Source: Parvibaculum sp. (GTDB lineage: Bacteria; Pseudomonadota; Alphaproteobacteria; Parvibaculales; Parvibaculaceae). Taken from it: DNA of 64,000 nt. The notes under the pieces were generated by a model, which had not been told where the DNA came from, did no database searches, and was given only the letters and a program-made list of their open reading frames with translations. Shown one piece after another: positions 1-64,000 of this stretch (positions are counted from its first letter, which is position 1; each line of letters opens with the position of its first letter). The stretch spans positions 1 to 64,000 of the forward strand of contig JAHBYM010000003.1 of the NCBI GenBank assembly GCA_019635975.1, read 5' to 3'. Both the position numbers and the translations under genes were made by a program.

Positions 1-3033
<3,033 letters not shown>

Positions 3034-3568
3034 GCCCGTCCATCCTTCACCCGGCGCCGAGGCGGGTTGCCTCGATCATCGTCCGCTTCTCACCCGCGCG
3101 CTTTTCCTGTCCCCGGCATGTTTCAGGCCGAAGCTCCGTTTGCCGGAGCGCGGGACGCTAGCGGATCGCACGCGTTATCGCAAAAGTCCCGGCCGTATCC
3201 GGCGAGACATATCGTTGCCGGACCACTCGTCGCGATCCGATGTCCGGCACGCGCCGGAGTTCGGCCCGGGGCCAACACACTCCTTGTCGCGTACCCTTGC
3301 AGTGCCGCCATCGCTGACGGAGCTTTCTGCTTGGTGCTCCCTATTGCCCGGAGCAGGGGCTTACTGACAGGCGAGCCGCACCCGTTTCGGTCAGCCGGTC
3401 GGCCCGGAAAAGCGAAGCTCTCCCAGTGGCGCGATCATGCCAGACAGGGGGGCATGAATCAAGCAAATAAGACAGGAATACTGACCTATAACTTGTCTTG
3501 TGGAATCAAGGCGTTAGTGCCGGAATTGGCCGGTGGCGTGGTTCCGGCAGCTATCGGATGGAGCGATT
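3034..3568. other. Long intergenic region between gltB and threonine aldolase
   Basis: These 535 bp separate two divergent genes. I see no credible protein gene. A less GC-rich patch at about 3450-3510 contains a 6-bp inverted repeat (AAGACA at 3469-3474, TGTCTT at 3494-3499), and CATGCC/GGCATG lies just before it. This patch is the most likely promoter or operator zone, but I cannot assign a -35/-10 pair with confidence. Confidence 0.4.
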
Positions 3569-4606
3569 ATGGACTTCACGAGCGACAATGCGGCCGGTGC
3601 GGCGCCGGAAATTCTGGCGGCGCTCTCCCGGGTGAATGCCGGAACCGAGGCTTCCTACGGCAACGACGCGGTGACGGTAGGTCTCGTCCGGCGGTTTTCG
3701 GAGGTTTTCGAACGCGAAGTCGCGGTCTACCCGGTCGTTACCGGCACAGCGGCCAATGCGCTGGCGCTGGCGGCCCTGACGCCGCCGCACGGCGCCGTGA
3801 TGTGCCATGAGCTTGCACATGTGCATGTCGATGAATGCGGCGCGCCCGAGATGTTTTCCGGCGGCGCAAAGCTGGTGCCGCTTTCGGGCGCCAGCGCCAG
3901 GATCGAACCGGCGGCACTCGAGGCGGCGCTGGCGGCGCTTCCGGCCGGTGTCGTTCATCATGTGCAGCCGGCGGCATTGACGCTGACGCAATCGACCGAG
4001 CTTGGCGCGGTCTATACGCCGGATGAGATTCGCGCGCTTGTCGAAATCGCGCGCGGGCGCGGCTTGCGGGTTCACATGGACGGTGCGCGATTTGCCAATG
4101 CGCTGGCGACGCTCGGGCTTTCGCCGGCCGAGGCGACATGGAAGGCCGGTATCGACATCATGTCGTTCGGCGCGACCAAGAACGGTGCGCTGGCGGCCGA
4201 GGCCGTGATCGTTTTCGATCCGGCGCTGGCACGCGACCTCGCGTTCCGGCGCAAGCGGGCAGGACACCTTCTGTCGAAGATGCGCTTCGTTTCGGCGCAG
4301 CTCGAAGCCTACCTGGAAGACGGTTTGTGGTTGCGGCTGGCGGCGCACGCAAACGCCATGACGGGCCGTCTCGCAGCTGGCCTTGCCGCGCTGCCGGACA
4401 CGACGCTTCATGTCGAACCGCAGGCAAACGAGATATTCGTCAGACTACAGACGAATGCCATCGCACGGCTCAGAAAAGGCGGCGCGCGCTTCCATCCCTG
4501 GCCGATGCCGGGCGACGATGCGCAGGCCCGGACCGTGCGCCTCGTGACGTCATTTCAGTCGCAACAGTCCGAAATCGACGCGTTTTTGACCTTGGCGGCC
4601 GGGTGA
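3569..4606 (+). CDS. ltaE: Low-specificity L-threonine aldolase (PLP)
   Basis: 345-residue fold-type I PLP enzyme that cleaves L-threonine or allo-threonine to glycine and acetaldehyde. The start MDFTSDNAAG is preceded by GGATGGAG, a good ribosome site; an upstream in-frame start at 3533 lacks one. The family N-terminus (F-x-S-D-N), a VHMDGARFANA segment that contacts the cofactor, and SFGATKNGA with the probable Schiff-base Lys204 are all present. Length fits the family. It stands alone, transcribed away from gltB and followed after 86 bp by the Hpt gene. Substrate stereochemistry cannot be told from sequence. Confidence 0.93.
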   Translation: MDFTSDNAAGAAPEILAALSRVNAGTEASYGNDAVTVGLVRRFSEVFEREVAVYPVVTGTAANALALAALTPPHGAVMCHELAHVHVDECGAPEMFSGGAKLVPLSGASARIEPAALEAALAALPAGVVHHVQPAALTLTQSTELGAVYTPDEIRALVEIARGRGLRVHMDGARFANALATLGLSPAEATWKAGIDIMSFGATKNGALAAEAVIVFDPALARDLAFRRKRAGHLLSKMRFVSAQLEAYLEDGLWLRLAAHANAMTGRLAAGLAALPDTTLHVEPQANEIFVRLQTNAIARLRKGGARFHPWPMPGDDAQARTVRLVTSFQSQQSEIDAFLTLAAG

Positions 4607-4692
4607 AACCGGTTCTTTCAAGATTTCCTTAACGCTCCCCCGCTACCGTCAGGTCGAGGCCGCCGGCCTGTCCGGCAAGCGTGGGTGGAGCC

Positions 4693-5127
4693 ATGGGATT
4701 TCCCAAAGACGAGGCGACGGGCGACTACGACAGCCTGATTGCGCAAGCCGAGGCTGCGGTCGAAGCCTTGCGCGACACCTATCGCGAACAGCTTGCCAAC
4801 GATGTTGCGGCGCTTGAGGAAGTCTGGGCCCGCCTCGAAGGCGGCGCACCGGCCGAGGCAACGCTCGCCGAGCTTCATGGCATTGCCCACAATATCAAGG
4901 GGCAGGGCGGTTCGTTCGGCTATGACCTCGTCACCGAGATCGGTGCCTCGTTCTGCGACTATCTGCGCAGCGGCAATCGCTCATCCGCCGATGAGCGTAA
5001 TATCGTCCACATGCATATCCGCATGCTGAAGACGGTTTCGGAAAACAACATTTCGGGAGATGGCGGCGAGACGGGCCGCCGTATTGCCGAGAAGCTCGAC
5101 GTATTGACGGGCCGCAGCGCTGGCTAA
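4693..5127 (+). CDS. Stand-alone Hpt (histidine phosphotransfer) domain protein
   Basis: 144-residue mostly helical protein. The motif AHNIKGQGGSFGY marks an Hpt domain with His66 as the likely phosphorylation site. It has no kinase or receiver domain, so it should relay phosphate between a hybrid kinase's receiver and a response regulator. The start follows GGTGGAG. Its stop codon overlaps the stop of the convergent hybrid kinase through a shared CTAA. That kinase ends in a receiver and lacks its own Hpt, so the two probably work together; this partnership is inferred from position. Confidence 0.88.
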   Translation: MGFPKDEATGDYDSLIAQAEAAVEALRDTYREQLANDVAALEEVWARLEGGAPAEATLAELHGIAHNIKGQGGSFGYDLVTEIGASFCDYLRSGNRSSADERNIVHMHIRMLKTVSENNISGDGGETGRRIAEKLDVLTGRSAG

Positions 5128-7673
5128 CCGGCCATTCGTTCCAGTTCACTCAGCATATCGGCCAGCGGGTCCGCGGCACCCGGCGCCGGGTCGGCGGCGG
5201 GCGCGGTCGCCGTCCCGCCATTTCCGGCTGCCGCCGGACGGCGATGTTGCGTTGTACGCTCCATCTCGGCCACCAGCAGGTCGATCTTGAACGGCTTCGA
5301 GACGAAGCCGTTCATGCCGGCCTCCATGTAGGCCTCCCGATGGCCGTCCATCGCATGCGCGGTAACGGCCACGATCGGAATGTCGTGCCAGGGTTCGTCG
5401 AAGCTGCGAATGACCTTTGTCGCCTGAATGCCGTCCATCAGCGGCATCTGGATGTCCATCAGGATCAGGTCGAAGTTGCCTTCGCGCAGCTTGCGAATAA
5501 CCTCGACGCCGTTCTCGGCAATGGTCAGGTCGTGGCCGAGGCGTTCCATCACCGCCATCATCAGCTTCTGGTTGACCGGCTGGTCCTCCGCCAGAAGCAC
5601 GCGCAGTTGGTGCGTTTCGTCGGCGGCCGCGGCCGCGGGTTCCTGCGGTTGCGGCTGCGGTTCCAGCGTGGTGGTCACGTCCACCACGACCTGAACGGGC
5701 AGACGAACGCGGAAGGTGCTGCCCTCGCCCTCGCGGCTCTCCACTGAGATCGCCCCGTTCATCAGCGTCGTCAGTTCGCGCGCGATGGCAAGGCCGAGAC
5801 CGGTGCCGCCATAGGTGCGGGAGATCGAGGAGTCGGCCTGCTGGAAACGCGTAAAGAGGCTCGGCAACATGGCTTCCGGAATACCAATGCCGGTGTCGCG
5901 GACCGTGAAGAGAATCTCCATCGCTTCGGCCTCGCGATCCGGTATCGCGTCGACGACTACATCGATGTGGCCTTCGGGCGTGAACTTGATCGCGTTGCCG
6001 ATCAGATTGAACAGGATCTGGCGCAGCCGTGTGGCGTCGCCGACGATACTTTTGGGCACGTTGTCGCTTATCTCGACATGCAACGACAATGACTTCTCCT
6101 CGGCATTCGGCCGCATTACCTCGACGACCGTTTCGACGATTTCATGAGGTGCCACGGATGCGCACTCAAGCGTCATCCGGCCGGCTTCCAGTTTCGAGAG
6201 ATCGAGAATGTCGTTGAGTATTGTGAGCAAGCATTCGCCGGATTCGCGGATCATCTCGACGCGCTCGCGCTGTACGGGCGGCATTTCGCTCGACAAAAGC
6301 AGATCGGCAATGCCGATGACGCCGTTCATCGGTGTTCTCAGTTCATGGCTCATCGTAGCGAGGAAAGCCGATTTGGCGCGATTGGCGTTCTCGGCCGCTT
6401 CCTTGGCGTTCGACAGGTCCTGCGCGGTCCGGGCGAGATTGGCGCGCTCCTGTTCGAGCTGTTCATAGGTGACCTGCAGGTCCTGGACGCGATCCTGCAA
6501 CTCCTGGCGGCTGCGTTTCAGCGCGATCTCGGTTTCCTTCATCGCGGTGATGTCGTTTTCGATGACGATGAAGTTGCGGATTTCGCCCTGAATATCGCGG
6601 ATCGGACGCACTTCGACGGTCGCCCAGTATTGCTTGCCGTCGCGCGTCAATCCGATGGTTTCGACGTTGCGTGCCTCGCCGTCGCCGATGCTTTCGGCTA
6701 GGACCGCCGGCGCACCGGCGCCGGCATGTTCGGTCAGAATTTCATGCGGTGTACGGTCTTCGAGTTCCTGATGCGAGAAGCCCGTCATGGCCGTGTAGCC
6801 GGCATTGGTCCAGACGATGCGCCCATCCCGGTCGGCGATCAGCACGCCGGCATCGGTGCCGTTGGCGACCAGCGCCAGTTGCTCGTTCTCGCCGCGGCTC
6901 GATTGCAGGCGTTTGAACACGCGGGCAAAGATTTCCGCCAGATCGCCGAGTTCGCCCTTTGGCATCCCGGGGGGAACGTCGAAGCGGCCGACAGCGCTGC
7001 TGGCGCGCACGGCGCCGGCGAGCCGCGCAATCGGGCCGATGACGGCGCGATGCAGCAGCACGAAGAGGGCGACGGAGACGGCGGCGGCGGTGACGATGCG
7101 CCGCAGAACGGCGGAGACGAGGGAGGCCGAGAGTTCGGCGCGTGCCGGCCGCAGATCGACCACGGTGACGGTCGCGAGGCCTTCGTCGGGAAGGGCCGCG
7201 ACATGCGCCCAGCTGTCGATGCCGTTGGCGGTCGTCTCAAAGCCGGCTGCGATGCCTTCGGCAAAGCTCCGGCGGATCATGTCGCCGATGAGCGGATCGG
7301 CGAGAAAGGAATTCGTGTCCTCGATACGCGCGGCGCCATGTCCGGCGAGCGGCCGGCCGGACGCGTCGACGAGATAGACCGCCAGCAGGTCGGAGTGCCA
7401 GCGCGTTTCGCGCGCGACGGCCTGGCTCGCTTCGGCGATGCCGAAATCGTCGTCGAGGATCGAACGCATCGCCAGATGATCGCTGACCGATGCCGCGCGC
7501 TGCGCCACATGGTTGAACGTCATCTCGCGGAGATGGCGGTAATCGACATATGACTGGACGGCGGAGATCAGAACCAGCAGCACGAACATCTTCAAGGCGA
7601 GGCCGCGCGCCGTCGGCCCGACCAACGAGCGAAAGGTGCTGTCTCCGATGCCGGAATAGATGCGGTTGCCCAT
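5124..7673 (-). CDS. Hybrid sensor histidine kinase (CHASE-like/HAMP/PAS/HisKA/HATPase/REC)
   Basis: 849-residue inner-membrane kinase. A first membrane helix (about residues 24-44) and a second near residue 180 enclose a periplasmic sensor region of unknown ligand. HAMP follows, then a PAS/PAC domain (VANGTDAGVLIADRDG onward), a coiled coil, and HisKA with SHELRTPMNG. The ATPase boxes are NLIGNAIKFTPEG, DTGIGIP and GGTGLGLAIA. The C-terminal receiver has AEDQPVNQ, LMDIQMPLMDG and the conserved Lys in SKPFK. The start MGNRIY follows GGTGGGG; an in-frame upstream extension is unlikely. There is no Hpt at the C terminus, and an Hpt protein is encoded convergently next door. Confidence 0.95.
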   Translation of the reverse strand: MGNRIYSGIGDSTFRSLVGPTARGLALKMFVLLVLISAVQSYVDYRHLREMTFNHVAQRAASVSDHLAMRSILDDDFGIAEASQAVARETRWHSDLLAVYLVDASGRPLAGHGAARIEDTNSFLADPLIGDMIRRSFAEGIAAGFETTANGIDSWAHVAALPDEGLATVTVVDLRPARAELSASLVSAVLRRIVTAAAVSVALFVLLHRAVIGPIARLAGAVRASSAVGRFDVPPGMPKGELGDLAEIFARVFKRLQSSRGENEQLALVANGTDAGVLIADRDGRIVWTNAGYTAMTGFSHQELEDRTPHEILTEHAGAGAPAVLAESIGDGEARNVETIGLTRDGKQYWATVEVRPIRDIQGEIRNFIVIENDITAMKETEIALKRSRQELQDRVQDLQVTYEQLEQERANLARTAQDLSNAKEAAENANRAKSAFLATMSHELRTPMNGVIGIADLLLSSEMPPVQRERVEMIRESGECLLTILNDILDLSKLEAGRMTLECASVAPHEIVETVVEVMRPNAEEKSLSLHVEISDNVPKSIVGDATRLRQILFNLIGNAIKFTPEGHIDVVVDAIPDREAEAMEILFTVRDTGIGIPEAMLPSLFTRFQQADSSISRTYGGTGLGLAIARELTTLMNGAISVESREGEGSTFRVRLPVQVVVDVTTTLEPQPQPQEPAAAAADETHQLRVLLAEDQPVNQKLMMAVMERLGHDLTIAENGVEVIRKLREGNFDLILMDIQMPLMDGIQATKVIRSFDEPWHDIPIVAVTAHAMDGHREAYMEAGMNGFVSKPFKIDLLVAEMERTTQHRRPAAAGNGGTATAPAADPAPGAADPLADMLSELERMAG

Positions 7674-7865
7674 GTCCCCACCGGTATTTCCCAACGTCGG
7701 AAATGCCCGGTCCCTCGTCCACGGCCCAGCCGGGCCTCCTCTCCGCATCCGCCGGATACGGTGAAACAGTCATAACAGGAGGTGAGTTAAGACAGCCCTA
7801 AAACGGCGTGTGAACCAGCATCGGAACTGGTCAATTTTTATGTTTATTTTCAGTGGCTTGAGAGG

Positions 7866-8795
7866 TCAGTCGGCGGCCTGCCGGCCGGGACCGCCGGTAA
7901 TCGCCCGGGCATGGAGATAGGCCCCGATTTCGGCCACCGAGGCGCGCGCCTCCGGGAGCTGGGGGAAGGCCTGAAACACATGCGGCACGCCCGGCCAGAC
8001 GCGAAGCGTCACCTCGACCCCGGCAGCCTGCGCCTTCTCCGCAACGCGGCGGCTGTCGTCGAGAAGTATTTCGTTCGCCCCGACATGGATCAGCAGCGGC
8101 GGCAGGCGTTCGAAATTTCCATAGAGCGGCGAGGCCAGCGGTTCGGCCGGCGACGCGCCTTGCAGATAGTGCCGGGCGGCCGTCAGCGCCGCATCGACGC
8201 TCAGCATCGGATCGAGCTTGCCATGCGTAATGTGCGACCAGCCGGACATCGCGAGGTCGGTCCAGGGCGACAGCAACGCCGCGCCGGCGGGCAACGGCTC
8301 GTTCGCATCGCGCAGTTTCATCAAGAGCGCCAGCGTCAGGCCGCCGCCGGCCGAATCGCCCGCGATCGTCAGCCGCGACGGATCGGTCCCTTCCGCCAGC
8401 AATGATTTGTATGCGGCATATGCATCTTCAACCGCGGCGGGAAACGGATGTTCAGGCGCCAGCCGATAGTCGAGCAGCAGCGCGCGCATTTTGGCGGCGC
8501 TTGCGAGCCGCGCCACGAGGCCGCGATGCGTGTCCGGCCCGCAAATCGAATAGCCTCCGCCATGCAGATAGAGCAGTGTATTGCCGTTGTCCGCGACTTG
8601 CGGGTGGATCCACTCGGCCGGAATACCGGCAACCGCCGTCTTCTCCACCCGGACACCCCGCGGCACGCCGCCGAAGCGCTGCGCAAGCTTCGTCGTGCGG
8701 GCGCGGATTGCGCGTGGATCGGCCTGGGGATTGAAGCGGCTCTTGACCAAGAGCCGCAGCATCCGGTCGGTCAGGCGCGCCTGAATACTGGCCAT
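7866..8795 (-). CDS. Alpha/beta hydrolase, hormone-sensitive-lipase (HSL) family esterase
   Basis: 309-residue predicted cytoplasmic esterase for short or medium acyl esters. HGGGYSICGPDTH supplies the HSL-type oxyanion hole and GDSAGGG the nucleophile elbow serine. The acid and base residues are probably in the C-terminal DDSRRVAEKA and PHVFQAF segments. No signal peptide is seen. It lies on the same strand as the kinase gene, about 190 bp upstream of it, and is divergent from the Pat-like gene. The natural substrate is unknown. A related HSL-family enzyme with a changed oxyanion motif is encoded at 53.5 kb. Confidence 0.92.
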   Translation of the reverse strand: MASIQARLTDRMLRLLVKSRFNPQADPRAIRARTTKLAQRFGGVPRGVRVEKTAVAGIPAEWIHPQVADNGNTLLYLHGGGYSICGPDTHRGLVARLASAAKMRALLLDYRLAPEHPFPAAVEDAYAAYKSLLAEGTDPSRLTIAGDSAGGGLTLALLMKLRDANEPLPAGAALLSPWTDLAMSGWSHITHGKLDPMLSVDAALTAARHYLQGASPAEPLASPLYGNFERLPPLLIHVGANEILLDDSRRVAEKAQAAGVEVTLRVWPGVPHVFQAFPQLPEARASVAEIGAYLHARAITGGPGRQAAD

Positions 8796-8926
8796 GGCTC
8801 TTCATCTCCGTCAAAGCTGCCGATGCGGCGAAAGGCGATCCTGCGCCGCCGTTGCAATTTCGTCATACTCTATGTCCATCGTCGGTCCGCCGCCAGCCGC
8901 TCCCCTTTTTCCGCAAGGCAGTGTCC

Positions 8927-11611
8927 ATGTCGATCCGCAATCTCGACCGCATGTTCGCCCCGCGTTCCGTCGCCCTGATCGGCGCCAGCGCGCGTGCAGG
9001 TTCGGTCGGCAACGTTCTCCTGAACAACCTCTCCGGCGCCGGGCTCGACGGGCCGGTCTGGGCCGTCAATCCGAATGGGGGTCACGCCGGCGCGGTCGAG
9101 TTTCTGCCGGATGTCGAGAGCCTGCCCGATGCGCCGGATCTTGCGGTCGTCGCGACGCCGCCGCAAACGGTGCCGGGCCTCATTGCCGCGCTCGGCGCGC
9201 GCGGCACGAAAGCGGCGGTCGTCATCACGGCCGGCTTCGGCGAGCTGGGCGCAGAGGGGCGGGCGCTGCAACAGAAGATGCTGGATGCGGCGCGGCCGCA
9301 TCTGTTGCGCATCGCGGGTCCCAATTGTCTGGGACTCATGGCGCCCGGAAACGGGCTCAACGCCTCGTTTGGCCATGTGCAACCGCTGAAGGGCAATGTC
9401 GCCTTCGTCTCGCAATCGGGCGCCGTCGTCACCGCCGTGCTCGACTGGGCAACGAGCCGCGGCATCGGCTTTTCGTCGATCGCCTCGCTTGGCGGCATGT
9501 CGGATGTCGATTTTGGCGACATGCTCGACTATCTCGCCGCCGATCCGCAGACGAAAAGCATCCTGCTCTATATCGAGTCGATCACCGACGCGCGCAAGTT
9601 CATGTCGGCCGGACGGCAGGCATCGCGTCTGAAGCCCGTTATCGTCATCAAGTCCGGGCGGCACGCGGCGGGCGCGCGCGCCGCGGCGTCCCACACCGGC
9701 GCGCTGGCGGGATCCGATGCGGTTTATCACGCGGCCTTTCGGCGTGCCGGCATGTTGCGCGAGCTCGGCATTGAGGATCTTTTCGAGGCCGTTGAAACCC
9801 TGTCGACGCGCTCCGAGCGCCGCCCGATTCTTGGCGACCGTCTCGGCATTCTGACCAATGGTGGCGGTGTCGGCGTGCTCGCCACCGATTTCGTCATCGA
9901 CCAGGGCGGACGGCTCGCACAAATTTCGGATGAGACGATTGCGGCGCTCGACAAGGTGTTGCCGCGTACCTGGAGCCGCGCCAATCCGGTCGACATCATC
10001 GGCGATGCCGGCGCCGAGCGCTATGCACAAGCGATGGATGCGCTGCTCGAAGATCCCGGCACGGATGCGCTGCTGGTGATGAATTGCCCGACCGCCGTCG
10101 TCAACAATCTCGCCGCCGCCGAAGCCGTCATCGAGGCTGCGGAGGCGAGCAGCAAGCCCGTCTTCACCAACTGGCTTGGCGACAAGGGCGCGCAGGCGGC
10201 GCGCGAAGCCTTCATCGCCCGCAAAATTCCGACTTACGACACGCCGACAGGCGCGGTGCGCGCCTTCATGCTGCATGTCCGGCACAACCGCAACCAGCGT
10301 CTGCTGATGGAAATTCCGCCGGCGGGCCCGGCGGTGCCGCAACGCGATCTCGATGCCGCGCGCAAGCTTGTCGCGGCGGCGATTGCCGCCGGTCGCGAAT
10401 GGTTGAGCGAGGTGGAAGCGAAGGCGTTGCTCGCGGCTTATGGCATTCCGGTGGTCGAGACGCGGATTGCACGCTCGGCGTCCGAGGCGGCGCGCATCGC
10501 CGATGAGCTTGGCTATCCGGCGGCATTGAAAATTCTCTCGCACGACATCACCCACAAGTCCGATGTCGGCGGCGTCGCGCTGGCGCTCGAGGATGCGGCG
10601 GCGGTGGAAGAGGCGGCGTCGCGGATGCTCGCCCGCGTGTCCCATGCCTGTCCGGGCGCCTCGATCGACGGTTTCACCGTGCAGCGCATGGCGGCAAAGC
10701 GCGATGCCTTCGAACTCATTCTCGGCCTTGTCGACGATGCGACGTTCGGGCCGGTCATCCTGTTCGGCCAGGGCGGCACGTCGGTCGAGGTGGTGCGCGA
10801 CAAGGCGATGGCGTTGCCGCCGCTCAACCGGGTGCTGGCCGACGATCTCATTTCGCGCACCCGCGTTTCGCGCCTGCTCGAAGGCTATCGCGGCCACCCG
10901 GCGGCGGATCGCGAGGCGATTTCCGCTGCGTTGATGGCGCTCGGCGATCTTGCCGCCGATCTTCCCGAAGTTGTCGAGCTCGACGTCAACCCGCTCTGGG
11001 CCGATCACGACGGGATCGTCGCGCTCGATGCGCGGGTTCGTCTTCAGCCGCCGAAAAGCCGGGGGACGTCGCGTTTTGCGATCCGGCCCTATCCCTCCGC
11101 GCTCGAAGGCGCGCTTGCCGGCCGCGAGGGCGGTGCGTTTCCGCTGCGCCCGGTGCGCCCCGAAGATGCGCCGCTGATCGACGATCTCCTTGCGCATACG
11201 GACCCGGAAGATTTGCGGCTGCGTTTTCTGTCACCGCTGAAGCGGCTGCCGCGCCAGCTCGCGGCGCGCCTCACGCAGATCGATTACGACCGCGAAATGG
11301 CCTTCGTCGTTTTTACCGACGAAAAGCGCGCGCATCTCGCGGCGGTCGGGCGTCTCTCGGAGGACCCCAACAGGGAGCGCGCCGAATATGCGGTTCTCGT
11401 ACGCAGCGACATGCAAGGTCATGGCCTCGGCTATGCCTTGATGCTGAAGCTTGTCGACTATGCACGGGAGCGCGGTATTGGCGAGATATTCGGCCATGTG
11501 CTGCGCGAGAACCGCGGCATGCTCGACATGTGCGACGATCTCGGCTTCACGCGCCACAGCATCGAGGGCGACCCGAGCCTTGTCGAGACAAGGTTGTCGC
11601 TGGGAGGCTGA
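8927..11611 (+). CDS. ADP-forming acyl-CoA ligase fused to GNAT acetyltransferase (Pat/PatZ-like)
   Basis: 894 residues: CoA-binding Rossmann domain (LIGASARAGSVG), succinyl-CoA-ligase-like domain (FVSQSGAVV), ATP-grasp domain (about 480-700) and a C-terminal GNAT domain (about 720-894) with VRSDMQGHGLGYAL for acetyl-CoA. This is the layout of the protein lysine acetyltransferases Pat/PatZ, which switch off acetyl-CoA synthetase by acetylation. Start MSIRNLDRMF was preferred to an upstream ATG at 8852. His256 in ASHTGALAG sits where true ADP-forming synthetases are phosphorylated. From memory, enteric Pat proteins lack that histidine, so a catalytic ligase cannot be excluded. Confidence 0.92.
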   Translation: MSIRNLDRMFAPRSVALIGASARAGSVGNVLLNNLSGAGLDGPVWAVNPNGGHAGAVEFLPDVESLPDAPDLAVVATPPQTVPGLIAALGARGTKAAVVITAGFGELGAEGRALQQKMLDAARPHLLRIAGPNCLGLMAPGNGLNASFGHVQPLKGNVAFVSQSGAVVTAVLDWATSRGIGFSSIASLGGMSDVDFGDMLDYLAADPQTKSILLYIESITDARKFMSAGRQASRLKPVIVIKSGRHAAGARAAASHTGALAGSDAVYHAAFRRAGMLRELGIEDLFEAVETLSTRSERRPILGDRLGILTNGGGVGVLATDFVIDQGGRLAQISDETIAALDKVLPRTWSRANPVDIIGDAGAERYAQAMDALLEDPGTDALLVMNCPTAVVNNLAAAEAVIEAAEASSKPVFTNWLGDKGAQAAREAFIARKIPTYDTPTGAVRAFMLHVRHNRNQRLLMEIPPAGPAVPQRDLDAARKLVAAAIAAGREWLSEVEAKALLAAYGIPVVETRIARSASEAARIADELGYPAALKILSHDITHKSDVGGVALALEDAAAVEEAASRMLARVSHACPGASIDGFTVQRMAAKRDAFELILGLVDDATFGPVILFGQGGTSVEVVRDKAMALPPLNRVLADDLISRTRVSRLLEGYRGHPAADREAISAALMALGDLAADLPEVVELDVNPLWADHDGIVALDARVRLQPPKSRGTSRFAIRPYPSALEGALAGREGGAFPLRPVRPEDAPLIDDLLAHTDPEDLRLRFLSPLKRLPRQLAARLTQIDYDREMAFVVFTDEKRAHLAAVGRLSEDPNRERAEYAVLVRSDMQGHGLGYALMLKLVDYARERGIGEIFGHVLRENRGMLDMCDDLGFTRHSIEGDPSLVETRLSLGG

Positions 11612-11620
11612 GTGCGCAAA

Positions 11621-11647
11621 AAGGGACGCCCTTTCGGGGCGTCCCTT
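11621..11647 (-). terminator. Intrinsic terminator of hsp20, between convergent genes
   Basis: A perfect 11-bp stem (11621-11631 with 11637-11647) closes a TTTCG loop. On the minus strand it is followed by TTTTTGC, so it terminates hsp20. Plus-strand readthrough from the Pat-like gene meets the same hairpin but no U-run. Confidence 0.88.
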
Positions 11648-11670
11648 GCAACTGCGTATCGGCGCGGGCC

Positions 11671-12138
11671 TTAGTCGGCGGCCGCCGCCAGATTGCCCTC
11701 GATCGTCTTGCGGCCGGTGGGCGCGGCCGAAATCTCGATCTTGCGGGGCTTCAGTTCCTCGGGCACGCGGCGCACAAGGTCGACATGCAGCAAGCCGTTC
11801 TCGAGATGGGCGCCCTTGACCTCGACATGATCGGCGAGCTGGAAGCGGCGCTCGAAGCTGCGGCCGGCGATGCCCTGATAGAGGTAGGTCGCCCCTTCTG
11901 GCTCGGCGCGCTTGCCGGCGATGGTCAGCACGTTCTGTTTCACCTCGAGCGAAAGGTCGCTCTCGGCAAAACCTGCCACCGCCATTGAGATGCGGTATTC
12001 GTGTTCGCCGGTGCGTTCGATGTTGTAGGGGGGATAGCTCGGCTGGCCGGCGTCGCGGGTCACCGAATCGAGCAGCGATTGAAGCTGGTCGAAGCCGACG
12101 GTCGAGCGATAGAGCGGAGAAAAGTCGAAGCTGCGCAT
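11671..12138 (-). CDS. Small heat-shock protein (Hsp20/IbpA family)
   Basis: 155-residue ATP-independent holdase that binds unfolding proteins and hands them to DnaK/ClpB. It has the N-terminal MRSFDFSPLYRST typical of alphaproteobacterial class A sHsps, an alpha-crystallin domain (about residues 40-130) and the C-terminal region where the I/V-x-I-type anchor of the family lies (RKIEISA). Length is normal. It is a single-gene unit with its own terminator. Upstream, a probable RpoH promoter and a ROSE-like hairpin masking the ribosome site suggest transcriptional and translational heat control. Confidence 0.93.
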   Translation of the reverse strand: MRSFDFSPLYRSTVGFDQLQSLLDSVTRDAGQPSYPPYNIERTGEHEYRISMAVAGFAESDLSLEVKQNVLTIAGKRAEPEGATYLYQGIAGRSFERRFQLADHVEVKGAHLENGLLHVDLVRRVPEELKPRKIEISAAPTGRKTIEGNLAAAAD

Positions 12139-12248
12139 TGGTTACATCCTCATTCAAGCGATGTTATCGACGGGGGAGAACGCTCTGCCGCCGCCGTCAT
12201 GGCCGGTGGCCGCCCTCCCCGCCGGACCCGCGATCTGCGGCATCCGGC
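12139..12248 (-). promoter_or_regulatory. ROSE-like RNA thermometer in hsp20 5' leader
   Basis: Reading the leader toward the hsp20 ATG, ACAUCGCU (plus-strand 12157-12164) can pair with AGGAUGU (12144-12150) around a six-base loop, leaving one G bulged. The ribosome-binding AGGA is thus paired with a UCGCU element. This is the hallmark U-Y-G-C-U/AGGA pairing of ROSE elements known before rhizobial hsp20 genes. A second hairpin (GACGG...CCGTC) lies just upstream. Leader length of about 110 nt from the proposed promoter fits. Folding was done by eye. Confidence 0.62.
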
Positions 12249-12254
12249 ATTGTG

Positions 12255-12284
12255 TATCTGGGAATTTCACATGCGGGCGTCAAG
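12255..12284 (-). promoter_or_regulatory. Candidate RpoH (sigma-32) promoter of hsp20
   Basis: On the minus strand CTTGAC (12284-12279) and CCCAGATA (12262-12255) are separated by 16 bases. This resembles the heat-shock sigma consensus (CTTG / CCCATNT-type). Position fits a leader of about 110 nt carrying the ROSE-like hairpin. Confidence 0.5.
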
Positions 12285-12330
12285 ACGGGTATAAGGGTCC
12301 GGGTTCGATTGGCGCGCGGGGGAGAAGGCG

Positions 12331-13542
12331 ATGCGGAAGGGGCTGTTTTCCGGGATTTTTCTGGGGCTGGCGCTGCTCGCCGGCCCGGCGGCCGCCGACG
12401 ATCCCGGCGTCATCCGCCTCGGGGCCGCCGTCTCGCTTACGGGTAAATATTCTTCCAACGGCGCCTTCACCCGCAAGGGCTACGACCTCGCCGTCGAGAA
12501 GATCAACGCGGCGGGCGGCGTCACGGTCTCCGGCAAGCCCTATCTCCTGCAAATCATCTACTACGACGACGAGTCCACGCCGGCGCGCGGCGCGCAGCTT
12601 GTCGAGCGGCTGATCCAGCAGGACAAGGTGCAATTTGTGCTCGGGCCCTATTCGTCGGGCCTCACCGAAGCCATCGCGCCCGTCACCGAGAAATACGGCG
12701 TGCCGATGGTCGAGGCCAACGGCGCGGCGATTTCGCTTTTCCGCAAGAACTACCGCTATCTCTTCGCCGTGCTTTCGACCACCGACGAATATCTGCGCGG
12801 CGCCGTCGACATCGCGGCGCGGCTCTCCGGCGACCCGTCGAAGCTGCGCGTTGCGATGGCCTTCGAGAACGATCCCTTCTCGCAGGATGTACGCGAGGGC
12901 GTTCTCGCCGACATGAAGCGGCACGGCATGAAGGCGGTGGTCGACGACAAGCTGCCGCCGGAGCTCAACGACATGTCGGCAACCTTGTCGAAGGTCAAGG
13001 CGCTCCGGCCCGACCTGCTGCTGATTTCCGGCCACGACAAGGGCGCCTCGCTCGCGATCCGCCAGATGGCGGACCAGCGCGTCAATGTGCCGATGCTGGC
13101 GCTAACGCATTGCGATTCGGCGCGCATCGCCGAAAATTTCGGACCGGCCGCCGAATATGCGCTCTGCGCCGCGCAATGGGCGTCGACGCTGACCTATGAA
13201 GACGATCTTTTCGGCAGCGCGTCGGACTATGCGCGCCTCTACGAGGAAACCTATGGCGAGGTCGCGCCCTATCAGGCGGCGGAATCGAGCGCCGCGGTGC
13301 AGGTCTATGCCGATGCCTTTGCGCGCGCCAATTCGCTCGATCCCGAAGACGTCCGCCAGGCATTGACCGAAACGGCGATGATGACCTTCTACGGCCGGAT
13401 CGAGTTCGACGAGACGGGCAAGAATGTCGCCAAGCCGATGGTTCTCTTCCAGATGCAGGACGGCAAATATGTCGTCGTCTATCCGGAAGAATTCGCCGAG
13501 GCGAAAATCCGTTGGCCGACGCCGCCCTGGGGCGAGCGCTGA
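12331..13542 (+). CDS. Branched-chain amino-acid-type ABC transporter, periplasmic binding protein
   Basis: 403 residues with a clear signal peptide (MRKGLFSGIFLGLALLAGPAAA) and the type-I periplasmic binding fold of the LivJ/HAAT family. IRLGAAVSLTGKYSSNG is the usual opening after cleavage. It would capture an amino acid, amide or other small hydrophobic compound and deliver it to the permease encoded by the next genes. Ribosome site GGGGGAGAAGG lies just before the ATG. It is the first gene of a tight five-gene operon. The ligand cannot be told; LivJ-type proteins also bind urea, amides and aromatic acids. Confidence 0.93.
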   Translation: MRKGLFSGIFLGLALLAGPAAADDPGVIRLGAAVSLTGKYSSNGAFTRKGYDLAVEKINAAGGVTVSGKPYLLQIIYYDDESTPARGAQLVERLIQQDKVQFVLGPYSSGLTEAIAPVTEKYGVPMVEANGAAISLFRKNYRYLFAVLSTTDEYLRGAVDIAARLSGDPSKLRVAMAFENDPFSQDVREGVLADMKRHGMKAVVDDKLPPELNDMSATLSKVKALRPDLLLISGHDKGASLAIRQMADQRVNVPMLALTHCDSARIAENFGPAAEYALCAAQWASTLTYEDDLFGSASDYARLYEETYGEVAPYQAAESSAAVQVYADAFARANSLDPEDVRQALTETAMMTFYGRIEFDETGKNVAKPMVLFQMQDGKYVVVYPEEFAEAKIRWPTPPWGER

Positions 13543-13560
13543 ACGAAAGAAAGCAGTTTC

Positions 13561-14463
13561 GTGCTCGACAATCTTCTTCTCTTCGTTCAGTTCCCGCCGC
13601 TCGCTGTCGATGTCGTCGTCAACGGGCTGCTGATCGGTGCGATCTTCGCGCTTGCCGCCTATGGCATGGCACTGGTCTGGGGCGTGCTCAACATCGTCAA
13701 TGTCGTGCAGGGCGAACTTGTGGTGCTCGGCGGTTATGTGACGTTCCTGCTGGTGCAATGGGGCATGCCGCCGCTCATCGGCGTGCCGGTGTCGGCGATC
13801 GTGATGTTCGGCGTCGGCTGGGTGCTCTACCGCGCCATCGTCTTTCGCGTCGTCGACAAGGACATCTTCATTTCGATCCTCGCGACTTTCGGCCTCGCCA
13901 TCCTGATCCAGCAGCTTGCCAATCTTTCCTTCGGCGCCGATGTGCGCTCGGTCGATGCCGGGCTCGGCTCGCTGCATTTCCTCGACGGCATGGTGACGGT
14001 CGCCTGGGTCAAGCTGATTGCCTTCGTGCTGGCGCTCGTGGCGGGCGCGTCGCTCTGGTTCTTTCTGCGTCATGCGCGGCTCGGCCAGGCGATCCGCGCC
14101 ACGGCGCAAAACCCGCGCGCGGCGCGCATTCTCGGCATCGACACGGCCCGCGTCTATGCGACGACTTATGCGCTCAACGCGGCGCTCTGCGGTGCGGCGG
14201 GCAGTCTCGCCGTCATGGCCTGGACCATCCATCCCTATATGGGTCTGCCCTACACGGTGCGCTCCTTCATGGTCGTCGTGGTTGCGGGGGTCGGCAATGT
14301 CGGCGCGGTCGTGGCCGCCGGGCTCGGCCTCGGGGCGCTTGAGAATGTCGCCGGCTTCGTCCTCGGCACCGAATTCCAGATCGCCTTCGTTTTCGCGCTG
14401 ATGGTGACGATCCTGGTCTGGCGCCATTTGCGCGCCGCGCGCCGCCGGGAGCATCTCAAATGA
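13561..14463 (+). CDS. Branched-chain amino-acid-type ABC transporter permease (LivH-like)
   Basis: 300-residue inner-membrane protein with about eight hydrophobic helices. It belongs to the LivH branch: GALENVAG/LVWGVLNIVNVVQGE and the EAA-like loop RATAQNPRAARILGIDTARV contact the ATPases. Translation appears to begin at GTG 13561; there is no in-frame ATG nearby. The stop overlaps the next gene's start (ATGA), so the permeases are translationally coupled. Second gene of the operon. Confidence 0.93.
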   Translation: MLDNLLLFVQFPPLAVDVVVNGLLIGAIFALAAYGMALVWGVLNIVNVVQGELVVLGGYVTFLLVQWGMPPLIGVPVSAIVMFGVGWVLYRAIVFRVVDKDIFISILATFGLAILIQQLANLSFGADVRSVDAGLGSLHFLDGMVTVAWVKLIAFVLALVAGASLWFFLRHARLGQAIRATAQNPRAARILGIDTARVYATTYALNAALCGAAGSLAVMAWTIHPYMGLPYTVRSFMVVVVAGVGNVGAVVAAGLGLGALENVAGFVLGTEFQIAFVFALMVTILVWRHLRAARRREHLK

Positions 14464-15416
14464 CGAAGCTTTCCGACTGGCACATCATGGGCGCGCTCGC
14501 CATTGCCGGCGTTGTGTTGCCCTTCCTCGCGCCCGGCCTCATCACACAGCTGTCCTTTCTCTGGCTGATGGTCATTTTCGCGCTGACCTGGGATATGCTG
14601 GGCGGACGCATGGGCTACAACTCCTTCGGCAACATCGTCTTCTTCGGCATCGGCTGTTATGCGGCGGCCGTTGTGCAGCGCGATGCGGGACTTCCCTATT
14701 TCGAGGCGCTGGCGCTCGGTCTCGCGCTTGGCGCGGTGCTGGCGGTCGCGGCGGCACTTCTGTTCGGCGCGGCGCTGCTTGGCATTCGCGGTCACTATTT
14801 CGCCATCGGTACGCTCGGCCTCGGCATCGCGGCGGCAGAGATCGCCGCCGGATGGGATTATGTCGGCGCCGGCTCCGGCATGGCGCTGCCGCTTTATCCC
14901 GGCGCGCTCGGGCAACGCGAATTCTTTTTCTGCTTCTCGTTGTTCGCGGTCGCCATCGCTTGTTTCCTGTCTCTGCGCTGGCTCTACGGCACGCGCTTCG
15001 GCCTCGCGCTCAACGCCATCCGCGACGATCACGACAAGGCCGACGCGATGGGCTTGCGTACGACCCCGATCAAGGTTTTCGCCTGGTGTATCGTCGCCTT
15101 CTTCCTCGCGATCTCGGGCGGGCTCGCGGCCAACATGATCGGCTTCATCGACCCGCGCGACGTTGCCTTCGCCGGCGCCACTTTCGGCGTCTGGATGGTG
15201 CTGATGGCGATCCTCGGCGGCAAGGGAACGCTTTGGGGGCCGGTCCTTGGTGCTGTCGTTTTCCACATCACGCAGGAACTTTTCTGGACCTATCTGCTCG
15301 GCTGGCAGCGCGTTGCCCTCGGCCTTCTGATCGTCGTCATCGTCGTCTTCTTCCCGCAAGGCATCATGGGCTGGATCGCCGAACGCCGCGCGGCGCGCGA
15401 AGGAGCGGCCCCATGA
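14460..15416 (+). CDS. Branched-chain amino-acid-type ABC transporter permease (LivM-like)
   Basis: 318-residue inner-membrane permease, the LivM partner of the preceding LivH-like protein. Hydrophobic helices run through most of the length. The cytoplasmic coupling loop RFGLALNAIRDDHDKADAMG carries the conserved arginine-aspartate pattern of the family. Its start overlaps the LivH stop by four bases and its stop overlaps the LivG-like ATG, showing tight coupling in the operon. Confidence 0.94.
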   Translation: MTKLSDWHIMGALAIAGVVLPFLAPGLITQLSFLWLMVIFALTWDMLGGRMGYNSFGNIVFFGIGCYAAAVVQRDAGLPYFEALALGLALGAVLAVAAALLFGAALLGIRGHYFAIGTLGLGIAAAEIAAGWDYVGAGSGMALPLYPGALGQREFFFCFSLFAVAIACFLSLRWLYGTRFGLALNAIRDDHDKADAMGLRTTPIKVFAWCIVAFFLAISGGLAANMIGFIDPRDVAFAGATFGVWMVLMAILGGKGTLWGPVLGAVVFHITQELFWTYLLGWQRVALGLLIVVIVVFFPQGIMGWIAERRAAREGAAP

Positions 15417-16156
15417 GCGCGATGCTCGAAGTGCGCGAGGTCACCAAGCGTTTCGGCGGCGTTGTCGCCAATGACCGCATCTCGCTCAGCGTCCGGCAGG
15501 GCGAGATCGCGGGGTTGATCGGTCCCAACGGCTCCGGCAAGACGACGCTGTTCGGCTGCATCACCGGCACGCTGCCGGTCGATGGCGGCGAGGTTTATTT
15601 CGAAGGTCAGCCGATTTCGCATCTCCGCGCAGGCCCCATCGCGCGGCTCGGGCTGTTGCGCACCTGGCAGCAGACGCGCATCTATGGCGAGATGACCTGC
15701 GCCGAGAACATGGCGATCAGCGCCCGCGAGGCGCATGGCGGCCTCATATCGCTGTTGAAACCGGTGTCGCCGGCGACGAAAGCCCGCGCCAACGATCTTC
15801 TTGCGTTTGTCGGGCTCCATGAAAAGCGCGACGAGCGCGGCGGACGCTTGAGCTTCGGCCAGCAGAAGCTGCTCGAATTCGCGATGGCGCTGATGAACGA
15901 ACCGAAGCTGCTGTTGCTCGACGAGCCGACCGCCGGCATCAATCCAACTCTGATCAACGGACTGATCGACCGCTTGCGTCGCGCCAATGCCGAGCTTGGC
16001 GTGACGCTGCTTGTCATCGAACACAATATGCGCGTCATCATGAACCTTGCGCATCGCATCACCTGTCTGGCGCATGGGGAAGTGCTGGCCGAAGGCGCGC
16101 CGGACGACATCCGCGACGATGCCCGTGTGCTCGACGCCTATCTCGGGGTGGCGTGA
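15413..16156 (+). CDS. Branched-chain amino-acid-type ABC transporter ATPase (LivG-like)
   Basis: 247-residue cytoplasmic ATPase. Walker A GPNGSGKTT, signature LSFGQQKL and Walker B LLLLDEPTAGINP are intact, and the long LivG-type insert before the signature is present. It starts at the ATGA overlap with LivM. A longer reading frame exists upstream but would lie within livM and is not real. With the following LivF-like ATPase it should form the heterodimeric motor of the importer. Confidence 0.95.
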   Translation: MSAMLEVREVTKRFGGVVANDRISLSVRQGEIAGLIGPNGSGKTTLFGCITGTLPVDGGEVYFEGQPISHLRAGPIARLGLLRTWQQTRIYGEMTCAENMAISAREAHGGLISLLKPVSPATKARANDLLAFVGLHEKRDERGGRLSFGQQKLLEFAMALMNEPKLLLLDEPTAGINPTLINGLIDRLRRANAELGVTLLVIEHNMRVIMNLAHRITCLAHGEVLAEGAPDDIRDDARVLDAYLGVA

Positions 16157-17016
16157 TGGCGGAGAACGGCAACAACCTCGCGGGCGGTTACGGGCAGGGC
16201 GGCGTCGACACGGTGCTTTCGGTCGGGGATGTCGCGCGCGAGGCCGAGGCAATGGCGCGCGCCGTGCCGCGCGAGGAAATCCTGTCGCTGGTTGCGGGCG
16301 AACCGCTGCTGACGCTGGACGGGCTTCATGCGGGCTACGGCGCCATGGAAATCCTGCACGGCATCGACCTTGCGGTCGGCACGGGCCAGAGCCTATGTCT
16401 CGTCGGTCCCAACGGCGCCGGCAAGTCGACCGTGCTGCATTCGATTTTCGGTTTCACCAAAATCGCCACCGGCCGCGTCAATGCCGGTACGCGCGACATC
16501 ACGCGGCTCACGCCGAGCGAAAAGCTGAAAGATGCGGGCATCGCCTACATCCTGCAGGACAATTCGGTCTTTCCCGACATGACGGTCGAGGAAAACCTGC
16601 TGATGGGCGGCTATCTGCTGGCCGATCGCGCCAAGGCGCAGGCGGCGGCGGAACGTGTGTTTTTGCATTACGATCGTCTCGCCAAACGCCGAAACGAGCG
16701 GGCGGGTGTGTTGTCGGGCGGCGAGCGGCGGCTGCTCGAAATCAGCCGCGCCCTCATCATGGATCCGCAGGTGCTGCTGGTCGACGAACCGTCGATCGGC
16801 CTCGAGCCGCGCATGATCGACATGGTGTTCGAGATTCTCGGCGAGCTGCAGCGCACACAGGGCAAGACAATCATCATGGTCGAGCAGAATGCCCGGCGCG
16901 GGCTCGATTTTTCCGACATCGGTTATGTGCTGGTCGCCGGCCGCGTCGCGCTGGCGGGCGAAGGCGCGCAGCTTCTGGAAAATCCGGATGTCGGCCGCCT
17001 CTTCCTCGGCGGTTAG
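16156..17016 (+). CDS. Branched-chain amino-acid-type ABC transporter ATPase (LivF-like) with N-terminal extension
   Basis: 286 residues, second ATPase of the importer. Walker A GPNGAGKST, signature LSGGERRL and Walker B VLLVDEPSIGLEP are intact. The ATP-binding domain begins only at about residue 50 (LLTLDGLHAGYG); LivF proteins usually start near there at about 235 residues. The extension has a Gly/Asn-rich stretch (NGNNLAGGYGQGG) and a charged helix. ATG 16156 overlaps the LivG stop by one base; GTG 16153 is an alternative. Last gene of the operon. Confidence 0.93.
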   Translation: MAENGNNLAGGYGQGGVDTVLSVGDVAREAEAMARAVPREEILSLVAGEPLLTLDGLHAGYGAMEILHGIDLAVGTGQSLCLVGPNGAGKSTVLHSIFGFTKIATGRVNAGTRDITRLTPSEKLKDAGIAYILQDNSVFPDMTVEENLLMGGYLLADRAKAQAAAERVFLHYDRLAKRRNERAGVLSGGERRLLEISRALIMDPQVLLVDEPSIGLEPRMIDMVFEILGELQRTQGKTIIMVEQNARRGLDFSDIGYVLVAGRVALAGEGAQLLENPDVGRLFLGG

Positions 17017-17060
17017 GCTCACTCATACCGCAAATTTTCTGTGGAATGCCTCATGCGCGG

Positions 17061-17078
17061 CCGTTCATCTGCCGTTCA
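17061..17078 (+). promoter_or_regulatory. CCGTTCA direct repeat with 11-bp period
   Basis: CCGTTCA occurs at 17061-17067 and 17072-17078, exactly 11 bp apart, and CGTTCA occurs once more at 17087-17092. Direct repeats in 11-bp register are typical of OmpR/PhoB-family response regulators. It lies about 60-80 bp before the start of the His-rich secreted protein. The regulator is unknown. Confidence 0.4.
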
Positions 17079-17139
17079 GGAAAGCGCGTTCATCCTTGTG
17101 CGCATACGGGGTACGAGCGGATTATGGAAGGAGAGGGAG

Positions 17140-17565
17140 ATGAGAAAAATTCTCGCCCTTGCCGGTCTTGCCGTCGCACTCGGTTTCGGCGCGCCGGCCG
17201 TCGCGCAGGCGGCAATCACATTGCCGGCCTCGCTCGCCGTTCAGGGCGACGCGGCGCTGCAACTTGTCGGTCACAAGAAGCATCACCACAATTATCACGG
17301 GCGTAGTCATCATCGCGGTCACGCGCATTACTACCACCGCAATCCGCCGAAGATCGTCTATCACCGCAACTACCGGCCGTGGTCGCATTGGCAACCGCGC
17401 GTGGTCAAGCGTCATCGCTACCGTTCGTTCGGAACGCCGGTCTATTATCATGCGCATCCGCACTACGGCGACTACTACTATGTCAGCGCGCGCGACCGGC
17501 AGAACATGATGTTGTGGATCGGCGTCAGCGCCATCACCGGCGCGATCCTCTTCTCGCATTACTGA
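17140..17565 (+). CDS. His/Tyr-rich secreted or membrane-anchored protein, function unknown
   Basis: 141 residues. A signal peptide (cleavage likely after APAVAQA) is followed by a central region very rich in His, Tyr and Arg (HKKHHHNYHGRSHHRGHAHYYH, HAHPHYGDYYY). A C-terminal hydrophobic segment (MMLWIGVSAITGAILF) could anchor it. A strong ribosome site (GGAGAGGGAG) precedes the ATG, so the longer upstream frame is not used. The composition suggests metal binding or a basic cell-envelope protein, but I recognise no family. It has its own terminator and an 11-bp-period repeat upstream. Confidence 0.8.
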   Translation: MRKILALAGLAVALGFGAPAVAQAAITLPASLAVQGDAALQLVGHKKHHHNYHGRSHHRGHAHYYHRNPPKIVYHRNYRPWSHWQPRVVKRHRYRSFGTPVYYHAHPHYGDYYYVSARDRQNMMLWIGVSAITGAILFSHY

Positions 17566-17581
17566 CAGGAAAACGAGGCGG

Positions 17582-17609
17582 AAAAGGCGCTGCGCTGCGG
17601 GGCCTTTTT
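17582..17609 (+). terminator. Intrinsic terminator after the His-rich protein gene
   Basis: AAAAGGC (17582-17588) pairs with GCCTTTT (17602-17608) around a GC-rich loop and runs into TTTTT. The hairpin is symmetrical enough to act on the converging carboxyltransferase gene as well. Confidence 0.75.
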
Positions 17610-17617
17610 CATGCCCG

Positions 17618-19174
17618 TCAGGGCCGCATCGTCGTCATGTAGGGCCCGAGCGTCAGCGCGCGGCGCGGTTCCACCCAGTCGAGCCAGTCGCAAAGCCTGA
17701 CCCTCGTTTCGCGCGGGTCGATCAGTTCATGCACCGAAAAGCCTTCGGCGCGCGGGAAGGGCGATTGTCCGGCGGCAAGTTTGGCTTCGAGTTCGGCACG
17801 CAGGGCTTCGGGGTCCGCGGCCTCGGCGATCTGACGGGCGAAGGCAACCGCCACACCGCCCTCCACCGGCAGCGCGCCTGTCGCCGCGCTCGGCCAGGAG
17901 AGCACGAAACCTTCGGGGCCGAAATGCGCTGCGCCCGCCACGCCGAAAACCTTGTGCACGATGATGCTCGCCCAGGGCACGCGGCTCTGCATCACGGCCG
18001 CTATCGCCGCCGTGCCGTGACGGATGGTTGCCGCCTTTTCCGATGCCGAGCCGATCATGAAGCCCGGCTCGTCGACAAAGGAGACGATCGGCAGGTGGAA
18101 CGTGTTGCACATGTCGGCGAAACGGCGAAGCTTCTGCGCCGCCGCCGCCGTCATTGCGCCCGCATAGAAACTGCAGTCATTGGCGATGACGCCGACGCTC
18201 GCGCCGTTGAGCCGCGCCAGCCCCGTGATCAGCGAGGGGCCGTAGCGTTTCGTCATCTCGAAAAAGCTGCCCTCGTCCATCACCGCCTTGACGATCTTGC
18301 GCATGTTGAAGGGTTTGCGACGGTCCTTCGGCACAATGGAGAGAAGGCTCTCATCGGCCCGGTCGCGCGGATCGTTGCAGTCGTTGCGCGGCGGCAATTG
18401 CCAGACATTGTCGGGCAGATAGGAAAGAAAGCGTGCAATGTCGGTGAGTGCCGCCTCTTCCGTTTTCGTTACATTGTCGATCACGCCCGAGCGCGCATGC
18501 ACGTCCGGGCCGCCGAGTTCCTCCTTGGTCATGTCTTCGTTGAGGGCGCGGGCGACGACTTTCGGCCCGGCGATTAGCACCTGCGCGTTTTCGACCATCA
18601 CCGAAAAATGCGAGGCGACGAGGCGCGCCGCCGGCATGCCCGCCACGGGGCCGAGTGCCGCGCTCGCCACCGGCACCTCGCCCAGCACCTGCGCGATCGA
18701 GCGGAAGCGCGGATTGGCAAAGACCGGTTCGCCGAGCGGCCGCGCATTGCCCTTGCCGGCCGAACCGGCCACGCTGCCGCCGCCGCCTTCATGCAGGCGG
18801 ATCAGCGGAACTTTGTAAGTCAGCGCCAGTTCCTCGGCATAGACGCTCTTGCGCAAGCCCGCCGGGTTGGGCGAGCCGCCTTTCAGCGTGAAATCCTCGC
18901 CGCCGATGACGACGCGCCGTCCGCCCATCGTCGCGAAGCCGAGCACATAATTAGCCGGCTCGAAATCGACGAGGTTCCCGTCGGCATCGAAATGCGGCAC
19001 CCCCGCGCCCTCGCCGAGTTCGCGAAAGCTTTCCTTGTCGGCAAGGCCCGCAATGCGCTCGCGCAGCGTCAGCCGGCCCTTCTCGTGCTGGCGTGCCACG
19101 GCTTCCTCGCCACCCTGGCGCTTGGCCAGCGCCCGGCGGCGCCTGATTTCGTCCGTTTCCTTTTCCCAGCTCAT
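17618..19174 (-). CDS. Acyl-CoA carboxylase, carboxyltransferase (beta) subunit
   Basis: 518-residue biotin-dependent carboxyltransferase of the propionyl-/methylcrotonyl-CoA family, which moves CO2 from carboxy-biotin to an acyl-CoA. Two crotonase-like halves are visible. Oxyanion-hole stretches such as EGGGGSVAGSAGKG and, in the second half, FGVAGAAHFGPEG carry the Gly-rich loops. The start MSWEKETDEIRRRRALA follows GGGAGGG; an upstream frame extension is unlikely. No biotin carboxylase gene is adjacent, so the alpha subunit must be elsewhere. The acyl chain used is uncertain. It is divergent from the SCP2-domain gene. Confidence 0.92.
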   Translation of the reverse strand: MSWEKETDEIRRRRALAKRQGGEEAVARQHEKGRLTLRERIAGLADKESFRELGEGAGVPHFDADGNLVDFEPANYVLGFATMGGRRVVIGGEDFTLKGGSPNPAGLRKSVYAEELALTYKVPLIRLHEGGGGSVAGSAGKGNARPLGEPVFANPRFRSIAQVLGEVPVASAALGPVAGMPAARLVASHFSVMVENAQVLIAGPKVVARALNEDMTKEELGGPDVHARSGVIDNVTKTEEAALTDIARFLSYLPDNVWQLPPRNDCNDPRDRADESLLSIVPKDRRKPFNMRKIVKAVMDEGSFFEMTKRYGPSLITGLARLNGASVGVIANDCSFYAGAMTAAAAQKLRRFADMCNTFHLPIVSFVDEPGFMIGSASEKAATIRHGTAAIAAVMQSRVPWASIIVHKVFGVAGAAHFGPEGFVLSWPSAATGALPVEGGVAVAFARQIAEAADPEALRAELEAKLAAGQSPFPRAEGFSVHELIDPRETRVRLCDWLDWVEPRRALTLGPYMTTMRP

Positions 19175-19305
19175 CGGCGCGGCGGCCCTCCCGTTTCGCG
19201 AAGCCCGCAAACCCTAAAGGAAATCGGCGGAGCCGCCAAAGCACCGTTGGGCAGAGGCCCTGAGACGATGATAGGATGTGCGAAAGAATGCGGGACGGGA
19301 TTGCG

Positions 19306-19680
19306 ATGGCCCAGACGGAAAAAGCCCCCGCCGGACGGCAGGCACAAGCCGCCGCCCAGGCGGTCGACGAAATCGAAGCGCTGCTCAAGGCGGCGCTGAC
19401 GGGGGATATGTCGCTCGGTGCGACGCTCAAATTCGTGCATCCCGGCGCCGACATGCTGGTGATCGACGGCACGAAGACCCCCAACGAAGTGCATCGCCGC
19501 GACGTGCCGGCCGATTGCACGATCCACATCGATCCGGTGCTCAATCTCAACATCTTCCAGCGCCATATCGACCAGAATGTCGCGTTCCGGCAGGGACATA
19601 TCCGGATTGTCGGCGACCCCACCATCGTGGCGCGCCTGCGGCCGATCATGGCGCGGCATGCGGGCACGGTGTCCGATTGA
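19306..19680 (+). CDS. SCP2 sterol-carrier-domain protein
   Basis: 124-residue protein consisting mainly of an SCP2 lipid-binding domain: a helical start, then MSLGATLKFVHPGADMLVIDG, DCTIHIDPVLNLNI and DPTIVARLRPIM. Such domains bind acyl-CoAs or sterols. ATG 19306 follows GGGACGGGA; another in-frame ATG is at 19288. Its TGA overlaps a TTG start of the following hydrolase gene, suggesting an operon. Confidence 0.85.
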   Translation: MAQTEKAPAGRQAQAAAQAVDEIEALLKAALTGDMSLGATLKFVHPGADMLVIDGTKTPNEVHRRDVPADCTIHIDPVLNLNIFQRHIDQNVAFRQGHIRIVGDPTIVARLRPIMARHAGTVSD

Positions 19681-20624
19681 ACGCGCCCGTCGTCCTCACT
19701 CCTGAAAATCCGATGCCCGAAGGCGGCGATGCGCGCTGGCTCGACATGGCCGACGGCGCGCGGCTGCGCGTCTTCACCTGGGGCGGCGGCACGCGCGGCA
19801 CGGTCTTCCTGTTCAACGGGCGCACCGAATTCGTCGAGAAATATTTCGAGGTCGTCGGCGAATTGCGGGAGCGCGGATTCTCGGTCGTCTCGCTCGACTG
19901 GCGCGGGCAGGGCTTGTCGACGCGCATGCTGCCCGACCGCCGCAAGGGACATGTCGACGATTTTTCGACCTTCGACCGCGATCTCGCGCATGTGATGGCC
20001 GAGGCATCGTCCGGCCTGCCGAAGCCCTGGTATGCGCTTGCGCATTCGATGGGCGGCAACATCTTGCTGCGCGGCGCGCATGACCACCCCGAATGGTTCT
20101 CGGGCGTCGTTCTGTCGGCGCCGATGCTGGGTCTGCGCTTTCCGAATCGCGGTGCGGCACTTGCGGCGCGGGCGACCGTTTCGGGGCTCTCCCGGCTCGG
20201 TCAGGCCGGGCGATATGCGCCGGGCGGCAATGCGAAAGCCGCCGACGAGACCGATTTCGCCGACAACATCCTGACGCATGACGAAAAGCGCTATGCGCTG
20301 CTGCAGGCGTTGCTGCGCGCCGAGCCGGAGCTCGGTCTCGGTTCGGCGACGGTCGGCTGGCTCGACGCCGCCATGCGCTCGATCGACCTCGTTTCCGGCG
20401 GGCAGTGGCTCGCCGAGGTTCAACCGCCGGTGCTGATCTGCGAGGCGACGCAAGACGTATTGATCGACGGCGCGGCGCTGCATCGCGCCGCCATCGGCAT
20501 GCCGGCCGGCGAGCTTGCGATCATGCGCGGCGCGCGCCATGAAATCCTGATCGAGACCGACGACATCCGAGCGCGATTCTGGTCGGCCTTCGATCGCTTT
20601 ATCGGCAATCTCGAAAAGCGCTAA
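19677..20624 (+). CDS. Alpha/beta hydrolase, lysophospholipase/monoacylglycerol-lipase-like
   Basis: About 315 residues. LDWRGQGLSTR and LAHSMGGNI (nucleophile elbow serine) with a C-terminal ARHEILIETD histidine give the PldB/monoacylglycerol lipase pattern. It probably hydrolyses lysophospholipids or monoglycerides. Start is uncertain: TTG 19677 overlaps the preceding stop (TTGA), while ATG 19713 is the first ATG; neither has a strong ribosome site. The stop shares CTAA with the convergent phosphatase gene. Pairing with a lipid-carrier SCP2 protein hints at lipid turnover. Confidence 0.88.
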   Translation: MNAPVVLTPENPMPEGGDARWLDMADGARLRVFTWGGGTRGTVFLFNGRTEFVEKYFEVVGELRERGFSVVSLDWRGQGLSTRMLPDRRKGHVDDFSTFDRDLAHVMAEASSGLPKPWYALAHSMGGNILLRGAHDHPEWFSGVVLSAPMLGLRFPNRGAALAARATVSGLSRLGQAGRYAPGGNAKAADETDFADNILTHDEKRYALLQALLRAEPELGLGSATVGWLDAAMRSIDLVSGGQWLAEVQPPVLICEATQDVLIDGAALHRAAIGMPAGELAIMRGARHEILIETDDIRARFWSAFDRFIGNLEKR

Positions 20625-21430
20625 TCGTTGGCGGCCTGCGACAGGATTGTCAGCGCCGCCGCATGCAGTTCGGCATTTGCGGCCGCCACCACCTGTCCGC
20701 CCCGCTGCGCGTCGCCGCCCGACCAGCTCGTCACGATGCCGCCGGCGTTTTCGATAATCGGGATCAGCGCCTGAATGTCGTAGGGCTCGAGTGCGCTCTC
20801 GACCACGAGGTCGAGCGTGCCCGCCGCCAGCAGGCAATAGAAATAACAATCGCCGCCGAAGCGCCGCAGTTTCACTTTCGATGTCAGTTCGCGGAAGGCG
20901 GCTTTCTCGTCGTCGCGATGAAACATGCCGGGATCGGTGTTGCCGAGCAGCGCGTCTTCGAGCTTCGTGCAGGCGCTCGTCTTCAGCGGCGTCGTGCCCG
21001 CCGGACCGATCAGCTCGCTGCCGCCCGGACGGCCGAGAAACTTCTCGCCGATATAGGGCTGCTCCATCAGCCCGATCACCGGCCGCGCGCCGTCATTGAG
21101 CGCGATCAGCGTTCCCCAGAGCGGTACGCCGGCGATGAAGGAGCGCGTGCCGTCGATCGGGTCGATTACCCATGTCAGGCCGCTCGTGCCGTCATGATTG
21201 CCATGTTCTTCGCCGAGGATGCCGTGGTCGGGATAGCGCTCGCCAATCAGCTTGCGGATCGCCGCTTCGGCGTCGCGGTCGGCCGCCGTCACCGGATCGA
21301 AGGCGAAGCGCCCGCGCTTGTTGTCGACGCTGAGGCCGGAGCGGAAATGCGGCAGCGTCACGGCCGCCGCCGCCTCGCCCAGCTCGAGTGCGAAATGCGC
21401 GAGTTCGTCGATTTTCTGCGGAGAAAGCAT
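20621..21430 (-). CDS. Inositol-monophosphatase-family phosphatase (possible HisN-type histidinol phosphatase)
   Basis: 269 residues. ILGEEHG and WVIDPIDGTRSFIAG are the Mg-binding motifs of the IMPase superfamily, and the C-terminal WSGGDAQRGG region matches the second metal/substrate site. Members hydrolyse inositol phosphates, 3'-phosphoadenosine phosphate or histidinol phosphate. DGTRSFI instead of the commoner DGTxNF resembles the histidinol-phosphatase branch, so HisN is plausible. Start MLSPQKIDEL was chosen; an in-frame MM lies 33 bp upstream. It ends in a 4-bp overlap with the convergent hydrolase gene. Confidence 0.9.
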   Translation of the reverse strand: MLSPQKIDELAHFALELGEAAAAVTLPHFRSGLSVDNKRGRFAFDPVTAADRDAEAAIRKLIGERYPDHGILGEEHGNHDGTSGLTWVIDPIDGTRSFIAGVPLWGTLIALNDGARPVIGLMEQPYIGEKFLGRPGGSELIGPAGTTPLKTSACTKLEDALLGNTDPGMFHRDDEKAAFRELTSKVKLRRFGGDCYFYCLLAAGTLDLVVESALEPYDIQALIPIIENAGGIVTSWSGGDAQRGGQVVAAANAELHAAALTILSQAAND

Positions 21431-21479
21431 CGCAAATCCCGGTCTTGAGGCCGCGCGCATCATGGGGCGGGGCGGGCGG

Positions 21480-22484
21480 CTAGTCCAGCCTGTAAACCCG
21501 TTTGGCCGTGTCGTGGAAGAGCCAGGCTTTCTCGGCGGCGCTCATGCCCGCGGCGATCTTCTTGAAGGCGTTCCACAACACGCCGTAGGAGCAGGAGAGC
21601 CTGTCGACCGGGAAGTTGCTTTCGAACATGCAACGCTCGGGGCCGAAGACATCGATCGAATGCAGGTACCAGTCGCGTGTCGCCGCCACCAGTTCGTCCG
21701 AGGTCGGCGGTTTGGCGCGCTTGTGCCAGCCGAAGCCGTTGACCGCCATGTTGATGCCGCCGATCTTGGCGACGACATTCGGGCAGGCCGCAAGCGCCGC
21801 CACGTCCTTTTTCCACTGCGCGAAAATCTCGGCGCGCTTGCCCTCGTAAGGCCCGATGCCGATGGGCCCGCCGAAATGATCGAAGATGATCGTCGTCTCG
21901 GGGTTCGCGCGGGCCAGCGCCGTCAATTCCGGGATCTGGTGGTGATAGTGCCAGGCGTCGAAGCTGAGCCCGTATTTTGCTAGCCGCGCGAAGCCCTCGC
22001 GGAATGTGTCGAGGCCGAGCAGCCCCTTGGGTGGCAGCGTGTGCGAGGCGCGTATGTCGGGGCTTGCATCGAAAGCCGAGGCATGGCGGATGCCGCGAAA
22101 GCGTTCCGGTGCGCGGGCGATATGCGCTTCGAGCACCTCATCAACCCTGTCTCCGAGCCGTAAATCGGCGAAGCCGACAATGCCGGCGCAGGCGCGCATC
22201 TCGCCATATTGCCCGCTCGCCGATTTCGCGGCGATGCCGTTCACATATTCGGTTTCGCCGACGGGTTTCAGGTTTTCCGGTCCGTCGGCGCGGTACATCG
22301 ACTTGCATTCGACGAAGACGGTGGCGCGGATGTTGTGACCCTGGCCGGTATCGGCCAGCAGCTCGTCGAGTTCGTAGCGCGAACCTTCGCGGTCCCAGAG
22401 ATGATGATGCGGGTCGATGATCGGAAGCGCGGGCTCGAGCGCCGCTTCCGTCACTTGCGCCAGCCATTCCGCATTGCCCGCCAT
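21480..22484 (-). CDS. Amidohydrolase-2 family metal-dependent hydrolase
   Basis: 334-residue TIM-barrel hydrolase. IIDPHHHLWDRE carries the H-x-H metal site, IIFDHFGGP the conserved His, and FESNFPVDR a late Asn/Asp motif of the amidohydrolase-related (PF04909) family, which includes lactone hydrolases and decarboxylases. No signal peptide. It is on the same strand as the phosphatase gene, 49 bp upstream of it, with typA further upstream. The substrate is unknown; 2-pyrone-4,6-dicarboxylate lactonase-like or sugar-lactone activities are possible. Confidence 0.88.
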   Translation of the reverse strand: MAGNAEWLAQVTEAALEPALPIIDPHHHLWDREGSRYELDELLADTGQGHNIRATVFVECKSMYRADGPENLKPVGETEYVNGIAAKSASGQYGEMRACAGIVGFADLRLGDRVDEVLEAHIARAPERFRGIRHASAFDASPDIRASHTLPPKGLLGLDTFREGFARLAKYGLSFDAWHYHHQIPELTALARANPETTIIFDHFGGPIGIGPYEGKRAEIFAQWKKDVAALAACPNVVAKIGGINMAVNGFGWHKRAKPPTSDELVAATRDWYLHSIDVFGPERCMFESNFPVDRLSCSYGVLWNAFKKIAAGMSAAEKAWLFHDTAKRVYRLD

Positions 22485-22570
22485 CCGTGCCTCCCGTCAT
22501 TTCTTTTTGGGAAGATTGGTCTTTCGAGGCAGAGTGGCACCGGCGGGCGGATGAGGCAAATCCGGCGGCG

Positions 22571-24427
22571 TCAGCCCGCCCGGGCGAATTTCTTGCGCTC
22601 GTTCGGGTCGAGGTAACGCTTGCGCAAGCGGATCGATTTCGGCGTCACTTCCACCAGCTCGTCCTGCTCGATATAGGCGATCGCCTGTTCGAGCGTCAGC
22701 GGGCGCGGCGGCGTCAGGCGCACGGCCTCGTCCTTCGAGGTGGTGCGGATGTTGGTCAGCTGTTTGGCCTTCAGCGGATTGACGATCAGGTCGTCGGGGC
22801 GCGCGTTCTCGCCGATGATCATGCCCTCATAGACCTTCACGCCCGGCTGGATGAAAAGCACGCCGCGCTCCTCGATATACCAGAGCGCGTAGGGCACCGC
22901 ATCGCCGGCGCCGTTCGAGATCAGCACGCCGTTGCGCCGTCCTTCGATTTCGCCGCGATGCGGCTCATAGGCGTGGAAGATGCGGTTCATCACGCCGGTG
23001 CCGCGCGTATCGGTCAGGAATTCGCCGTGATAGCCGATCAACCCGCGCGAGGGACAATGGAAGACGATGCGGGTCTTGCCCGCACCCGTCGGCCGCATGT
23101 CGATCATTTCGCCGCGGCGGTTCGAAATCTTCTCGATGACGACGCCGGTATACTCGTCGTCGACGTCCACGGTCGCTTCCTCGATCGGCTCCAGGCGGTT
23201 GCCCTTGTCGTCCTCGCGGTAGAGCACGCGCGGCCGCGAGATCGAAACCTCGAAGCCCTCGCGGCGCATGTTCTCGATCAGCACGCCGAGCTGCAATTCG
23301 CCGCGCCCCGCCACTTCGAAGGCGTCGCGGCTCTCGCTGTCCGAAACCTTGATGGCGACGTTCGATTCCGCTTCCTTCATCAGTCTTTCGCGGATGACGC
23401 GCGACTGCACCTTTGTGCCTTCGCGTCCCGCCAGCGGGCTGTCGTTGATCGACACGGTGATCGACAGCGTCGGCGGGTCGATCGGCAGCGCGTCGATGGC
23501 GTCGGTCACGACCGGATCGCAGATCGTGTCGGCGACGGTGCCTTCCTCAAGTCCGGCAATCGCCACGATGTCGCCGGCTTTCGCCTCGTCGACCGGAATG
23601 CGCTGGATGCCGCGAAAGGCCATCACGCGGGTGATGCGGCCCTTTTCGACCGTCGTTGCATCGCCGCCCTTGGGCTTGCGCAACACCTGCACCGGCAGGT
23701 TCGGCTTCACGACGCCCTTTTCAATGCGGCCCGTCAGGATGCGCCCCAGATAAGGGTCGCTCTCGATGGTCGTGACCAGCATCGCAAAAGGTTCCTGCTG
23801 CGAACCGTCGGTCAGCGCTTCGGGCGCATGGAAATGCGTCAGGATTTTTGCGAAGAGCGGCGTCATGCCGTGTTCCTTCGCATCGGGCGCGTTCAGGTCT
23901 TCGGTCGCCCAGCCTTCCTTGGCGGAGGCGAAGATGGTCGGGAAGTCGAGCTGTTCGTCGGTCGCGCCGAGCGCCGCGAAGAGATCGAAAGCCTCGATAT
24001 GCACCTCGTCGGCGCGCGCGTCGGGGCGGTCGACCTTGTTGATCAGCACGATGGGGCGCAGGCCCAGCGCCAGCGCCTTCGAGGTCACGAATTTGGTCTG
24101 CGGCAGCGGGCCCTCGGCCGCGTCCACCAGCAGCACCACGCCGTCCACCATCGACAGGATGCGTTCCACCTCGCCGCCGAAATCGGCATGGCCCGGCGTG
24201 TCGATGATGTTGATGCGCGTATGCGTGCCGTCCTGCTCCCAGTCGACGCTGGTGCATTTGGCCAGAATGGTGATGCCGCGCTCGCGCTCGAGGTCGTTCG
24301 AATCCATCACCCGCTCGGCAACCTGCTGGTTGTCGCGGAAGGTGCCGGACTGGCGCAGCAACTGATCGACCAGCGTCGTCTTCCCATGGTCGACATGGGC
24401 GATGATCGCGATATTCCGAATAGACAT
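22571..24427 (-). CDS. typA: Ribosome-associated GTPase TypA/BipA
   Basis: 618-residue translational GTPase of the elongation-factor family, which acts on the ribosome during stress and in 50S assembly. G1 [10 protein letters not shown]3 DTPGHADF and G4 NKVDRPDAR are intact, followed by beta-barrel, EF-G-like and TypA-specific C-terminal domains ([21 protein letters not shown]). Length is usual. The start MSIRNIAII matches the family. A long hairpin repeat lies in its leader, 19-62 bp before the ATG. Confidence 0.97.
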
Positions 24428-24445
24428 ATGACCGCCGGGGCAAGA

Positions 24446-24489
24446 GCGTTTTCAGGAAAGGTGTCGCGCGGCTTTCCGTCCGAAAACGC
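24446..24489. repeat. Interspersed hairpin repeat, copy 1 (RIME-like)
   Basis: GCGTTTTC (24446-24453) pairs with GAAAACGC (24482-24489), and GGAAAG (24455-24460) with CTTTCC (24472-24477), giving a two-part hairpin. The pattern GCG-TTTTC-GGAAAg-GTG...CGG-TTTCC-GAAAACGC resembles intergenic elements scattered through Hyphomicrobiales genomes. A second, related copy is at 53.06-53.10 kb. Here it lies in the typA leader. Confidence 0.68.
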
Positions 24490-24646
24490 GACCCATAAAA
24501 ACTGGCCGCTCAGCCGCGCCGGACAAGGGGCGCGGGGGCGGCCGGAAATTTGGCCGGGTTATAGCCGCTTGGACGGGGGGCCACAAGGATTGCTTCGCAC
24601 CTGCGGCAAAGGGGCGGGGCAGGGTTAACCCCCACCCCTCCGGCCT

Positions 24647-25045
24647 TCAGGCAGAACCGAGTGTCTTCCTCATCACGGCGGCGCCCTGTTCCATCATGCC
24701 GCGCACGGGCGCCTCGGCCTCGGCGGGCAGAAAGTCGGCTTGCCAGACGAGGCGGCAGGCCGTCTCGCCTTCGGCGATCACCTGAAACGAGGCGTGATGA
24801 TGGCTCATCAGCTCGTTCGGCTGGACGGAATAGGCGAGCCGCATCGCCGCCCCGTCGAGGTCGACGATGAGTTCCCGGGCGACGAAGCCCGTCTCGAAGG
24901 TGACGGTCCTCATATCGCCGTCGAGTTTCGTGTCCGTCACGAAGCCGGGCACGAAGCGGGTATGGATCGCGCCCAGGTCCCGCACCGCGTCCCAGACATG
25001 GGCGGCGGGTGCCGCAATCGGAATATCGAGTTTCACCGATGCCAT
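24647..25045 (-). CDS. SRPBCC-family (polyketide cyclase/START-like) small protein
   Basis: 132 residues with the helix-grip fold signature of the SRPBCC superfamily. It begins SVKLDIPIAAPAAHVWDAVRDLG and ends with the long C-terminal helix (VRGMMEQGAAVMRKTLG). These proteins enclose a hydrophobic cavity for lipids or aromatic ligands. It lies 7 bp downstream of the VOC-protein gene, with the AraC gene upstream of that, so the three are probably one operon. No specific function can be assigned. Confidence 0.85.
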   Translation of the reverse strand: MASVKLDIPIAAPAAHVWDAVRDLGAIHTRFVPGFVTDTKLDGDMRTVTFETGFVARELIVDLDGAAMRLAYSVQPNELMSHHHASFQVIAEGETACRLVWQADFLPAEAEAPVRGMMEQGAAVMRKTLGSA

Positions 25046-25052
25046 GCCATCC

Positions 25053-25409
25053 TCACTTCAGACACACGGCTTCGACATTGTTGCCGTCGGGGTCGATCAG
25101 GAAAGCGGCGTAGTAGTTCGGGGCATAGTCGGCGCGGATGCCCGGCGCGCCATTGTCCTTGCCGCCGGCCTTCAGGCCCGCCTCGTGGAAATCGTCCACC
25201 GCCGCGCGGCTCGGCGCGGCGAAGGCCAGGTGGATACCCTTGTTCGCGGTTCCCTTCGCGAGATAGAGGCCGGGCACTTTCGTTCTGCCGAAGCCTTTCA
25301 TATTCGCATCCTCGTAGCAGAGCGACGCGCCGAGCGGCTTCAGCACGGCCTCATAGAAGCCTGCGGCATTGCCAAGCTCCTTCACCTTCAGTTCGATGTG
25401 ATCGAGCAT
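25053..25409 (-). CDS. VOC-family (glyoxalase/bleomycin-resistance-like) protein
   Basis: 118 residues with a paired beta-alpha-beta-beta-beta layout: MLDHIELKVKELGNAAGFYEAVL at the N terminus (metal His likely at position 4) and AAFLIDPDGNNVEAVC at the C terminus. VOC enzymes use a metal for isomerisation, dioxygenation or thiol conjugation; some bind drugs. It sits between AraC and SRPBCC genes in a probable operon. Substrate unknown. Confidence 0.88.
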   Translation of the reverse strand: MLDHIELKVKELGNAAGFYEAVLKPLGASLCYEDANMKGFGRTKVPGLYLAKGTANKGIHLAFAAPSRAAVDDFHEAGLKAGGKDNGAPGIRADYAPNYYAAFLIDPDGNNVEAVCLK

Positions 25410-25455
25410 GTCTCACCTCCGTTGCGGCGTGCGGGTGTCGCGCGCCTCTCGAAGG

Positions 25456-26307
25456 TCAGCGTGGCAGAGGCGGGCTCAGGCGTTCTTGGAGGAAGTTGCG
25501 TTCGCCCTTCGCCATCTTGCGGAAGGCGCGCGGCGAGACGCCCGCCGCACGGCGGAAAGTGCGGACGAAATTCGACAGGTCGCCGAAGCCGACGTCATAG
25601 GCAATGTCGGTGATCGAACGGTCGTCGCCTGCCAGCAGGCGCGCTGCATGGCGCAGGCGTGACCGCAGGAGATATTGATGCGGCGTTACGCCCAGTGCAT
25701 TCGTGAATACGCGCAGGAAATGAAAGGGACTGAGCCCCGCTTCCCGCGCCGTTCGCTCCAGGTCAATCGGCCGGTGCGCATATTCGTCCATCCAGGTCGC
25801 GGCGTGAACGGCGCGCTTCCGGTCGCGCGCGCTTGCGGCTGCCGGTCCACGTTTCCTGCCGGTCGCGATTTCGGCGAAGCGGCCGGCAAACAGGAGTCCC
25901 GCCTCGTCGAGTCCGACATCGCTGCGGCCTTCGGCGGCGGCCTGAGCCAGTTCGCCGAGCACTGTCATTTCCGGCAGCGGCGGCAGATGGCTTACCCGCC
26001 GCAATTCCGGCCGGCCCGCCACGCTGTCGGCGAGTTCCGGGGAAAGCCTGAAGCACAGGCACTTGTCGCCGCCCGCATGGTGGTCGTGCGTACAGACATA
26101 TTCGTCATGCGTGTGGCCGATGAGCACCGACCCCGCCACCAGTTCGGCGGTCTGTCCTTGTGTGCGGTAGCCGAAGCTTCCGGTGCGGACATAGGAGATC
26201 GAGAAGGTCTCATGCCACTCGGCATAAGGCGCTGCCGCCGGTCCCGGCTCGCACCGGTAGTCGACGGCCGAAACGGCCCCTTCCTTGAGAACGGTTGCCT
26301 GCACCAT
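25456..26307 (-). CDS. AraC-family transcriptional regulator
   Basis: 283 residues. An N-terminal cupin-like sensing domain (about 1-140, with [19 protein letters not shown], rich in His and Cys) precedes a double helix-turn-helix AraC domain (about 170-275; [20 protein letters not shown] and [20 protein letters not shown]). It is the first gene of a probable operon with VOC and SRPBCC genes and is divergent from the MFS-transporter gene, 194 bp away. It may control either unit. The His/Cys cluster could bind metal or a thiol reagent. Confidence 0.92.
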
Positions 26308-26501
26308 GACCGGACTTTACACCTTTTGCGGGTCTGCCGCCCATTGTGGCGCGGCGACGATGTCCGGAATTGGCGATTCTTGCTCTTCCGGCACCGCCGC
26401 GCCCGCAAATCCGCGACCGCCCTTGCGCGAATTGGCTCTGGCCTTGGGGCCTGCTTTCTGTGCATATCCCCGGCAAAAGCCTGCCCGGAGGAGCCTTCCC
26501 G

Positions 26502-27758
26502 ATGTCCGCCCCGCGCGCCTCCCGCCTCTATGTCGTGGCGCTCGTCACCATCCTTTGTCTCGTCTACACGGTCAGCCAGTTCCTGCGCTCGTCCACCGGC
26601 GTCATTGCGCCCAACCTGACCGCCGATCTCGGCCTGCACCCCGAAGAGCTCGGCATTCTTTCCGGCGCCTTTTTCCTCTCCTTTGCACTGATGCAGATCC
26701 CGGTCGGCATCCTGCTCGACCGCTATGGCGCGCGCCTCACCATGATCGGCTCGGTCGGCATCGCCGTGCTCGGCTGCCTCGTCTTCGCCATGGCCGAGGG
26801 CCGCACCGGGCTCACCGTCGCCCGCATCCTTATGGGCATCGGCTGCTCGGTGATGCTGATGGGACCGTTGATGATCTATCGCCGCTGGTTCCCGGCCGAC
26901 CGTTTCGCGGCGCTGACGGGGATGCAGATTTCGATCGGCACGCTTGGCGCGCTGATGGCGACCGCGCCGCTCGCCTTTGCCGCAGAGGCGATCGGCTGGC
27001 GCGCCAGTTTCGTTCTTGCCGCCATCGTCACCGGCGTCCTCGCGGTCGTCATGGGCTTCATCGTGCGCGATGCGCCGGCGGGGCATCCGGCGTCGGTGGC
27101 GCCGCGCGAAACGCTCGGCCAGAGCCTGCGCGGGCTCGGCGAGGTCGTGCGCCATCCGGCGGTGCCGCCGCTTTTCGTGATGATATCGACCGGCTATGCG
27201 GTTTTCGCCGCCGTCCAGACGCTCTGGGCCTCGCCTTATCTCGCCGACGTCCACGGCCTCGACCTCACCGCGCGCGGCAATGTGCTCCTGCTGCTGACGG
27301 CCGGCCAGGTCGTCGGCCTCCTCGTCTGGGGCTATGCCGAGCGCATCTTCGGCAGCATCAAGAAGCCGATCATGGCCGGTGCCGCGCTGTCGGCGGCGAT
27401 CCTCGCCCTTCTCGCCGCGCTCGACGCGCCGCCGCTCTGGCTGGTGACCGCGCTCTTCGTGATTTTCGGCCTCAATGCCGGCTATACACCGCTGCTGCTG
27501 GCGCATGGACGGCTGATCTTCCCCGACCGCCTCGCCGGGCGCGGCATCACCATCCTCAATTTCGGCAACATGGCCGGCGTCTTCGTGCTCAGCGCGCTGT
27601 CGGGCGTGCTGATCGGCCAGTTGCTGCGCATGGATTTCGGCTTCGACATCACCTACCGCGCCGCCTTCGGCTTCCTCGCCTTCGTGCTGGTCGCGGCGGC
27701 GGCCTATTATTCAACGATCCCCGACACGAATTCACGCGCGCTGATCGACGGCGATTGA
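26502..27758 (+). CDS. Major facilitator superfamily transporter
   Basis: 418 residues with about 12 membrane helices. The loop 2-3 MFS motif is LLDRYGARLTMIGS. The start MSAPRASRLY follows CCCGGAGGAG, a strong ribosome site; a longer frame from 26346 is not needed. It belongs to the oxalate/nitrate-like or general metabolite group of MFS, but the substrate cannot be named. It is followed after 13 bp by a flavin-oxidase-fold gene, and the AraC regulator is divergent. Confidence 0.92.
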   Translation: MSAPRASRLYVVALVTILCLVYTVSQFLRSSTGVIAPNLTADLGLHPEELGILSGAFFLSFALMQIPVGILLDRYGARLTMIGSVGIAVLGCLVFAMAEGRTGLTVARILMGIGCSVMLMGPLMIYRRWFPADRFAALTGMQISIGTLGALMATAPLAFAAEAIGWRASFVLAAIVTGVLAVVMGFIVRDAPAGHPASVAPRETLGQSLRGLGEVVRHPAVPPLFVMISTGYAVFAAVQTLWASPYLADVHGLDLTARGNVLLLLTAGQVVGLLVWGYAERIFGSIKKPIMAGAALSAAILALLAALDAPPLWLVTALFVIFGLNAGYTPLLLAHGRLIFPDRLAGRGITILNFGNMAGVFVLSALSGVLIGQLLRMDFGFDITYRAAFGFLAFVLVAAAAYYSTIPDTNSRALIDGD

Positions 27759-27771
27759 AAAGGAGAGACAC

Positions 27772-28320
27772 ATGGCCAAACAGTTCCCGAGCCTCGCGCC
27801 CGAGCATCGCGGTTTCATCGAGCGCCAGCATATCTTCTTCACCGCCTCGGCCACGCGTGACAGCCGCATCAACCTCTCGCCCAAGGGGCTCGACGGTTTT
27901 CGCGTCACCGGCGACAACGAGGTCTGCTATCTCGACCACACCGGCAGCGGCAACGAGGCGGCGGCGCATCTGAAGGCCGATGGACGCCTCACCATCATGT
28001 TCTGCGCCTTCGACGGTCCGCCGATGATCCTCAGGCTCTACGGCCGCGGCCGCGTCGCGCGCAAGGGCACGGCGGAATATGCGCGCTATCTCGAAAGTTT
28101 CTTCGAAGGTCGCGAGCCCGCCGGCGCGCGGCAGATCGTCGTCATGGATGTCGAACTGGTGCAGACAAGCTGCGGCTTCGGCGTGCCGCTCTACGACTAC
28201 AAGGAAGAGCGCCCCTCGCTCATCCGCTGGGCCGAAGCGAAAGGCGATGAGGGCATCGCCGGCTACTGGCAGGAAAAGAACCGCGTCAGCATCGACGGTC
28301 TGCCGACGGGGGTGGAATAG
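27772..28320 (+). CDS. Pyridoxamine 5'-phosphate oxidase-family protein
   Basis: 182-residue split-barrel flavoprotein. The early segment HIFFTASATRDSRINLSPKG and the later GRLTIMFCAFDGPPMILRLYGRG match PNPOx-like FMN/F420/heme-binding proteins. It is not a true PdxH: it is shorter and lacks the typical C-terminal motif. AAGGAGAG precedes the ATG. It is probably co-transcribed with the MFS gene. The reaction is unknown. Confidence 0.88.
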   Translation: MAKQFPSLAPEHRGFIERQHIFFTASATRDSRINLSPKGLDGFRVTGDNEVCYLDHTGSGNEAAAHLKADGRLTIMFCAFDGPPMILRLYGRGRVARKGTAEYARYLESFFEGREPAGARQIVVMDVELVQTSCGFGVPLYDYKEERPSLIRWAEAKGDEGIAGYWQEKNRVSIDGLPTGVE

Positions 28321-28399
28321 GGCGCATCTCTGGAGATGATCCCTATATGGGGATCGAGCGTTGCGCTGACAATTGGGGATATCTTTTCGGGACGCGAAT

Positions 28400-29605
28400 T
28401 CAGCCCAACACTTCCATCGCGGCGCGCATCTCGACCGTTTCTTCCGTGCCCGGCATCTCTTCCAGCGCGAGGTTCGAGATGAACTGCTTCGCGCAGGCGT
28501 CCCAGGAGAAATTCATCGCATAGGCGCGGGCGTCGTCGCGGTTGAGGCGCAGCGCCTTCATGCAGGCGGTTTTCAGGTCCTCGTCGATGGCGCCGGCTTT
28601 CGCGCCGTCGGGCGTGAAGGCCAGCACGTCGGCCGGGCCCTGCACCGGATAGCCGGCAACGGGCGTTCCGGCCGCCATCGCCTCGATCAGCACGAGGCCG
28701 AACGTGTCGGTCCGGCTCGGAAAGACGAACACATCCGCCGCCGCATAGGCGTCCGCCAGTTCCTCGCCGAAAAGCGGGCCGGTGAAATGCACATCCGGGT
28801 AGCGCTTCTTCAAATGTTCGAGGCGCGGGCCCTCGCCGACCACCATCTTGGTGCCCGGCAGATCGAGATCGAGAAAGGCCTCGAGGTTCTTCTCGACCGC
28901 GATGCGGCCGACATTGAGCCAGACCGGCCGCGCAAGGCCCATCGGGTGTGCGTCCTGCATGTCGGGCTTGGGCCGGTAGCGTTCGACATCGACGCCGCGC
29001 GACCAGATCGACGGCGTGCCGAAGCCGCGTTCCTTCAGTTCCGCCTGCAGCGACGGCGTCGCCACCATCAGGCTTGCCGATTTCGCGTGGAAGCGGCGCA
29101 GGAAAGCGTAGCCCCATGACAGCGGAATGCCGGTGCGCGCATTCAGATATTCGGCGAAGCGCGTGTGGAAGGATGTCGAGAAGGGGATGTTCTTCCTCAG
29201 ACAGAAGCGCCGTGCTGCAAGGCCGAGCGGGCCTTCGGTTGCGATGTGAATGGCATTCGGGTTTGCCTGACGGATGATCCGCGCGATTTTGCGCATCGGG
29301 AAAAGCGCGAGGCGGATCTCCCTGTAGGTCGGCAGCGGCACGGTCGCGAACATGTCGGGCGTGACGAAAGTCACCTCGTGCCCCATGCCTTCGAGATGTT
29401 TTGTCAGTTGCTGCAGCGTGCGCACGACGCCGTTCACCTGCGGCGGTGCGGCATCCGACACGATGACGATGCGCAGGGGTTCCGAGAAGCGGCCGACATC
29501 CTTCGGCAGCGGGCCGCCGCGCAGCCGGCTCAAAAGCCTTGCGATGCGGCGCTTCTTTCTCGGCGCCAGCGGGGCGAGGGGCGCGAGCGTTGTGCTGTGG
29601 GGCAT
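28400..29605 (-). CDS. agt: GT4 glycosyltransferase, Agt-like diacylglycerol glycosyltransferase
   Basis: 401 residues. An N-terminal acceptor domain (SDAAPPQVNGVVRTLQQL) is followed by a nucleotide-sugar domain with the GT4 motif TDTFGLVLIEAMAAGTPV (E-x7-E type). In Agrobacterium and marine alphaproteobacteria, agt lies directly after plcP and makes glucosyl- or glucuronosyl-diacylglycerol during phosphate starvation. Here its start overlaps the plcP-like stop (TGATG), and a triple Pho box lies upstream of that gene. Function is inferred from family and operon; related enzymes glycosylate other lipids. Confidence 0.85.
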   Translation of the reverse strand: MPHSTTLAPLAPLAPRKKRRIARLLSRLRGGPLPKDVGRFSEPLRIVIVSDAAPPQVNGVVRTLQQLTKHLEGMGHEVTFVTPDMFATVPLPTYREIRLALFPMRKIARIIRQANPNAIHIATEGPLGLAARRFCLRKNIPFSTSFHTRFAEYLNARTGIPLSWGYAFLRRFHAKSASLMVATPSLQAELKERGFGTPSIWSRGVDVERYRPKPDMQDAHPMGLARPVWLNVGRIAVEKNLEAFLDLDLPGTKMVVGEGPRLEHLKKRYPDVHFTGPLFGEELADAYAAADVFVFPSRTDTFGLVLIEAMAAGTPVAGYPVQGPADVLAFTPDGAKAGAIDEDLKTACMKALRLNRDDARAYAMNFSWDACAKQFISNLALEEMPGTEETVEMRAAMEVLG

Positions 29606-30576
29606 CAGGCGGCGCTCAACACGGCTTCGGCCTCGGCGTCTTCGTCATGGGGTTCCGTCTCGCCATTCGCAAGCTCGGTTTCCCAGGAGAATTTCTGCCA
29701 GACAATCAACGACATCGTGCCGTGCTCGTCTTCCGACAGCGCCGTGCAGCTTTCCACCCAGTCGCCGTCGTTGCAGTAGAGAACGCCGTCCATGTCGCGC
29801 ATTTCGGCATGGTGGATGTGACCGCAGATCACGCCGTCGACGCCGCGTTCGCGCGCCTCGCGGGCAACCGCCTGTTCGTAGCTCGAAATATATTCGACCG
29901 CGTTCTTGACCCGGTTCTTCAGATAGGACGAGAGCGACCAGTAGGAGAGGCCGAAGAAGCGCCGCACCTCGTGCAGCCAGTTGTTGAGCGTCAGCGCCAG
30001 CCCGTAGGCGCGGTCGCCGAGATGGGCGAGCCATTTCGCATATTTGACCACGCTGTCGAACTGGTCGCCATGCAGCACCAGGAAGCGGCGTCCGTCGGCC
30101 GTTTCGTGGATCGCCTCGCCGATCACGTCGATGCCGCCAAAATTGAGGCCGGTATAGTCGCGCAGCGCCTCGTCGTGGTTGCCGGGCACATAGATGATCG
30201 TCGCGCCCTTGCGCGCCTTGCGCAGGAATTCCTGCACCACCGCATTATGTGCGGCGTTCCAGTACCATGAGCGTTTGATGCGCCAGCCATCGACGATGTC
30301 GCCGACCAGATAGAAAGTCTCGGCGTCGTTGTGGCGCAGGAAGTCGAGCAGCAGCTCGGCCTTGCAACCCGGCGTACCCAGATGAATGTCGGAGAGGAAA
30401 AGCGTGCGGTGCTGTTTGCGGTGTTTGGGGCGCGGCCCCAGCAATCTTTCGTCGAGCCCGTTTCGCCTTGCTTTCGCGCGGGCCGCTTCCTTGCGGGATT
30501 TTTTTGACGAGATCGGCGGCGGCGCGGTCGCCGCCTCGTCCATCCGTCTCGGCAAGCCCGTTTCGATCAGTGTCAT
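29605..30576 (-). CDS. plcP: PlcP-like phospholipase C (calcineurin-type metallophosphoesterase)
   Basis: 323 residues. The two-metal phosphoesterase motifs are all present: SDIHLG, GDIVDGW, GNHDE, HGDQFD and GHIHH. Such proteins are often labelled UDP-2,3-diacylglucosamine hydrolase (LpxH-like). In Sinorhizobium the homologue PlcP degrades membrane phospholipids to diacylglycerol under phosphate limitation. Overlap with the Agt-like glycosyltransferase and the Pho box 152-180 bp upstream support the PlcP role. A basic N-terminal region (about 60 residues) precedes the domain. ATG 30543 is an alternative start. Confidence 0.85.
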   Translation of the reverse strand: MTLIETGLPRRMDEAATAPPPISSKKSRKEAARAKARRNGLDERLLGPRPKHRKQHRTLFLSDIHLGTPGCKAELLLDFLRHNDAETFYLVGDIVDGWRIKRSWYWNAAHNAVVQEFLRKARKGATIIYVPGNHDEALRDYTGLNFGGIDVIGEAIHETADGRRFLVLHGDQFDSVVKYAKWLAHLGDRAYGLALTLNNWLHEVRRFFGLSYWSLSSYLKNRVKNAVEYISSYEQAVAREARERGVDGVICGHIHHAEMRDMDGVLYCNDGDWVESCTALSEDEHGTMSLIVWQKFSWETELANGETEPHDEDAEAEAVLSAA

Positions 30577-30727
30577 ATTCGCGTCGATCGCCTTGTTACA
30601 TCCATCTTCGGTCGGTCATTTCGTTTATCCCCGGTTCGGTCGTCTCGCCTGAGCCGATCAATCTGGCTATAAGCGAATCGTCCGGGTCCGTTCGCCGCGA
30701 ATATGGGTGCGCCGCAACAAGGATTTG

Positions 30728-30755
30728 TGACAGTTTTTTGACAGTTCTGTGACAG
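30728..30755 (-). promoter_or_regulatory. Triple Pho box (PhoB site) upstream of plcP-agt, copy A
   Basis: Three TGACAG hexamers lie at 30728-30733, 30739-30744 and 30750-30755, exactly 11 bp apart. Read on the minus strand this is CTGTCA-N5-CTGTCA-N5-CTGTCA, matching the PhoB half-site and its 11-bp period. The orientation points at plcP-agt. A CATATT at 30705-30700 (minus) could be the -10. Bases 30723-30747 recur without mismatch, inverted, at 40878-40902. Confidence 0.85.
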
Positions 30756-31657
30756 AGACCCCCGGGAACAGCGATTTGGCCCTCCGCCGCAACTTCCACA
30801 TCATCGTTAATCCGGCCGCCGGGCGTCGCAATCGCACCTTGCTCGATCGCGTAGTTGAGCGGCTTCGCGCTGGAGGTTCGGACGTCACGGTGGAGCTGAC
30901 GCAAGCGGCCGGACATGCAACCGAGCTTGCGCGCGCGGCGGCGCGGCGCGGCGAAGCGGATGTGATCGTCGCGGCCGGCGGTGACGGCACCATCAACGAA
31001 GTGGCGCGCGGCCTTCTGGGGCAGGGCGTGCCGCTCGGCATTCTGCCGCTTGGGACGGCGAATGTGCTGGCCGTCGAGATCGGCCTTCGTCCGCGCGCGG
31101 AGGAGATTTCATCGATGCTGCTTGGCGGTCCGGCGGAGCTTGTCGGCACGGGGCTGGTCGATGGCGAGATTTTCCTGCTGATGGCGGGTATCGGTTTCGA
31201 CGGCGTCGTGGTTCACGGCATCGACCCGCGCCTGAAACGCCTGTGGGGCAAGGGCGCCTTTGTCTGGTCCGGCCTCAAGGCATGGGCGGCGGGCCCCGGC
31301 CGCGACATCCGGCTCGTCGCAGACGGGCGCGAGAAACGCGCCGCATGGGCGATCGTCACCAATGCGCGCAACTATGCGGGTCCGTTCATTCTCGCACCCG
31401 ACCAGAACATCGCGCAGCCGGGCCTGACACTTTTTCTGCTGCATGATGCAAGCCGCTTCGGCTTTTTCCGCTTTCTCGTCGCGCTGGCGCTCGGCCGTGT
31501 CGGAAAGTTGCGCAGCGTCGAAGTGTTGCCCGTTCGGCATGTCGATGTGACGGAACCGGCGGGCCTTGAGGTCGAAGTTGATGGCGACGCGCGCGGCCAC
31601 CTGCCGCAAACGATCGAGCAGGGCACGCAGTTTTTGAGGCTGGTGGTTCCGGCCTAG
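30749..31657 (+). CDS. Diacylglycerol-kinase-family lipid kinase (YegS/DgkB-like)
   Basis: About 302 residues. VNPAAGRRN, the nucleotide motif AAGGDGTINEVARGLLG and LPLGTANVLA define the DAGK catalytic domain; the C-terminal part forms the second lobe. It would phosphorylate diacylglycerol or a related lipid. The start is unclear: GTG 30749 overlaps the last Pho half-site, and TTG 30776 is an alternative; neither has a good ribosome site and there is no nearby in-frame ATG. It is divergent from plcP-agt, whose products are diacylglycerol and glycolipid. Its stop overlaps the convergent FMN enzyme gene through CTAG. Confidence 0.88.
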   Translation: MTETPGNSDLALRRNFHIIVNPAAGRRNRTLLDRVVERLRAGGSDVTVELTQAAGHATELARAAARRGEADVIVAAGGDGTINEVARGLLGQGVPLGILPLGTANVLAVEIGLRPRAEEISSMLLGGPAELVGTGLVDGEIFLLMAGIGFDGVVVHGIDPRLKRLWGKGAFVWSGLKAWAAGPGRDIRLVADGREKRAAWAIVTNARNYAGPFILAPDQNIAQPGLTLFLLHDASRFGFFRFLVALALGRVGKLRSVEVLPVRHVDVTEPAGLEVEVDGDARGHLPQTIEQGTQFLRLVVPA

Positions 31658-33243
31658 GCGGCGTCGGCGCCGAAGCGAGGGCGGCCGATGCCGTTGCGTG
31701 AGGGAAGGGCTGCCGTGTCGGCCCAGCGGCCGTAATAGTCCTTGAGCGACACCGACACCCCGTCCGGTCCCATGATGCGCGCATGTTCGCGGTTGAGGCG
31801 ACGCGGTTCAGTGACGCCGCAGGAATGCGCAATCACGCAGACTTCCTGCGTCACGCGCTCGGCATAGCGGCGCACGCGCTCGCCCTTGTCGGTGACGTCG
31901 AGGCCGCGCTGCAGGCGCTTGTTGTGCGTCGTGATGCCGGTCGGGCAGGTGTTCTTGTTGCACTGAAGCGCCTGGATGCAACCGAGCGAGAACATGAAGC
32001 CGCGCGCCGAGCAGACGAAATCGGCGCCGACGCAGAGCGCCCATGCGACTTCTGCCGGCGTGATCAGCTTGCCGCTCGCCGTCACGCGGATGCGCGATTT
32101 CAGCTTGTGGCGCTCCAGCGTGTCGCAAAGCACGGGCAGGCTTTCCCAGATCGGCAGGCCGACATAGTCGATCAGCGGCATTGGCGCCGCGCCCGTGCCG
32201 CCGTCGGCGCTGTCGAGCGAAATGAAGTCAGGCGCGTTCTCGATGCCGCGGCGGTTGATCTCGGCGCAGAGGTCGTCGAGCCAGTCGTAGGCGCCGAGCA
32301 CCAGTTTGAATCCGGTCGGCTTGCCCGTCACGTCGCGTATGTGCGAAACGAAGTCGAGCAGATCGCCGATGCTGTCGATTTCGGGATGGCGGTTCGGGCT
32401 GATCGAATCGTGACCGGCGGGAATGCCGCGAACGGCAGCGATTTCCGGCGTCACTTTCGAACCGGGCAGGATGCCGCCCTTGCCGGGCTTGGCTCCCTGG
32501 CTCAGCTTGATTTCGAACATTCGGATCTGTTCGTGTGCGGCGAGTGCCGCAAGTTTCTCGTCCGACAAACCACCATCGTCGTCGCGGCAGCCGTATTTCG
32601 CCGTGCCGATCTGGAAGACGATGTCGGCGCCGCCTTCGAGATGGAAGGGCGACAAGCCGCCTTCGCCGGTGTTGAGCCAGATGCCGGCCATGCGCGCGCC
32701 TTTCGAAAGCGCCAGCACGGCGGGTTTTGAAATCGCGCCGTAGCTCATGCCGGAGATGTTGTAGATCGAAGAGGTGCGGAAGGGCTTGCGCGCGTAGGGG
32801 CCGACTTCGATCAATGCGGTGTCGGCGGCGTTGCGGTCGAGTGTCGGGAAAGGGCAGTTGGCGAAAGTGACGGTGCCCGCCGGGCGGAGGTCGCGCGTCG
32901 AGCCGAAGGCGACCGTCGTGTCGACGCCCTTTGCCGCGCGGTAGACCCATGCGCGCTGGGCGCGGTTGAAGGGCAGCTCCTCGCGATCCATCGCAAAGAA
33001 GTACTGGCGGAAATATTCGCCGAGCGATTCGAAGAGATAGCGGAAGCGGCCGATCACCGGATAGTTGCGGCGCACCGCATGCTTCGTCTGTGTGCTGTCG
33101 ATGACGAAGAGGACGGCGACGGCTATGACGCCGCAGCCGATGCCGACGATGAAAAGCGCCGACATGATGTCGACGATCTGCCAGATGACGGAATCGTTCA
33201 GTAGGTCCGCCAGACTCTTCATCGCATCGCCGAACGCGCCCAT
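31654..33243 (-). CDS. FMN-dependent glutamate-synthase-like protein with N-terminal membrane segment
   Basis: 529 residues. A hydrophobic N-terminal segment (about 15-50; SALFIVGIGCGVIAVAVLFVI) precedes a GltS central-like domain. SYGAISKPAVLALSKGARMAG, GEGGLSPFH, LSQGAKPGKGG and DSADGGTGAAPMPL form the FMN/2-oxoglutarate barrel. CIQALQCNKNTCPTGI provides the cysteines of a 3Fe-4S cluster. It lacks the glutaminase domain of GltB, so it cannot use glutamine alone. Its biological role is not established. It converges on the lipid kinase gene with a 4-bp stop overlap. Confidence 0.88.
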   Translation of the reverse strand: MGAFGDAMKSLADLLNDSVIWQIVDIMSALFIVGIGCGVIAVAVLFVIDSTQTKHAVRRNYPVIGRFRYLFESLGEYFRQYFFAMDREELPFNRAQRAWVYRAAKGVDTTVAFGSTRDLRPAGTVTFANCPFPTLDRNAADTALIEVGPYARKPFRTSSIYNISGMSYGAISKPAVLALSKGARMAGIWLNTGEGGLSPFHLEGGADIVFQIGTAKYGCRDDDGGLSDEKLAALAAHEQIRMFEIKLSQGAKPGKGGILPGSKVTPEIAAVRGIPAGHDSISPNRHPEIDSIGDLLDFVSHIRDVTGKPTGFKLVLGAYDWLDDLCAEINRRGIENAPDFISLDSADGGTGAAPMPLIDYVGLPIWESLPVLCDTLERHKLKSRIRVTASGKLITPAEVAWALCVGADFVCSARGFMFSLGCIQALQCNKNTCPTGITTHNKRLQRGLDVTDKGERVRRYAERVTQEVCVIAHSCGVTEPRRLNREHARIMGPDGVSVSLKDYYGRWADTAALPSRNGIGRPRFGADAA

Positions 33244-33283
33244 AACGTCGTACCCCCGAATGTCCGATTGCCCCCGCCCGATA

Positions 33284-34219
33284 TCAGGCGCCGGGTATGT
33301 CCGCCTCTGCGACGCGTGTCGGTATGTCGGCCATCACGGGATCGAGTACGCGCGGCAGTTCGCGGTGTGCTGTGTCGCTCGCGACTTCGAAATCCCCGTC
33401 GGCAATCGAAAGACGCAGGCCGACGGCGGCGACGGCCGCCTCGCGCACGTTCCGGCCCGGGCCCGCGTCGAGCACTTTCGGCGCCGGGCGCACAATGCTT
33501 GCCGTGGCGATCGGCTCGACCATGCGGGCTTCGAATTCGCGTGAGGGACCGATCGCCGGTTTCAGTTCGCCCGATATGTCGATCCGCGGTTCGGACCGCA
33601 GGGGCGTGACGTAGGCTGCATTGGCGATGCGGTTGCGCTCGTTTTCCCAAATGCGGATCACGCGGGCGAAGTAGCGGCCGCCATGCGATCGGGTTTGCGA
33701 GTGGTAGAATGCGACGGCCTTCGGCCAGTTTCCGGTTTGCGCGTGAAGACGCTTCAGGAAGTCGGCGCCATAGGCGACGTTGGTCATCGGATCGAAGCCG
33801 TCTTCGAGGCTTGCGAAGGCATTGGGGTGATAGCGCAGGTTGACCTGCATGCAACCGATGTCGATGGAGCGCATGCCGCTGTCGAGAAGACGTTGCGTTG
33901 TACGCACGGCTTCTTCCTTGGTCTTGAAATAATAGCCGCGGCCTTCGGCGTTGATGGTCCACGGCCAGGGACGCGACTGACGCGTCGCCGGATCGGCACG
34001 GCCCGATTCGGCGAGCGAGACCGCCGCCAGCAGCGCGCGCGGCAGTCCGCTCTCGATTTCGTGGTAACGCGTTGCCTGCTCGCAGAGCGCGGCCGGATCC
34101 GACGCGGCGTTATCGCCGTTCGCCTTTGCGGCGCTCGCCGGCTGCAGCGAAATCGAAAGCGCCACCGCGCCAGCGATGCCGAAAAGCCCAAAATTAAAAA
34201 GGCGCGCCACAGCGGCCAT
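33284..34219 (-). CDS. Lytic transglycosylase (SLT domain), secreted
   Basis: 311 residues. A signal peptide (FNFGLFGIAGAVALSISLQPASA) leads to an SLT-type muramidase domain. ESGLPRALLAAVSLAESGRADP includes the catalytic Glu, and DIGCMQVNLRYHP and VAYGADFLKRLH are typical family stretches. It cleaves peptidoglycan glycan strands in the periplasm. ATG 34219 is spaced correctly behind AGAGGTGGG; GTG 34228 is an alternative. A C-terminal tail of about 130 residues has no recognisable domain. Confidence 0.9.
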   Translation of the reverse strand: MAAVARLFNFGLFGIAGAVALSISLQPASAAKANGDNAASDPAALCEQATRYHEIESGLPRALLAAVSLAESGRADPATRQSRPWPWTINAEGRGYYFKTKEEAVRTTQRLLDSGMRSIDIGCMQVNLRYHPNAFASLEDGFDPMTNVAYGADFLKRLHAQTGNWPKAVAFYHSQTRSHGGRYFARVIRIWENERNRIANAAYVTPLRSEPRIDISGELKPAIGPSREFEARMVEPIATASIVRPAPKVLDAGPGRNVREAAVAAVGLRLSIADGDFEVASDTAHRELPRVLDPVMADIPTRVAEADIPGA

Positions 34220-34470
34220 CCGTCCCACCTCTTGCCATGGGGCCGCAAGACCGGCAGGTCCGGCGGCGTTTCACCGGTCATCATGGGACAAGGGGCGTTA
34301 AGGAACGTTTGCGATACCGTGCGGCGCATATAAGCGCCAGGTTCGCGCCAATCTCGCTGCGCTGCACCCACGCTGGCGAACGGCTAAAAAAGGCGCGAAG
34401 TGCCAGTATTTTCGGCAGATTCCGGTGCATTTTTGAGCGAAGATTTTTTGCTTTGGCCCTTGATTTGTGT
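34220..34470. other. Intergenic region upstream of lytic transglycosylase and of sRNA candidate
   Basis: Together with the sRNA candidate, this makes a 407-bp gap without a protein gene. It should contain the minus-strand promoter of the transglycosylase gene and the plus-strand promoter of the candidate RNA. I see no convincing -35/-10 pair for either. A 90-codon plus-strand frame (34237-34509) has arginine-rich, noise-like composition and is not called. Confidence 0.4.
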
Positions 34471-34588
34471 GCGCTGCAATGTCACCTTGTGCATTGCGGC
34501 ATCGGTTGAGGTTTCTCCCGCTGTCGCAGCCCTTCCTGGGCGTTTCCTCCCTAAACTTGGGCCCTGGTTCGCCAGGGCCCCTTTTTTT
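34471..34588 (+). ncRNA. Candidate trans-acting small RNA with anti-SD motif and strong terminator
   Basis: A very strong plus-strand intrinsic terminator ends here although no plus-strand gene lies upstream. Before it, GCTGCAATG (34473-34481) pairs with CATTGCGGC (34492-34500), a 9-bp 5' hairpin with one G-U pair. A single-stranded TTTCCTCCCT lies just before the terminator stem and could pair with ribosome-binding sites. This is the plan of several alphaproteobacterial sRNAs; it recalls the MmgR (alpha-r8) type from memory. The 5' end is a guess, and no clear promoter was identified. Confidence 0.55.
34559..34588 (+). terminator. Intrinsic terminator of the candidate sRNA
   Basis: GGGCCCTGG (34559-34567) pairs perfectly with CCAGGGCCC (34572-34580) around a TTCG tetraloop and is followed by C and seven T. 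The minus strand has no U-run, so this is a plus-strand terminator. Confidence 0.92.
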
Positions 34589-34626
34589 GTGCGAGAGGCT
34601 GCGGGCGGCGGTCGGCGCGGACCGTC

Positions 34627-35577
34627 TCAGAAGGCGGCGCCGCGCGCGCCGAGCGTCAGGGCCGACCAGTCCCAGGCCGCCAGTTCGTCGATGAAGGCGG
34701 TCATGTCGGTCTGCATTTTTTCCAGGCCCGGCGTCGGCTCCAGGCGCGCCTCGTTCATGTAGAGGGCGCGGTTGACCTCGATCTGCAAGGCATGAAGACC
34801 CCGTCGCGGGCGCCCGTAATGCTCGGTGTTGAAGCCGCCGGCATAGGGGTTGTTGCGCATGACGCTGTAGCCGAGTTGCCGCAATATCCGTTCGGCCTCG
34901 GCCGTTATGGCGCCGGCGCAGGAGGTGCCGTAGCGGTCGCCCAGCACGATGTCGGGGCGGTCGGCGCCGCTGTCGTCGTCGGTCGGGCCGCCGACCGAGG
35001 GCATCGAATGGCAATCGATCAGGATCGCGCAGCCGAAGCTCTTCAACGTGTCTTCGAGCAATCCCTTTAGTGCATCGTGGAAGGGCATGTAGAGGCGGCG
35101 AATGCGTTCTTCCGCTTCGGCATAGGACAGCGGTTCCCGGTAGATTTCCGTCGCATCCGAGACCACGCGGGCAATGGTGCCGAGGCCGCCAGCGACGCGC
35201 AGCGAGCGCGTGTTCACATGCGGCGGAAGGGGCTCAGCGAACATTGAAGGGTCGAGTTCGTATGGTTCGCGATTCGCATCGAGATAGGCCCGGGGGAACA
35301 GGGCATGCAGCAGCGGCGCGCCGAGGCCGACGGCGCCGGCAAAGAGCGCCTCGACAAAACTGTCTTCGCTGCGGCGGAGCGTCAGCGCATCGAGATTGGA
35401 GGCGGCGACAAAGGACGCCGGATAGTGCCGCCCGCTATGGGGCGAACTGAAAACAAAGGGAATTCGCTGTCGCGGCGGGCTTTCGACGATGACCGGCCGC
35501 TCGAACAGGCCAGCCTCCGTCGTGTCCGGCCCTTGTGCGGCCGGCGTGGCGATCGTGGTTTCGGGGGCCAGGTCCAT
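34627..35577 (-). CDS. N-formylglutamate amidohydrolase
   Basis: 316-residue Zn-dependent hydrolase of the FGase family (PF05013), which releases glutamate and formate from N-formylglutamate in histidine breakdown or acts on related amides. FSSPHSGRHYPASF, the FPRAYLDANREPYELDP segment, ILIDCHSMPS and LQIEVNRALYMNE are characteristic. Start MDLAPETTIAT is the first ATG but has no clear ribosome site; the frame is open further upstream without a good start. No other histidine-utilisation gene is nearby, so a different formyl or acyl amino acid may be the substrate. Confidence 0.9.
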   Translation of the reverse strand: MDLAPETTIATPAAQGPDTTEAGLFERPVIVESPPRQRIPFVFSSPHSGRHYPASFVAASNLDALTLRRSEDSFVEALFAGAVGLGAPLLHALFPRAYLDANREPYELDPSMFAEPLPPHVNTRSLRVAGGLGTIARVVSDATEIYREPLSYAEAEERIRRLYMPFHDALKGLLEDTLKSFGCAILIDCHSMPSVGGPTDDDSGADRPDIVLGDRYGTSCAGAITAEAERILRQLGYSVMRNNPYAGGFNTEHYGRPRRGLHALQIEVNRALYMNEARLEPTPGLEKMQTDMTAFIDELAAWDWSALTLGARGAAF

Positions 35578-35846
35578 TTGCAGAAAAGCCGAAATGCCTG
35601 TTTTACCGTTGCGGATGGCGGGTGCCGGAGGCGCCGCCGGGCAAGCATAGCATGACCCTCCCGCCGAGAGCGACCCGTGGGGCCGGGCGGGCAAATTGCG
35701 CCAGCCGGCGAATATGAGGGGCCGGAGTTCACATCCTGTTTACTATTGGAATCCTAAAGTGACACCCGTGGGGTGAGGGGCTGGCCGCCGGTTGTGCGTC
35801 CGCTTTCGCCATGACGGGTATCAAGGGACGGATCGGGCACGGGGCC

Positions 35847-36209
35847 ATGGCACGCATTCTCCTCGCTGAAGACGATGAATCCATGCGCCGGTTTCTGGCC
35901 AAGGCGCTGGAAAATGCCGGCCATGAGGTCGTGTCCTATGGACAGGGCGACGAGGCCCATCGGCGCCTCAAGAACGATGTTTTCGACATTCTGCTGACCG
36001 ACATCGTGATGCCCGAAATGGACGGCATCGAGCTTGCCCGGCTGGCCGCGGAACTCGACCCGACACTCAAGATCATGTTCATCACGGGCTTTGCAGCCGT
36101 CGCGCTCAATCCCGAAGTGGCGGCGCCCAAAGACGCCAAGGTGCTTTCCAAGCCCTTCCACCTGCGCGACCTCGTGGCCGAAGTCGAACGGCTGATGGTC
36201 GCCGCCTGA
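35847..36209 (+). CDS. cpdR: Single-domain response regulator CpdR
   Basis: 120 residues, a receiver domain only. MARILLAEDDESMRRFLAKALENAGHEV closely matches Caulobacter CpdR. Asp52 (LLTDIVMPEMDG) is the phosphorylation site, with FITGFA and VLSKPFH completing the active site. In Caulobacter unphosphorylated CpdR primes ClpXP to degrade cell-cycle substrates, and phosphate comes through ChpT, an Hpt-type protein. It is followed by a tRNA gene. Whether the Hpt protein at 4.7 kb feeds it is unknown. Confidence 0.93.
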   Translation: MARILLAEDDESMRRFLAKALENAGHEVVSYGQGDEAHRRLKNDVFDILLTDIVMPEMDGIELARLAAELDPTLKIMFITGFAAVALNPEVAAPKDAKVLSKPFHLRDLVAEVERLMVAA

Positions 36210-36246
36210 GCGGCCCGGCGCCGGCCGCCGCGCCCGCGTTTCCGGC

Positions 36247-36275
36247 TTGTCTTTGAAGGGTATCCTCGTTATAGG
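36247..36275 (+). promoter_or_regulatory. Candidate promoter of tRNA-Val
   Basis: TTGTCT (36247-36252) and TATAGG (36270-36275) are separated by 17 bases, a good fit to a housekeeping promoter. Transcription would start about 60 bp before the tRNA. Confidence 0.55.
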
Positions 36276-36341
36276 AACGGCCTTCGGCGCCGTTCGGCGT
36301 CGACCCGCCGGCACCCGCCGCCGGCGACCGGGAATGGCAAT

Positions 36342-36416
36342 GGGCGTGTAGCTCAGCGGGAGAGCACTTCGTTGACATCGAAGGGGTCACAGGTTCAATC
36401 CCTGTCACGCCCACCA
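36342..36416 (+). tRNA. tRNA-Val (GAC)
   Basis: 75 nt folding into a standard cloverleaf. Acceptor GGGCGTG pairs with CACGCCC, CCA is encoded, and GTTCAATCC forms the T-loop. The anticodon stem CTTCG/CGAAG encloses TTGACAT, giving anticodon GAC at 36374-36376. Confidence 0.97.
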
Positions 36417-36600
36417 TTGCCGCCAGCGCCCGCCGATCGCGCCTATATTGTGGGCGATGCTGGCAAATTGCCATTTTCCTGCCCGTCCAAATGACCTATT
36501 CCAGAATGCCCGAACGGGCGCGTCGACAGGCGCGGCCGGCATCTTCCGCGCCTGCCGACAAGGTCGCGGTTCGCGGTACGGCTTCAACAAGCGATAGTTC

Positions 36601-37722
36601 ATGCAGTCTCTGAAACAGTTTTCTCCCGAGCAGCTTTCGCCCCGCACGATCGTCGTCGGGGTTCTCATTGCGCTGGGGGTCCTGCTGGTGCTCCTGTTCC
36701 TCTACCGTCTCTACGACCGTTTCGCGGGGCAGCAGCAAGGCGGATTTCCGCCGGCGGTCGTCGAGGTCGTCGAAGCGCGCCACGCGCCTGTCGAAATTCG
36801 CGTTTCGGCGCTCGGCACGCTGCAGGCCGACCAGTCGATCGTGGTGACGCCCGAGATCCCCGGCATCGTCACCAGCATCGACTTCACCGACGGACAGCGG
36901 ATCGAGGAAGGCGAAGTCGTGCTCCGGCTCAACGACGACGACCTCAAGGCGCGGCTGGCGCAGGCCGAGGCGCGGCTGACGCTGACCCGCGCCAATTATC
37001 AGCGTGCGGAGCAACTTGTCCGTCAGGGTTCGGGCACGGCGCGGGCGCGCGACGAAGCGCTCAACGATTTCAAGTCGGCGGAAGCCGAACTCGCGGCCGC
37101 GCAGACGGCGCTCGACAAGGCTACGATCAAGGCGCCGTTTGCGGGCATCGTCGGGCTGCGCCAGGTCAGCCTCGGACAATATCTCACCGCCGGGGAGCCG
37201 ATTGCGACGCTTGCCGATGTCGACAATCTGCGGATCGATTTCCGCGTTTCGGAAGTGTTCCTGACGCGGATTCGCAAGGGGCAGAAAGTCGACATCACCT
37301 TCGATGCGCTGCCCGGACAGACATTTGAGGGCGTTATCAGCGCCGTCGATCCGGTGGTCAGCATCGAGGGTCGCGCAATCAGCGTTCGCGCATTGCTGGC
37401 GAACGAGGGCGGTGAATTGCGGCCCGGACTTTTCGGGCGCGTCGACATCGTAACCGAAACACGGGATTCCATTCTCGTGCCTGAATCCGCCATCGTCACC
37501 GACCAGACCGGAAACAAGGCCGTCTTCGTCGTCGTCGACGGACATGCCGCCATCCGCCGCGTGGAAACGGGCGACCGGCAACCGGGACAGGTCGAGCTTG
37601 TGTCGGGTATCGAACCTGGCGAAGCGGTGATCGTTGCAGGGCAGCTCAAGATCCAGGACGGCGCACCGGTCGAGCCGTTGTTGACAAGCGAAGACCGGCC
37701 CGTTGCCGATCCGGCCGGTTAG
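36601..37722 (+). CDS. RND efflux periplasmic adaptor (membrane fusion protein)
   Basis: 373 residues. An N-terminal membrane anchor (TIVVGVLIALGVLLVLLFLYRLYD) is followed by a lipoyl half (VTPEIPGIVTSIDFTDGQRIEEGEVVLRL), an alpha-helical hairpin, the second lipoyl half (TIKAPFAGIVGLRQVSLGQYL) and beta-barrel and membrane-proximal domains. It links the inner-membrane pump encoded next to an outer-membrane channel that is not in this window. It lies 11 bp before the pump gene. No adjacent regulator gene is seen. Confidence 0.94.
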   Translation: MQSLKQFSPEQLSPRTIVVGVLIALGVLLVLLFLYRLYDRFAGQQQGGFPPAVVEVVEARHAPVEIRVSALGTLQADQSIVVTPEIPGIVTSIDFTDGQRIEEGEVVLRLNDDDLKARLAQAEARLTLTRANYQRAEQLVRQGSGTARARDEALNDFKSAEAELAAAQTALDKATIKAPFAGIVGLRQVSLGQYLTAGEPIATLADVDNLRIDFRVSEVFLTRIRKGQKVDITFDALPGQTFEGVISAVDPVVSIEGRAISVRALLANEGGELRPGLFGRVDIVTETRDSILVPESAIVTDQTGNKAVFVVVDGHAAIRRVETGDRQPGQVELVSGIEPGEAVIVAGQLKIQDGAPVEPLLTSEDRPVADPAG

Positions 37723-37733
37723 CGGGGCCGGCG

Positions 37734-40700
37734 ATGCATATTTCCGAACTGTTCATTCGCCGCCCGGTTTTCGCAACCGTCGTCAGTCTGATCCTGATGC
37801 TGCTCGGCATCGTTTCCTACGACAGGTTGTCGGTGCGCGAATATCCGGAAATCGACGAACCGGTCGTCACCGTGACCACGGTTTATCGCGGCGCCAGCGC
37901 GGCGGTTGTCGAGCGCGAAGTCACGCAGGCGCTCGAGGATTCGATGGCCGGCATCGAAGGCATCGAGGTGCTGTCGTCGGCGAGCCGTCCGGAAGAGAGC
38001 CAGGTGACGGCGCGCTTCACGCTGACGACCGACCCGGACGTCGCGGCGAGCGATGTGCGCGACCGCGTCGGCCGCGCGCGCGGGCTGCTGCCGGACGATG
38101 TCGAAGAGCCGATCATCGCAAAGGTCGAGGCCGACGCGCAGCCGATCATGTATATCGCCTTCAAGAGCGATCGCATGGACTCGCTCGAGATCACCGACTA
38201 TCTGGACCGCATCGTCAGCGACAGATTGCAGAACCAGCCCGGCGTCGCGCAGGTCAGCATTTTCGGCGGCCGCGAATATTCGATGCGCATCTGGGTCGAT
38301 CGGGCGCGGCTTGCCGCCTACAACCTCACGGTGCAGGACGTCGAGAATGCCGTCCGTGCACAGAACGCCGAAATTCCGTCGGGCCGCATCGAGAGCTACG
38401 ACCGCGAGTTCACGGTGCTGGCCAAGACGGCGCTGCAAACGCCGGAAGAGTTTGAAAACATCGTCGTCAAGGAAACGGACGGCTTTCAGGTCCGGCTCGC
38501 ACAGGTGGCGCGGGTGGAAGTCGCCGCCGCCGATGTCCGGCGTTCGGCGACCTATAACGGCGAGACGTCGATATCGCTCGGCGTCGTCAAGCAGGCGACG
38601 GCTAATCCGCTGGAGGTTGCCGCGGCGGTACGCAAGACGCTCGACGATCTGGCGCCGACGCTGCCGGAAGGCATGGGTTCGTTTGTCGGCTACGACACCT
38701 CGGTGTTCATCGCCGAATCCATTCGTTCGGTCTATGAGACGATTCTCGAAGCCATCGTGCTTGTCGTATTGGTGATCTTCGTCTTCCTGCGGACGGTGCG
38801 CGCGTCTTTCATTCCCGTCGTCACGATTCCGATTGCGCTGATCACCAGTTTCGCGATCATGCTGTTGTTCGGTTTCAGCATCAACACGCTGACGCTGCTG
38901 GCGATGGTGCTGGCGATCGGTCTCGTCGTCGACGACGCCATCGTGATGCTCGAAAACATCTATCGTCATATCGAGATGGGAAAGACACCCTTCCAGGCGG
39001 CCATCGACGGATCGCGCGAGATCACCTTCGCGGTCATCGCCATGACGCTGACGCTGGTTGCCGTTTATGCGCCGGTCAGTTTCGCCGAAGGCCGCACCGG
39101 CAAGCTCTTTCTGGAATTCGCGTTGACGCTGGCAGGCGCCGTTTTCGTATCCGGCTTCGTGGCGCTGACGCTGACACCAATGCTTTGCTCAAAGCTGTTG
39201 CGGCACGAGACGAACCCGGGACGCGTGCAGCGCTGGCTCGGCGACAAGCTTGACGAACTCGATGCCGGCTACAAGAAGCTGTTGCGGCGCGCGCTTGAGC
39301 GTCAACGTGCGGTGGTAGCGGTCGCCGCGATCGTCGCGGTGTCGTGTGCCGGTTTCATGTTGCTGCTGCAACGCGAACTCGCGCCGCTCGAGGATCGCGG
39401 CACGTTGCTGGTTGTCGGCCAGGCGCCGCAAGGCGCGACGCTCGAATTTTCGGCGCGTTACACCAAGCAAATCGAGCAGGTCTATATCGACATTCCCGAA
39501 GTTGCCGGATACCTCGTCGTTTCGGGCTTTCCGCAGATCACCGATCTCGTGTCGTTCTCGCGTCTTATTCACTGGAGCGATCGCAGCCGCACGCAACAGG
39601 AGATCGTCAACGAAATGCAGCCGAAGCTCGGCCGCATTCCCGGCATTCTCGCTTTTGCGATCAACCCGCCGTCGCTCGGACAGAGCGGCCGCTCGCTGCC
39701 GGTCGAGTATGTGGTGCAGGCATCGGGCACATATGAGGATCTCGACCGGTATGTGAATCTGATGATGGACGAAATCCGCCTGAACCCCGGCTTCGTCAAT
39801 CCGGACACCAACCTCAAGCTGCAGAAGCCGCAACTCGACATCGAAGTCAATCGCGACAAGGTGGTCGACGCGGGCATCGATGTGTCGACGGTCGGACGGA
39901 CGCTCGAAACGCTGCTCGGCGGACGAAAGGTCACGCGCTACGAGCAAGGCGGCAAGCAATACGATGTGATCGTGCAGGTCGGCGATGACGAGCGGCGGAC
40001 GCCGAACGATATCAGCAATATCTACGTGCGCGGCGGGCAGGGCGAAATGGTTCAGCTCTCCAATCTCATATCGGTGACCGAAACCGTTGCGCCAAATGCG
40101 CTCAATCGTTTCAACCAGCTTCGCGCCGCGACGATCTCGGCCAATCTGGCGCCCGGCTATTCGATGGGCGAGGCGCTGGATTTTCTCGACGCGCTGGCGC
40201 TTCGGGTGTTGCCCGCGACGGCGCAGACCGATGTCGACGGGCAGCTTCGCGAGTTCGTCAAATCGTCGAACACCATTCTCATTACTTTCTTCCTGGCGCT
40301 GATCTTTATTTATCTTGTGCTTGCGGCGCAGTTCGAGAGTTTTCTCGATCCGCTGGTCATTCTGATCAGCGTGCCGCTGTCGATCGCCGGCGCGCTGCTG
40401 CTGTTGTTCCTGACGGGCACGACGCTCAACATCTACAGTCAGGTCGGATTGATTACGCTTGTCGGGCTGATCAGTAAGCACGGGATTCTGATCGTCGAAT
40501 TTTCCAACCAGCTTCGCGAACGCGGAAGTTCCGTGTACGAAGCGGTGGTGGAAGCATCGGGCCTGCGGCTGCGGCCGATCCTGATGACGACGGGCGCGAT
40601 GGTGCTGGGCGCGACGCCGCTGGCGCTGGCGAGCGGCGCGGGCGCGGAGAGCCGGCGGTCGATCGGTCTGGTGATTGTGGGCGGCATCAGTTTCGGCACG

Positions 40701-40808
40701 GTGCTGACGCTGTTCGTGGTGCCGACGGTCTATCTGATCCTCGCCGGCTGGCAGGAGCGGCGGATCGCGGCGAAGGCCGGACAGGACGTCCACGCACCGG
40801 CCGAATAG
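37734..40808 (+). CDS. RND multidrug efflux pump, inner-membrane permease (AcrB/MdtB family)
   Basis: 1024 residues, 12 predicted membrane helices and two large periplasmic loops. MHISELFIRRPVFATVVSLILM is a typical start. The proton-relay Asp pair is seen in GLVVDDAIVMLENI and its partner Lys in ISKHGILIVEF. It exports hydrophobic compounds by proton antiport with the preceding adaptor. Substrates are not predictable. A triple Pho box lies 62 bp after its stop, pointing onwards. Confidence 0.95.
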   Translation: MHISELFIRRPVFATVVSLILMLLGIVSYDRLSVREYPEIDEPVVTVTTVYRGASAAVVEREVTQALEDSMAGIEGIEVLSSASRPEESQVTARFTLTTDPDVAASDVRDRVGRARGLLPDDVEEPIIAKVEADAQPIMYIAFKSDRMDSLEITDYLDRIVSDRLQNQPGVAQVSIFGGREYSMRIWVDRARLAAYNLTVQDVENAVRAQNAEIPSGRIESYDREFTVLAKTALQTPEEFENIVVKETDGFQVRLAQVARVEVAAADVRRSATYNGETSISLGVVKQATANPLEVAAAVRKTLDDLAPTLPEGMGSFVGYDTSVFIAESIRSVYETILEAIVLVVLVIFVFLRTVRASFIPVVTIPIALITSFAIMLLFGFSINTLTLLAMVLAIGLVVDDAIVMLENIYRHIEMGKTPFQAAIDGSREITFAVIAMTLTLVAVYAPVSFAEGRTGKLFLEFALTLAGAVFVSGFVALTLTPMLCSKLLRHETNPGRVQRWLGDKLDELDAGYKKLLRRALERQRAVVAVAAIVAVSCAGFMLLLQRELAPLEDRGTLLVVGQAPQGATLEFSARYTKQIEQVYIDIPEVAGYLVVSGFPQITDLVSFSRLIHWSDRSRTQQEIVNEMQPKLGRIPGILAFAINPPSLGQSGRSLPVEYVVQASGTYEDLDRYVNLMMDEIRLNPGFVNPDTNLKLQKPQLDIEVNRDKVVDAGIDVSTVGRTLETLLGGRKVTRYEQGGKQYDVIVQVGDDERRTPNDISNIYVRGGQGEMVQLSNLISVTETVAPNALNRFNQLRAATISANLAPGYSMGEALDFLDALALRVLPATAQTDVDGQLREFVKSSNTILITFFLALIFIYLVLAAQFESFLDPLVILISVPLSIAGALLLLFLTGTTLNIYSQVGLITLVGLISKHGILIVEFSNQLRERGSSVYEAVVEASGLRLRPILMTTGAMVLGATPLALASGAGAESRRSIGLVIVGGISFGTVLTLFVVPTVYLILAGWQERRIAAKAGQDVHAPAE

Positions 40809-40869
40809 ACCGGAAATCGTTGTTCCGTGTACGGACCGGACGGGTAAAAAGGGGCTAAAAACGTCCCTG

Positions 40870-40898
40870 CTGTCATCGAACTGTCAAAAAACTGTCAC
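40870..40898 (+). promoter_or_regulatory. Orphan triple Pho box, copy B
   Basis: CTGTCA occurs at 40870-40875, 40881-40886 and 40892-40897, again in exact 11-bp register. Bases 40878-40902 are identical (inverted) to 30723-30747, the plcP box. It points rightward, where there is no plus-strand gene: only 155 bp of non-coding DNA and then the 3' end of a minus-strand radical SAM gene. A short RNA or antisense transcript would fit. Confidence 0.78.
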
Positions 40899-40915
40899 AA
40901 ATGGCTTTGGGGCGG

Positions 40916-40939
40916 ACTTATCCCGCAACTTATCCCGCA
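40916..40939. repeat. Tandem 12-bp repeat (ACTTATCCCGCA) x2
   Basis: Two exact head-to-tail copies at 40916-40927 and 40928-40939, starting 18 bp after the orphan Pho box. A related ACTTATCCCCGCA is at 41050-41062, and its inverse GGGGATA at 41023-41029. It may be part of a promoter or protein site. Confidence 0.6.
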
Positions 40940-41053
40940 ATCGGCGCCGAATTTCGTGCTCTCCAGCGCACTTTCAAAAGTACTCAAAAAGACACCCTGT
41001 TTTTGTTCGCCAGTGCATGAGGGGATATGTTGCGGCGCGACGAAGCAAAAAAC

Positions 41054-42169
41054 TTATCCCCGCATGTTTGCTGGTGCCGGTGAATTTTCCAGGGCGCTCA
41101 ATCGCCGCGCGCGCAGGTCGCGGATGACCGGACCGAGTTTCTCCTCATGGAAGCGGTCGCAGCCTATGCAGAGATTGGCGTAAGGCGCACCTTGCGGCGT
41201 CGTTGTGTGCGAGGCGCGGGAAAAATCATCGGCGCTCCAGCCCATCGTCTCGCCCATGTGCAGCGGGTCTCCGGCGTTCAACGCTTCGAAGACCGGATGG
41301 GATTTCAGGCTGTCGAGAATGTCGACAAGGCGTTCCTCGGTCAGATTGCCGATCGGCAGTTTCGTCTTCAGACAGCAGGGAAAGACATCGCCGTTCGGTT
41401 CGATTGCGACTTCCGCGCCAGCGTACCCATGATTGAGAAAATTCTTCGCGCCCGACCAGCGCGCGCAGAAATTGGTTTCCATCGTTGCTTTCGACAAGCC
41501 GTTCTCCCAGGCGCGGCCACGCGGCCAGAGCTCGGCGATCCACTGGCCGGGCTGCGCGCCGAAGAAAACGTAGAAAGGTCCGTCCTCGGTGAGATGGTCA
41601 CGGCCGCTCGCTGCGTCCGGTACCGGGTTGAAGCCGGCCGCCTCGAACATCGCTTTCAGGTTTTCCATGAAGGGGAGGCGCTTTTCGCCTTCCATGCCGA
41701 CGTGATAATCGTCCATGCTGGCGACCGCGATCATCCAGACGCCGCGGGCGCGCAGTTCGTCGAGGATTTTCGGGGTCACGACGTCGCCGGTCGTCTGCAT
41801 GCTGACGCGGGCGCCGCGGGTTCCGTATTTCTCGCGGACCGCATCGAGCGCCGGATAAAAGAGCGTCTCGCGCACCGGATCGATCAGCAATTCGCCGCCG
41901 GCCATGATGATGCGCCCGATGCGTTCGGACGGGTTGCCGGCGGCATCGGGCTTTGCGGGATCGCGATAGATCATACTATCGGGCAGGTTGGCGACGATAC
42001 GGCGGTAATTGTCGACGCCTTCGCCGACGACCGCCTTCAGGCCTTCACGGACGTAGGGGCGGAAGCGCGTGTCGTAGCAATGACGGCACTTGCGGTGACA
42101 GGCATAGGTGAGGACGTAGTAGACGGATTCCATGACGGCGCGCGGCTCCTGTTCGACGCGACCGATCAT
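41054..42169 (-). CDS. Radical SAM protein with SPASM-like C-terminal cysteines
   Basis: About 371 residues. CHRKCRHCYD gives the CxxxCxxC that binds the SAM-cleaving 4Fe-4S cluster. Later cysteines in NFCARW, GDVFPCCLKTKLPIGN and NLCIGCDRFHE suggest a SPASM/twitch auxiliary cluster region. SPASM enzymes modify peptides or carry out other radical reactions. ATG 42133 (MESVYYVLTYACH) is an alternative and perhaps better start; AGGAG lies 12 bases before it. No small precursor-peptide gene was recognised next to it. It lies in front of the orphan Pho box, in opposite orientation. Confidence 0.85.
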   Translation of the reverse strand: MIGRVEQEPRAVMESVYYVLTYACHRKCRHCYDTRFRPYVREGLKAVVGEGVDNYRRIVANLPDSMIYRDPAKPDAAGNPSERIGRIIMAGGELLIDPVRETLFYPALDAVREKYGTRGARVSMQTTGDVVTPKILDELRARGVWMIAVASMDDYHVGMEGEKRLPFMENLKAMFEAAGFNPVPDAASGRDHLTEDGPFYVFFGAQPGQWIAELWPRGRAWENGLSKATMETNFCARWSGAKNFLNHGYAGAEVAIEPNGDVFPCCLKTKLPIGNLTEERLVDILDSLKSHPVFEALNAGDPLHMGETMGWSADDFSRASHTTTPQGAPYANLCIGCDRFHEEKLGPVIRDLRARRLSALENSPAPANMRG

Positions 42170-42222
42170 AGCCCGGCCTGCCGATGACAGCGCATCACAA
42201 GGGCGCGAGGGGTCGAACCGCT

Positions 42223-43068
42223 CTAGAACGGACGATCGCCGTCGACCGTGACGCGCTCCATGTGACGGCGGTGGCCGTGATAGTCGTTGAGCGCGAAATG
42301 CTGGGCGGCGCGGTTGTCCCAGAAGGCGATGGCATTTTTCGTCCAGCGGAAGCGGCAGGTGAAGGGTTCCTGCGTGCAGTGCTCGAAGAGGAAATTCAGC
42401 AGCGGGCGGCTTTCGCGGCGGGTCATGCCGACGAATTTCTCGGTGAAGGCCGGATTGACATAGAGCGCCTTGCGGCCGGTTTCGGGATGGGTGCGCACCA
42501 CGGGATGCTCGAAAGACGGGGTGTCGTCGCCGGCGGTCGATACTTCCATGCCCTTGCGCTTCTGCGCCGAGTGGCCGCGCTCGCTGTATTCGCCTTTCGC
42601 CGTGTGGACGGCCTTCAGGCCTTCCAGCATTTTCTTCATGCCGTCCGACAGGGTTTCCCAGGCGAGATACTGGTTCGCCCAGAGCGTGTCGCCGCCATAA
42701 GGGGGGACTTCGCGCGCATAAAGGATCGAACCGAGGGCCGGCTCTTCCAGAAACGACATGTCGGAATGCCAGCCGCCGCCGAAATTGATGCGGTCCTCCG
42801 GCTCCTTGACGATCTGCATGATTTCCGGATGGCCGTCCATGCCCTTCACGTAAGGATGGATGTTCAGCGTGCCGAAGCGGCGGCCGAAGGCCTTGTGCTG
42901 GTCGTGCGTGATGTGCTGGTCGCGGAAGAAGATCACCACATGATCGAGAAAGGCCTGATGGATGTCGTCGAAGGTCTCGTTGGAGAGGTCCTTGGAGAGA
43001 TCGACACCCTCGATCTCGGCGCCGAGCGCGCCGGAGATCGGTTTCACGCCGATTGTCTTGTAGGCCAT
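42223..43068 (-). CDS. TauD/TfdA-family Fe(II)/2-oxoglutarate dioxygenase
   Basis: 281 residues. GGWHSDMSFLEEP carries the H-x-D metal ligands, and the distal His with the 2-oxoglutarate Arg lies in NRAAQHFALNDYHGHRRHMERVT. Family members hydroxylate taurine, 2,4-D, alkyl sulfates or related compounds, so sulfur or xenobiotic use is possible. It lies 22 bp downstream of the GST gene on the same strand, a probable operon. The substrate is not known. Confidence 0.92.
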   Translation of the reverse strand: MAYKTIGVKPISGALGAEIEGVDLSKDLSNETFDDIHQAFLDHVVIFFRDQHITHDQHKAFGRRFGTLNIHPYVKGMDGHPEIMQIVKEPEDRINFGGGWHSDMSFLEEPALGSILYAREVPPYGGDTLWANQYLAWETLSDGMKKMLEGLKAVHTAKGEYSERGHSAQKRKGMEVSTAGDDTPSFEHPVVRTHPETGRKALYVNPAFTEKFVGMTRRESRPLLNFLFEHCTQEPFTCRFRWTKNAIAFWDNRAAQHFALNDYHGHRRHMERVTVDGDRPF

Positions 43069-43090
43069 GCGATGATCCTCCCGTTCGCGA

Positions 43091-43699
43091 TCAGGCGGTT
43101 GCCTTCTGGAAACCGGGCCGTGCGGAAAGCCGCGCGAAATAGGCGTTCACATTCTTCAGGTCGTCGCTCAACAGACCGAAGAGCTTGCAGAGCAGCAGGT
43201 CGTAGCCGAGCATGATGTCGGCGGCGGTGAATTCCGATCCGCAGATGTAATCCTTGCCGGCCAGTTCCTTTTCGAGAATTCCGAGCATTCTTTGCGCACT
43301 CTCGACGGCTTCGGCCGCGACCTGCGGGATGCGCTTGTCTTCGGGACGGATGAAGGAGTGCTGCGCGATATTGCCGATCGGCACCATCATGGTCGCCTCG
43401 GCGAAATGAAACCAGTGGAGATAGCGGCCGCGGCCGGCGCTGCCGGGCTTCGGTTCGAGGCCGCCCGCGCCGTGCTTTTCCATGAGGTACTGAAGAATGG
43501 CGCCGGACTCGTTCAGCACCAGGCCGTCATCGTCGATGGCCGGCACCTTGCCGAGCGGATGCACGGCCAGATATTCCTGCGATTGCAGCACATCCGGCGC
43601 GAATTTCAGCACCTTGGTTTCGTAAGGAATGCCGAGCTCCTCGCAGAGCCAGACGACGCGCACCGAGCGCGTGTTCTTCGCGTGATAGATTTTCAGCAT
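43091..43699 (-). CDS. Glutathione S-transferase family protein
   Basis: 202 residues. The N-terminal thioredoxin-like domain has MLKIYHAKNTRSVRVVWLCEELG, the KVPAIDDDGLVLNESGAI glutathione-binding stretch and the cis-Pro. The C-terminal helical domain ends EFTAADIMLGYDLLL, a GST N-capping motif. It probably conjugates glutathione to electrophiles. It is upstream of and likely co-transcribed with the TauD-like gene. Confidence 0.92.
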   Translation of the reverse strand: MLKIYHAKNTRSVRVVWLCEELGIPYETKVLKFAPDVLQSQEYLAVHPLGKVPAIDDDGLVLNESGAILQYLMEKHGAGGLEPKPGSAGRGRYLHWFHFAEATMMVPIGNIAQHSFIRPEDKRIPQVAAEAVESAQRMLGILEKELAGKDYICGSEFTAADIMLGYDLLLCKLFGLLSDDLKNVNAYFARLSARPGFQKATA

Positions 43700-43806
43700 G
43701 ACGTCTCCTCGGGTGGCGCTTCTGGCGGCGCCGCTTGATTTTCAATTCCGGCAGTCTAGCGAAAGGGGCGGCGGGCGCAAAATCTCCTGGGCGGGGGCGT
43801 GCTGCC

Positions 43807-43883
43807 GATTATGCACTGAGGTTCCCCGCTTACCCCTCCCCAAACGGCTTGCAGCCGTTTGACCCTCCCACAGGGGGAGGGTG
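43807..43883 (+). repeat. DUF559-associated paired-hairpin repeat, copy R1
   Basis: A 77-bp element just before the DUF559 gene. A variable hairpin (AAACGGCT 43842-43849, loop TGC, AGCCGTTT 43853-43860) is followed by a constant one (ACCCTCCC 43862-43869, loop ACAGG, GGGAGGGT 43875-43882). It shares its 5' part (GATTATGC...GAGGTTCC..CGC) with R3. Confidence 0.88.
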
Positions 43884-43901
43884 GGCTGATAGGGTTGGCG
43901 G

Positions 43902-44264
43902 ATGACCGATGTGCGAACCCGCCAGCTCCGGCGCAACATGACCGATGCCGAGCGCCGGTTGTGGGGCCGCTTGCGGAAGGAGGCGCTCGGCTATGATTTC
44001 CGGCGGCAGCATCGGCTTGGGGTTTACATCGTCGATTTCGTTTGTCTGGAACGGCGTCTGATCGTCGAGGTCGATGGCGGGCAGCACAACATGCCGTCGG
44101 GTCTTGCGCGCGATGCGGCACGAACGAAATGGCTCAACGACGACGGTTATGAGGTTCTGCGTTTTCAGAACACCGATGTTTTGACGGATACCGACGACAT
44201 TGTCGAAACGATCTGGCAGGCACTGCGCAAACCGCGCGCCGGATTGCCTCCCGTTACCCGTTGA
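43902..44264 (+). CDS. DUF559 (Vsr-like endonuclease fold) protein
   Basis: 120 residues. RQLRRNMTDAERRLWGRLR, GYDFRRQHRLGVYIVDFVC and LIVEVDGGQH give the DUF559 signature. The D...E-V-D pattern resembles the PD-(D/E)xK nuclease core of Vsr-type mismatch endonucleases. The start follows GGCGG. It is bounded by repeat R1 on the left and inverted copy R2 on the right, with R3 beyond, so gene and repeats look like one unit. Whether the protein cuts or binds the repeats is unknown; DUF559 proteins are common but uncharacterised. Confidence 0.9.
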   Translation: MTDVRTRQLRRNMTDAERRLWGRLRKEALGYDFRRQHRLGVYIVDFVCLERRLIVEVDGGQHNMPSGLARDAARTKWLNDDGYEVLRFQNTDVLTDTDDIVETIWQALRKPRAGLPPVTR

Positions 44265-44280
44265 GTTTGTCTTGCTTTTC

Positions 44281-44332
44281 CACCCTCCACCTGTGGGAGG
44301 GTCAAACGGGCGTAGCCCGTTTGGGGAGGGGT
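44281..44332 (-). repeat. DUF559-associated paired-hairpin repeat, copy R2 (inverted)
   Basis: Inverted copy 17 bp after the DUF559 stop. The variable hairpin is AAACGGGC/GCCCGTTT around GTA. The constant hairpin reads CACCCTCCACCTGTGGGAGGGT on the plus strand, with one stem mismatch. With R1 it makes terminal inverted repeats around the gene. Confidence 0.85.
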
Positions 44333-44361
44333 GCTCCGTTTTCGGCGTGTGCAGGCTTTTC

Positions 44362-44440
44362 GATTATGCGCGGAGGTTCCTCGCCTACCCCTCCCCAAAA
44401 TTCGCGTTGCGAATTTTGACCCTCCCACAGGGGGAGGGTG
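44362..44440 (+). repeat. DUF559-associated paired-hairpin repeat, copy R3
   Basis: Direct copy of R1, including its 5' flank. The variable hairpin is AAAATTCGC (44397-44405), loop GTT, GCGAATTTT (44409-44417): an entirely different sequence that is still perfectly paired. The constant hairpin is identical to that of R1. Confidence 0.88.
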
Positions 44441-44463
44441 AGAAAGAAGGAGGGCGGTGTGGT

Positions 44464-46800
44464 TTATCGGCCGCGGAGGCGCGGGAAGAGGCGTTCCAGC
44501 GTTGTGGCGAAAGCGGGGAGGAAGACGATGGCGGCGATCATGTTGGCGAGGAACATGAAGGACAGGAGGATGCCCATGTCGGCCTGGAGCTTGAGGCCTG
44601 AAAAGGCCCAGGTCGAGACGCCGACCGAGAGGGTGAGGCCGGTGAAGATGACGGCGACGCCGATCTGCTTCAGCGCCAGCGGATAGGCCTCGCCGATGGG
44701 CATGCCTTGGTCGAGAAAGAGTTGCAGGCGGCTGTAGATGTAGAAAGCGTAGTCGACGCCGATGCCGGTGGCGAGCACCAGTACGGGAAGCGTCGAGACC
44801 TTGAGGCCGATGCCGAGCGCCGTCATCAGCCAGTAACCGAGGAAGGTCGCCATCAGCAGCGGCATGCAGCAGCAGATGATGGCGCGCCAGTCGCGATAGG
44901 CGAAGTAAACCAGCGCCACAATGACCGCGTAGACCCAGGCCAGCATCGGCATTTCGTTGGCCTCGATCACGTCGTTGGTCGCGGCCATGACGCCGATGCC
45001 GCCCATGCCGAGACGGAAATTGACATCCGTGCGCGCGAGCGCCTCGGGGTCCGTGGAACGGAATTCGACGACGGCCTCGATCACGCGCTCGATGGTATCG
45101 GCCTTGTGGTCGTCGAGATAGACGATGACCGGCAGGATTGTGCAGGCTTCGTTCAGCAGGCCGCTTGAGGGCTCGTAGAGCGAGGTCGTCTGGATCAGGT
45201 CGCCCTCGCCGCGGGGAAGCGCGATCCATTTGAGGTTGCCCTCGCGCCAGATCGCCGCCGTATCGCGCGCCGAGCCTGCCAGCGATTGCACCGAGTTGAC
45301 GCCCTCGACATTGCGCATCACCCAGGCGAAACGGTCGAGAAGGCGCATGGTCGGATAATGGATGCAGGCATCGGCCGGCGTTTCGACGACGACGATCAGC
45401 GCGTCGGCCGAAATCGAGAAGCGCTCGACGATGTCGGCGATGTCGCGGTTGTAGCGCGAGGAGGGCCAGAGTTCGGAGAAGCCTTCCGTCAGGTCGCCGA
45501 TATGGCGGTTGCGCGTTTCCGAGACGGCGGTGGCGAGCAGCACGGCGAAGACGACAAGTGCGATGGCGGCGGGCACGGGGCGGGCGATGGTGCCGACAAG
45601 GCCCATGACGCGTTCGCGCGAGGCGCGCAGGCGCCGGTATTTTTCGGCAAAGCCCGGACGGACCGGCATCCAGGTGGCCAGCAGCGGCAGCATGATGAGG
45701 TTGGTGACGATTTTCAGCGCGACGCCGAGCGCCGCCATGACCGCGAGGTCCTGGATCACTTCAATGGGGATCAAATAGAGTGTGCCGAAGCCGACGAGAT
45801 CGGTGATGAGCGCCAGCGAACCCGGCACCAGCAAGCGGCGAAAGGTGGTGCGCGCCGCCTCGCTGGCGGATTTGCCGTCGCTGAGTTCGGAGGCGATCAG
45901 GTTGATCTGCTGAACGCCGTGGCTGACGCCGATGGCGTAGACCAGGAAAGGCACCAGCACCGCCAACGGATCGAGGCCGCGGTCCATCATGTGCAGCAGG
46001 CCGAACTGCCAGACGACCGAGACAAGCGAGCAGAAGACCGCAAGGAAGGTCAGTTGCACCGAGCGCGAATAGACGAAGACGGCGAGCGTGGTGAGTACGA
46101 AGGCGAGGATGAAGAAGACGATGACGTCGCTGGCGCCGTCGGCGATGTCGCCGACGAATTTGGCGAAACCGACGATCTGAATTTCGACATCGGCGTCTTC
46201 GTAGCGGCTGCGGACCTGGGTTTCGAGGCGTTCGGCGAGATCGAGATAGTCGAGCTTCTCGCGCGTCAGCGGATCGACTTCCTGCAACTCGGCGATGACC
46301 AGCGCGGCGCGGTGGTCGTTGGAAATCAGGAAGCCCTTGTGCTTGCCGTTGAGCGTGCGGTCGCGGATCGTCTCGACATCGGCGTCGGAAATGTTGCCCG
46401 CGGTGACGCCGCTCGGGATCACCGGATAGGCGTTGATGCCTTCCTCGGTGTTTTCGGTCACGCGGGTCGTCGTCGACCAGAGCGAGCGCACGGTGGAGCG
46501 GCGGACGCCGGGCAGGAAGGTGACTTCCTCGGCGACCTCATGCAGCCGCCTCAGGAAGGCGGCATTCCAGATCGTGCCGTCGCGCGCCTTGACGGCGACC
46601 AGCACCAGATTGGCGCCGGGCACTTCGTTTTCATATTCGAGGAAGGTCTGGACGTATTCGTGCTCGGTCGGCACCTGCTTCAGGAAGCCGGCTTCCATGC
46701 GGAGCTGGAACGCATAATAGCCGGTAAGAACGGTAAAGGCGGCCAGCAGAAGAAGGATCGGCACCCTTGCCGCGAACACAATGTACTCAACGAATTTCAC
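44464..46800 (-). CDS. MMPL/RND-superfamily exporter
   Basis: 778 residues with about 12 helices in two sets, each after a periplasmic loop. MKFVEYIVFAARVPILLLLAAF is the first helix. GVSHGVQQINLI and the repeat-half GIGVDYAFYIYSRLQ are MMPL/SSD-type fourth-helix motifs. Such exporters move lipids or hydrophobic compounds. In many proteobacteria they are encoded with DUF1329 and DUF1302 outer-envelope proteins; a DUF1329 gene is divergent here, 158 bp away. No DUF1302 gene is in the window. Confidence 0.92.
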   Translation of the reverse strand: MKFVEYIVFAARVPILLLLAAFTVLTGYYAFQLRMEAGFLKQVPTEHEYVQTFLEYENEVPGANLVLVAVKARDGTIWNAAFLRRLHEVAEEVTFLPGVRRSTVRSLWSTTTRVTENTEEGINAYPVIPSGVTAGNISDADVETIRDRTLNGKHKGFLISNDHRAALVIAELQEVDPLTREKLDYLDLAERLETQVRSRYEDADVEIQIVGFAKFVGDIADGASDVIVFFILAFVLTTLAVFVYSRSVQLTFLAVFCSLVSVVWQFGLLHMMDRGLDPLAVLVPFLVYAIGVSHGVQQINLIASELSDGKSASEAARTTFRRLLVPGSLALITDLVGFGTLYLIPIEVIQDLAVMAALGVALKIVTNLIMLPLLATWMPVRPGFAEKYRRLRASRERVMGLVGTIARPVPAAIALVVFAVLLATAVSETRNRHIGDLTEGFSELWPSSRYNRDIADIVERFSISADALIVVVETPADACIHYPTMRLLDRFAWVMRNVEGVNSVQSLAGSARDTAAIWREGNLKWIALPRGEGDLIQTTSLYEPSSGLLNEACTILPVIVYLDDHKADTIERVIEAVVEFRSTDPEALARTDVNFRLGMGGIGVMAATNDVIEANEMPMLAWVYAVIVALVYFAYRDWRAIICCCMPLLMATFLGYWLMTALGIGLKVSTLPVLVLATGIGVDYAFYIYSRLQLFLDQGMPIGEAYPLALKQIGVAVIFTGLTLSVGVSTWAFSGLKLQADMGILLSFMFLANMIAAIVFLPAFATTLERLFPRLRGR

Positions 46801-46958
46801 GCCGAACTCCCCCCGCGCCGCGCCTTATCGAGCAGCGTCGCTCCCCTCCAGCCGTCCCGTCCCCGCCATCCTAGTTGCCTGTCGCCAAAAAAGGTGGTCT
46901 CTGCCCCCCTTTTGGGTCAGGATTAGTAAAACGATATTACCATTGGGGGGGAGTTTCG

Positions 46959-48341
46959 ATGCGTTTGTCAAAGTCTATCTGGGCGGCCGCCGCTGTTTGT
47001 ACCGTGCTGGCGGGTCCGGCCCTGGCCGGTGTGCCGGAGGCGCAGGCCGAGCGCTTGGGGCGCGACCTGACGCCGCTTGGCGGCGAACGCGCGGGCAATG
47101 CGGATGGTTCGATCCCGGCCTGGGATGGGGGGCTCGCTGCCGTTCCGGCCGGCATCGGCTATACGGGCGGTCACTATCCCGATCCTTTCGCGGACGACGC
47201 CGCGCTGCTCACCATCGACAAATCGAACATGGGCGCGCATGAGGCGATGCTGACGCCCGGACAGCGGGCGATGCTCGAAACCTATCCGGGCTACAAGCTC
47301 AACATCTATCCGTCGCGGCGGACATGCGCGCAGCCCGAAGACATCTATGCGGCGACGCGGGCGAACGCCGTGTCGGGCAGGCTGGCCGGTGAAGGCGACA
47401 GCCTTTCGGGCGTACTGAAGGGCATTCCCTTCGCGGTGCCGTCGAATGCCTATGAGATCGTCTGGAACCACAATCTGCGCTATCGCGGCTACAAGGTGCG
47501 CCGGACTTTCGTGTCGGCGGCGCCGACGCGCGAGGGCAGCTTCACGCCGGTCAAGGTGCGCGACGAACTGGTGTTCGACTACTCGTCGCCGCAGGTTTCT
47601 TCGTTCGAGCAGCTCAACAACACCTCGTTCCGCTATCTGCAGGAAACGATCGCGCCGGCGCGGCGCGCGGGCCAGCTTCTGCTGGTGCATGAAGTCGTCG
47701 ATCCGGCGAAGGGCGACCGGCGCTCCTGGCAATATACGGTCGGGCAGAGCGCGACGGCGCCGCGCGTGCAGCGCACCAGTGCGATCGCCTACGACACGCC
47801 GCAGATTTATTCCGACGCGATGTCGACCGCCGACAGTTTCGATGTGTTCAGCGGGCCGCTCGACCGCTTCGACTGGACCGTGCGCGGCCGCGAGGAACGC
47901 TACATCGCCTATAATTCCTATCGCTTGAGCTCGCCGTCGCTCACCTATGGCGAGATCATCAAGCCCGGCCATATCGACCAGGAACTGGTGCGCTACGAGA
48001 AGCATCGCGTGTGGGCGGTGGAGGCGAAGCTGAAAGCCAACCAGCGGCATATCTATCAGCGCCGCGTCGCCTATTTCGACGAGGACGGCTACAACATGGC
48101 GGGTGGCGAACTCTACGACGCGCGCGGCGGCTTGTGGCGCGTGCAGGAGGCGCATCTGATCCAGTATTACGACGTGCCGACCTGCTTCAATGCGTCGGAT
48201 GTCGTCTATGATCTCGCCGAAGGGCGCTATGTGATCCAGAACCTCAAGAACGAAGAAGACGGGATCGACTTCAATGCCTCCGACATCAGCGAAAGCACTT
48301 TCCTGCCGGAAGAAATGCGGCGGCGGATTGTGCGGCGGTAG
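46959..48341 (+). CDS. DUF1329 secreted protein
   Basis: 460 residues. A signal peptide (MRLSKSIWAAAAVCTVLAGPALA) is followed by the DUF1329 opening EAQAERLGRDLTPLGGERAGNADGSIPAWDGG and repeated aromatic beta strands; the fold is LolA-like in known relatives. It is presumed to carry hydrophobic cargo across the periplasm for the MMPL exporter encoded divergently. GGGGGGGAG precedes the ATG. A strong terminator follows the stop. Function is inferred from family association only. Confidence 0.9.
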   Translation: MRLSKSIWAAAAVCTVLAGPALAGVPEAQAERLGRDLTPLGGERAGNADGSIPAWDGGLAAVPAGIGYTGGHYPDPFADDAALLTIDKSNMGAHEAMLTPGQRAMLETYPGYKLNIYPSRRTCAQPEDIYAATRANAVSGRLAGEGDSLSGVLKGIPFAVPSNAYEIVWNHNLRYRGYKVRRTFVSAAPTREGSFTPVKVRDELVFDYSSPQVSSFEQLNNTSFRYLQETIAPARRAGQLLLVHEVVDPAKGDRRSWQYTVGQSATAPRVQRTSAIAYDTPQIYSDAMSTADSFDVFSGPLDRFDWTVRGREERYIAYNSYRLSSPSLTYGEIIKPGHIDQELVRYEKHRVWAVEAKLKANQRHIYQRRVAYFDEDGYNMAGGELYDARGGLWRVQEAHLIQYYDVPTCFNASDVVYDLAEGRYVIQNLKNEEDGIDFNASDISESTFLPEEMRRRIVRR

Positions 48342-48361
48342 GAGGCACACGGGCTTGAACG

Positions 48362-48392
48362 AGGCCGGCATCGACGAGATGCCGGCCTTTTT
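48362..48392 (+). terminator. Intrinsic terminator after DUF1329 gene
   Basis: AGGCCGGCAT (48362-48371) pairs perfectly with ATGCCGGCCT (48379-48388) around CGACGAG and runs into TTTTT. The convergent thiolase gene ends 4 bp further on. Confidence 0.92.
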
Positions 48393-48395
48393 CGT

Positions 48396-49538
48396 TCAAG
48401 GCGCTTCGTTGGAGAAGACGATGGTGCCCGACGCCGCGAACATGCCGCCGACGCCGTGGGCGATCGAGATTTTCGCGTTCGGCACCTGCGCGGGCGCAAT
48501 CCCCCGCATCTGGCGCACGCTTTCCTGAAGCGCATACATGCCGTACATGCCCGAATGCATGTAGGAGAGACCGCCGCCATTGGTGTTCAAGGGCAGCCTG
48601 CCGCCGGGCCGCGTGTGGCCGTCGCGGATGAAAGCCGCGCCCTCGCCCTTGTCGCAGAAGCCGAGATCCTCAAGGCCATAGACCGGCAAATGCGCGAAGG
48701 CGTCGTAGATCATCAGGTGGTCGACATCGGCGTGTTTGATACCCGCTTCGCCGAAGGCCTTTTTGCCGGAGACGCGGAAAGCCTTCGATGAGGTGAAGTC
48801 TTCCATCTGGCTGATCATCGGCGTTTCGCAGCTTTCGCCGGTGCCGAGGATGTAGACAGGCTTTTGCGGAAAGTCCTTCGCGCGTTCGGCGCTGGTGAGA
48901 ATGAGCGCGCCGCCGCCATCGGTGACGAGGCAGCACATCAGCATGCGGAAGGGCCAGGCGATCATCTTCGAGTTCAGCACGTCGTCGACGGTGATCGGAT
49001 CGCGGAAGGAGGCGCGCGGGTTTTGTGCGGCCCATTCGCGCTGGACGACCGCGACATGGGCGAGGTCTTCTTCGGTCACGCCGTATTGCTTCATGTAGCG
49101 CAGCGCCGGGATCGTGAACATGGTTGGCGGGCTGGTGATGCCGAAGGGGACTTCGAACTGGCCGGACTGGCTTGCCGGGTCGCGGGAGAAGCGCCGCGCG
49201 CCGACGCGGGAGCGGCCGGACTCGGCATGCGTGATCAGCACCGTGTTGCAGAGGCCTTCGTTGATTGCGGCCGCCGCGTGGCGGACATGCAGCATGAAGG
49301 AGCAGCCGCCGACGCTGGTGCCGTCGACCCATGTCGGCGTAATGCCGAGGTAGTGCGCGACCTCGACCGGGCTGTCGCCGGCGGTGGCGATGCCGTCGAT
49401 GTCCTTTGCGGTGAGGCCCGCATCCTTCATCGCGTTCAGCGCCGCGTCGGCATGCAGCATCAGTTGCGAGGTGTCGGGGATTTTTCCCATTTCGGTCGTT
49501 TCGGCGGCGCCGACGACGGCGATTGTTTTCTGTTTCAT
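48396..49538 (-). CDS. Thiolase-family protein (SCP-x/Ltp2-like)
   Basis: 380 residues, a non-classical thiolase. GTSVGGCSFMLH places a Cys in the usual nucleophile region, and NTNGGGLSYMHSGMYG and SIAHGVGGMFAASG are the C-terminal active-site loops. The classical second cysteine motif is not obvious. Enzymes of this branch pair with DUF35 proteins, for example steroid side-chain retro-aldolases (Ltp2/ChsH2) or acyl transferases. The DUF35 gene is 13 bp upstream on the same strand. The reaction is unknown. Confidence 0.9.
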   Translation of the reverse strand: MKQKTIAVVGAAETTEMGKIPDTSQLMLHADAALNAMKDAGLTAKDIDGIATAGDSPVEVAHYLGITPTWVDGTSVGGCSFMLHVRHAAAAINEGLCNTVLITHAESGRSRVGARRFSRDPASQSGQFEVPFGITSPPTMFTIPALRYMKQYGVTEEDLAHVAVVQREWAAQNPRASFRDPITVDDVLNSKMIAWPFRMLMCCLVTDGGGALILTSAERAKDFPQKPVYILGTGESCETPMISQMEDFTSSKAFRVSGKKAFGEAGIKHADVDHLMIYDAFAHLPVYGLEDLGFCDKGEGAAFIRDGHTRPGGRLPLNTNGGGLSYMHSGMYGMYALQESVRQMRGIAPAQVPNAKISIAHGVGGMFAASGTIVFSNEAP

Positions 49539-49551
49539 CGTCTTAGCCCCT

Positions 49552-49968
49552 CTACGCTTTTTTGGCGGGACGGAATTTCGGCAGGCTGATTTCGTCGCTC
49601 GCCTTTTCGAAGGTCACTTCGAGGGGCATGTCGAGGGCGAGCGCTTCCGGCGTCTGCGGACAATCGACGATGTTGGTCATCATGCGCGGGCCTTCGGCCA
49701 GCGTGACGACGGCAATCGAATGCGGCTCGGTGCCGAAGTCGGGGCGCGGCCGATGATTGATGACGTAGGAGTAGAGCGTCGCCTTGCCGGAGGCCTTGTA
49801 GACTTCCACGGCGCGCGAACCGCAAACGGGGCAGAAGGGGCGGGGCGGGAAATAGCTTTCCTTGCAGGCTGTGCAGCGCTGCAGCCGCAGCTCGCCGTTT
49901 TGCGTGCCCTCCCAGAAATGCCGCGTTTCGGGCGTGGCCGTGGGCAGCGGGCGATTGTAATCCGCCAT
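49552..49968 (-). CDS. Zn-ribbon/OB-fold (DUF35) acyl-CoA-binding protein
   Basis: 138 residues. CTACKESYFPPRPFCPVCG is the rubredoxin-like zinc ribbon (CxxC...CxxC), followed by an OB-fold (KATLYSYVINHRPRPDFG; PHSIAVVTLAEGPRMMTNIV). DUF35 proteins form complexes with thiolases and bind the acyl-CoA. GGGAGAG precedes the ATG. It is upstream of and probably coupled to the thiolase gene. Longer in-frame starts exist upstream but lack support. Confidence 0.92.
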   Translation of the reverse strand: MADYNRPLPTATPETRHFWEGTQNGELRLQRCTACKESYFPPRPFCPVCGSRAVEVYKASGKATLYSYVINHRPRPDFGTEPHSIAVVTLAEGPRMMTNIVDCPQTPEALALDMPLEVTFEKASDEISLPKFRPAKKA

Positions 49969-50093
49969 GAAACTCTCCCTCGTTTGCGTGGATTCGATTT
50001 CGGTGGCGGGAGGATAGCGGCGCGGCGGGCTTTGGCAAAGCGGCGGAATTCCTTGGCTTTTCCTTGTTGATTCCGCGACGTCAGGGCCTATAT

Positions 50094-50108
50094 GTTTCAT
50101 TATGAAAC
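50094..50108. promoter_or_regulatory. 15-bp palindrome across the start codon of the small secreted protein gene
   Basis: GTTTCAT (50094-50100), central T, ATGAAAC (50102-50108): a perfect inverted repeat that includes the ATG itself. It could be an operator or a hairpin that hides the start. No ribosome site is seen in front. Confidence 0.45.
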
Positions 50109-50425
50109 AGATTTCGGGGATGTTGTTCGCGGCGCTGATCGCGGGGTTTGCCCACCCGGCGATGGCGGGCGAGCGCGTGCAGTGGATCGATCCCTGGGCG
50201 GCCGATGAACTTGCCGGCGGCGAAGCGGATGGCGGCGCGGCGGCGGACGGGCGGATCGACATTACCGGTCAGTTGCAGACATTCGGTTTTTCGGGCGGCG
50301 TCGAGCGCGGCTTCATCTTCATTCCGGCATCGGCGGGCTTTGCGCCCGGACATGCGATGCCGGCCGGACAGCGGCCCGTCACCGGCGACAGCGTGCGCCC
50401 GTTCCGCCCGCAGCCGCGGTTCTGA
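50102..50425 (+). CDS. Small secreted protein, function unknown
   Basis: 107 residues. A signal peptide (MKQISGMLFAALIAGFAHPAMA) is followed by about 85 residues rich in Gly, Ala and Pro without cysteine or recognised motif (GRIDITGQLQTFGFSGG; a Pro/Arg-rich end RPFRPQPRF). The start has no clear ribosome site and lies inside a 15-bp palindrome. The signal peptide argues for a real gene, but I recognise no family. Confidence 0.6.
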   Translation: MKQISGMLFAALIAGFAHPAMAGERVQWIDPWAADELAGGEADGGAAADGRIDITGQLQTFGFSGGVERGFIFIPASAGFAPGHAMPAGQRPVTGDSVRPFRPQPRF

Positions 50426-50427
50426 TT

Positions 50428-51099
50428 TCACTCAAAGCCGTGAAAAGTTGCGAGGCTCGTCAGCGGTTCGCGCTCGGAGACGAGCGTGTTGACGGGCTGC
50501 GTCTCGTCGGCATAGCCGAGTGACATGCCGCAGACGATGTATTCATCGTCGGGCACGTTCAGCACGCGGCGCGTGACGCTCCAGAAATTGTTCCAGGCGC
50601 CTTGCGAGCAGGTGTCGAGGCCGCGGGCTTTCGCCGCCAGCATGATCGACTGCATGAAGATGCCGATGTCGAGGAAGCTCATCGCATCGAGATCCTTGTC
50701 GATGGTGAAGATCAGCCCCACCGGCGCGTCGAAGAAGCGGTAGTTGCGGCCCCATTGGGCCCAGTTGGCTTCCTTGTCGCCTTTCGGAATGCCGATCAGA
50801 CCGTACATTTCCTTGCCGAGCGTGCGCATGCGCGTCGTGTAGGGCTCCTTGCGCTTCGAGGTGCGGGGGAACTCGGCGCCCTTGTCGGCGGGGTCCGTGT
50901 CGCGATGCGCCAGCACTTCGGCTTCGAGGCGGCGGCGCACGTCGCCCGCCACCACATGCACTTTCCAGGGCTGGATGTTGGTGCCGGACGGCGAAAAGCG
51001 CGCCAGTTCGAGGATTTCGGTCACCAGCGAAAGCGGCACGGGATCGGCTTTGAAGGCGCGCACGGATTTGCGCGCCTTGATCGCTTCGTCGACTTGCAT
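50428..51099 (-). CDS. Nitroreductase-family flavoprotein
   Basis: 223 residues. MQVDEAIKARKSVRAFKADPV and LARFSPSGTNIQPWKVHVV are the FMN-binding opening of the nitroreductase fold. DTCSQGAWNNFWSVTRRVLNVPDDEYIVCGMSLGYAD is the usual later part. It would reduce nitroaromatics, quinones or flavins with NAD(P)H. CGGAG precedes the ATG by 9 bases. Its stop lies 2 bp from the convergent small-protein gene, and it is divergent from the arylsulfatase gene. Confidence 0.92.
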   Translation of the reverse strand: MQVDEAIKARKSVRAFKADPVPLSLVTEILELARFSPSGTNIQPWKVHVVAGDVRRRLEAEVLAHRDTDPADKGAEFPRTSKRKEPYTTRMRTLGKEMYGLIGIPKGDKEANWAQWGRNYRFFDAPVGLIFTIDKDLDAMSFLDIGIFMQSIMLAAKARGLDTCSQGAWNNFWSVTRRVLNVPDDEYIVCGMSLGYADETQPVNTLVSEREPLTSLATFHGFE

Positions 51100-51220
51100 G
51101 AAGGTCGCTCCGGGAAGGGTGATTTCGATGGGCGGAGTGGTAGCACAAGGGGTTGCCGGGCGCGACGGGGCCGGTATATTGGCATATATAATGTCATAAT
51201 AAGGCGGCGGGGCTGTTCGA

Positions 51221-53005
51221 ATGAGCGCGTTTCGGATCATCAAGACGGCGCTGGTGCTGTGGCTCGCCGCGCTGCTGCCGGCGGTTGCGCAGGAGGCGCG
51301 GCCGAATATCGTCGTCATTCTTGCCGACGATGCCGGCTTCAGCGATTTCGGCGCCTATGGCAGCGAGATTGCGACACCGCATATCGACGCGCTGGCGGCG
51401 AAGGGCACGCTGTTTTCCAATTTTCACGCCTCGCCGATCTGCGCGCCGTCGCGCGCGATGCTGATGACCGGCGTCGACAGCCATCTGGCGGGGATCGGCA
51501 ATCTGCCGGAATCGGCGCCGCTCGAACATCGTGGACAGCCCGGCTATCTCGGACAACTCGCCGACGATGTGGTGACGGTGGCAAGCCGGCTGGGTGCTGC
51601 CGGCTACCGGACGACGATGACCGGCAAATGGCATCTGGGTCACGGCGAGGGGGCGCATCCCGCCGCGCGCGGTTTCGACCGTTCCTTTGCGCTGGAAGCA
51701 TCGGGCGCCGACAATTGGGAAAAGAAATCCTATCTGCCGATCTATGACGATGCGCCCTGGTACGAGGACGGCAAGCCGGCCGACCTGCCGGAGGATTTCT
51801 ATTCGTCGGAATTCATCGTCGACAAGACGATCGAATATCTGGAGGAGAGCCGGGACGAAGGGCGTCCATTCTTTTCCTATCTGGCATTCATGGCCATACA
51901 CATTCCGGTGCAGGCGCCGCGCGAATTCATCGAGAAATACGAAGGCGTCTATGACGAAGGCTGGGATGCGCTGCGCGAGGCGCGCTTCCGCGCCGTCATC
52001 GAGCGCGGGCTGCTGCCGGCGGAGATGGAACTCGGGCCGATGCCGGCGGGCTTGCGCGACTGGGCGGCGCGCAGCGAGGACGAGAAGCGGATGCTTGCGA
52101 AAAGCATGGCCGTCAATGCGGCGATGCTGGAGGCGATGGATTTTCATGTCGGCCGCCTGATCGACTACTTGAAAGAGACAGGGCAATACGACAACACCGT
52201 CTTCATCGTGCTGTCGGATAACGGGCCCGAGCCCGGCGATCCGCTGGCGACGCCGGGTTTCCGGCAATGGCTGTGGTGGAACAATTATCGCCGCGACCTC
52301 GAGACGCTGGGCGAGAAGGGTTCCTATGCGTTTATCGGTCCGGAATTTGCCAGCGCGGCGGCGTCGCCCGGCGCGTTCTTCAAGATGCAGGCGGGCGAGG
52401 GCGGCTTGCGCGTGCCGCTGATATTTGCCGGGCGCGGGGTGCCGGGCGCGCGGACGACGGATGCCTTCAGCTATATCACCGACATCGCGCCGACGATTCT
52501 CGATCTGGCGGGCGTCGCGGCGACGGAGGAGTTCGCGGGTGTGACCGTGCAGCCGATGACCGGGCACTCGCTGATGCCGCTGCTCGGCGGCGGCGCAACG
52601 CGGGTGCGCGGCGAGATGGACGCGGTCGGCATCGAGGCGGCGGGCAATGCGGCGCTTTTCCGCGGCGACTACAAGCTCACGCGCAATGCACCGCCCTATG
52701 GCGACATGCGGTGGTACCTCTACAATCTCGCGCGCGATCCCGGCGAGACGAGGGATCTCGCCGCCGTCGAGCCCGAACGCTTCGCCGAGATGATGGCGGA
52801 ATACGATGTTTACGCGGCGCGTGTCGGCGTGCTGGAAGTGCCGGAGGGCTACGACCAGACGGCACAGCTCACGATCAACCGCATACACGACCAGGTGCGG
52901 GCGAACTGGCCGGGCCTGACAATCCTCGCGTTGTTGTTGTTGGGCGGCGCTTTCTGGGCGTGCGTTCGTCTCAGTCCGCGCGCCTGGCGGGCTTTGCACG
53001 GCTAG
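51221..53005 (+). CDS. Arylsulfatase (Cys-type) with N-terminal signal and C-terminal membrane segment
   Basis: 594 residues. After the signal peptide (cleavage near AVAQ), RPNIVVILADDAG provides metal-binding aspartates. SPICAPSRAMLMTG is the C-x-P-S-R sulfatase signature whose Cys becomes formylglycine. TMTGKWHLGHG and LSDNGPEPGD complete the active site. A hydrophobic C-terminal helix (LTILALLLLGGAFWACVRL) followed by basic residues would tether it to the inner membrane, facing the periplasm. The substrate is unknown. No sulfatase-maturing enzyme gene is nearby. Confidence 0.93.
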   Translation: MSAFRIIKTALVLWLAALLPAVAQEARPNIVVILADDAGFSDFGAYGSEIATPHIDALAAKGTLFSNFHASPICAPSRAMLMTGVDSHLAGIGNLPESAPLEHRGQPGYLGQLADDVVTVASRLGAAGYRTTMTGKWHLGHGEGAHPAARGFDRSFALEASGADNWEKKSYLPIYDDAPWYEDGKPADLPEDFYSSEFIVDKTIEYLEESRDEGRPFFSYLAFMAIHIPVQAPREFIEKYEGVYDEGWDALREARFRAVIERGLLPAEMELGPMPAGLRDWAARSEDEKRMLAKSMAVNAAMLEAMDFHVGRLIDYLKETGQYDNTVFIVLSDNGPEPGDPLATPGFRQWLWWNNYRRDLETLGEKGSYAFIGPEFASAAASPGAFFKMQAGEGGLRVPLIFAGRGVPGARTTDAFSYITDIAPTILDLAGVAATEEFAGVTVQPMTGHSLMPLLGGGATRVRGEMDAVGIEAAGNAALFRGDYKLTRNAPPYGDMRWYLYNLARDPGETRDLAAVEPERFAEMMAEYDVYAARVGVLEVPEGYDQTAQLTINRIHDQVRANWPGLTILALLLLGGAFWACVRLSPRAWRALHG

Positions 53006-53108
53006 AGTCTTTCAGTGTTTCGTAGAAACGCTGAAGGACTCCAGGTTGTTGTTTGGTCGCGCTTCTTTTCGGAAAACCGGATTCCACTTTTCCGAGAAGC
53101 GCTCCAGG
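53005..53108. repeat. Two-hairpin intergenic repeat (RIME-like), includes copy 2 of the 24.4-kb element
   Basis: A 17-bp hairpin (53005-53021 with 53025-53041, loop GTA, two G-U pairs) is followed by a second one. In that, GCGCTTC (53059-53065) pairs with GAAGCGC (53096-53102), and TCGGAAAA (53069-53076) with TTTTCCGA (53088-53095). The second hairpin matches the pattern of the element in the typA leader. The block fills the gap between the convergent arylsulfatase and LuxR-HTH genes and may end transcription. Confidence 0.7.
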
Positions 53109-53110
53109 CG

Positions 53111-53506
53111 TCAGACGATTTTCATCAACTCGCGCAGCACATCGGTCTGCTTGGTCTTGCCGAGCTTGTCCTTGATGTGGGTGAAATGCGTGCGCACCGT
53201 GTTGATGCTGCAGCCGCGCGTTTTCGCTATTGCCGTCAGCTTGTGGCCCGAGGCGAAGGCGGCGGCGATCTCGGCCTCGACGCGCGTCAGGCCGAATGCG
53301 AGTTCGAAATCCTCCGGTATCGGGTCGCGGCCGACTTCGGGGATGCCCCATTCGAGCCGTGGATTGGCGTTCAACAGGTCCTCGACGAAAGGCCGGTCGT
53401 TGCGCTCGCCCCATTTCCTGATCTCGGCGATGCGCCGCCGCACGGCGGCGCTGTCATGGCCGAGCGTGCCGGCATAGAGATTGCGGCGTTCTTCCCGGTC
53501 AGACAT
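53111..53506 (-). CDS. Small LuxR-type helix-turn-helix regulator
   Basis: 131 residues. The C-terminal 60 form a LuxR/GerE helix-turn-helix (LTRVEAEIAAAFASGHKLTAIA; CSINTVRTHFTHIKDKLG). The N-terminal half is short and charged, with no receiver or autoinducer domain recognisable. The start MSDREERRNL lies 8 bp inside the upstream hydrolase gene, so the two are translationally coupled. It may regulate its own operon. Confidence 0.85.
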   Translation of the reverse strand: MSDREERRNLYAGTLGHDSAAVRRRIAEIRKWGERNDRPFVEDLLNANPRLEWGIPEVGRDPIPEDFELAFGLTRVEAEIAAAFASGHKLTAIAKTRGCSINTVRTHFTHIKDKLGKTKQTDVLRELMKIV

Positions 53507-54527
53507 GGAGGGCTTCCGCGCGCCGCGCGCCGGGCCTGGCGTCGTCGCCGAAGCGGCGGACGATGAAGTCGCCGACCTCTTCGATGGCGCGGCGCGATTC
53601 CGGCAACAGCGTGCCGAGGCGCTGCCAGCCATGCGGCATCGGCGGATAGAGGCTCAGTTCGCTGTCGATGCCGGCACGGCGCAGCGCCTCGTCGATGCGC
53701 GTGGCGTCGTCGAGCAGGATGTCGACGGTGCTGGCCTGGATCAGCGCCGGTGGCAGACCTTCGAGATCGGCAAAGACCGGCGAGGCCAGCGGGTCGCCCG
53801 GCGCATGGCCCTGCAAATAGAGTTCTCGGCAGACCATCATGATTTCGATGTTGTTGGCGAGCGTTGCCTTGCGCGCATTGGTGAGCACCGAGCGGCCGGA
53901 AAGCGTCATGTCGGCCCAGGGCGCCAGCAGCACGAGGCCCGCCGGCATGGGGACGCCGCGCTCGCGCAGCAGCAGAAGCGCGCCGAGCGCGATGCCGCCG
54001 CCGGCGCTATCGCCCACAAACTGGATCTGCGCGGGATCGGCGCCTTCGGCCAGCAGCCATTCGTAAGCGGCGGCGACATCGGATATCGCCGCCGGAAAGG
54101 GATGTTCGGGGGCCAGACGGTAATCGACCGACAGCGCCGTTGCGTGCGCCTGCTTGCAGATGCGCGCGGCCAGCGACTGATAGAGGCGCGACTGGCCGAA
54201 GATGAAGGAACCGCTGTGAACGAAGACGAGGACCCTGTCGGCTTGCGATTCCGGCATGACGACCCAGTCGGCGGCGACAGGCGCGCCCGATGCCGGCTCC
54301 ACCTGCATGCCGGCCGGGGCCGAGGTCATCAGGTTTTCGGTGCGTTGCAGGCGCCGCCGCGCCGTTTCGAAGTCGAAATCGGCAACGGTTCGCGGTTGCG
54401 ACGGCGCGAAGACACGCCCGGCAAGGCCGAAGAGAAGATTGAATATCCGCCCGCGCCAGCTCAGACCCGGTACGGTGCGCCGCGGCGCGCCCATTGAAGC
54501 GTCGGAATCGAGAACCCGTGTCGTCAT
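53499..54527 (-). CDS. Alpha/beta hydrolase, HSL-like, with altered oxyanion motif
   Basis: 342 residues. DYRLAPEHPFPAA and GDSAGGG are typical HSL-family stretches. The usual HGGG/HGGA oxyanion motif reads HSGSF (VFVHSGSFIFGQ), replacing the first glycine by serine. The C-terminal His lies in YPPMPHGWQRL. It probably hydrolyses hydrophobic esters. It is the first gene of a two-gene unit with a LuxR-type regulator. Confidence 0.88.
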   Translation of the reverse strand: MTTRVLDSDASMGAPRRTVPGLSWRGRIFNLLFGLAGRVFAPSQPRTVADFDFETARRRLQRTENLMTSAPAGMQVEPASGAPVAADWVVMPESQADRVLVFVHSGSFIFGQSRLYQSLAARICKQAHATALSVDYRLAPEHPFPAAISDVAAAYEWLLAEGADPAQIQFVGDSAGGGIALGALLLLRERGVPMPAGLVLLAPWADMTLSGRSVLTNARKATLANNIEIMMVCRELYLQGHAPGDPLASPVFADLEGLPPALIQASTVDILLDDATRIDEALRRAGIDSELSLYPPMPHGWQRLGTLLPESRRAIEEVGDFIVRRFGDDARPGARRAEALHV

Positions 54528-54699
54528 TTGCGAACCCCAGCCTGTGGATCGTCAAACGCCTGTTCGGCGGCCTCATCCTCAGTATGCCGGGAAAACGGCC
54601 CCGGCATCACCAGTTTTGATGATTTTTGAAACCCGGCATTCGCCAAATCTTGGCCGAACGATGCCCGGAGGGCCGGGCGCGCGACGATGGAGGGGTGAA

Positions 54700-56043
54700 A
54701 TGAACGGGACCGATTTGCCGCGTAACAGCCTGTTGCGGCTGTCTTTTCTGCCGATTCTGGCGGTCGTGCTGCTGGCCCTGCCGGGTTGTTCGATCTTCGA
54801 CGATAACTACAAGAAGACGGTCATAACGGGCGGTTCGGGCAGCTGGACCGGGACGTCGATCTCGGCCAACAACCAGCCCGTCCAGGAAGGCGGCGGCATG
54901 GCTTCGGTCAATGCGCCCACTTTCGACGAAGAAGGAAATGTGATCGAGGATGCGCTGGGCGACCTGCCGGCCACGCCGGCCAGCGAAGTTGCTCCGCGTA
55001 CGGATTACCCCGACAAGGCGATGGAGAATGAACTTCCGGCAGACGCCTATGAGGGGACGCTCGCACAACGCTGGGCGCAACGCTGGGCGCAGCGCGGCGC
55101 ATATGACCCCCCCAACGACGCCAGCGCCCATGCCTATCTCGCCGCGGTGCGGGTTGGCCTGCCGACATACAGATATCTCGGCACCGAGCTTGGCGGCATC
55201 ATCAATCTCGACAATGGCTACCGCTTGCAGGACGACGAGAGCAGCATCGGCGGCGGCGTCGGCGGCAGCTTCGGCATCGGTACATTCGGCAGCCAGCGCT
55301 TTCGGTTCAACCTCAATATCGGGCGCACCGAAGTCGAGGTTTCGGGACCGCGTGGCGGCTTCGACCCGGGCCTCGGCACGACCCTGCTTATTCCCGGCAC
55401 CGGCGACGGGCCGTCCGGTGCGGGTTATTCGCTCGCCTCCTTTGGCGGTCTCAACGTCGTGACGGCTTCCGACTACAGCCTCGACTACAAGCAGACTTCG
55501 TTCACCGGCAAGATCTCGACCGACTACTGGTGCGACGACGAAGACGACGACGAAGGCGGCTTCGGCTTCTCGCCCTATCTGGGCTTCACCTATGCGCGCA
55601 CCAGCTTCGATCAGAGCTTCGGTGGCGACATTCCGGGCTTCCTGGCGACGTTCCGCTACGATACCGACATGACCAACAATGCCTGGGGCGTGGTGTTCGG
55701 CGGGCAGGCGATGAAGCCGATCCGGAATTCGCCGGTCATGCTGCGCGCCGGCGCGACCGGACAGGTCGACTTCAATCGCGCCAAGGGGACCGACAGGCTC
55801 GATTTCAGCCTCGACGCACCGCAGGCCATGGGAATCAAGAACAACGACACGACGTTCAGCTATACGGCCAATGCCGGCGTGACGGTGGGCGCGCAGGCGC
55901 CGATCCGCTTCGATCTCGATCTCTTCGGCGGCCGGATCGGCAACACACCGTCGATCGTGCGCGACGGCGTGGGTCCGTCACGGATCGAGTTCGAGAATTC
56001 GAACTTCTACGGGACGGCGCTGAGAACGACGTTGAGGTTCTAG
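54700..56043 (+). CDS. Putative outer-membrane lipoprotein/beta-barrel, function unknown
   Basis: 447 residues. A signal peptide ends in a lipobox-like ALPGC with Cys30, followed by a low-complexity linker. The rest is a Gly- and aromatic-rich region of alternating strands, with GTALRTTLRF at the end; a terminal Phe is typical of outer-membrane barrels. A short tandem AQRWAQRWAQRG occurs near residue 120 and an acidic WCDDEDDDEGG loop later. GGAGGGG precedes ATG 54700; longer in-frame starts upstream are unlikely. A lipidated barrel would be unusual. I recognise no family. Confidence 0.78.
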   Translation: MNGTDLPRNSLLRLSFLPILAVVLLALPGCSIFDDNYKKTVITGGSGSWTGTSISANNQPVQEGGGMASVNAPTFDEEGNVIEDALGDLPATPASEVAPRTDYPDKAMENELPADAYEGTLAQRWAQRWAQRGAYDPPNDASAHAYLAAVRVGLPTYRYLGTELGGIINLDNGYRLQDDESSIGGGVGGSFGIGTFGSQRFRFNLNIGRTEVEVSGPRGGFDPGLGTTLLIPGTGDGPSGAGYSLASFGGLNVVTASDYSLDYKQTSFTGKISTDYWCDDEDDDEGGFGFSPYLGFTYARTSFDQSFGGDIPGFLATFRYDTDMTNNAWGVVFGGQAMKPIRNSPVMLRAGATGQVDFNRAKGTDRLDFSLDAPQAMGIKNNDTTFSYTANAGVTVGAQAPIRFDLDLFGGRIGNTPSIVRDGVGPSRIEFENSNFYGTALRTTLRF

Positions 56044-56146
56044 TCGGTGCCGGCATAGATCGAACCGGCGCGGCCGTTGAGATATTTCGGCGTCACCGGC
56101 CATGAATGTTCGGGGCCGACGGGCTTTTTGTTGCCCGCCGGCTTCG
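56040..56146 (-). pseudogene. Duplicated fragment of acyl-CoA dehydrogenase 3' region
   Basis: Bases 56046-56146 match 57101-57201, inside the acyl-CoA dehydrogenase gene, with four mismatches in 101. In the same frame it reads KPAGNKKPVGPEHSWPVTPK and continues to YAGTD, then a stop within the CTAG shared with the barrel-protein stop. It lacks the last residues of the real gene and everything before. It abuts the DUF1028 stop directly. It is a remnant, not a gene. Confidence 0.9.
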
Positions 56147-56956
56147 TCATTGCGCTTTGTGCCAACGCTCATAGGCGATCCGCAAATTGGGCAGCGGGTT
56201 CACGCGGCCTTCCGCTGTTTCCGGTCTCACCCAGAGTTGCCAGAAAAGACGCAACAATCCGGGTTTGTAAAATTTGTCGCTGCGTTCCACGAGGTCGAGG
56301 GTCAGTCTGTCTTCTGTGTCTTCCGGCCTTGCGACCTTGATGAAGACCGACAGGGCGCCAAGCTCCGCCGCGCAGCGCCGGTCGCCGCCCGCGCGGGCGC
56401 CAGCCTCAAGGGCGGCCATCAGGCGGCCGGCCAGTTGGGGCGTGTCTGTGTCGGGCGGGTTGTTGAATGCCTCCAATGCGTTTTTCACCACCTCCGGCCC
56501 GCGCAGGGTATTGCCCTGCACGCTCACATGCGGTGCCGTCATCACGCCGGTCCATGAGAAGGTGCTGGTGCCGGTGAACGTGGCGGGCATGTCCATGTTG
56601 AGCGCCACCACGGCATATTGCTGGTAATGCAGGCCGCCGGTCAGCGTGTCCGGGTCGTCTTCGGGACGCGTGATGAGGGCGATGACCGCGCTGGGCGTAC
56701 CGCCTGCCGCCAGAGCATCATGCGCCTTGTCGCGCGCAGCGAGATTGGTCGCGCCCTGCGCGACAAGCGAGCCCTTGCCGGGCACAAGGCTTGCAATCAC
56801 TTCCGAATGTTCGGTGCAAGATGCGCCTGCAACGCCCACTTCGCGCGTTACAGGATCGACAGCGACGATCGACCATGTGGCCCATGCGTTTGCCGTATAT
56901 GTCAGTTGCGCCAGCGCGATTCCGCCTGCGCAGAGCGCCAAGGTCTTTGCTTTCAT
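56147..56956 (-). CDS. DUF1028 family secreted protein
   Basis: 269 residues. A signal peptide (MKAKTLALCAGGIALAQLTYTANAWA) is followed by WSIVAVDPVTREVGVAGASC, the DUF1028 opening (Ntn-hydrolase-like fold), and GGLHYQQYAVVALN. Members are often extracellular, and some are fused to peptidoglycan-binding domains. Activity is not established. The gene is bracketed by a 101-bp direct repeat from the neighbouring acyl-CoA dehydrogenase, suggesting that it arrived or moved by recombination. Confidence 0.88.
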   Translation of the reverse strand: MKAKTLALCAGGIALAQLTYTANAWATWSIVAVDPVTREVGVAGASCTEHSEVIASLVPGKGSLVAQGATNLAARDKAHDALAAGGTPSAVIALITRPEDDPDTLTGGLHYQQYAVVALNMDMPATFTGTSTFSWTGVMTAPHVSVQGNTLRGPEVVKNALEAFNNPPDTDTPQLAGRLMAALEAGARAGGDRRCAAELGALSVFIKVARPEDTEDRLTLDLVERSDKFYKPGLLRLFWQLWVRPETAEGRVNPLPNLRIAYERWHKAQ

Positions 56957-57052
56957 CTCGCGTATCTCCCGTCGGATGCGATGACGCTGGCTCGTCGAGT
57001 ACGCATCATGGCCGGATCAAGCCCGCGCATGAAAACAATTCCCCGAATTCCT

Positions 57053-58288
57053 TCACAGCCCGAGCACCGCCTTGGCCATGATGTTGCGCTGGATTTCGTT
57101 GGTGCCGGCATAGATCGAGCCGGCGCGGTCGTTGAGATATTTCGGCGTCACCGGCCATGAATGTTCGGGGCCGACGGGCTTTTCGTTGCCTGCCGGCTTC
57201 GGCACGCCGGGCACCGGCCCGCCCGGCCGCGTCGCGTGCGGCTGGAAGGGGAGCGCGTAATGCGCGATGGCTTCGAGCGCCAGTTCGGTCAGGTGCTGGC
57301 TCACTTCGGTGCCGCGCGTTTTCAGCAAAGAGCTTTCCGCGCCGGGCGCTTGTCCATGGCTCAGCGCCGACATGATGCGGTGTTCGGTGAATTCGAGCGC
57401 CGTGATCTCGACCGACGCGGCGGCGAGCTTTGCCGCGAAGCCCGTATCGTCGATCAGCCGCGTGCCGTCGCCACCGCGTTCATTTTCGGCCATGCGGCGG
57501 ATGCGGGCGAGGCGGTTGTGCAGGCCCGGCGCATAGGCGTGGCCGCCACGCTCGAACTGCATCAGATACTTCGCCACCGTCCAGCCGTCGCCGACCTTGC
57601 CGACGACATTCTTTTTCGGCACGCGGACATCGGTGAAGAAAATCTGGTTCTGGATGTGCTCGCCCGACAGCATGATCAGCGGCTCGACCTTGACGCCGGG
57701 CGTGTCTATGTCGATCAGGATGAAGGTGATGCCGCGCTGGGGAATGTCTTCCTTCGAGGTGCGCACCAGATTGAAAATGCGGTTGGCGTAGTTCGCATGT
57801 GTAGTCCAGATTTTCTGGCCGTTGCAGATGAAGTCGTCGCCATCTTCCACCGCGCTCATTTTCAGGCTCGCAAGGTCGGAGCCCGAGCCCGGTTCCGAAT
57901 AGCCCTGGCACCAGAAATCGGCACCATTGAGGATGCGCGGCAGGTAGTAATCCTTCTGCGCCTGTGTGCCGTAGCCGATCAGCACCGGGCCGCACATGCC
58001 GAGGCCCATCGGCGACAGCGAGGGCGCGCCGGCGGCCGACAATTCGCTCGAAAAAATGTAGTGCTGCGTCACCGACCAGTCGCAGCCGCCATGTTCGACC
58101 GGCCAGGCGGGCGCGACCCAGCCTTTCTCGTAGAGCGCCTTGTGCCATGTCATGGTGGTTTCGTAATCGGCATAGACGCTGGTCATCAGCTTGCCGGTTT
58201 CGCGCAGTTCCGGCGTCAGCTTTTCGTCCAGAAAGCGCCTGACCTCGTCCCTGAAGGCCGCATCCTTCGCGCCGAGCCCGAGTTCCAT
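57053..58288 (-). CDS. Acyl-CoA dehydrogenase
   Basis: 411-residue FAD enzyme that introduces a 2,3 double bond into an acyl-CoA. CQGYSEPGSGSDLASLKM and the FICNGQKIWTTHANYA beta-domain stretch are the family signatures. The C-terminal SIYAGTNEIQRNIMAKAVLGL carries the FAD-binding end and does not show the catalytic Glu of classical short-chain forms at a position I can confirm. The start MELGLGAKDAAFRDEVR follows GGGAGAAACGGA. A 101-bp copy of part of its 3' region lies 1 kb downstream. The acyl chain is unknown. Confidence 0.93.
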   Translation of the reverse strand: MELGLGAKDAAFRDEVRRFLDEKLTPELRETGKLMTSVYADYETTMTWHKALYEKGWVAPAWPVEHGGCDWSVTQHYIFSSELSAAGAPSLSPMGLGMCGPVLIGYGTQAQKDYYLPRILNGADFWCQGYSEPGSGSDLASLKMSAVEDGDDFICNGQKIWTTHANYANRIFNLVRTSKEDIPQRGITFILIDIDTPGVKVEPLIMLSGEHIQNQIFFTDVRVPKKNVVGKVGDGWTVAKYLMQFERGGHAYAPGLHNRLARIRRMAENERGGDGTRLIDDTGFAAKLAAASVEITALEFTEHRIMSALSHGQAPGAESSLLKTRGTEVSQHLTELALEAIAHYALPFQPHATRPGGPVPGVPKPAGNEKPVGPEHSWPVTPKYLNDRAGSIYAGTNEIQRNIMAKAVLGL

Positions 58289-58452
58289 TCCGTTTCTCCC
58301 TATATTCCAATGGCTGTTGGGGCAAAGTAGGCGCCGGGGGCGCGGGCCTGTCAAATTCCGGGCGGCAGGCATTGGCGGCGGCGCGCGATTGACGTAAAGG
58401 AAGGGCCGCGCCCGCGATCCGCGCATGATCCATCCCGGAAGGCTTCCCCCCG

Positions 58453-59751
58453 ATGTCCGACGACGGCAAGCCGACGCCCGACAACCGCAAGACGACGCCG
58501 CAAGAGCGCCAGCGCGCCTTTGCGATCCTGTTTGTCTGTCTGCTTTCGGTCGGCATGGGGCAGACGCTGGTGTTCGCGGTGCTGCCGCCGATTGCAGCCG
58601 ATCTCGGCATGAGCGAGTTCGAGACGACGATGATTTTCTCGCTCTCGGCTTTCTTGTGGATCCTCACCAGCACCTTCTGGGGCAAGCGCAGCGACTTCAT
58701 GGGCCGCAAGCCGGTGATCCTGATCGGCGTCTTCGGCTTTGCGATTTCGACCTCGCTTGTCGGCGTCGTGCTGCTGGCGGGTTACTGGGCGTGGATTTCG
58801 ATGGCGCTGATGTTTCCGCTGGTCATGGGCGCGCGGGCGATCTTCGGCATTTTCGGATCGGGGTCGATGCCCGCCTCGCAGGCCTATGTCGCCGACCGCA
58901 CGACGCGGGCCGAGCGCGCCGGCTCGATCGCGCAGATCGGCGCCGCTTTCGGCCTCGGCACGGTGGTGGGGCCGGGCGTGGCGGCGGCCTTCGCCGAAAT
59001 CCACATCCTCGCGCCTTTCTTCGCCGTCGGGGCGCTCGCCTTCATCAGCGGCATCGCGATCTGGATTTTGCTGCCCGAGCGCACGGCGCCGAAAAAGATG
59101 CTGGGCGAGAAGCAGGAAAAGCGCGCCGAGCTCAAATGGTCGGCGCCGAATGTCCGGCCCTGGCTCGTCACAGGCGTCGTGCTCAGCCTCATGCAGTCGA
59201 TCATGATGCAGCTTTTCGCCTTCTACCTGATGGCCGAGCTCGACATGGGCGGCTCGGCGGCGACGCAGCTCGTTTCGGTCGGCATGATGGCGATGGCGAT
59301 GGCGACGCTGGTGGCGCAGCTCGGGCTCATTCAGCGCTTCAACCTGCCGGTGCCGTTCCTGCTGCGCTGGGGGGCGGTCACGATGGTCGTCTCGTTCGGC
59401 ATGCTGGTGTTCGGCGGTTCCTACGGCGTGCTGGTGTCGGCGCTGGCGCTGGCCGGCCTCGGCTTTGGCTTCCTGCGCGCCGGGCTTTCGGCGGGCGCGT
59501 CATTGTCGGTGTCGCTGAAGGACCAGGGCGCGATGGCCGGGCTGATCGGCTCGACGGCGGCGACCGGCCATATTCTCAATCCGGCGATCGGCATTCCGCT
59601 TTTCTACCTGTTGCATTCGGCGCCGTTCATGCTGGGCATGGCGCTGTCGGTGCTGGTGCTGCTGTTCGCGATCTTCCACCCGATTCTAAAGAACCTGCGC
59701 GAAACCGATGGCGGGCTCGATGAGGAAGACGAAGAGATCGGGCTGCATTAA
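58453..59751 (+). CDS. Major facilitator superfamily transporter (drug/metabolite type)
   Basis: 432 residues, 12 predicted helices with a charged N-terminal tail (about 22 residues). STFWGKRSDFMGRKPVILIG is the loop 2-3 motif. The pattern resembles tetracycline/multidrug MFS antiporters, but the substrate is unknown. It stands alone and is divergent from the acyl-CoA dehydrogenase gene. Its stop shares TTAA with the convergent CPBP-protease gene, giving a 4-bp overlap. Confidence 0.92.
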   Translation: MSDDGKPTPDNRKTTPQERQRAFAILFVCLLSVGMGQTLVFAVLPPIAADLGMSEFETTMIFSLSAFLWILTSTFWGKRSDFMGRKPVILIGVFGFAISTSLVGVVLLAGYWAWISMALMFPLVMGARAIFGIFGSGSMPASQAYVADRTTRAERAGSIAQIGAAFGLGTVVGPGVAAAFAEIHILAPFFAVGALAFISGIAIWILLPERTAPKKMLGEKQEKRAELKWSAPNVRPWLVTGVVLSLMQSIMMQLFAFYLMAELDMGGSAATQLVSVGMMAMAMATLVAQLGLIQRFNLPVPFLLRWGAVTMVVSFGMLVFGGSYGVLVSALALAGLGFGFLRAGLSAGASLSVSLKDQGAMAGLIGSTAATGHILNPAIGIPLFYLLHSAPFMLGMALSVLVLLFAIFHPILKNLRETDGGLDEEDEEIGLH

Positions 59752-60512
59752 TTCCTTGCGAAGCGGAAGCGGGCGAGCGTTTGCGGACCCCAGAGCCAGA
59801 GAATGGCGGCGACGGCGATGCCGAGAACGGCGAAGGTCGAGACGGGATCGTAATGCGATCCGTAAACCGGGTAGAGGAAGAAGGCGACGTTGCACATCGC
59901 GTGGAAAAGCGCGGCAATGAAGACGCTGCGTCCGCCATTGACATAGAGCCAGACCGTCACGATGCGCAGCAGGATCGTGACGCCGCAATGCCAGACGACC
60001 CATTCGAGCCCGCGCCCGGTCTGGAAATACGGAACGATGTGCCAGGCCATCCAGACGATGGCGATAACGAGCGCGGCCCATAGCGCGCTTCCCTTCATGC
60101 GGTCATAGGCATAGCCCTGCCAGCCGATTTCCTCGCCGAGCGCGGCGGCAAAGAACATCAGGAAGAAGACCGGGACGATCAGCAGTTCAAATTGCGGTGC
60201 CGGCAGCGCCTCGCCCGACATTCGCATCAGGATATAGCTTGCGAACAATGTTGCCGGCATGAAGAGCGCGGCGGCGGCGAACCAGCCGGGATGGCCGACG
60301 CGGGTCCAGTCGAAGGAGCGGGCGAGGAGTTCTGCAGCGGCGGTGCGGCCGGTTTCGCGCCAGACGAAGACGAGCGCGACGATGCCCGGCACGAAAGCCA
60401 TCAGGGCGCTTGCCGGCAGGTCGATCGGGATCGGCAGTTCGCCGGCGGCATGGCCCGCAAGCCAGAACGGCACCGACAGCAGCATCACGATGAGGAAGTA
60501 GATGTAGGGCAT
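59748..60512 (-). CDS. CPBP-family intramembrane metalloprotease
   Basis: 254 residues with about seven hydrophobic helices. AALGEEIGWQGYAY carries the E-E-x3-R-type first motif (here Gln for Arg), AWHIVPYF the second-motif His and FIAALFHAMCNV the third (H-x3-N). These are CAAX-type (Abi/Rce1) membrane proteases, often linked to immunity or processing of small proteins. The start MPYIYFLIVML is downstream of GGAGG. A small membrane-protein gene is 29 bp upstream. Confidence 0.88.
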   Translation of the reverse strand: MPYIYFLIVMLLSVPFWLAGHAAGELPIPIDLPASALMAFVPGIVALVFVWRETGRTAAAELLARSFDWTRVGHPGWFAAAALFMPATLFASYILMRMSGEALPAPQFELLIVPVFFLMFFAAALGEEIGWQGYAYDRMKGSALWAALVIAIVWMAWHIVPYFQTGRGLEWVVWHCGVTILLRIVTVWLYVNGGRSVFIAALFHAMCNVAFFLYPVYGSHYDPVSTFAVLGIAVAAILWLWGPQTLARFRFARN

Positions 60513-60541
60513 CCGGCCTCCTCGCGGGCGTCCGTGCGGCG

Positions 60542-60769
60542 TCAGAAGCGTTGGCGACCGGTGACGGGTGCGCCTGTCAGCAATGTCAGCAGGTGAGCCG
60601 CCATCACGGCGGCGACGATCAGCGCCAGGAAGATTAACGGTGTCGTGGGCAGGAAGCGGATGCGGCCCGGCGTCGCGGGCCGCTTTTCGAGCCAGACAAG
60701 GAGGCCCGCACCGGCAAGGCTCGATGCCAGCACGATCAGCGTCACGGTGAGCGACAATCCCTGTCCCAT
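60542..60769 (-). CDS. Small two-helix membrane protein, function unknown
   Basis: 75 residues with two hydrophobic stretches (LTVTLIVLASSLAGAGLLVWL; LIFLALIVAAVMAAHLLTLL) separated by a basic loop. It lies between the alpha/beta hydrolase gene, 9 bp upstream, and the CPBP-protease gene on the same strand, so an operon is likely. I recognise no family. It could be a partner of the protease, but nothing shows this. Confidence 0.65.
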   Translation of the reverse strand: MGQGLSLTVTLIVLASSLAGAGLLVWLEKRPATPGRIRFLPTTPLIFLALIVAAVMAAHLLTLLTGAPVTGRQRF

Positions 60770-60778
60770 CGGACAAGC

Positions 60779-61792
60779 CTAGCTCAATGCGCCCTCGGCG
60801 CGCCATTGGGCCATCAGCGCGGCCACGGCGGCGGCGAAGGCGTGCGGCTGGTCGAGCATGATGTGGTGCTGGGCGCCGGGGATGGTGAAGACCGGCTTTT
60901 CGGGCGCAAGTTTGCGCAGGAAGTCGAGGCTCGAAGGCTCGTAGTCCTTGCTTTCGATGCCGAACATGGTGGCGCCGCGGCAGGCGAGGTTCGCATAGAT
61001 ATCGGCGTGATCGGCGCCCATGCGCAAGCCGTCGAAGATCGAATGGTCGAATTTCCAGGTCCAGCCTGTTTCCTCGAAGGTGCGCTTGCCGCGCGTCTCG
61101 CCCTTCGACACTTCGCGCAGGCTCAGAGCGCCGATGTAATCGAGGATGAAGCCATTGGCGCAAGGTTGCAGCGGCGCGAGGCGGAAGCGCGCCTTCGCGG
61201 TTTCGAGATCGGGATAGATGCGGGTCGGCTTGCGTTCCGGACCGTCGAGGAACCATTCGCGGACTTCCTCGGGCGGGCGCACCGTGAAGTCGCAGAGGAT
61301 CAGCCCGCCGAGCCTGTCGCCATAGTGCCTGGCGGCGATCAGCGAGACGAAGCCGCCGAAGGAATGGCCGACGATGACGGGTTTCGGGCCGAGGCCGGCG
61401 GCGAGCGCAACCTCGCCGATCTCGCGGGCGAATGTGTCGCGCGAATAGGCCATGCGCCAGTCGCTGTCGCCCATGCCGCCGAGGTCGATCGAGGCGACGT
61501 TGTAGTGTTCGGCGAGCAATGGCGCGATGAAGGCGAACCACCAGGCATGGGCGCCATTGCCATGCACGAAAAGGATGCCGGGCCGCTTCGGGTCGTCATC
61601 GCGGTCTTTTGGTCCCCAACGCAGATAATGGATGCCGGCGCCGTCGACCGTCAGGCGGCGGCTCTCGGGCGTATGGGCCAGCGCCTCGCGGAACCATTGC
61701 GGCCTGTGGCGGATCACGTCCTCGTCCGGGATCGTCCGCGCGGCCGGCTCCTTCAGGTAGTCGGGTTTTTCTTCCGGTCTGTCATACGCCAT
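60779..61792 (-). CDS. Alpha/beta hydrolase (epoxide-hydrolase/haloalkane-type superfamily member)
   Basis: 337 residues. FVHGNGAHAWWFAFIAPLLAEH supplies the HGxG-type oxyanion loop, VGHSFGGF the nucleophile serine and PGAQHHIMLDQPHAF the C-terminal His. A helical cap lies between. Serine as nucleophile favours an esterase, lipase or C-C hydrolase over a dehalogenase. ATG 61792 (MAYDRPEEK) was chosen over TTG 61807. It appears to head a three-gene minus-strand group. Confidence 0.88.
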   Translation of the reverse strand: MAYDRPEEKPDYLKEPAARTIPDEDVIRHRPQWFREALAHTPESRRLTVDGAGIHYLRWGPKDRDDDPKRPGILFVHGNGAHAWWFAFIAPLLAEHYNVASIDLGGMGDSDWRMAYSRDTFAREIGEVALAAGLGPKPVIVGHSFGGFVSLIAARHYGDRLGGLILCDFTVRPPEEVREWFLDGPERKPTRIYPDLETAKARFRLAPLQPCANGFILDYIGALSLREVSKGETRGKRTFEETGWTWKFDHSIFDGLRMGADHADIYANLACRGATMFGIESKDYEPSSLDFLRKLAPEKPVFTIPGAQHHIMLDQPHAFAAAVAALMAQWRAEGALS

Positions 61793-61938
61793 CGAACTGT
61801 CCGTCAAACGGGGGGAATCCGGCCAAAAATGACGCCTGCGCCATGTTTGGGCCGGGGCAAGGTCTAGCCCGATTTGGACGCCTCGGAAAGGGGGTGGAAA
61901 AACGGGCCGGAAGGGGTGGTTTGGCGGGGGCTCGCCGG

Positions 61939-61967
61939 TTGACAGGCGGGGTTCCGCCCCTTAGGTT
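61939..61967 (+). promoter_or_regulatory. Candidate promoter of rpmJ
   Basis: TTGACA (61939-61944) and TAGGTT (61962-61967) with a 17-base spacer. The -35 is perfect and the -10 weak. It lies about 90 bp before rpmJ. The rest of the 264-bp gap is GC-rich and holds nothing else I recognise. Confidence 0.6.
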
Positions 61968-62056
61968 CCGCGCCAACTTAAGGGCATTTTCCGGCATCGG
62001 GCCGGAGGCGGGGCGGCGATTGTCGCCCGCCGCAGAGCCCGGTCCGAGGTAGAACC

Positions 62057-62182
62057 ATGAAAGTCCGCAATTCCCTGAGGTCGCTCCGTGGCCGGCACCG
62101 CGACAATCGTCTGGTGCGCCGCAAGGGCCGCGTCTACGTCATCAACAAGACCAACCGCCGCTTCAAGGCGCGTCAGGGCTGA
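62057..62182 (+). CDS. rpmJ: 50S ribosomal protein L36
   Basis: 41 residues, translated from the bases: [18 protein letters not shown] at the start and [13 protein letters not shown] at the end. This is the alphaproteobacterial L36 without the zinc-binding cysteines. It is strongly basic, as expected, and part of the large subunit. It is a single-gene unit with a promoter upstream and a terminator downstream. Confidence 0.95.
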
Positions 62183-62214
62183 TACAGGCTCATGCGCTTC
62201 GGCGATGAAATTCG

Positions 62215-62243
62215 AAGGCCGCGCTTCATCAGCGCGGCCTTTT
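62215..62243 (+). terminator. Intrinsic terminator of rpmJ
   Basis: AAGGCCGCGC (62215-62224) pairs perfectly with GCGCGGCCTT (62232-62241) around TTCATCA, then TT. It lies 17 bp before the next gene. Confidence 0.88.
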
Positions 62244-62259
62244 CCTTTGGTGGCCGCCC

Positions 62260-62877
62260 ATGAGCCGGATCGACACCATCGTATTCGACATCGGCAATGT
62301 GCTGGTCCGGTGGGATCCGCGGCATCTCTATCGTTCGGTCTTTGCCGACGAGGCCGAGATGGAGCATTTCCTCGCCCATGTCTGCACGATGGACTGGCAT
62401 ATCGAGCACGACCGGGGCCTTTCCTTCGCCGAGAACGCGGCGCGGCTGAAGGCCGTTCACCCGGATCGCGCCGACCTGATCGATCTCTGGGGCGCGCGCT
62501 ATGTCGAGATGACGCCTGACCGCGTGCCGGGCACGGCGGCGCTGCTGCACGGGCTGAAAGCGGCCGGCCATGCCGTTCACGGCCTCACCAACATGCCGTC
62601 GGACTTCTTTCCGGTGCTGGCGGAGCATTACCCGGAGCTTGAATTGCTGGAGGAGACGGTCGTGTCCGGGGATGAGGGTGTCATCAAGCCCGACCCGAAG
62701 ATCTACGAAATCCTGATCGCGCGCACCGGGCTCGCGCCGGCGCGGACGCTCTTCATCGACGACTCGGCTGCCAATGTGGCCGCCGCCGCCGGCCTCGGCT
62801 TTGCCGTGCATCGTTTCGAGGATGCGGCCGGTCTTCAGGGCGAATTGCGGCGGCTTGGCCTGCTTTCGGCTGAATGA
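62260..62877 (+). CDS. HAD-superfamily hydrolase (subfamily IA)
   Basis: 205 residues. VFDIGNVLVRWD carries the nucleophile Asp; the usual second Asp is replaced by Asn (D-x-G-N-V), as in many IA phosphatases. HGLTNMPSDFF, IKPDPKIYEIL with Lys, and LFIDDSAANVAAA are motifs II-IV. The cap is a small helical bundle. It probably dephosphorylates a small metabolite. It follows the rpmJ terminator. Confidence 0.92.
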   Translation: MSRIDTIVFDIGNVLVRWDPRHLYRSVFADEAEMEHFLAHVCTMDWHIEHDRGLSFAENAARLKAVHPDRADLIDLWGARYVEMTPDRVPGTAALLHGLKAAGHAVHGLTNMPSDFFPVLAEHYPELELLEETVVSGDEGVIKPDPKIYEILIARTGLAPARTLFIDDSAANVAAAAGLGFAVHRFEDAAGLQGELRRLGLLSAE

Positions 62878-62954
62878 AGGCGGCTTGCCGGGTTTCGGCA
62901 CCGGGCCCCGCGCTATAGTGTGAGCCGGACAGAAGCCAAGCGGAGGCAGGCGGC

Positions 62955-64000
62955 ATGAGCGACCGGTTTATGATCTACGGCGCCACGGGCTATACGGGCA
63001 AGCTCGTCGCGCGGACGGCAAAGACTCTCGGGCTGAAGCCGCTGCTGGCGGGGCGCAACGAGGCGCGGCTGAAGTCGATCGCCGCACAGCACGGTTTCGA
63101 ATATCAGGCCATATCGCTCGACGATCCCGAAGCGCTCGATGCCGGGCTTTCGCAGGTTGACGCCGTTCTGCACATCGCCGGACCCTTTTCGCAGACATCG
63201 CGGCCGATGGTCGATGCCTGCCTGCGCACCGGCACGCATTATCTCGACATCACCGGCGAGATCGACGTTTTCGAGGCTTGTGCCGCGCGCGACGCCGAGG
63301 CGAAGGACGCGAAGATCATGCTGATGCCCGGCGTCGGCTTCGACGTGGTGCCGAGCGATTGCCTTGCCGCGCATATGAAACGGCGGCTGCCCGACGCTAC
63401 CGAACTGACGCTCGGCATTTCGGGTCTCGGGCAGATGTCGCATGGCACGGCGAAAACCGGCGTCGAGAGCATCGGCACCGGCACGCGGGTCCGGCGCGAG
63501 GGACACATTCTGGCGTTGCGCAAACCGCCGCAGCGCGAGATCGATTTCGGCAGCGGCGCGAAATCGGCCATCGCCATCGGTTGGGGCGATGTCGCTACCG
63601 CCTGGCATTCGACGCATATTCCCGACATCACGGTTTATTTCGAGGCGAGCCCGCAGCTCGAACAGATGGCGAAGATGGGCAGCCTGATGCGCTGGCTGCT
63701 GAGCCTCGGGCCGGCGCAGCGGGCGCTGAAAAAGCGCATCGAGAAAATGCCCGAAGGGCCGACCGATGCGCAGCGCGCCGAAGGCTATTCGGTGCTTTAC
63801 GGCGAGGCGATCAATGCCGCCGGCGAAAAGGCAGTGTCGCGGCTCAGGACGCCGGAAGGCTACACGCTGACCGCGATGACCGGCCTCGAAATCATGCGCC
63901 GCGTACTGGCGGGCGAGGCGACGCCCGGCTACCAGACGCCGTCGTCGGTTTTCGGCGCCGATTTCATCACCGAATTCGACGGCTGCGTCCGGACCGACAT
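62955..64000 (+). CDS. Saccharopine-dehydrogenase-like / trans-acting enoyl-reductase family protein, partial
   Basis: 348 residues are visible before the window ends; there is no stop. MIYGATGYTGKLVARTAKTLG is the dinucleotide-binding Rossmann start, followed by LLAGRNEARLKSIA and HYLDITGEIDVFEAC, as in the saccharopine-dehydrogenase/enoyl-reductase group that includes proteins of lipid modification. GCGGAGG precedes the ATG. The family is about 350-420 residues long, so most of the protein is seen. The function in this organism is unknown. Confidence 0.88.
   Translation, partial: MSDRFMIYGATGYTGKLVARTAKTLGLKPLLAGRNEARLKSIAAQHGFEYQAISLDDPEALDAGLSQVDAVLHIAGPFSQTSRPMVDACLRTGTHYLDITGEIDVFEACAARDAEAKDAKIMLMPGVGFDVVPSDCLAAHMKRRLPDATELTLGISGLGQMSHGTAKTGVESIGTGTRVRREGHILALRKPPQREIDFGSGAKSAIAIGWGDVATAWHSTHIPDITVYFEASPQLEQMAKMGSLMRWLLSLGPAQRALKKRIEKMPEGPTDAQRAEGYSVLYGEAINAAGEKAVSRLRTPEGYTLTAMTGLEIMRRVLAGEATPGYQTPSSVFGADFITEFDGCVRTD

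Follow-up and report, generated by a model that had tools for sequence, protein, structure and literature searches.

DUF559 nuclease genes adjoin BoxC/intrastrand-triplex repeats across bacterial phyla and may form one system with them

Across bacterial phyla, genes of the DUF559 family lie next to short dispersed hairpin repeats, an association of which we have hardly any doubt. By their architecture, a hairpin with a third strand, the repeats belong to the BoxC/PIT/intrastrand-triplex motif (TM) class. We put at roughly 70% the probability that gene and repeat are two halves of one system, organized like REP/RAYT but served by a Vsr-like nuclease. DUF559 is thereby the first candidate enzyme for the spreading of BoxC/intrastrand-triplex repeats, which occur in hundreds of genomes, have been linked to genome instability and have no known mover. 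Our literature search, which was of incomplete coverage and had preprints outside its scope, found no paper linking DUF559 or ycjD to these repeats.

In the window (the whole 64,000-nucleotide stretch of Parvibaculum DNA analysed here), a DUF559 (PF04480) gene at 43902..44264 (+) encodes a nuclease of 120 aa that is Vsr-like or EDxHD-like, as judged from Pfam, an AF2 model, structure matches and dN/dS. The first-pass annotation had described this gene as closely flanked by one repeat (R1) and an inverted second (R2), with a third (R3) as a direct copy beyond and no transposase present. Coordinates and strands of R1 (43832..43884, –) and R2 (44280..44332, +), together with their 89% complementarity over 53 nt, confirm this close enclosure; R1 ends 18 nt before the ATG of the gene. 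No transposase ORF was recognised adjoining the gene. R3 (44387..44440, –) does match R1 directly, over 39 nt (90%) and 26 nt (100%), but it is not just a copy: R2 and R3 are the left and right halves of an inverted pair that is complete, lacks a gene and has a conserved core (44333..44386). Similar pairs are scattered over the genome, and the core is kin in sequence both to these dispersed gene-less pairs and to an orthologous pair in a congener (G032). R1 is the lone right half of an inverted pair, its left counterpart being missing, and the sequence on the core side of R1 (43807..43831, CGATTATGC..GAGGTTCC; direct repeat D4), which has dispersed copies, recurs in the core of the R2–R3 pair.

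All three window repeats combine a constant hairpin, ACCCTCCC-loop-GGGAGGGT, with a variable inner hairpin and a GGGGAGGGG strand; in R1 these parts are the Y-hairpin ACCCTCCC-CCTGT-GGGAGGGT, the inner hairpin CAAACGG..CCGTTT and the third strand GGGGAGGGG. Written as ACCCTCCC-N3-5-GGGAGGGT, the constant hairpin is found 47 times in the window's assembly versus 0 in the control, and as GACCCTCCC-N5-GGGAGGGT it is found ~42 times in the 3.26-Mb assembly versus 0–1 for the reversed control pattern; its dispersal is therefore not due to chance. Many of the latter copies form pairs that share a conserved core. This genome's second DUF559 gene (C312) has a repeat pair of its own, of the same build but in other letters, and because of this differently spelled pair the association was tested more widely. 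Rfam RNA families were rejected as the identity of the repeat, all matches being below threshold (whalefall-1, E 0.05; Scr1601, E 0.7), as was a defence-system reading of the locus, for which we found a marginal DpdF match and nothing else. The weak whalefall-1 RNA match (RF01762; 19.8 bits) lies at 44387-44442 (–) of the window, and this candidate RNA family may itself be a DNA repeat of the triplex-motif kind.

A polypyrimidine hairpin lies within 300 bp of the gene at 101 of the 113 loci with DUF559 (89%), which span many phyla; at randomly chosen positions of these loci the figure is 2.7%. For the family, 40 genomes yielded 38 near-full-length DUF559 genes. Hairpin density at the family loci was 5.6/kb within 150 bp of the gene versus 0.03–0.07/kb beyond 300 bp, the hairpin class having been set after inspecting the genus, whose sequences are kin, and left unchanged from then on. 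With the same criterion, 80 wider loci from GTDB, those that matched the genus proteins best, gave 5.6/kb near the gene versus 0.05/kb at 2–6 kb, and hairpins with purine 5′ arms showed no enrichment there. These 80 loci come from about a dozen phyla or classes, among them Alpha-, Beta-, Gamma- and Deltaproteobacteria, Nitrospirae, Elusimicrobia, Omnitrophota, Chloroflexi, Ignavibacteria, Planctomycetota, Marinimicrobia and Gastranaerophilales. Across 289 sampled genomes of the class, repeats flanked 26 of the 30 DUF559 genes that scored highest and 14 of 20 with lower scores; none of 26 Vsr genes in the same genome set had a hairpin within 1 kb.

DUF559 genes with no recognisable repeat are the exception (12 of 113 loci, ~10%), and one of them, L070, the sole full-length family gene with neither a hairpin nor a visible remnant, has lost its DGGQH active-site motif. 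Repeat copies with no adjoining DUF559 gene are common, and four genomes (G020, G025, G027 and G033, three of them incomplete) have repeats but no DUF559 that we could find. The REP/RAYT case is alike, in that repeat copies apart from the enzyme gene are common and some genomes carry the repeats without the enzyme. Neither of the two patterns that the first-pass annotation had named as telling against its proposal, repeats with no link to DUF559 across genomes and DUF559 conserved without repeats, is thus the rule.

The flanking repeats share with BoxC/PIT/TM (TMECO) a Y1-loop-R1-loop-R2 architecture and an intergenic, dispersed occurrence in inverted pairs (PMC4666352). Of 106 loci having hairpins, 98 also show a third strand (mirror, at most one mismatch). 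Such a strand stands beside 60% of hairpin strands, compared to 6.7% in shuffles, and the commonest loop preceding it in the wider locus set is 3 nt. Identical CCCTCTCCC..GGGAGAGGG-TTA/CCG-GGGTGAGGG letters adjoin DUF559 in several proteobacteria, and the E. coli BoxC/TM consensus with its TTA/CCG loops reappears next to DUF559 in other phyla; a strict asymmetry of the second loop (TTA versus CCG by side) was rejected, as either loop type was found on either side. Read from their sequences, R1–R3 fit the triplex pattern (Y-R hairpin plus mirror third strand, R-motif triplets) with one T.G mismatch. Their second loop is longer than the 3 nt of E. coli and the 1–6 nt of the ITxF search. Because this loop holds a hairpin of ~20 nt in the window repeats, we regard them as a variant of the triplex motif; in the window's genus it is a variable hairpin of 20–35 nt rather than 3 nt. 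The inner hairpins covary: in 84% of the distinct inner segments the two arms of an element pair over at least 6 bases, and arms exchanged between elements do so in 20%. The E. coli motif is the only one for which triplex formation has been demonstrated in vitro (PMC4666352), and a physical triplex at the repeats described here is putative.

The nearest TM tends to aim its third strand at the gene, by 70 to 20 upstream and by 55 to 28 downstream. At 49 loci a strictly converging TM pair surrounds the gene, and 44 of these pairs span 403–504 bp. Gene-less pairs of the window genome (140–170 nt) converge too, and the gene-less BoxC pairs of E. coli mostly have the same converging order (coordinates from PMC4666352). 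Because gene-less pairs share this arrangement with gene-bearing units, they look like internally deleted derivatives of them. The window clade (also L042) has a variant order, with the gene between two pairs instead of inside one. Enclosure of the gene by repeats, as first annotated, holds, but the outward-facing order seen in the window is not the usual one: elsewhere, at loci with both ends clear, a single converging pair usually encloses the gene. No near-identical copies of a gene unit within one genome were found in 14 genomes; two of the 14 have paralogous gene units with 75–80% identity over 462 and 679 bp. Some DUF559 genes are followed by tandem arrays of such motifs, with a period of 281 bp after NGO0050 of N. 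gonorrhoeae (L268, 3487-4170) and of ~88 bp in Rouxiella silvae (L147, 6434-7130).

Repeat spelling follows the protein. Genomes hold two to four DUF559 paralogues, spelling differs between the paralogues of one genome, and on a tree of 38 proteins from the genus and family the five repeat spellings require four changes, the minimum for five states. Copies of ACCCTCCC number 15–148 in 12 congeners with a matching DUF559 and 0–48 (median 1) in 15 congeners without one (p = 1e-4; p = 2e-4 for genomes at least 90% complete), so that copy number of this spelling tracks the matching gene. Copy number is linked to the gene more weakly with CCCTCTCCC (p = 0.03), and CCTCCCC..AAAA counts were kept out of the statistics because overlapping matches inflate them.

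The unit is also polymorphic among relatives. The window site is empty in G024 and G018, congeners in which the neighbouring GST gene is 100% and 98% identical, and in several others; it holds an R2–R3-type pair alone in G032, a single collapsed hairpin in G033, and in G000 a gene plus a pair related to that of G032. The unit may have been lost from the G024/G018 lineage, or it may have been gained independently. Gene-less elements elsewhere differ in presence between close relatives. Several DUF559 genes of the genus have been inherited vertically in place (e.g. L055/L059/L063/L067/L068) and others have not, and because several stay in place the gene itself moves infrequently; the notion that every unit sits in a different place was dropped, since flank comparison shows several units to be orthologous in place. 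No target-site duplication or exact target site was resolved in congener alignments, in which the intergenic flanks are too diverged to judge. Between genera, the carA-carB gap was entered by two spellings in opposite orientations. DUF559 is found in this gap in several species and genera (L036, L037, L038, L043, L070), one copy being decayed and without repeats, and the gap is a possible hot spot. A second palindromic family (GTCATGACCCGGCTTGTCCGGGTCATCCACGTC), unrelated to the first, sits where G000 has triplex-motif pairs (L256, L262, L263; G018 and G032 sites).

The window protein matches PF04480 with an E value of 8e-37 (125.9 bits; curated Pfam cut-off, 20.6). Its Pfam-A matches are to DUF559 and MTES_1575 only, both nuclease-type domains, with no match to PF03852 (Vsr), and hence it is not a Y1 HUH tyrosine enzyme. 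The active-site pattern E..D..ExDGGQH (E17, D45, E56, D58 and H62) is conserved in an alignment of 24. Structure matches to the AF2 model (pLDDT 85) include the DUF559 structure 3HRL (Z 15.1), I-Bth0305I (Z 11.9) and Vsr (1CW0; Z 10.6), in keeping with the Vsr-like nuclease fold proposed at first. Values of dN/dS between related DUF559 pairs of the genus are 0.05–0.25, indicating that the protein is under purifying selection. In several DUF559 proteins (L034, L039, L041, L266) the C-terminus is encoded by the repeat itself (e.g. ...SPNPLPRGEG).

We propose that the basic unit is TM> - DUF559 - <TM, usually of ~0.4–0.5 kb and with one nuclease gene of ~110–125 aa. The nuclease would recognise a TM of cognate spelling as folded single-stranded DNA (a hairpin, possibly with the third strand), each DUF559 clade serving its own spelling. 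Nicking of the folded single-stranded TM is the specific step we tentatively suggest. After a nick or cut at the TM, the unit, or a gene-less pair with the same ends, would be copied or moved to an intergenic site, or lost; it would be the protein, rather than the host, that moves the repeats, and gene-less pairs would be non-autonomous passengers, MITE- or REP-like. The suggestion of the first-pass annotation, a self-spreading repeat with a dedicated nuclease other than RAYT, thus draws support from the association, while movement and cutting are its presumed parts. We see even chances for a broader formulation, in which TM-DUF559-TM units would be phylum-spanning autonomous mobile elements (~0.4–0.5 kb) with a Vsr-like PD-(D/E)XK nuclease acting on triplex-forming terminal repeats, and all bacterial BoxC/TM repeats would be these elements or their gene-less derivatives.

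An unlikely alternative is that DUF559 is a free-standing homing endonuclease that cuts gene-less TM sites, its gene being copied in by break repair and the repeats spreading by other means. The fold, nearest after 3HRL to the EDxHD enzyme I-Bth0305I and to Vsr, is in keeping with this, and so is the window site, with a pair alone in G032 and a related pair plus gene in G000. However, gene loss in the G032 lineage by recombination between two flanking pairs is equally possible, and homing leaves unexplained both what spreads the gene-less pairs and why the repeats vary in copy number and spelling with the DUF559 clade. We consider it very improbable that a host structure-specific or Vsr-like nuclease resolves folded TMs and that selection holds gene and repeats together. 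Such a role would fit the strong purifying selection (although a domesticated mobile nuclease could give the same), the instability of TM loci in E. coli (PMC4666352) and the behaviour of the Caulobacter DUF559 protein VsrA (CCNA_02930), studied as a repair protein, whose expression rises upon DNA damage and which, in a methyltransferase mutant, sets off a damage response (PMC12907096). Yet a repair enzyme acting in trans has no need of a position <150 bp from a repeat, true Vsr genes are without such linkage, and the unit is patchy and polymorphic. That the repeats are cis-regulatory, as terminators or autoregulatory operators of DUF559, is scarcely credible: hairpins do often lie just 5′ of the start codon, as in the window, and just 3′ of the stop, but the same repeats are dispersed over tens of further sites, they flank the gene on either side with converging order preferred, and PIT/TM motifs reportedly showed no promoter or terminator activity (PMC4666352, citing earlier work). 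Chance clustering, with DUF559 an intergenic passenger hitch-hiking among repeats that are intergenic and in some of these genomes abundant, is statistically refuted by the 89% observed versus 2.7% expected, the zero count for Vsr and the fall in density beyond 300 bp, and is at odds with clade-specific spellings and with recurrence in unrelated phyla.

The preferred reading, one system of DUF559 and TM, joins a widespread protein family without a known function to repeats without a mover, so that a function can be tested for each of them, and E. coli K-12 with its ycjD and 23 BoxC copies already offers access to it. There, ycjD is a DUF559 gene, BoxC no. 9 (numbering of PMC4666352) starts 168 bp past its stop codon and a degenerate BoxC copy overlaps its 3′ end; by our own estimate (23 motifs, 4.6 Mb), chance would put a motif so near a given gene in <1% of cases. 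DUF559 genes are flanked too in N. gonorrhoeae (NGO0050, 3HRL), Deinococcus proteolyticus, Sinorhizobium meliloti and Pseudanabaena. E. coli strains without ycjD (L273-L275, L277) have an efflux operon beside sapF, and were rejected as a clean empty site because that operon takes up the sapF side.

Among known systems, BoxC/PIT/TM has been in the literature since the 1990s, where, unlike here, it is described without an associated gene or mover. YcjD of E. coli, NGO0050 and Caulobacter VsrA are all DUF559 proteins, the first two adjoining TM repeats. Vsr mismatch endonucleases are alike in fold, but Vsr genes of the same class lack the repeats. The EDxHD homing endonuclease I-Bth0305I, a mobile-gene nuclease and the nearest non-DUF559 fold in the PDB, is alike in fold alone; it is intron-encoded, whereas DUF559 is free-standing and repeat-flanked. 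Gene-less inverted pairs recall MITEs in resembling deleted derivatives of a gene-bearing unit, but no DDE transposase is seen at the DUF559 unit, and the flanks are too diverged to judge a target-site duplication either way. A working parallel is REP/RAYT (TnpA-REP, Y1 HUH), with its small dispersed palindromes, its gene-less composites and an enzyme gene that occurs in single copy and is bordered by the cognate repeat. DUF559–TM likewise has an enzyme gene flanked by a cognate repeat with dispersed copies, in line with the likeness first noted, and with a different enzyme family: a Vsr-like PD-(D/E)XK nuclease in place of the HUH tyrosine enzyme, a gene usually within a converging pair, and a repeat that is a triplex motif. 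If our reading is true, palindromic repeats would have a second enzymatic route of spread, independent of HUH/RAYT, and a single gene of ~350 bp would place the unit among the smallest autonomous mobile elements.
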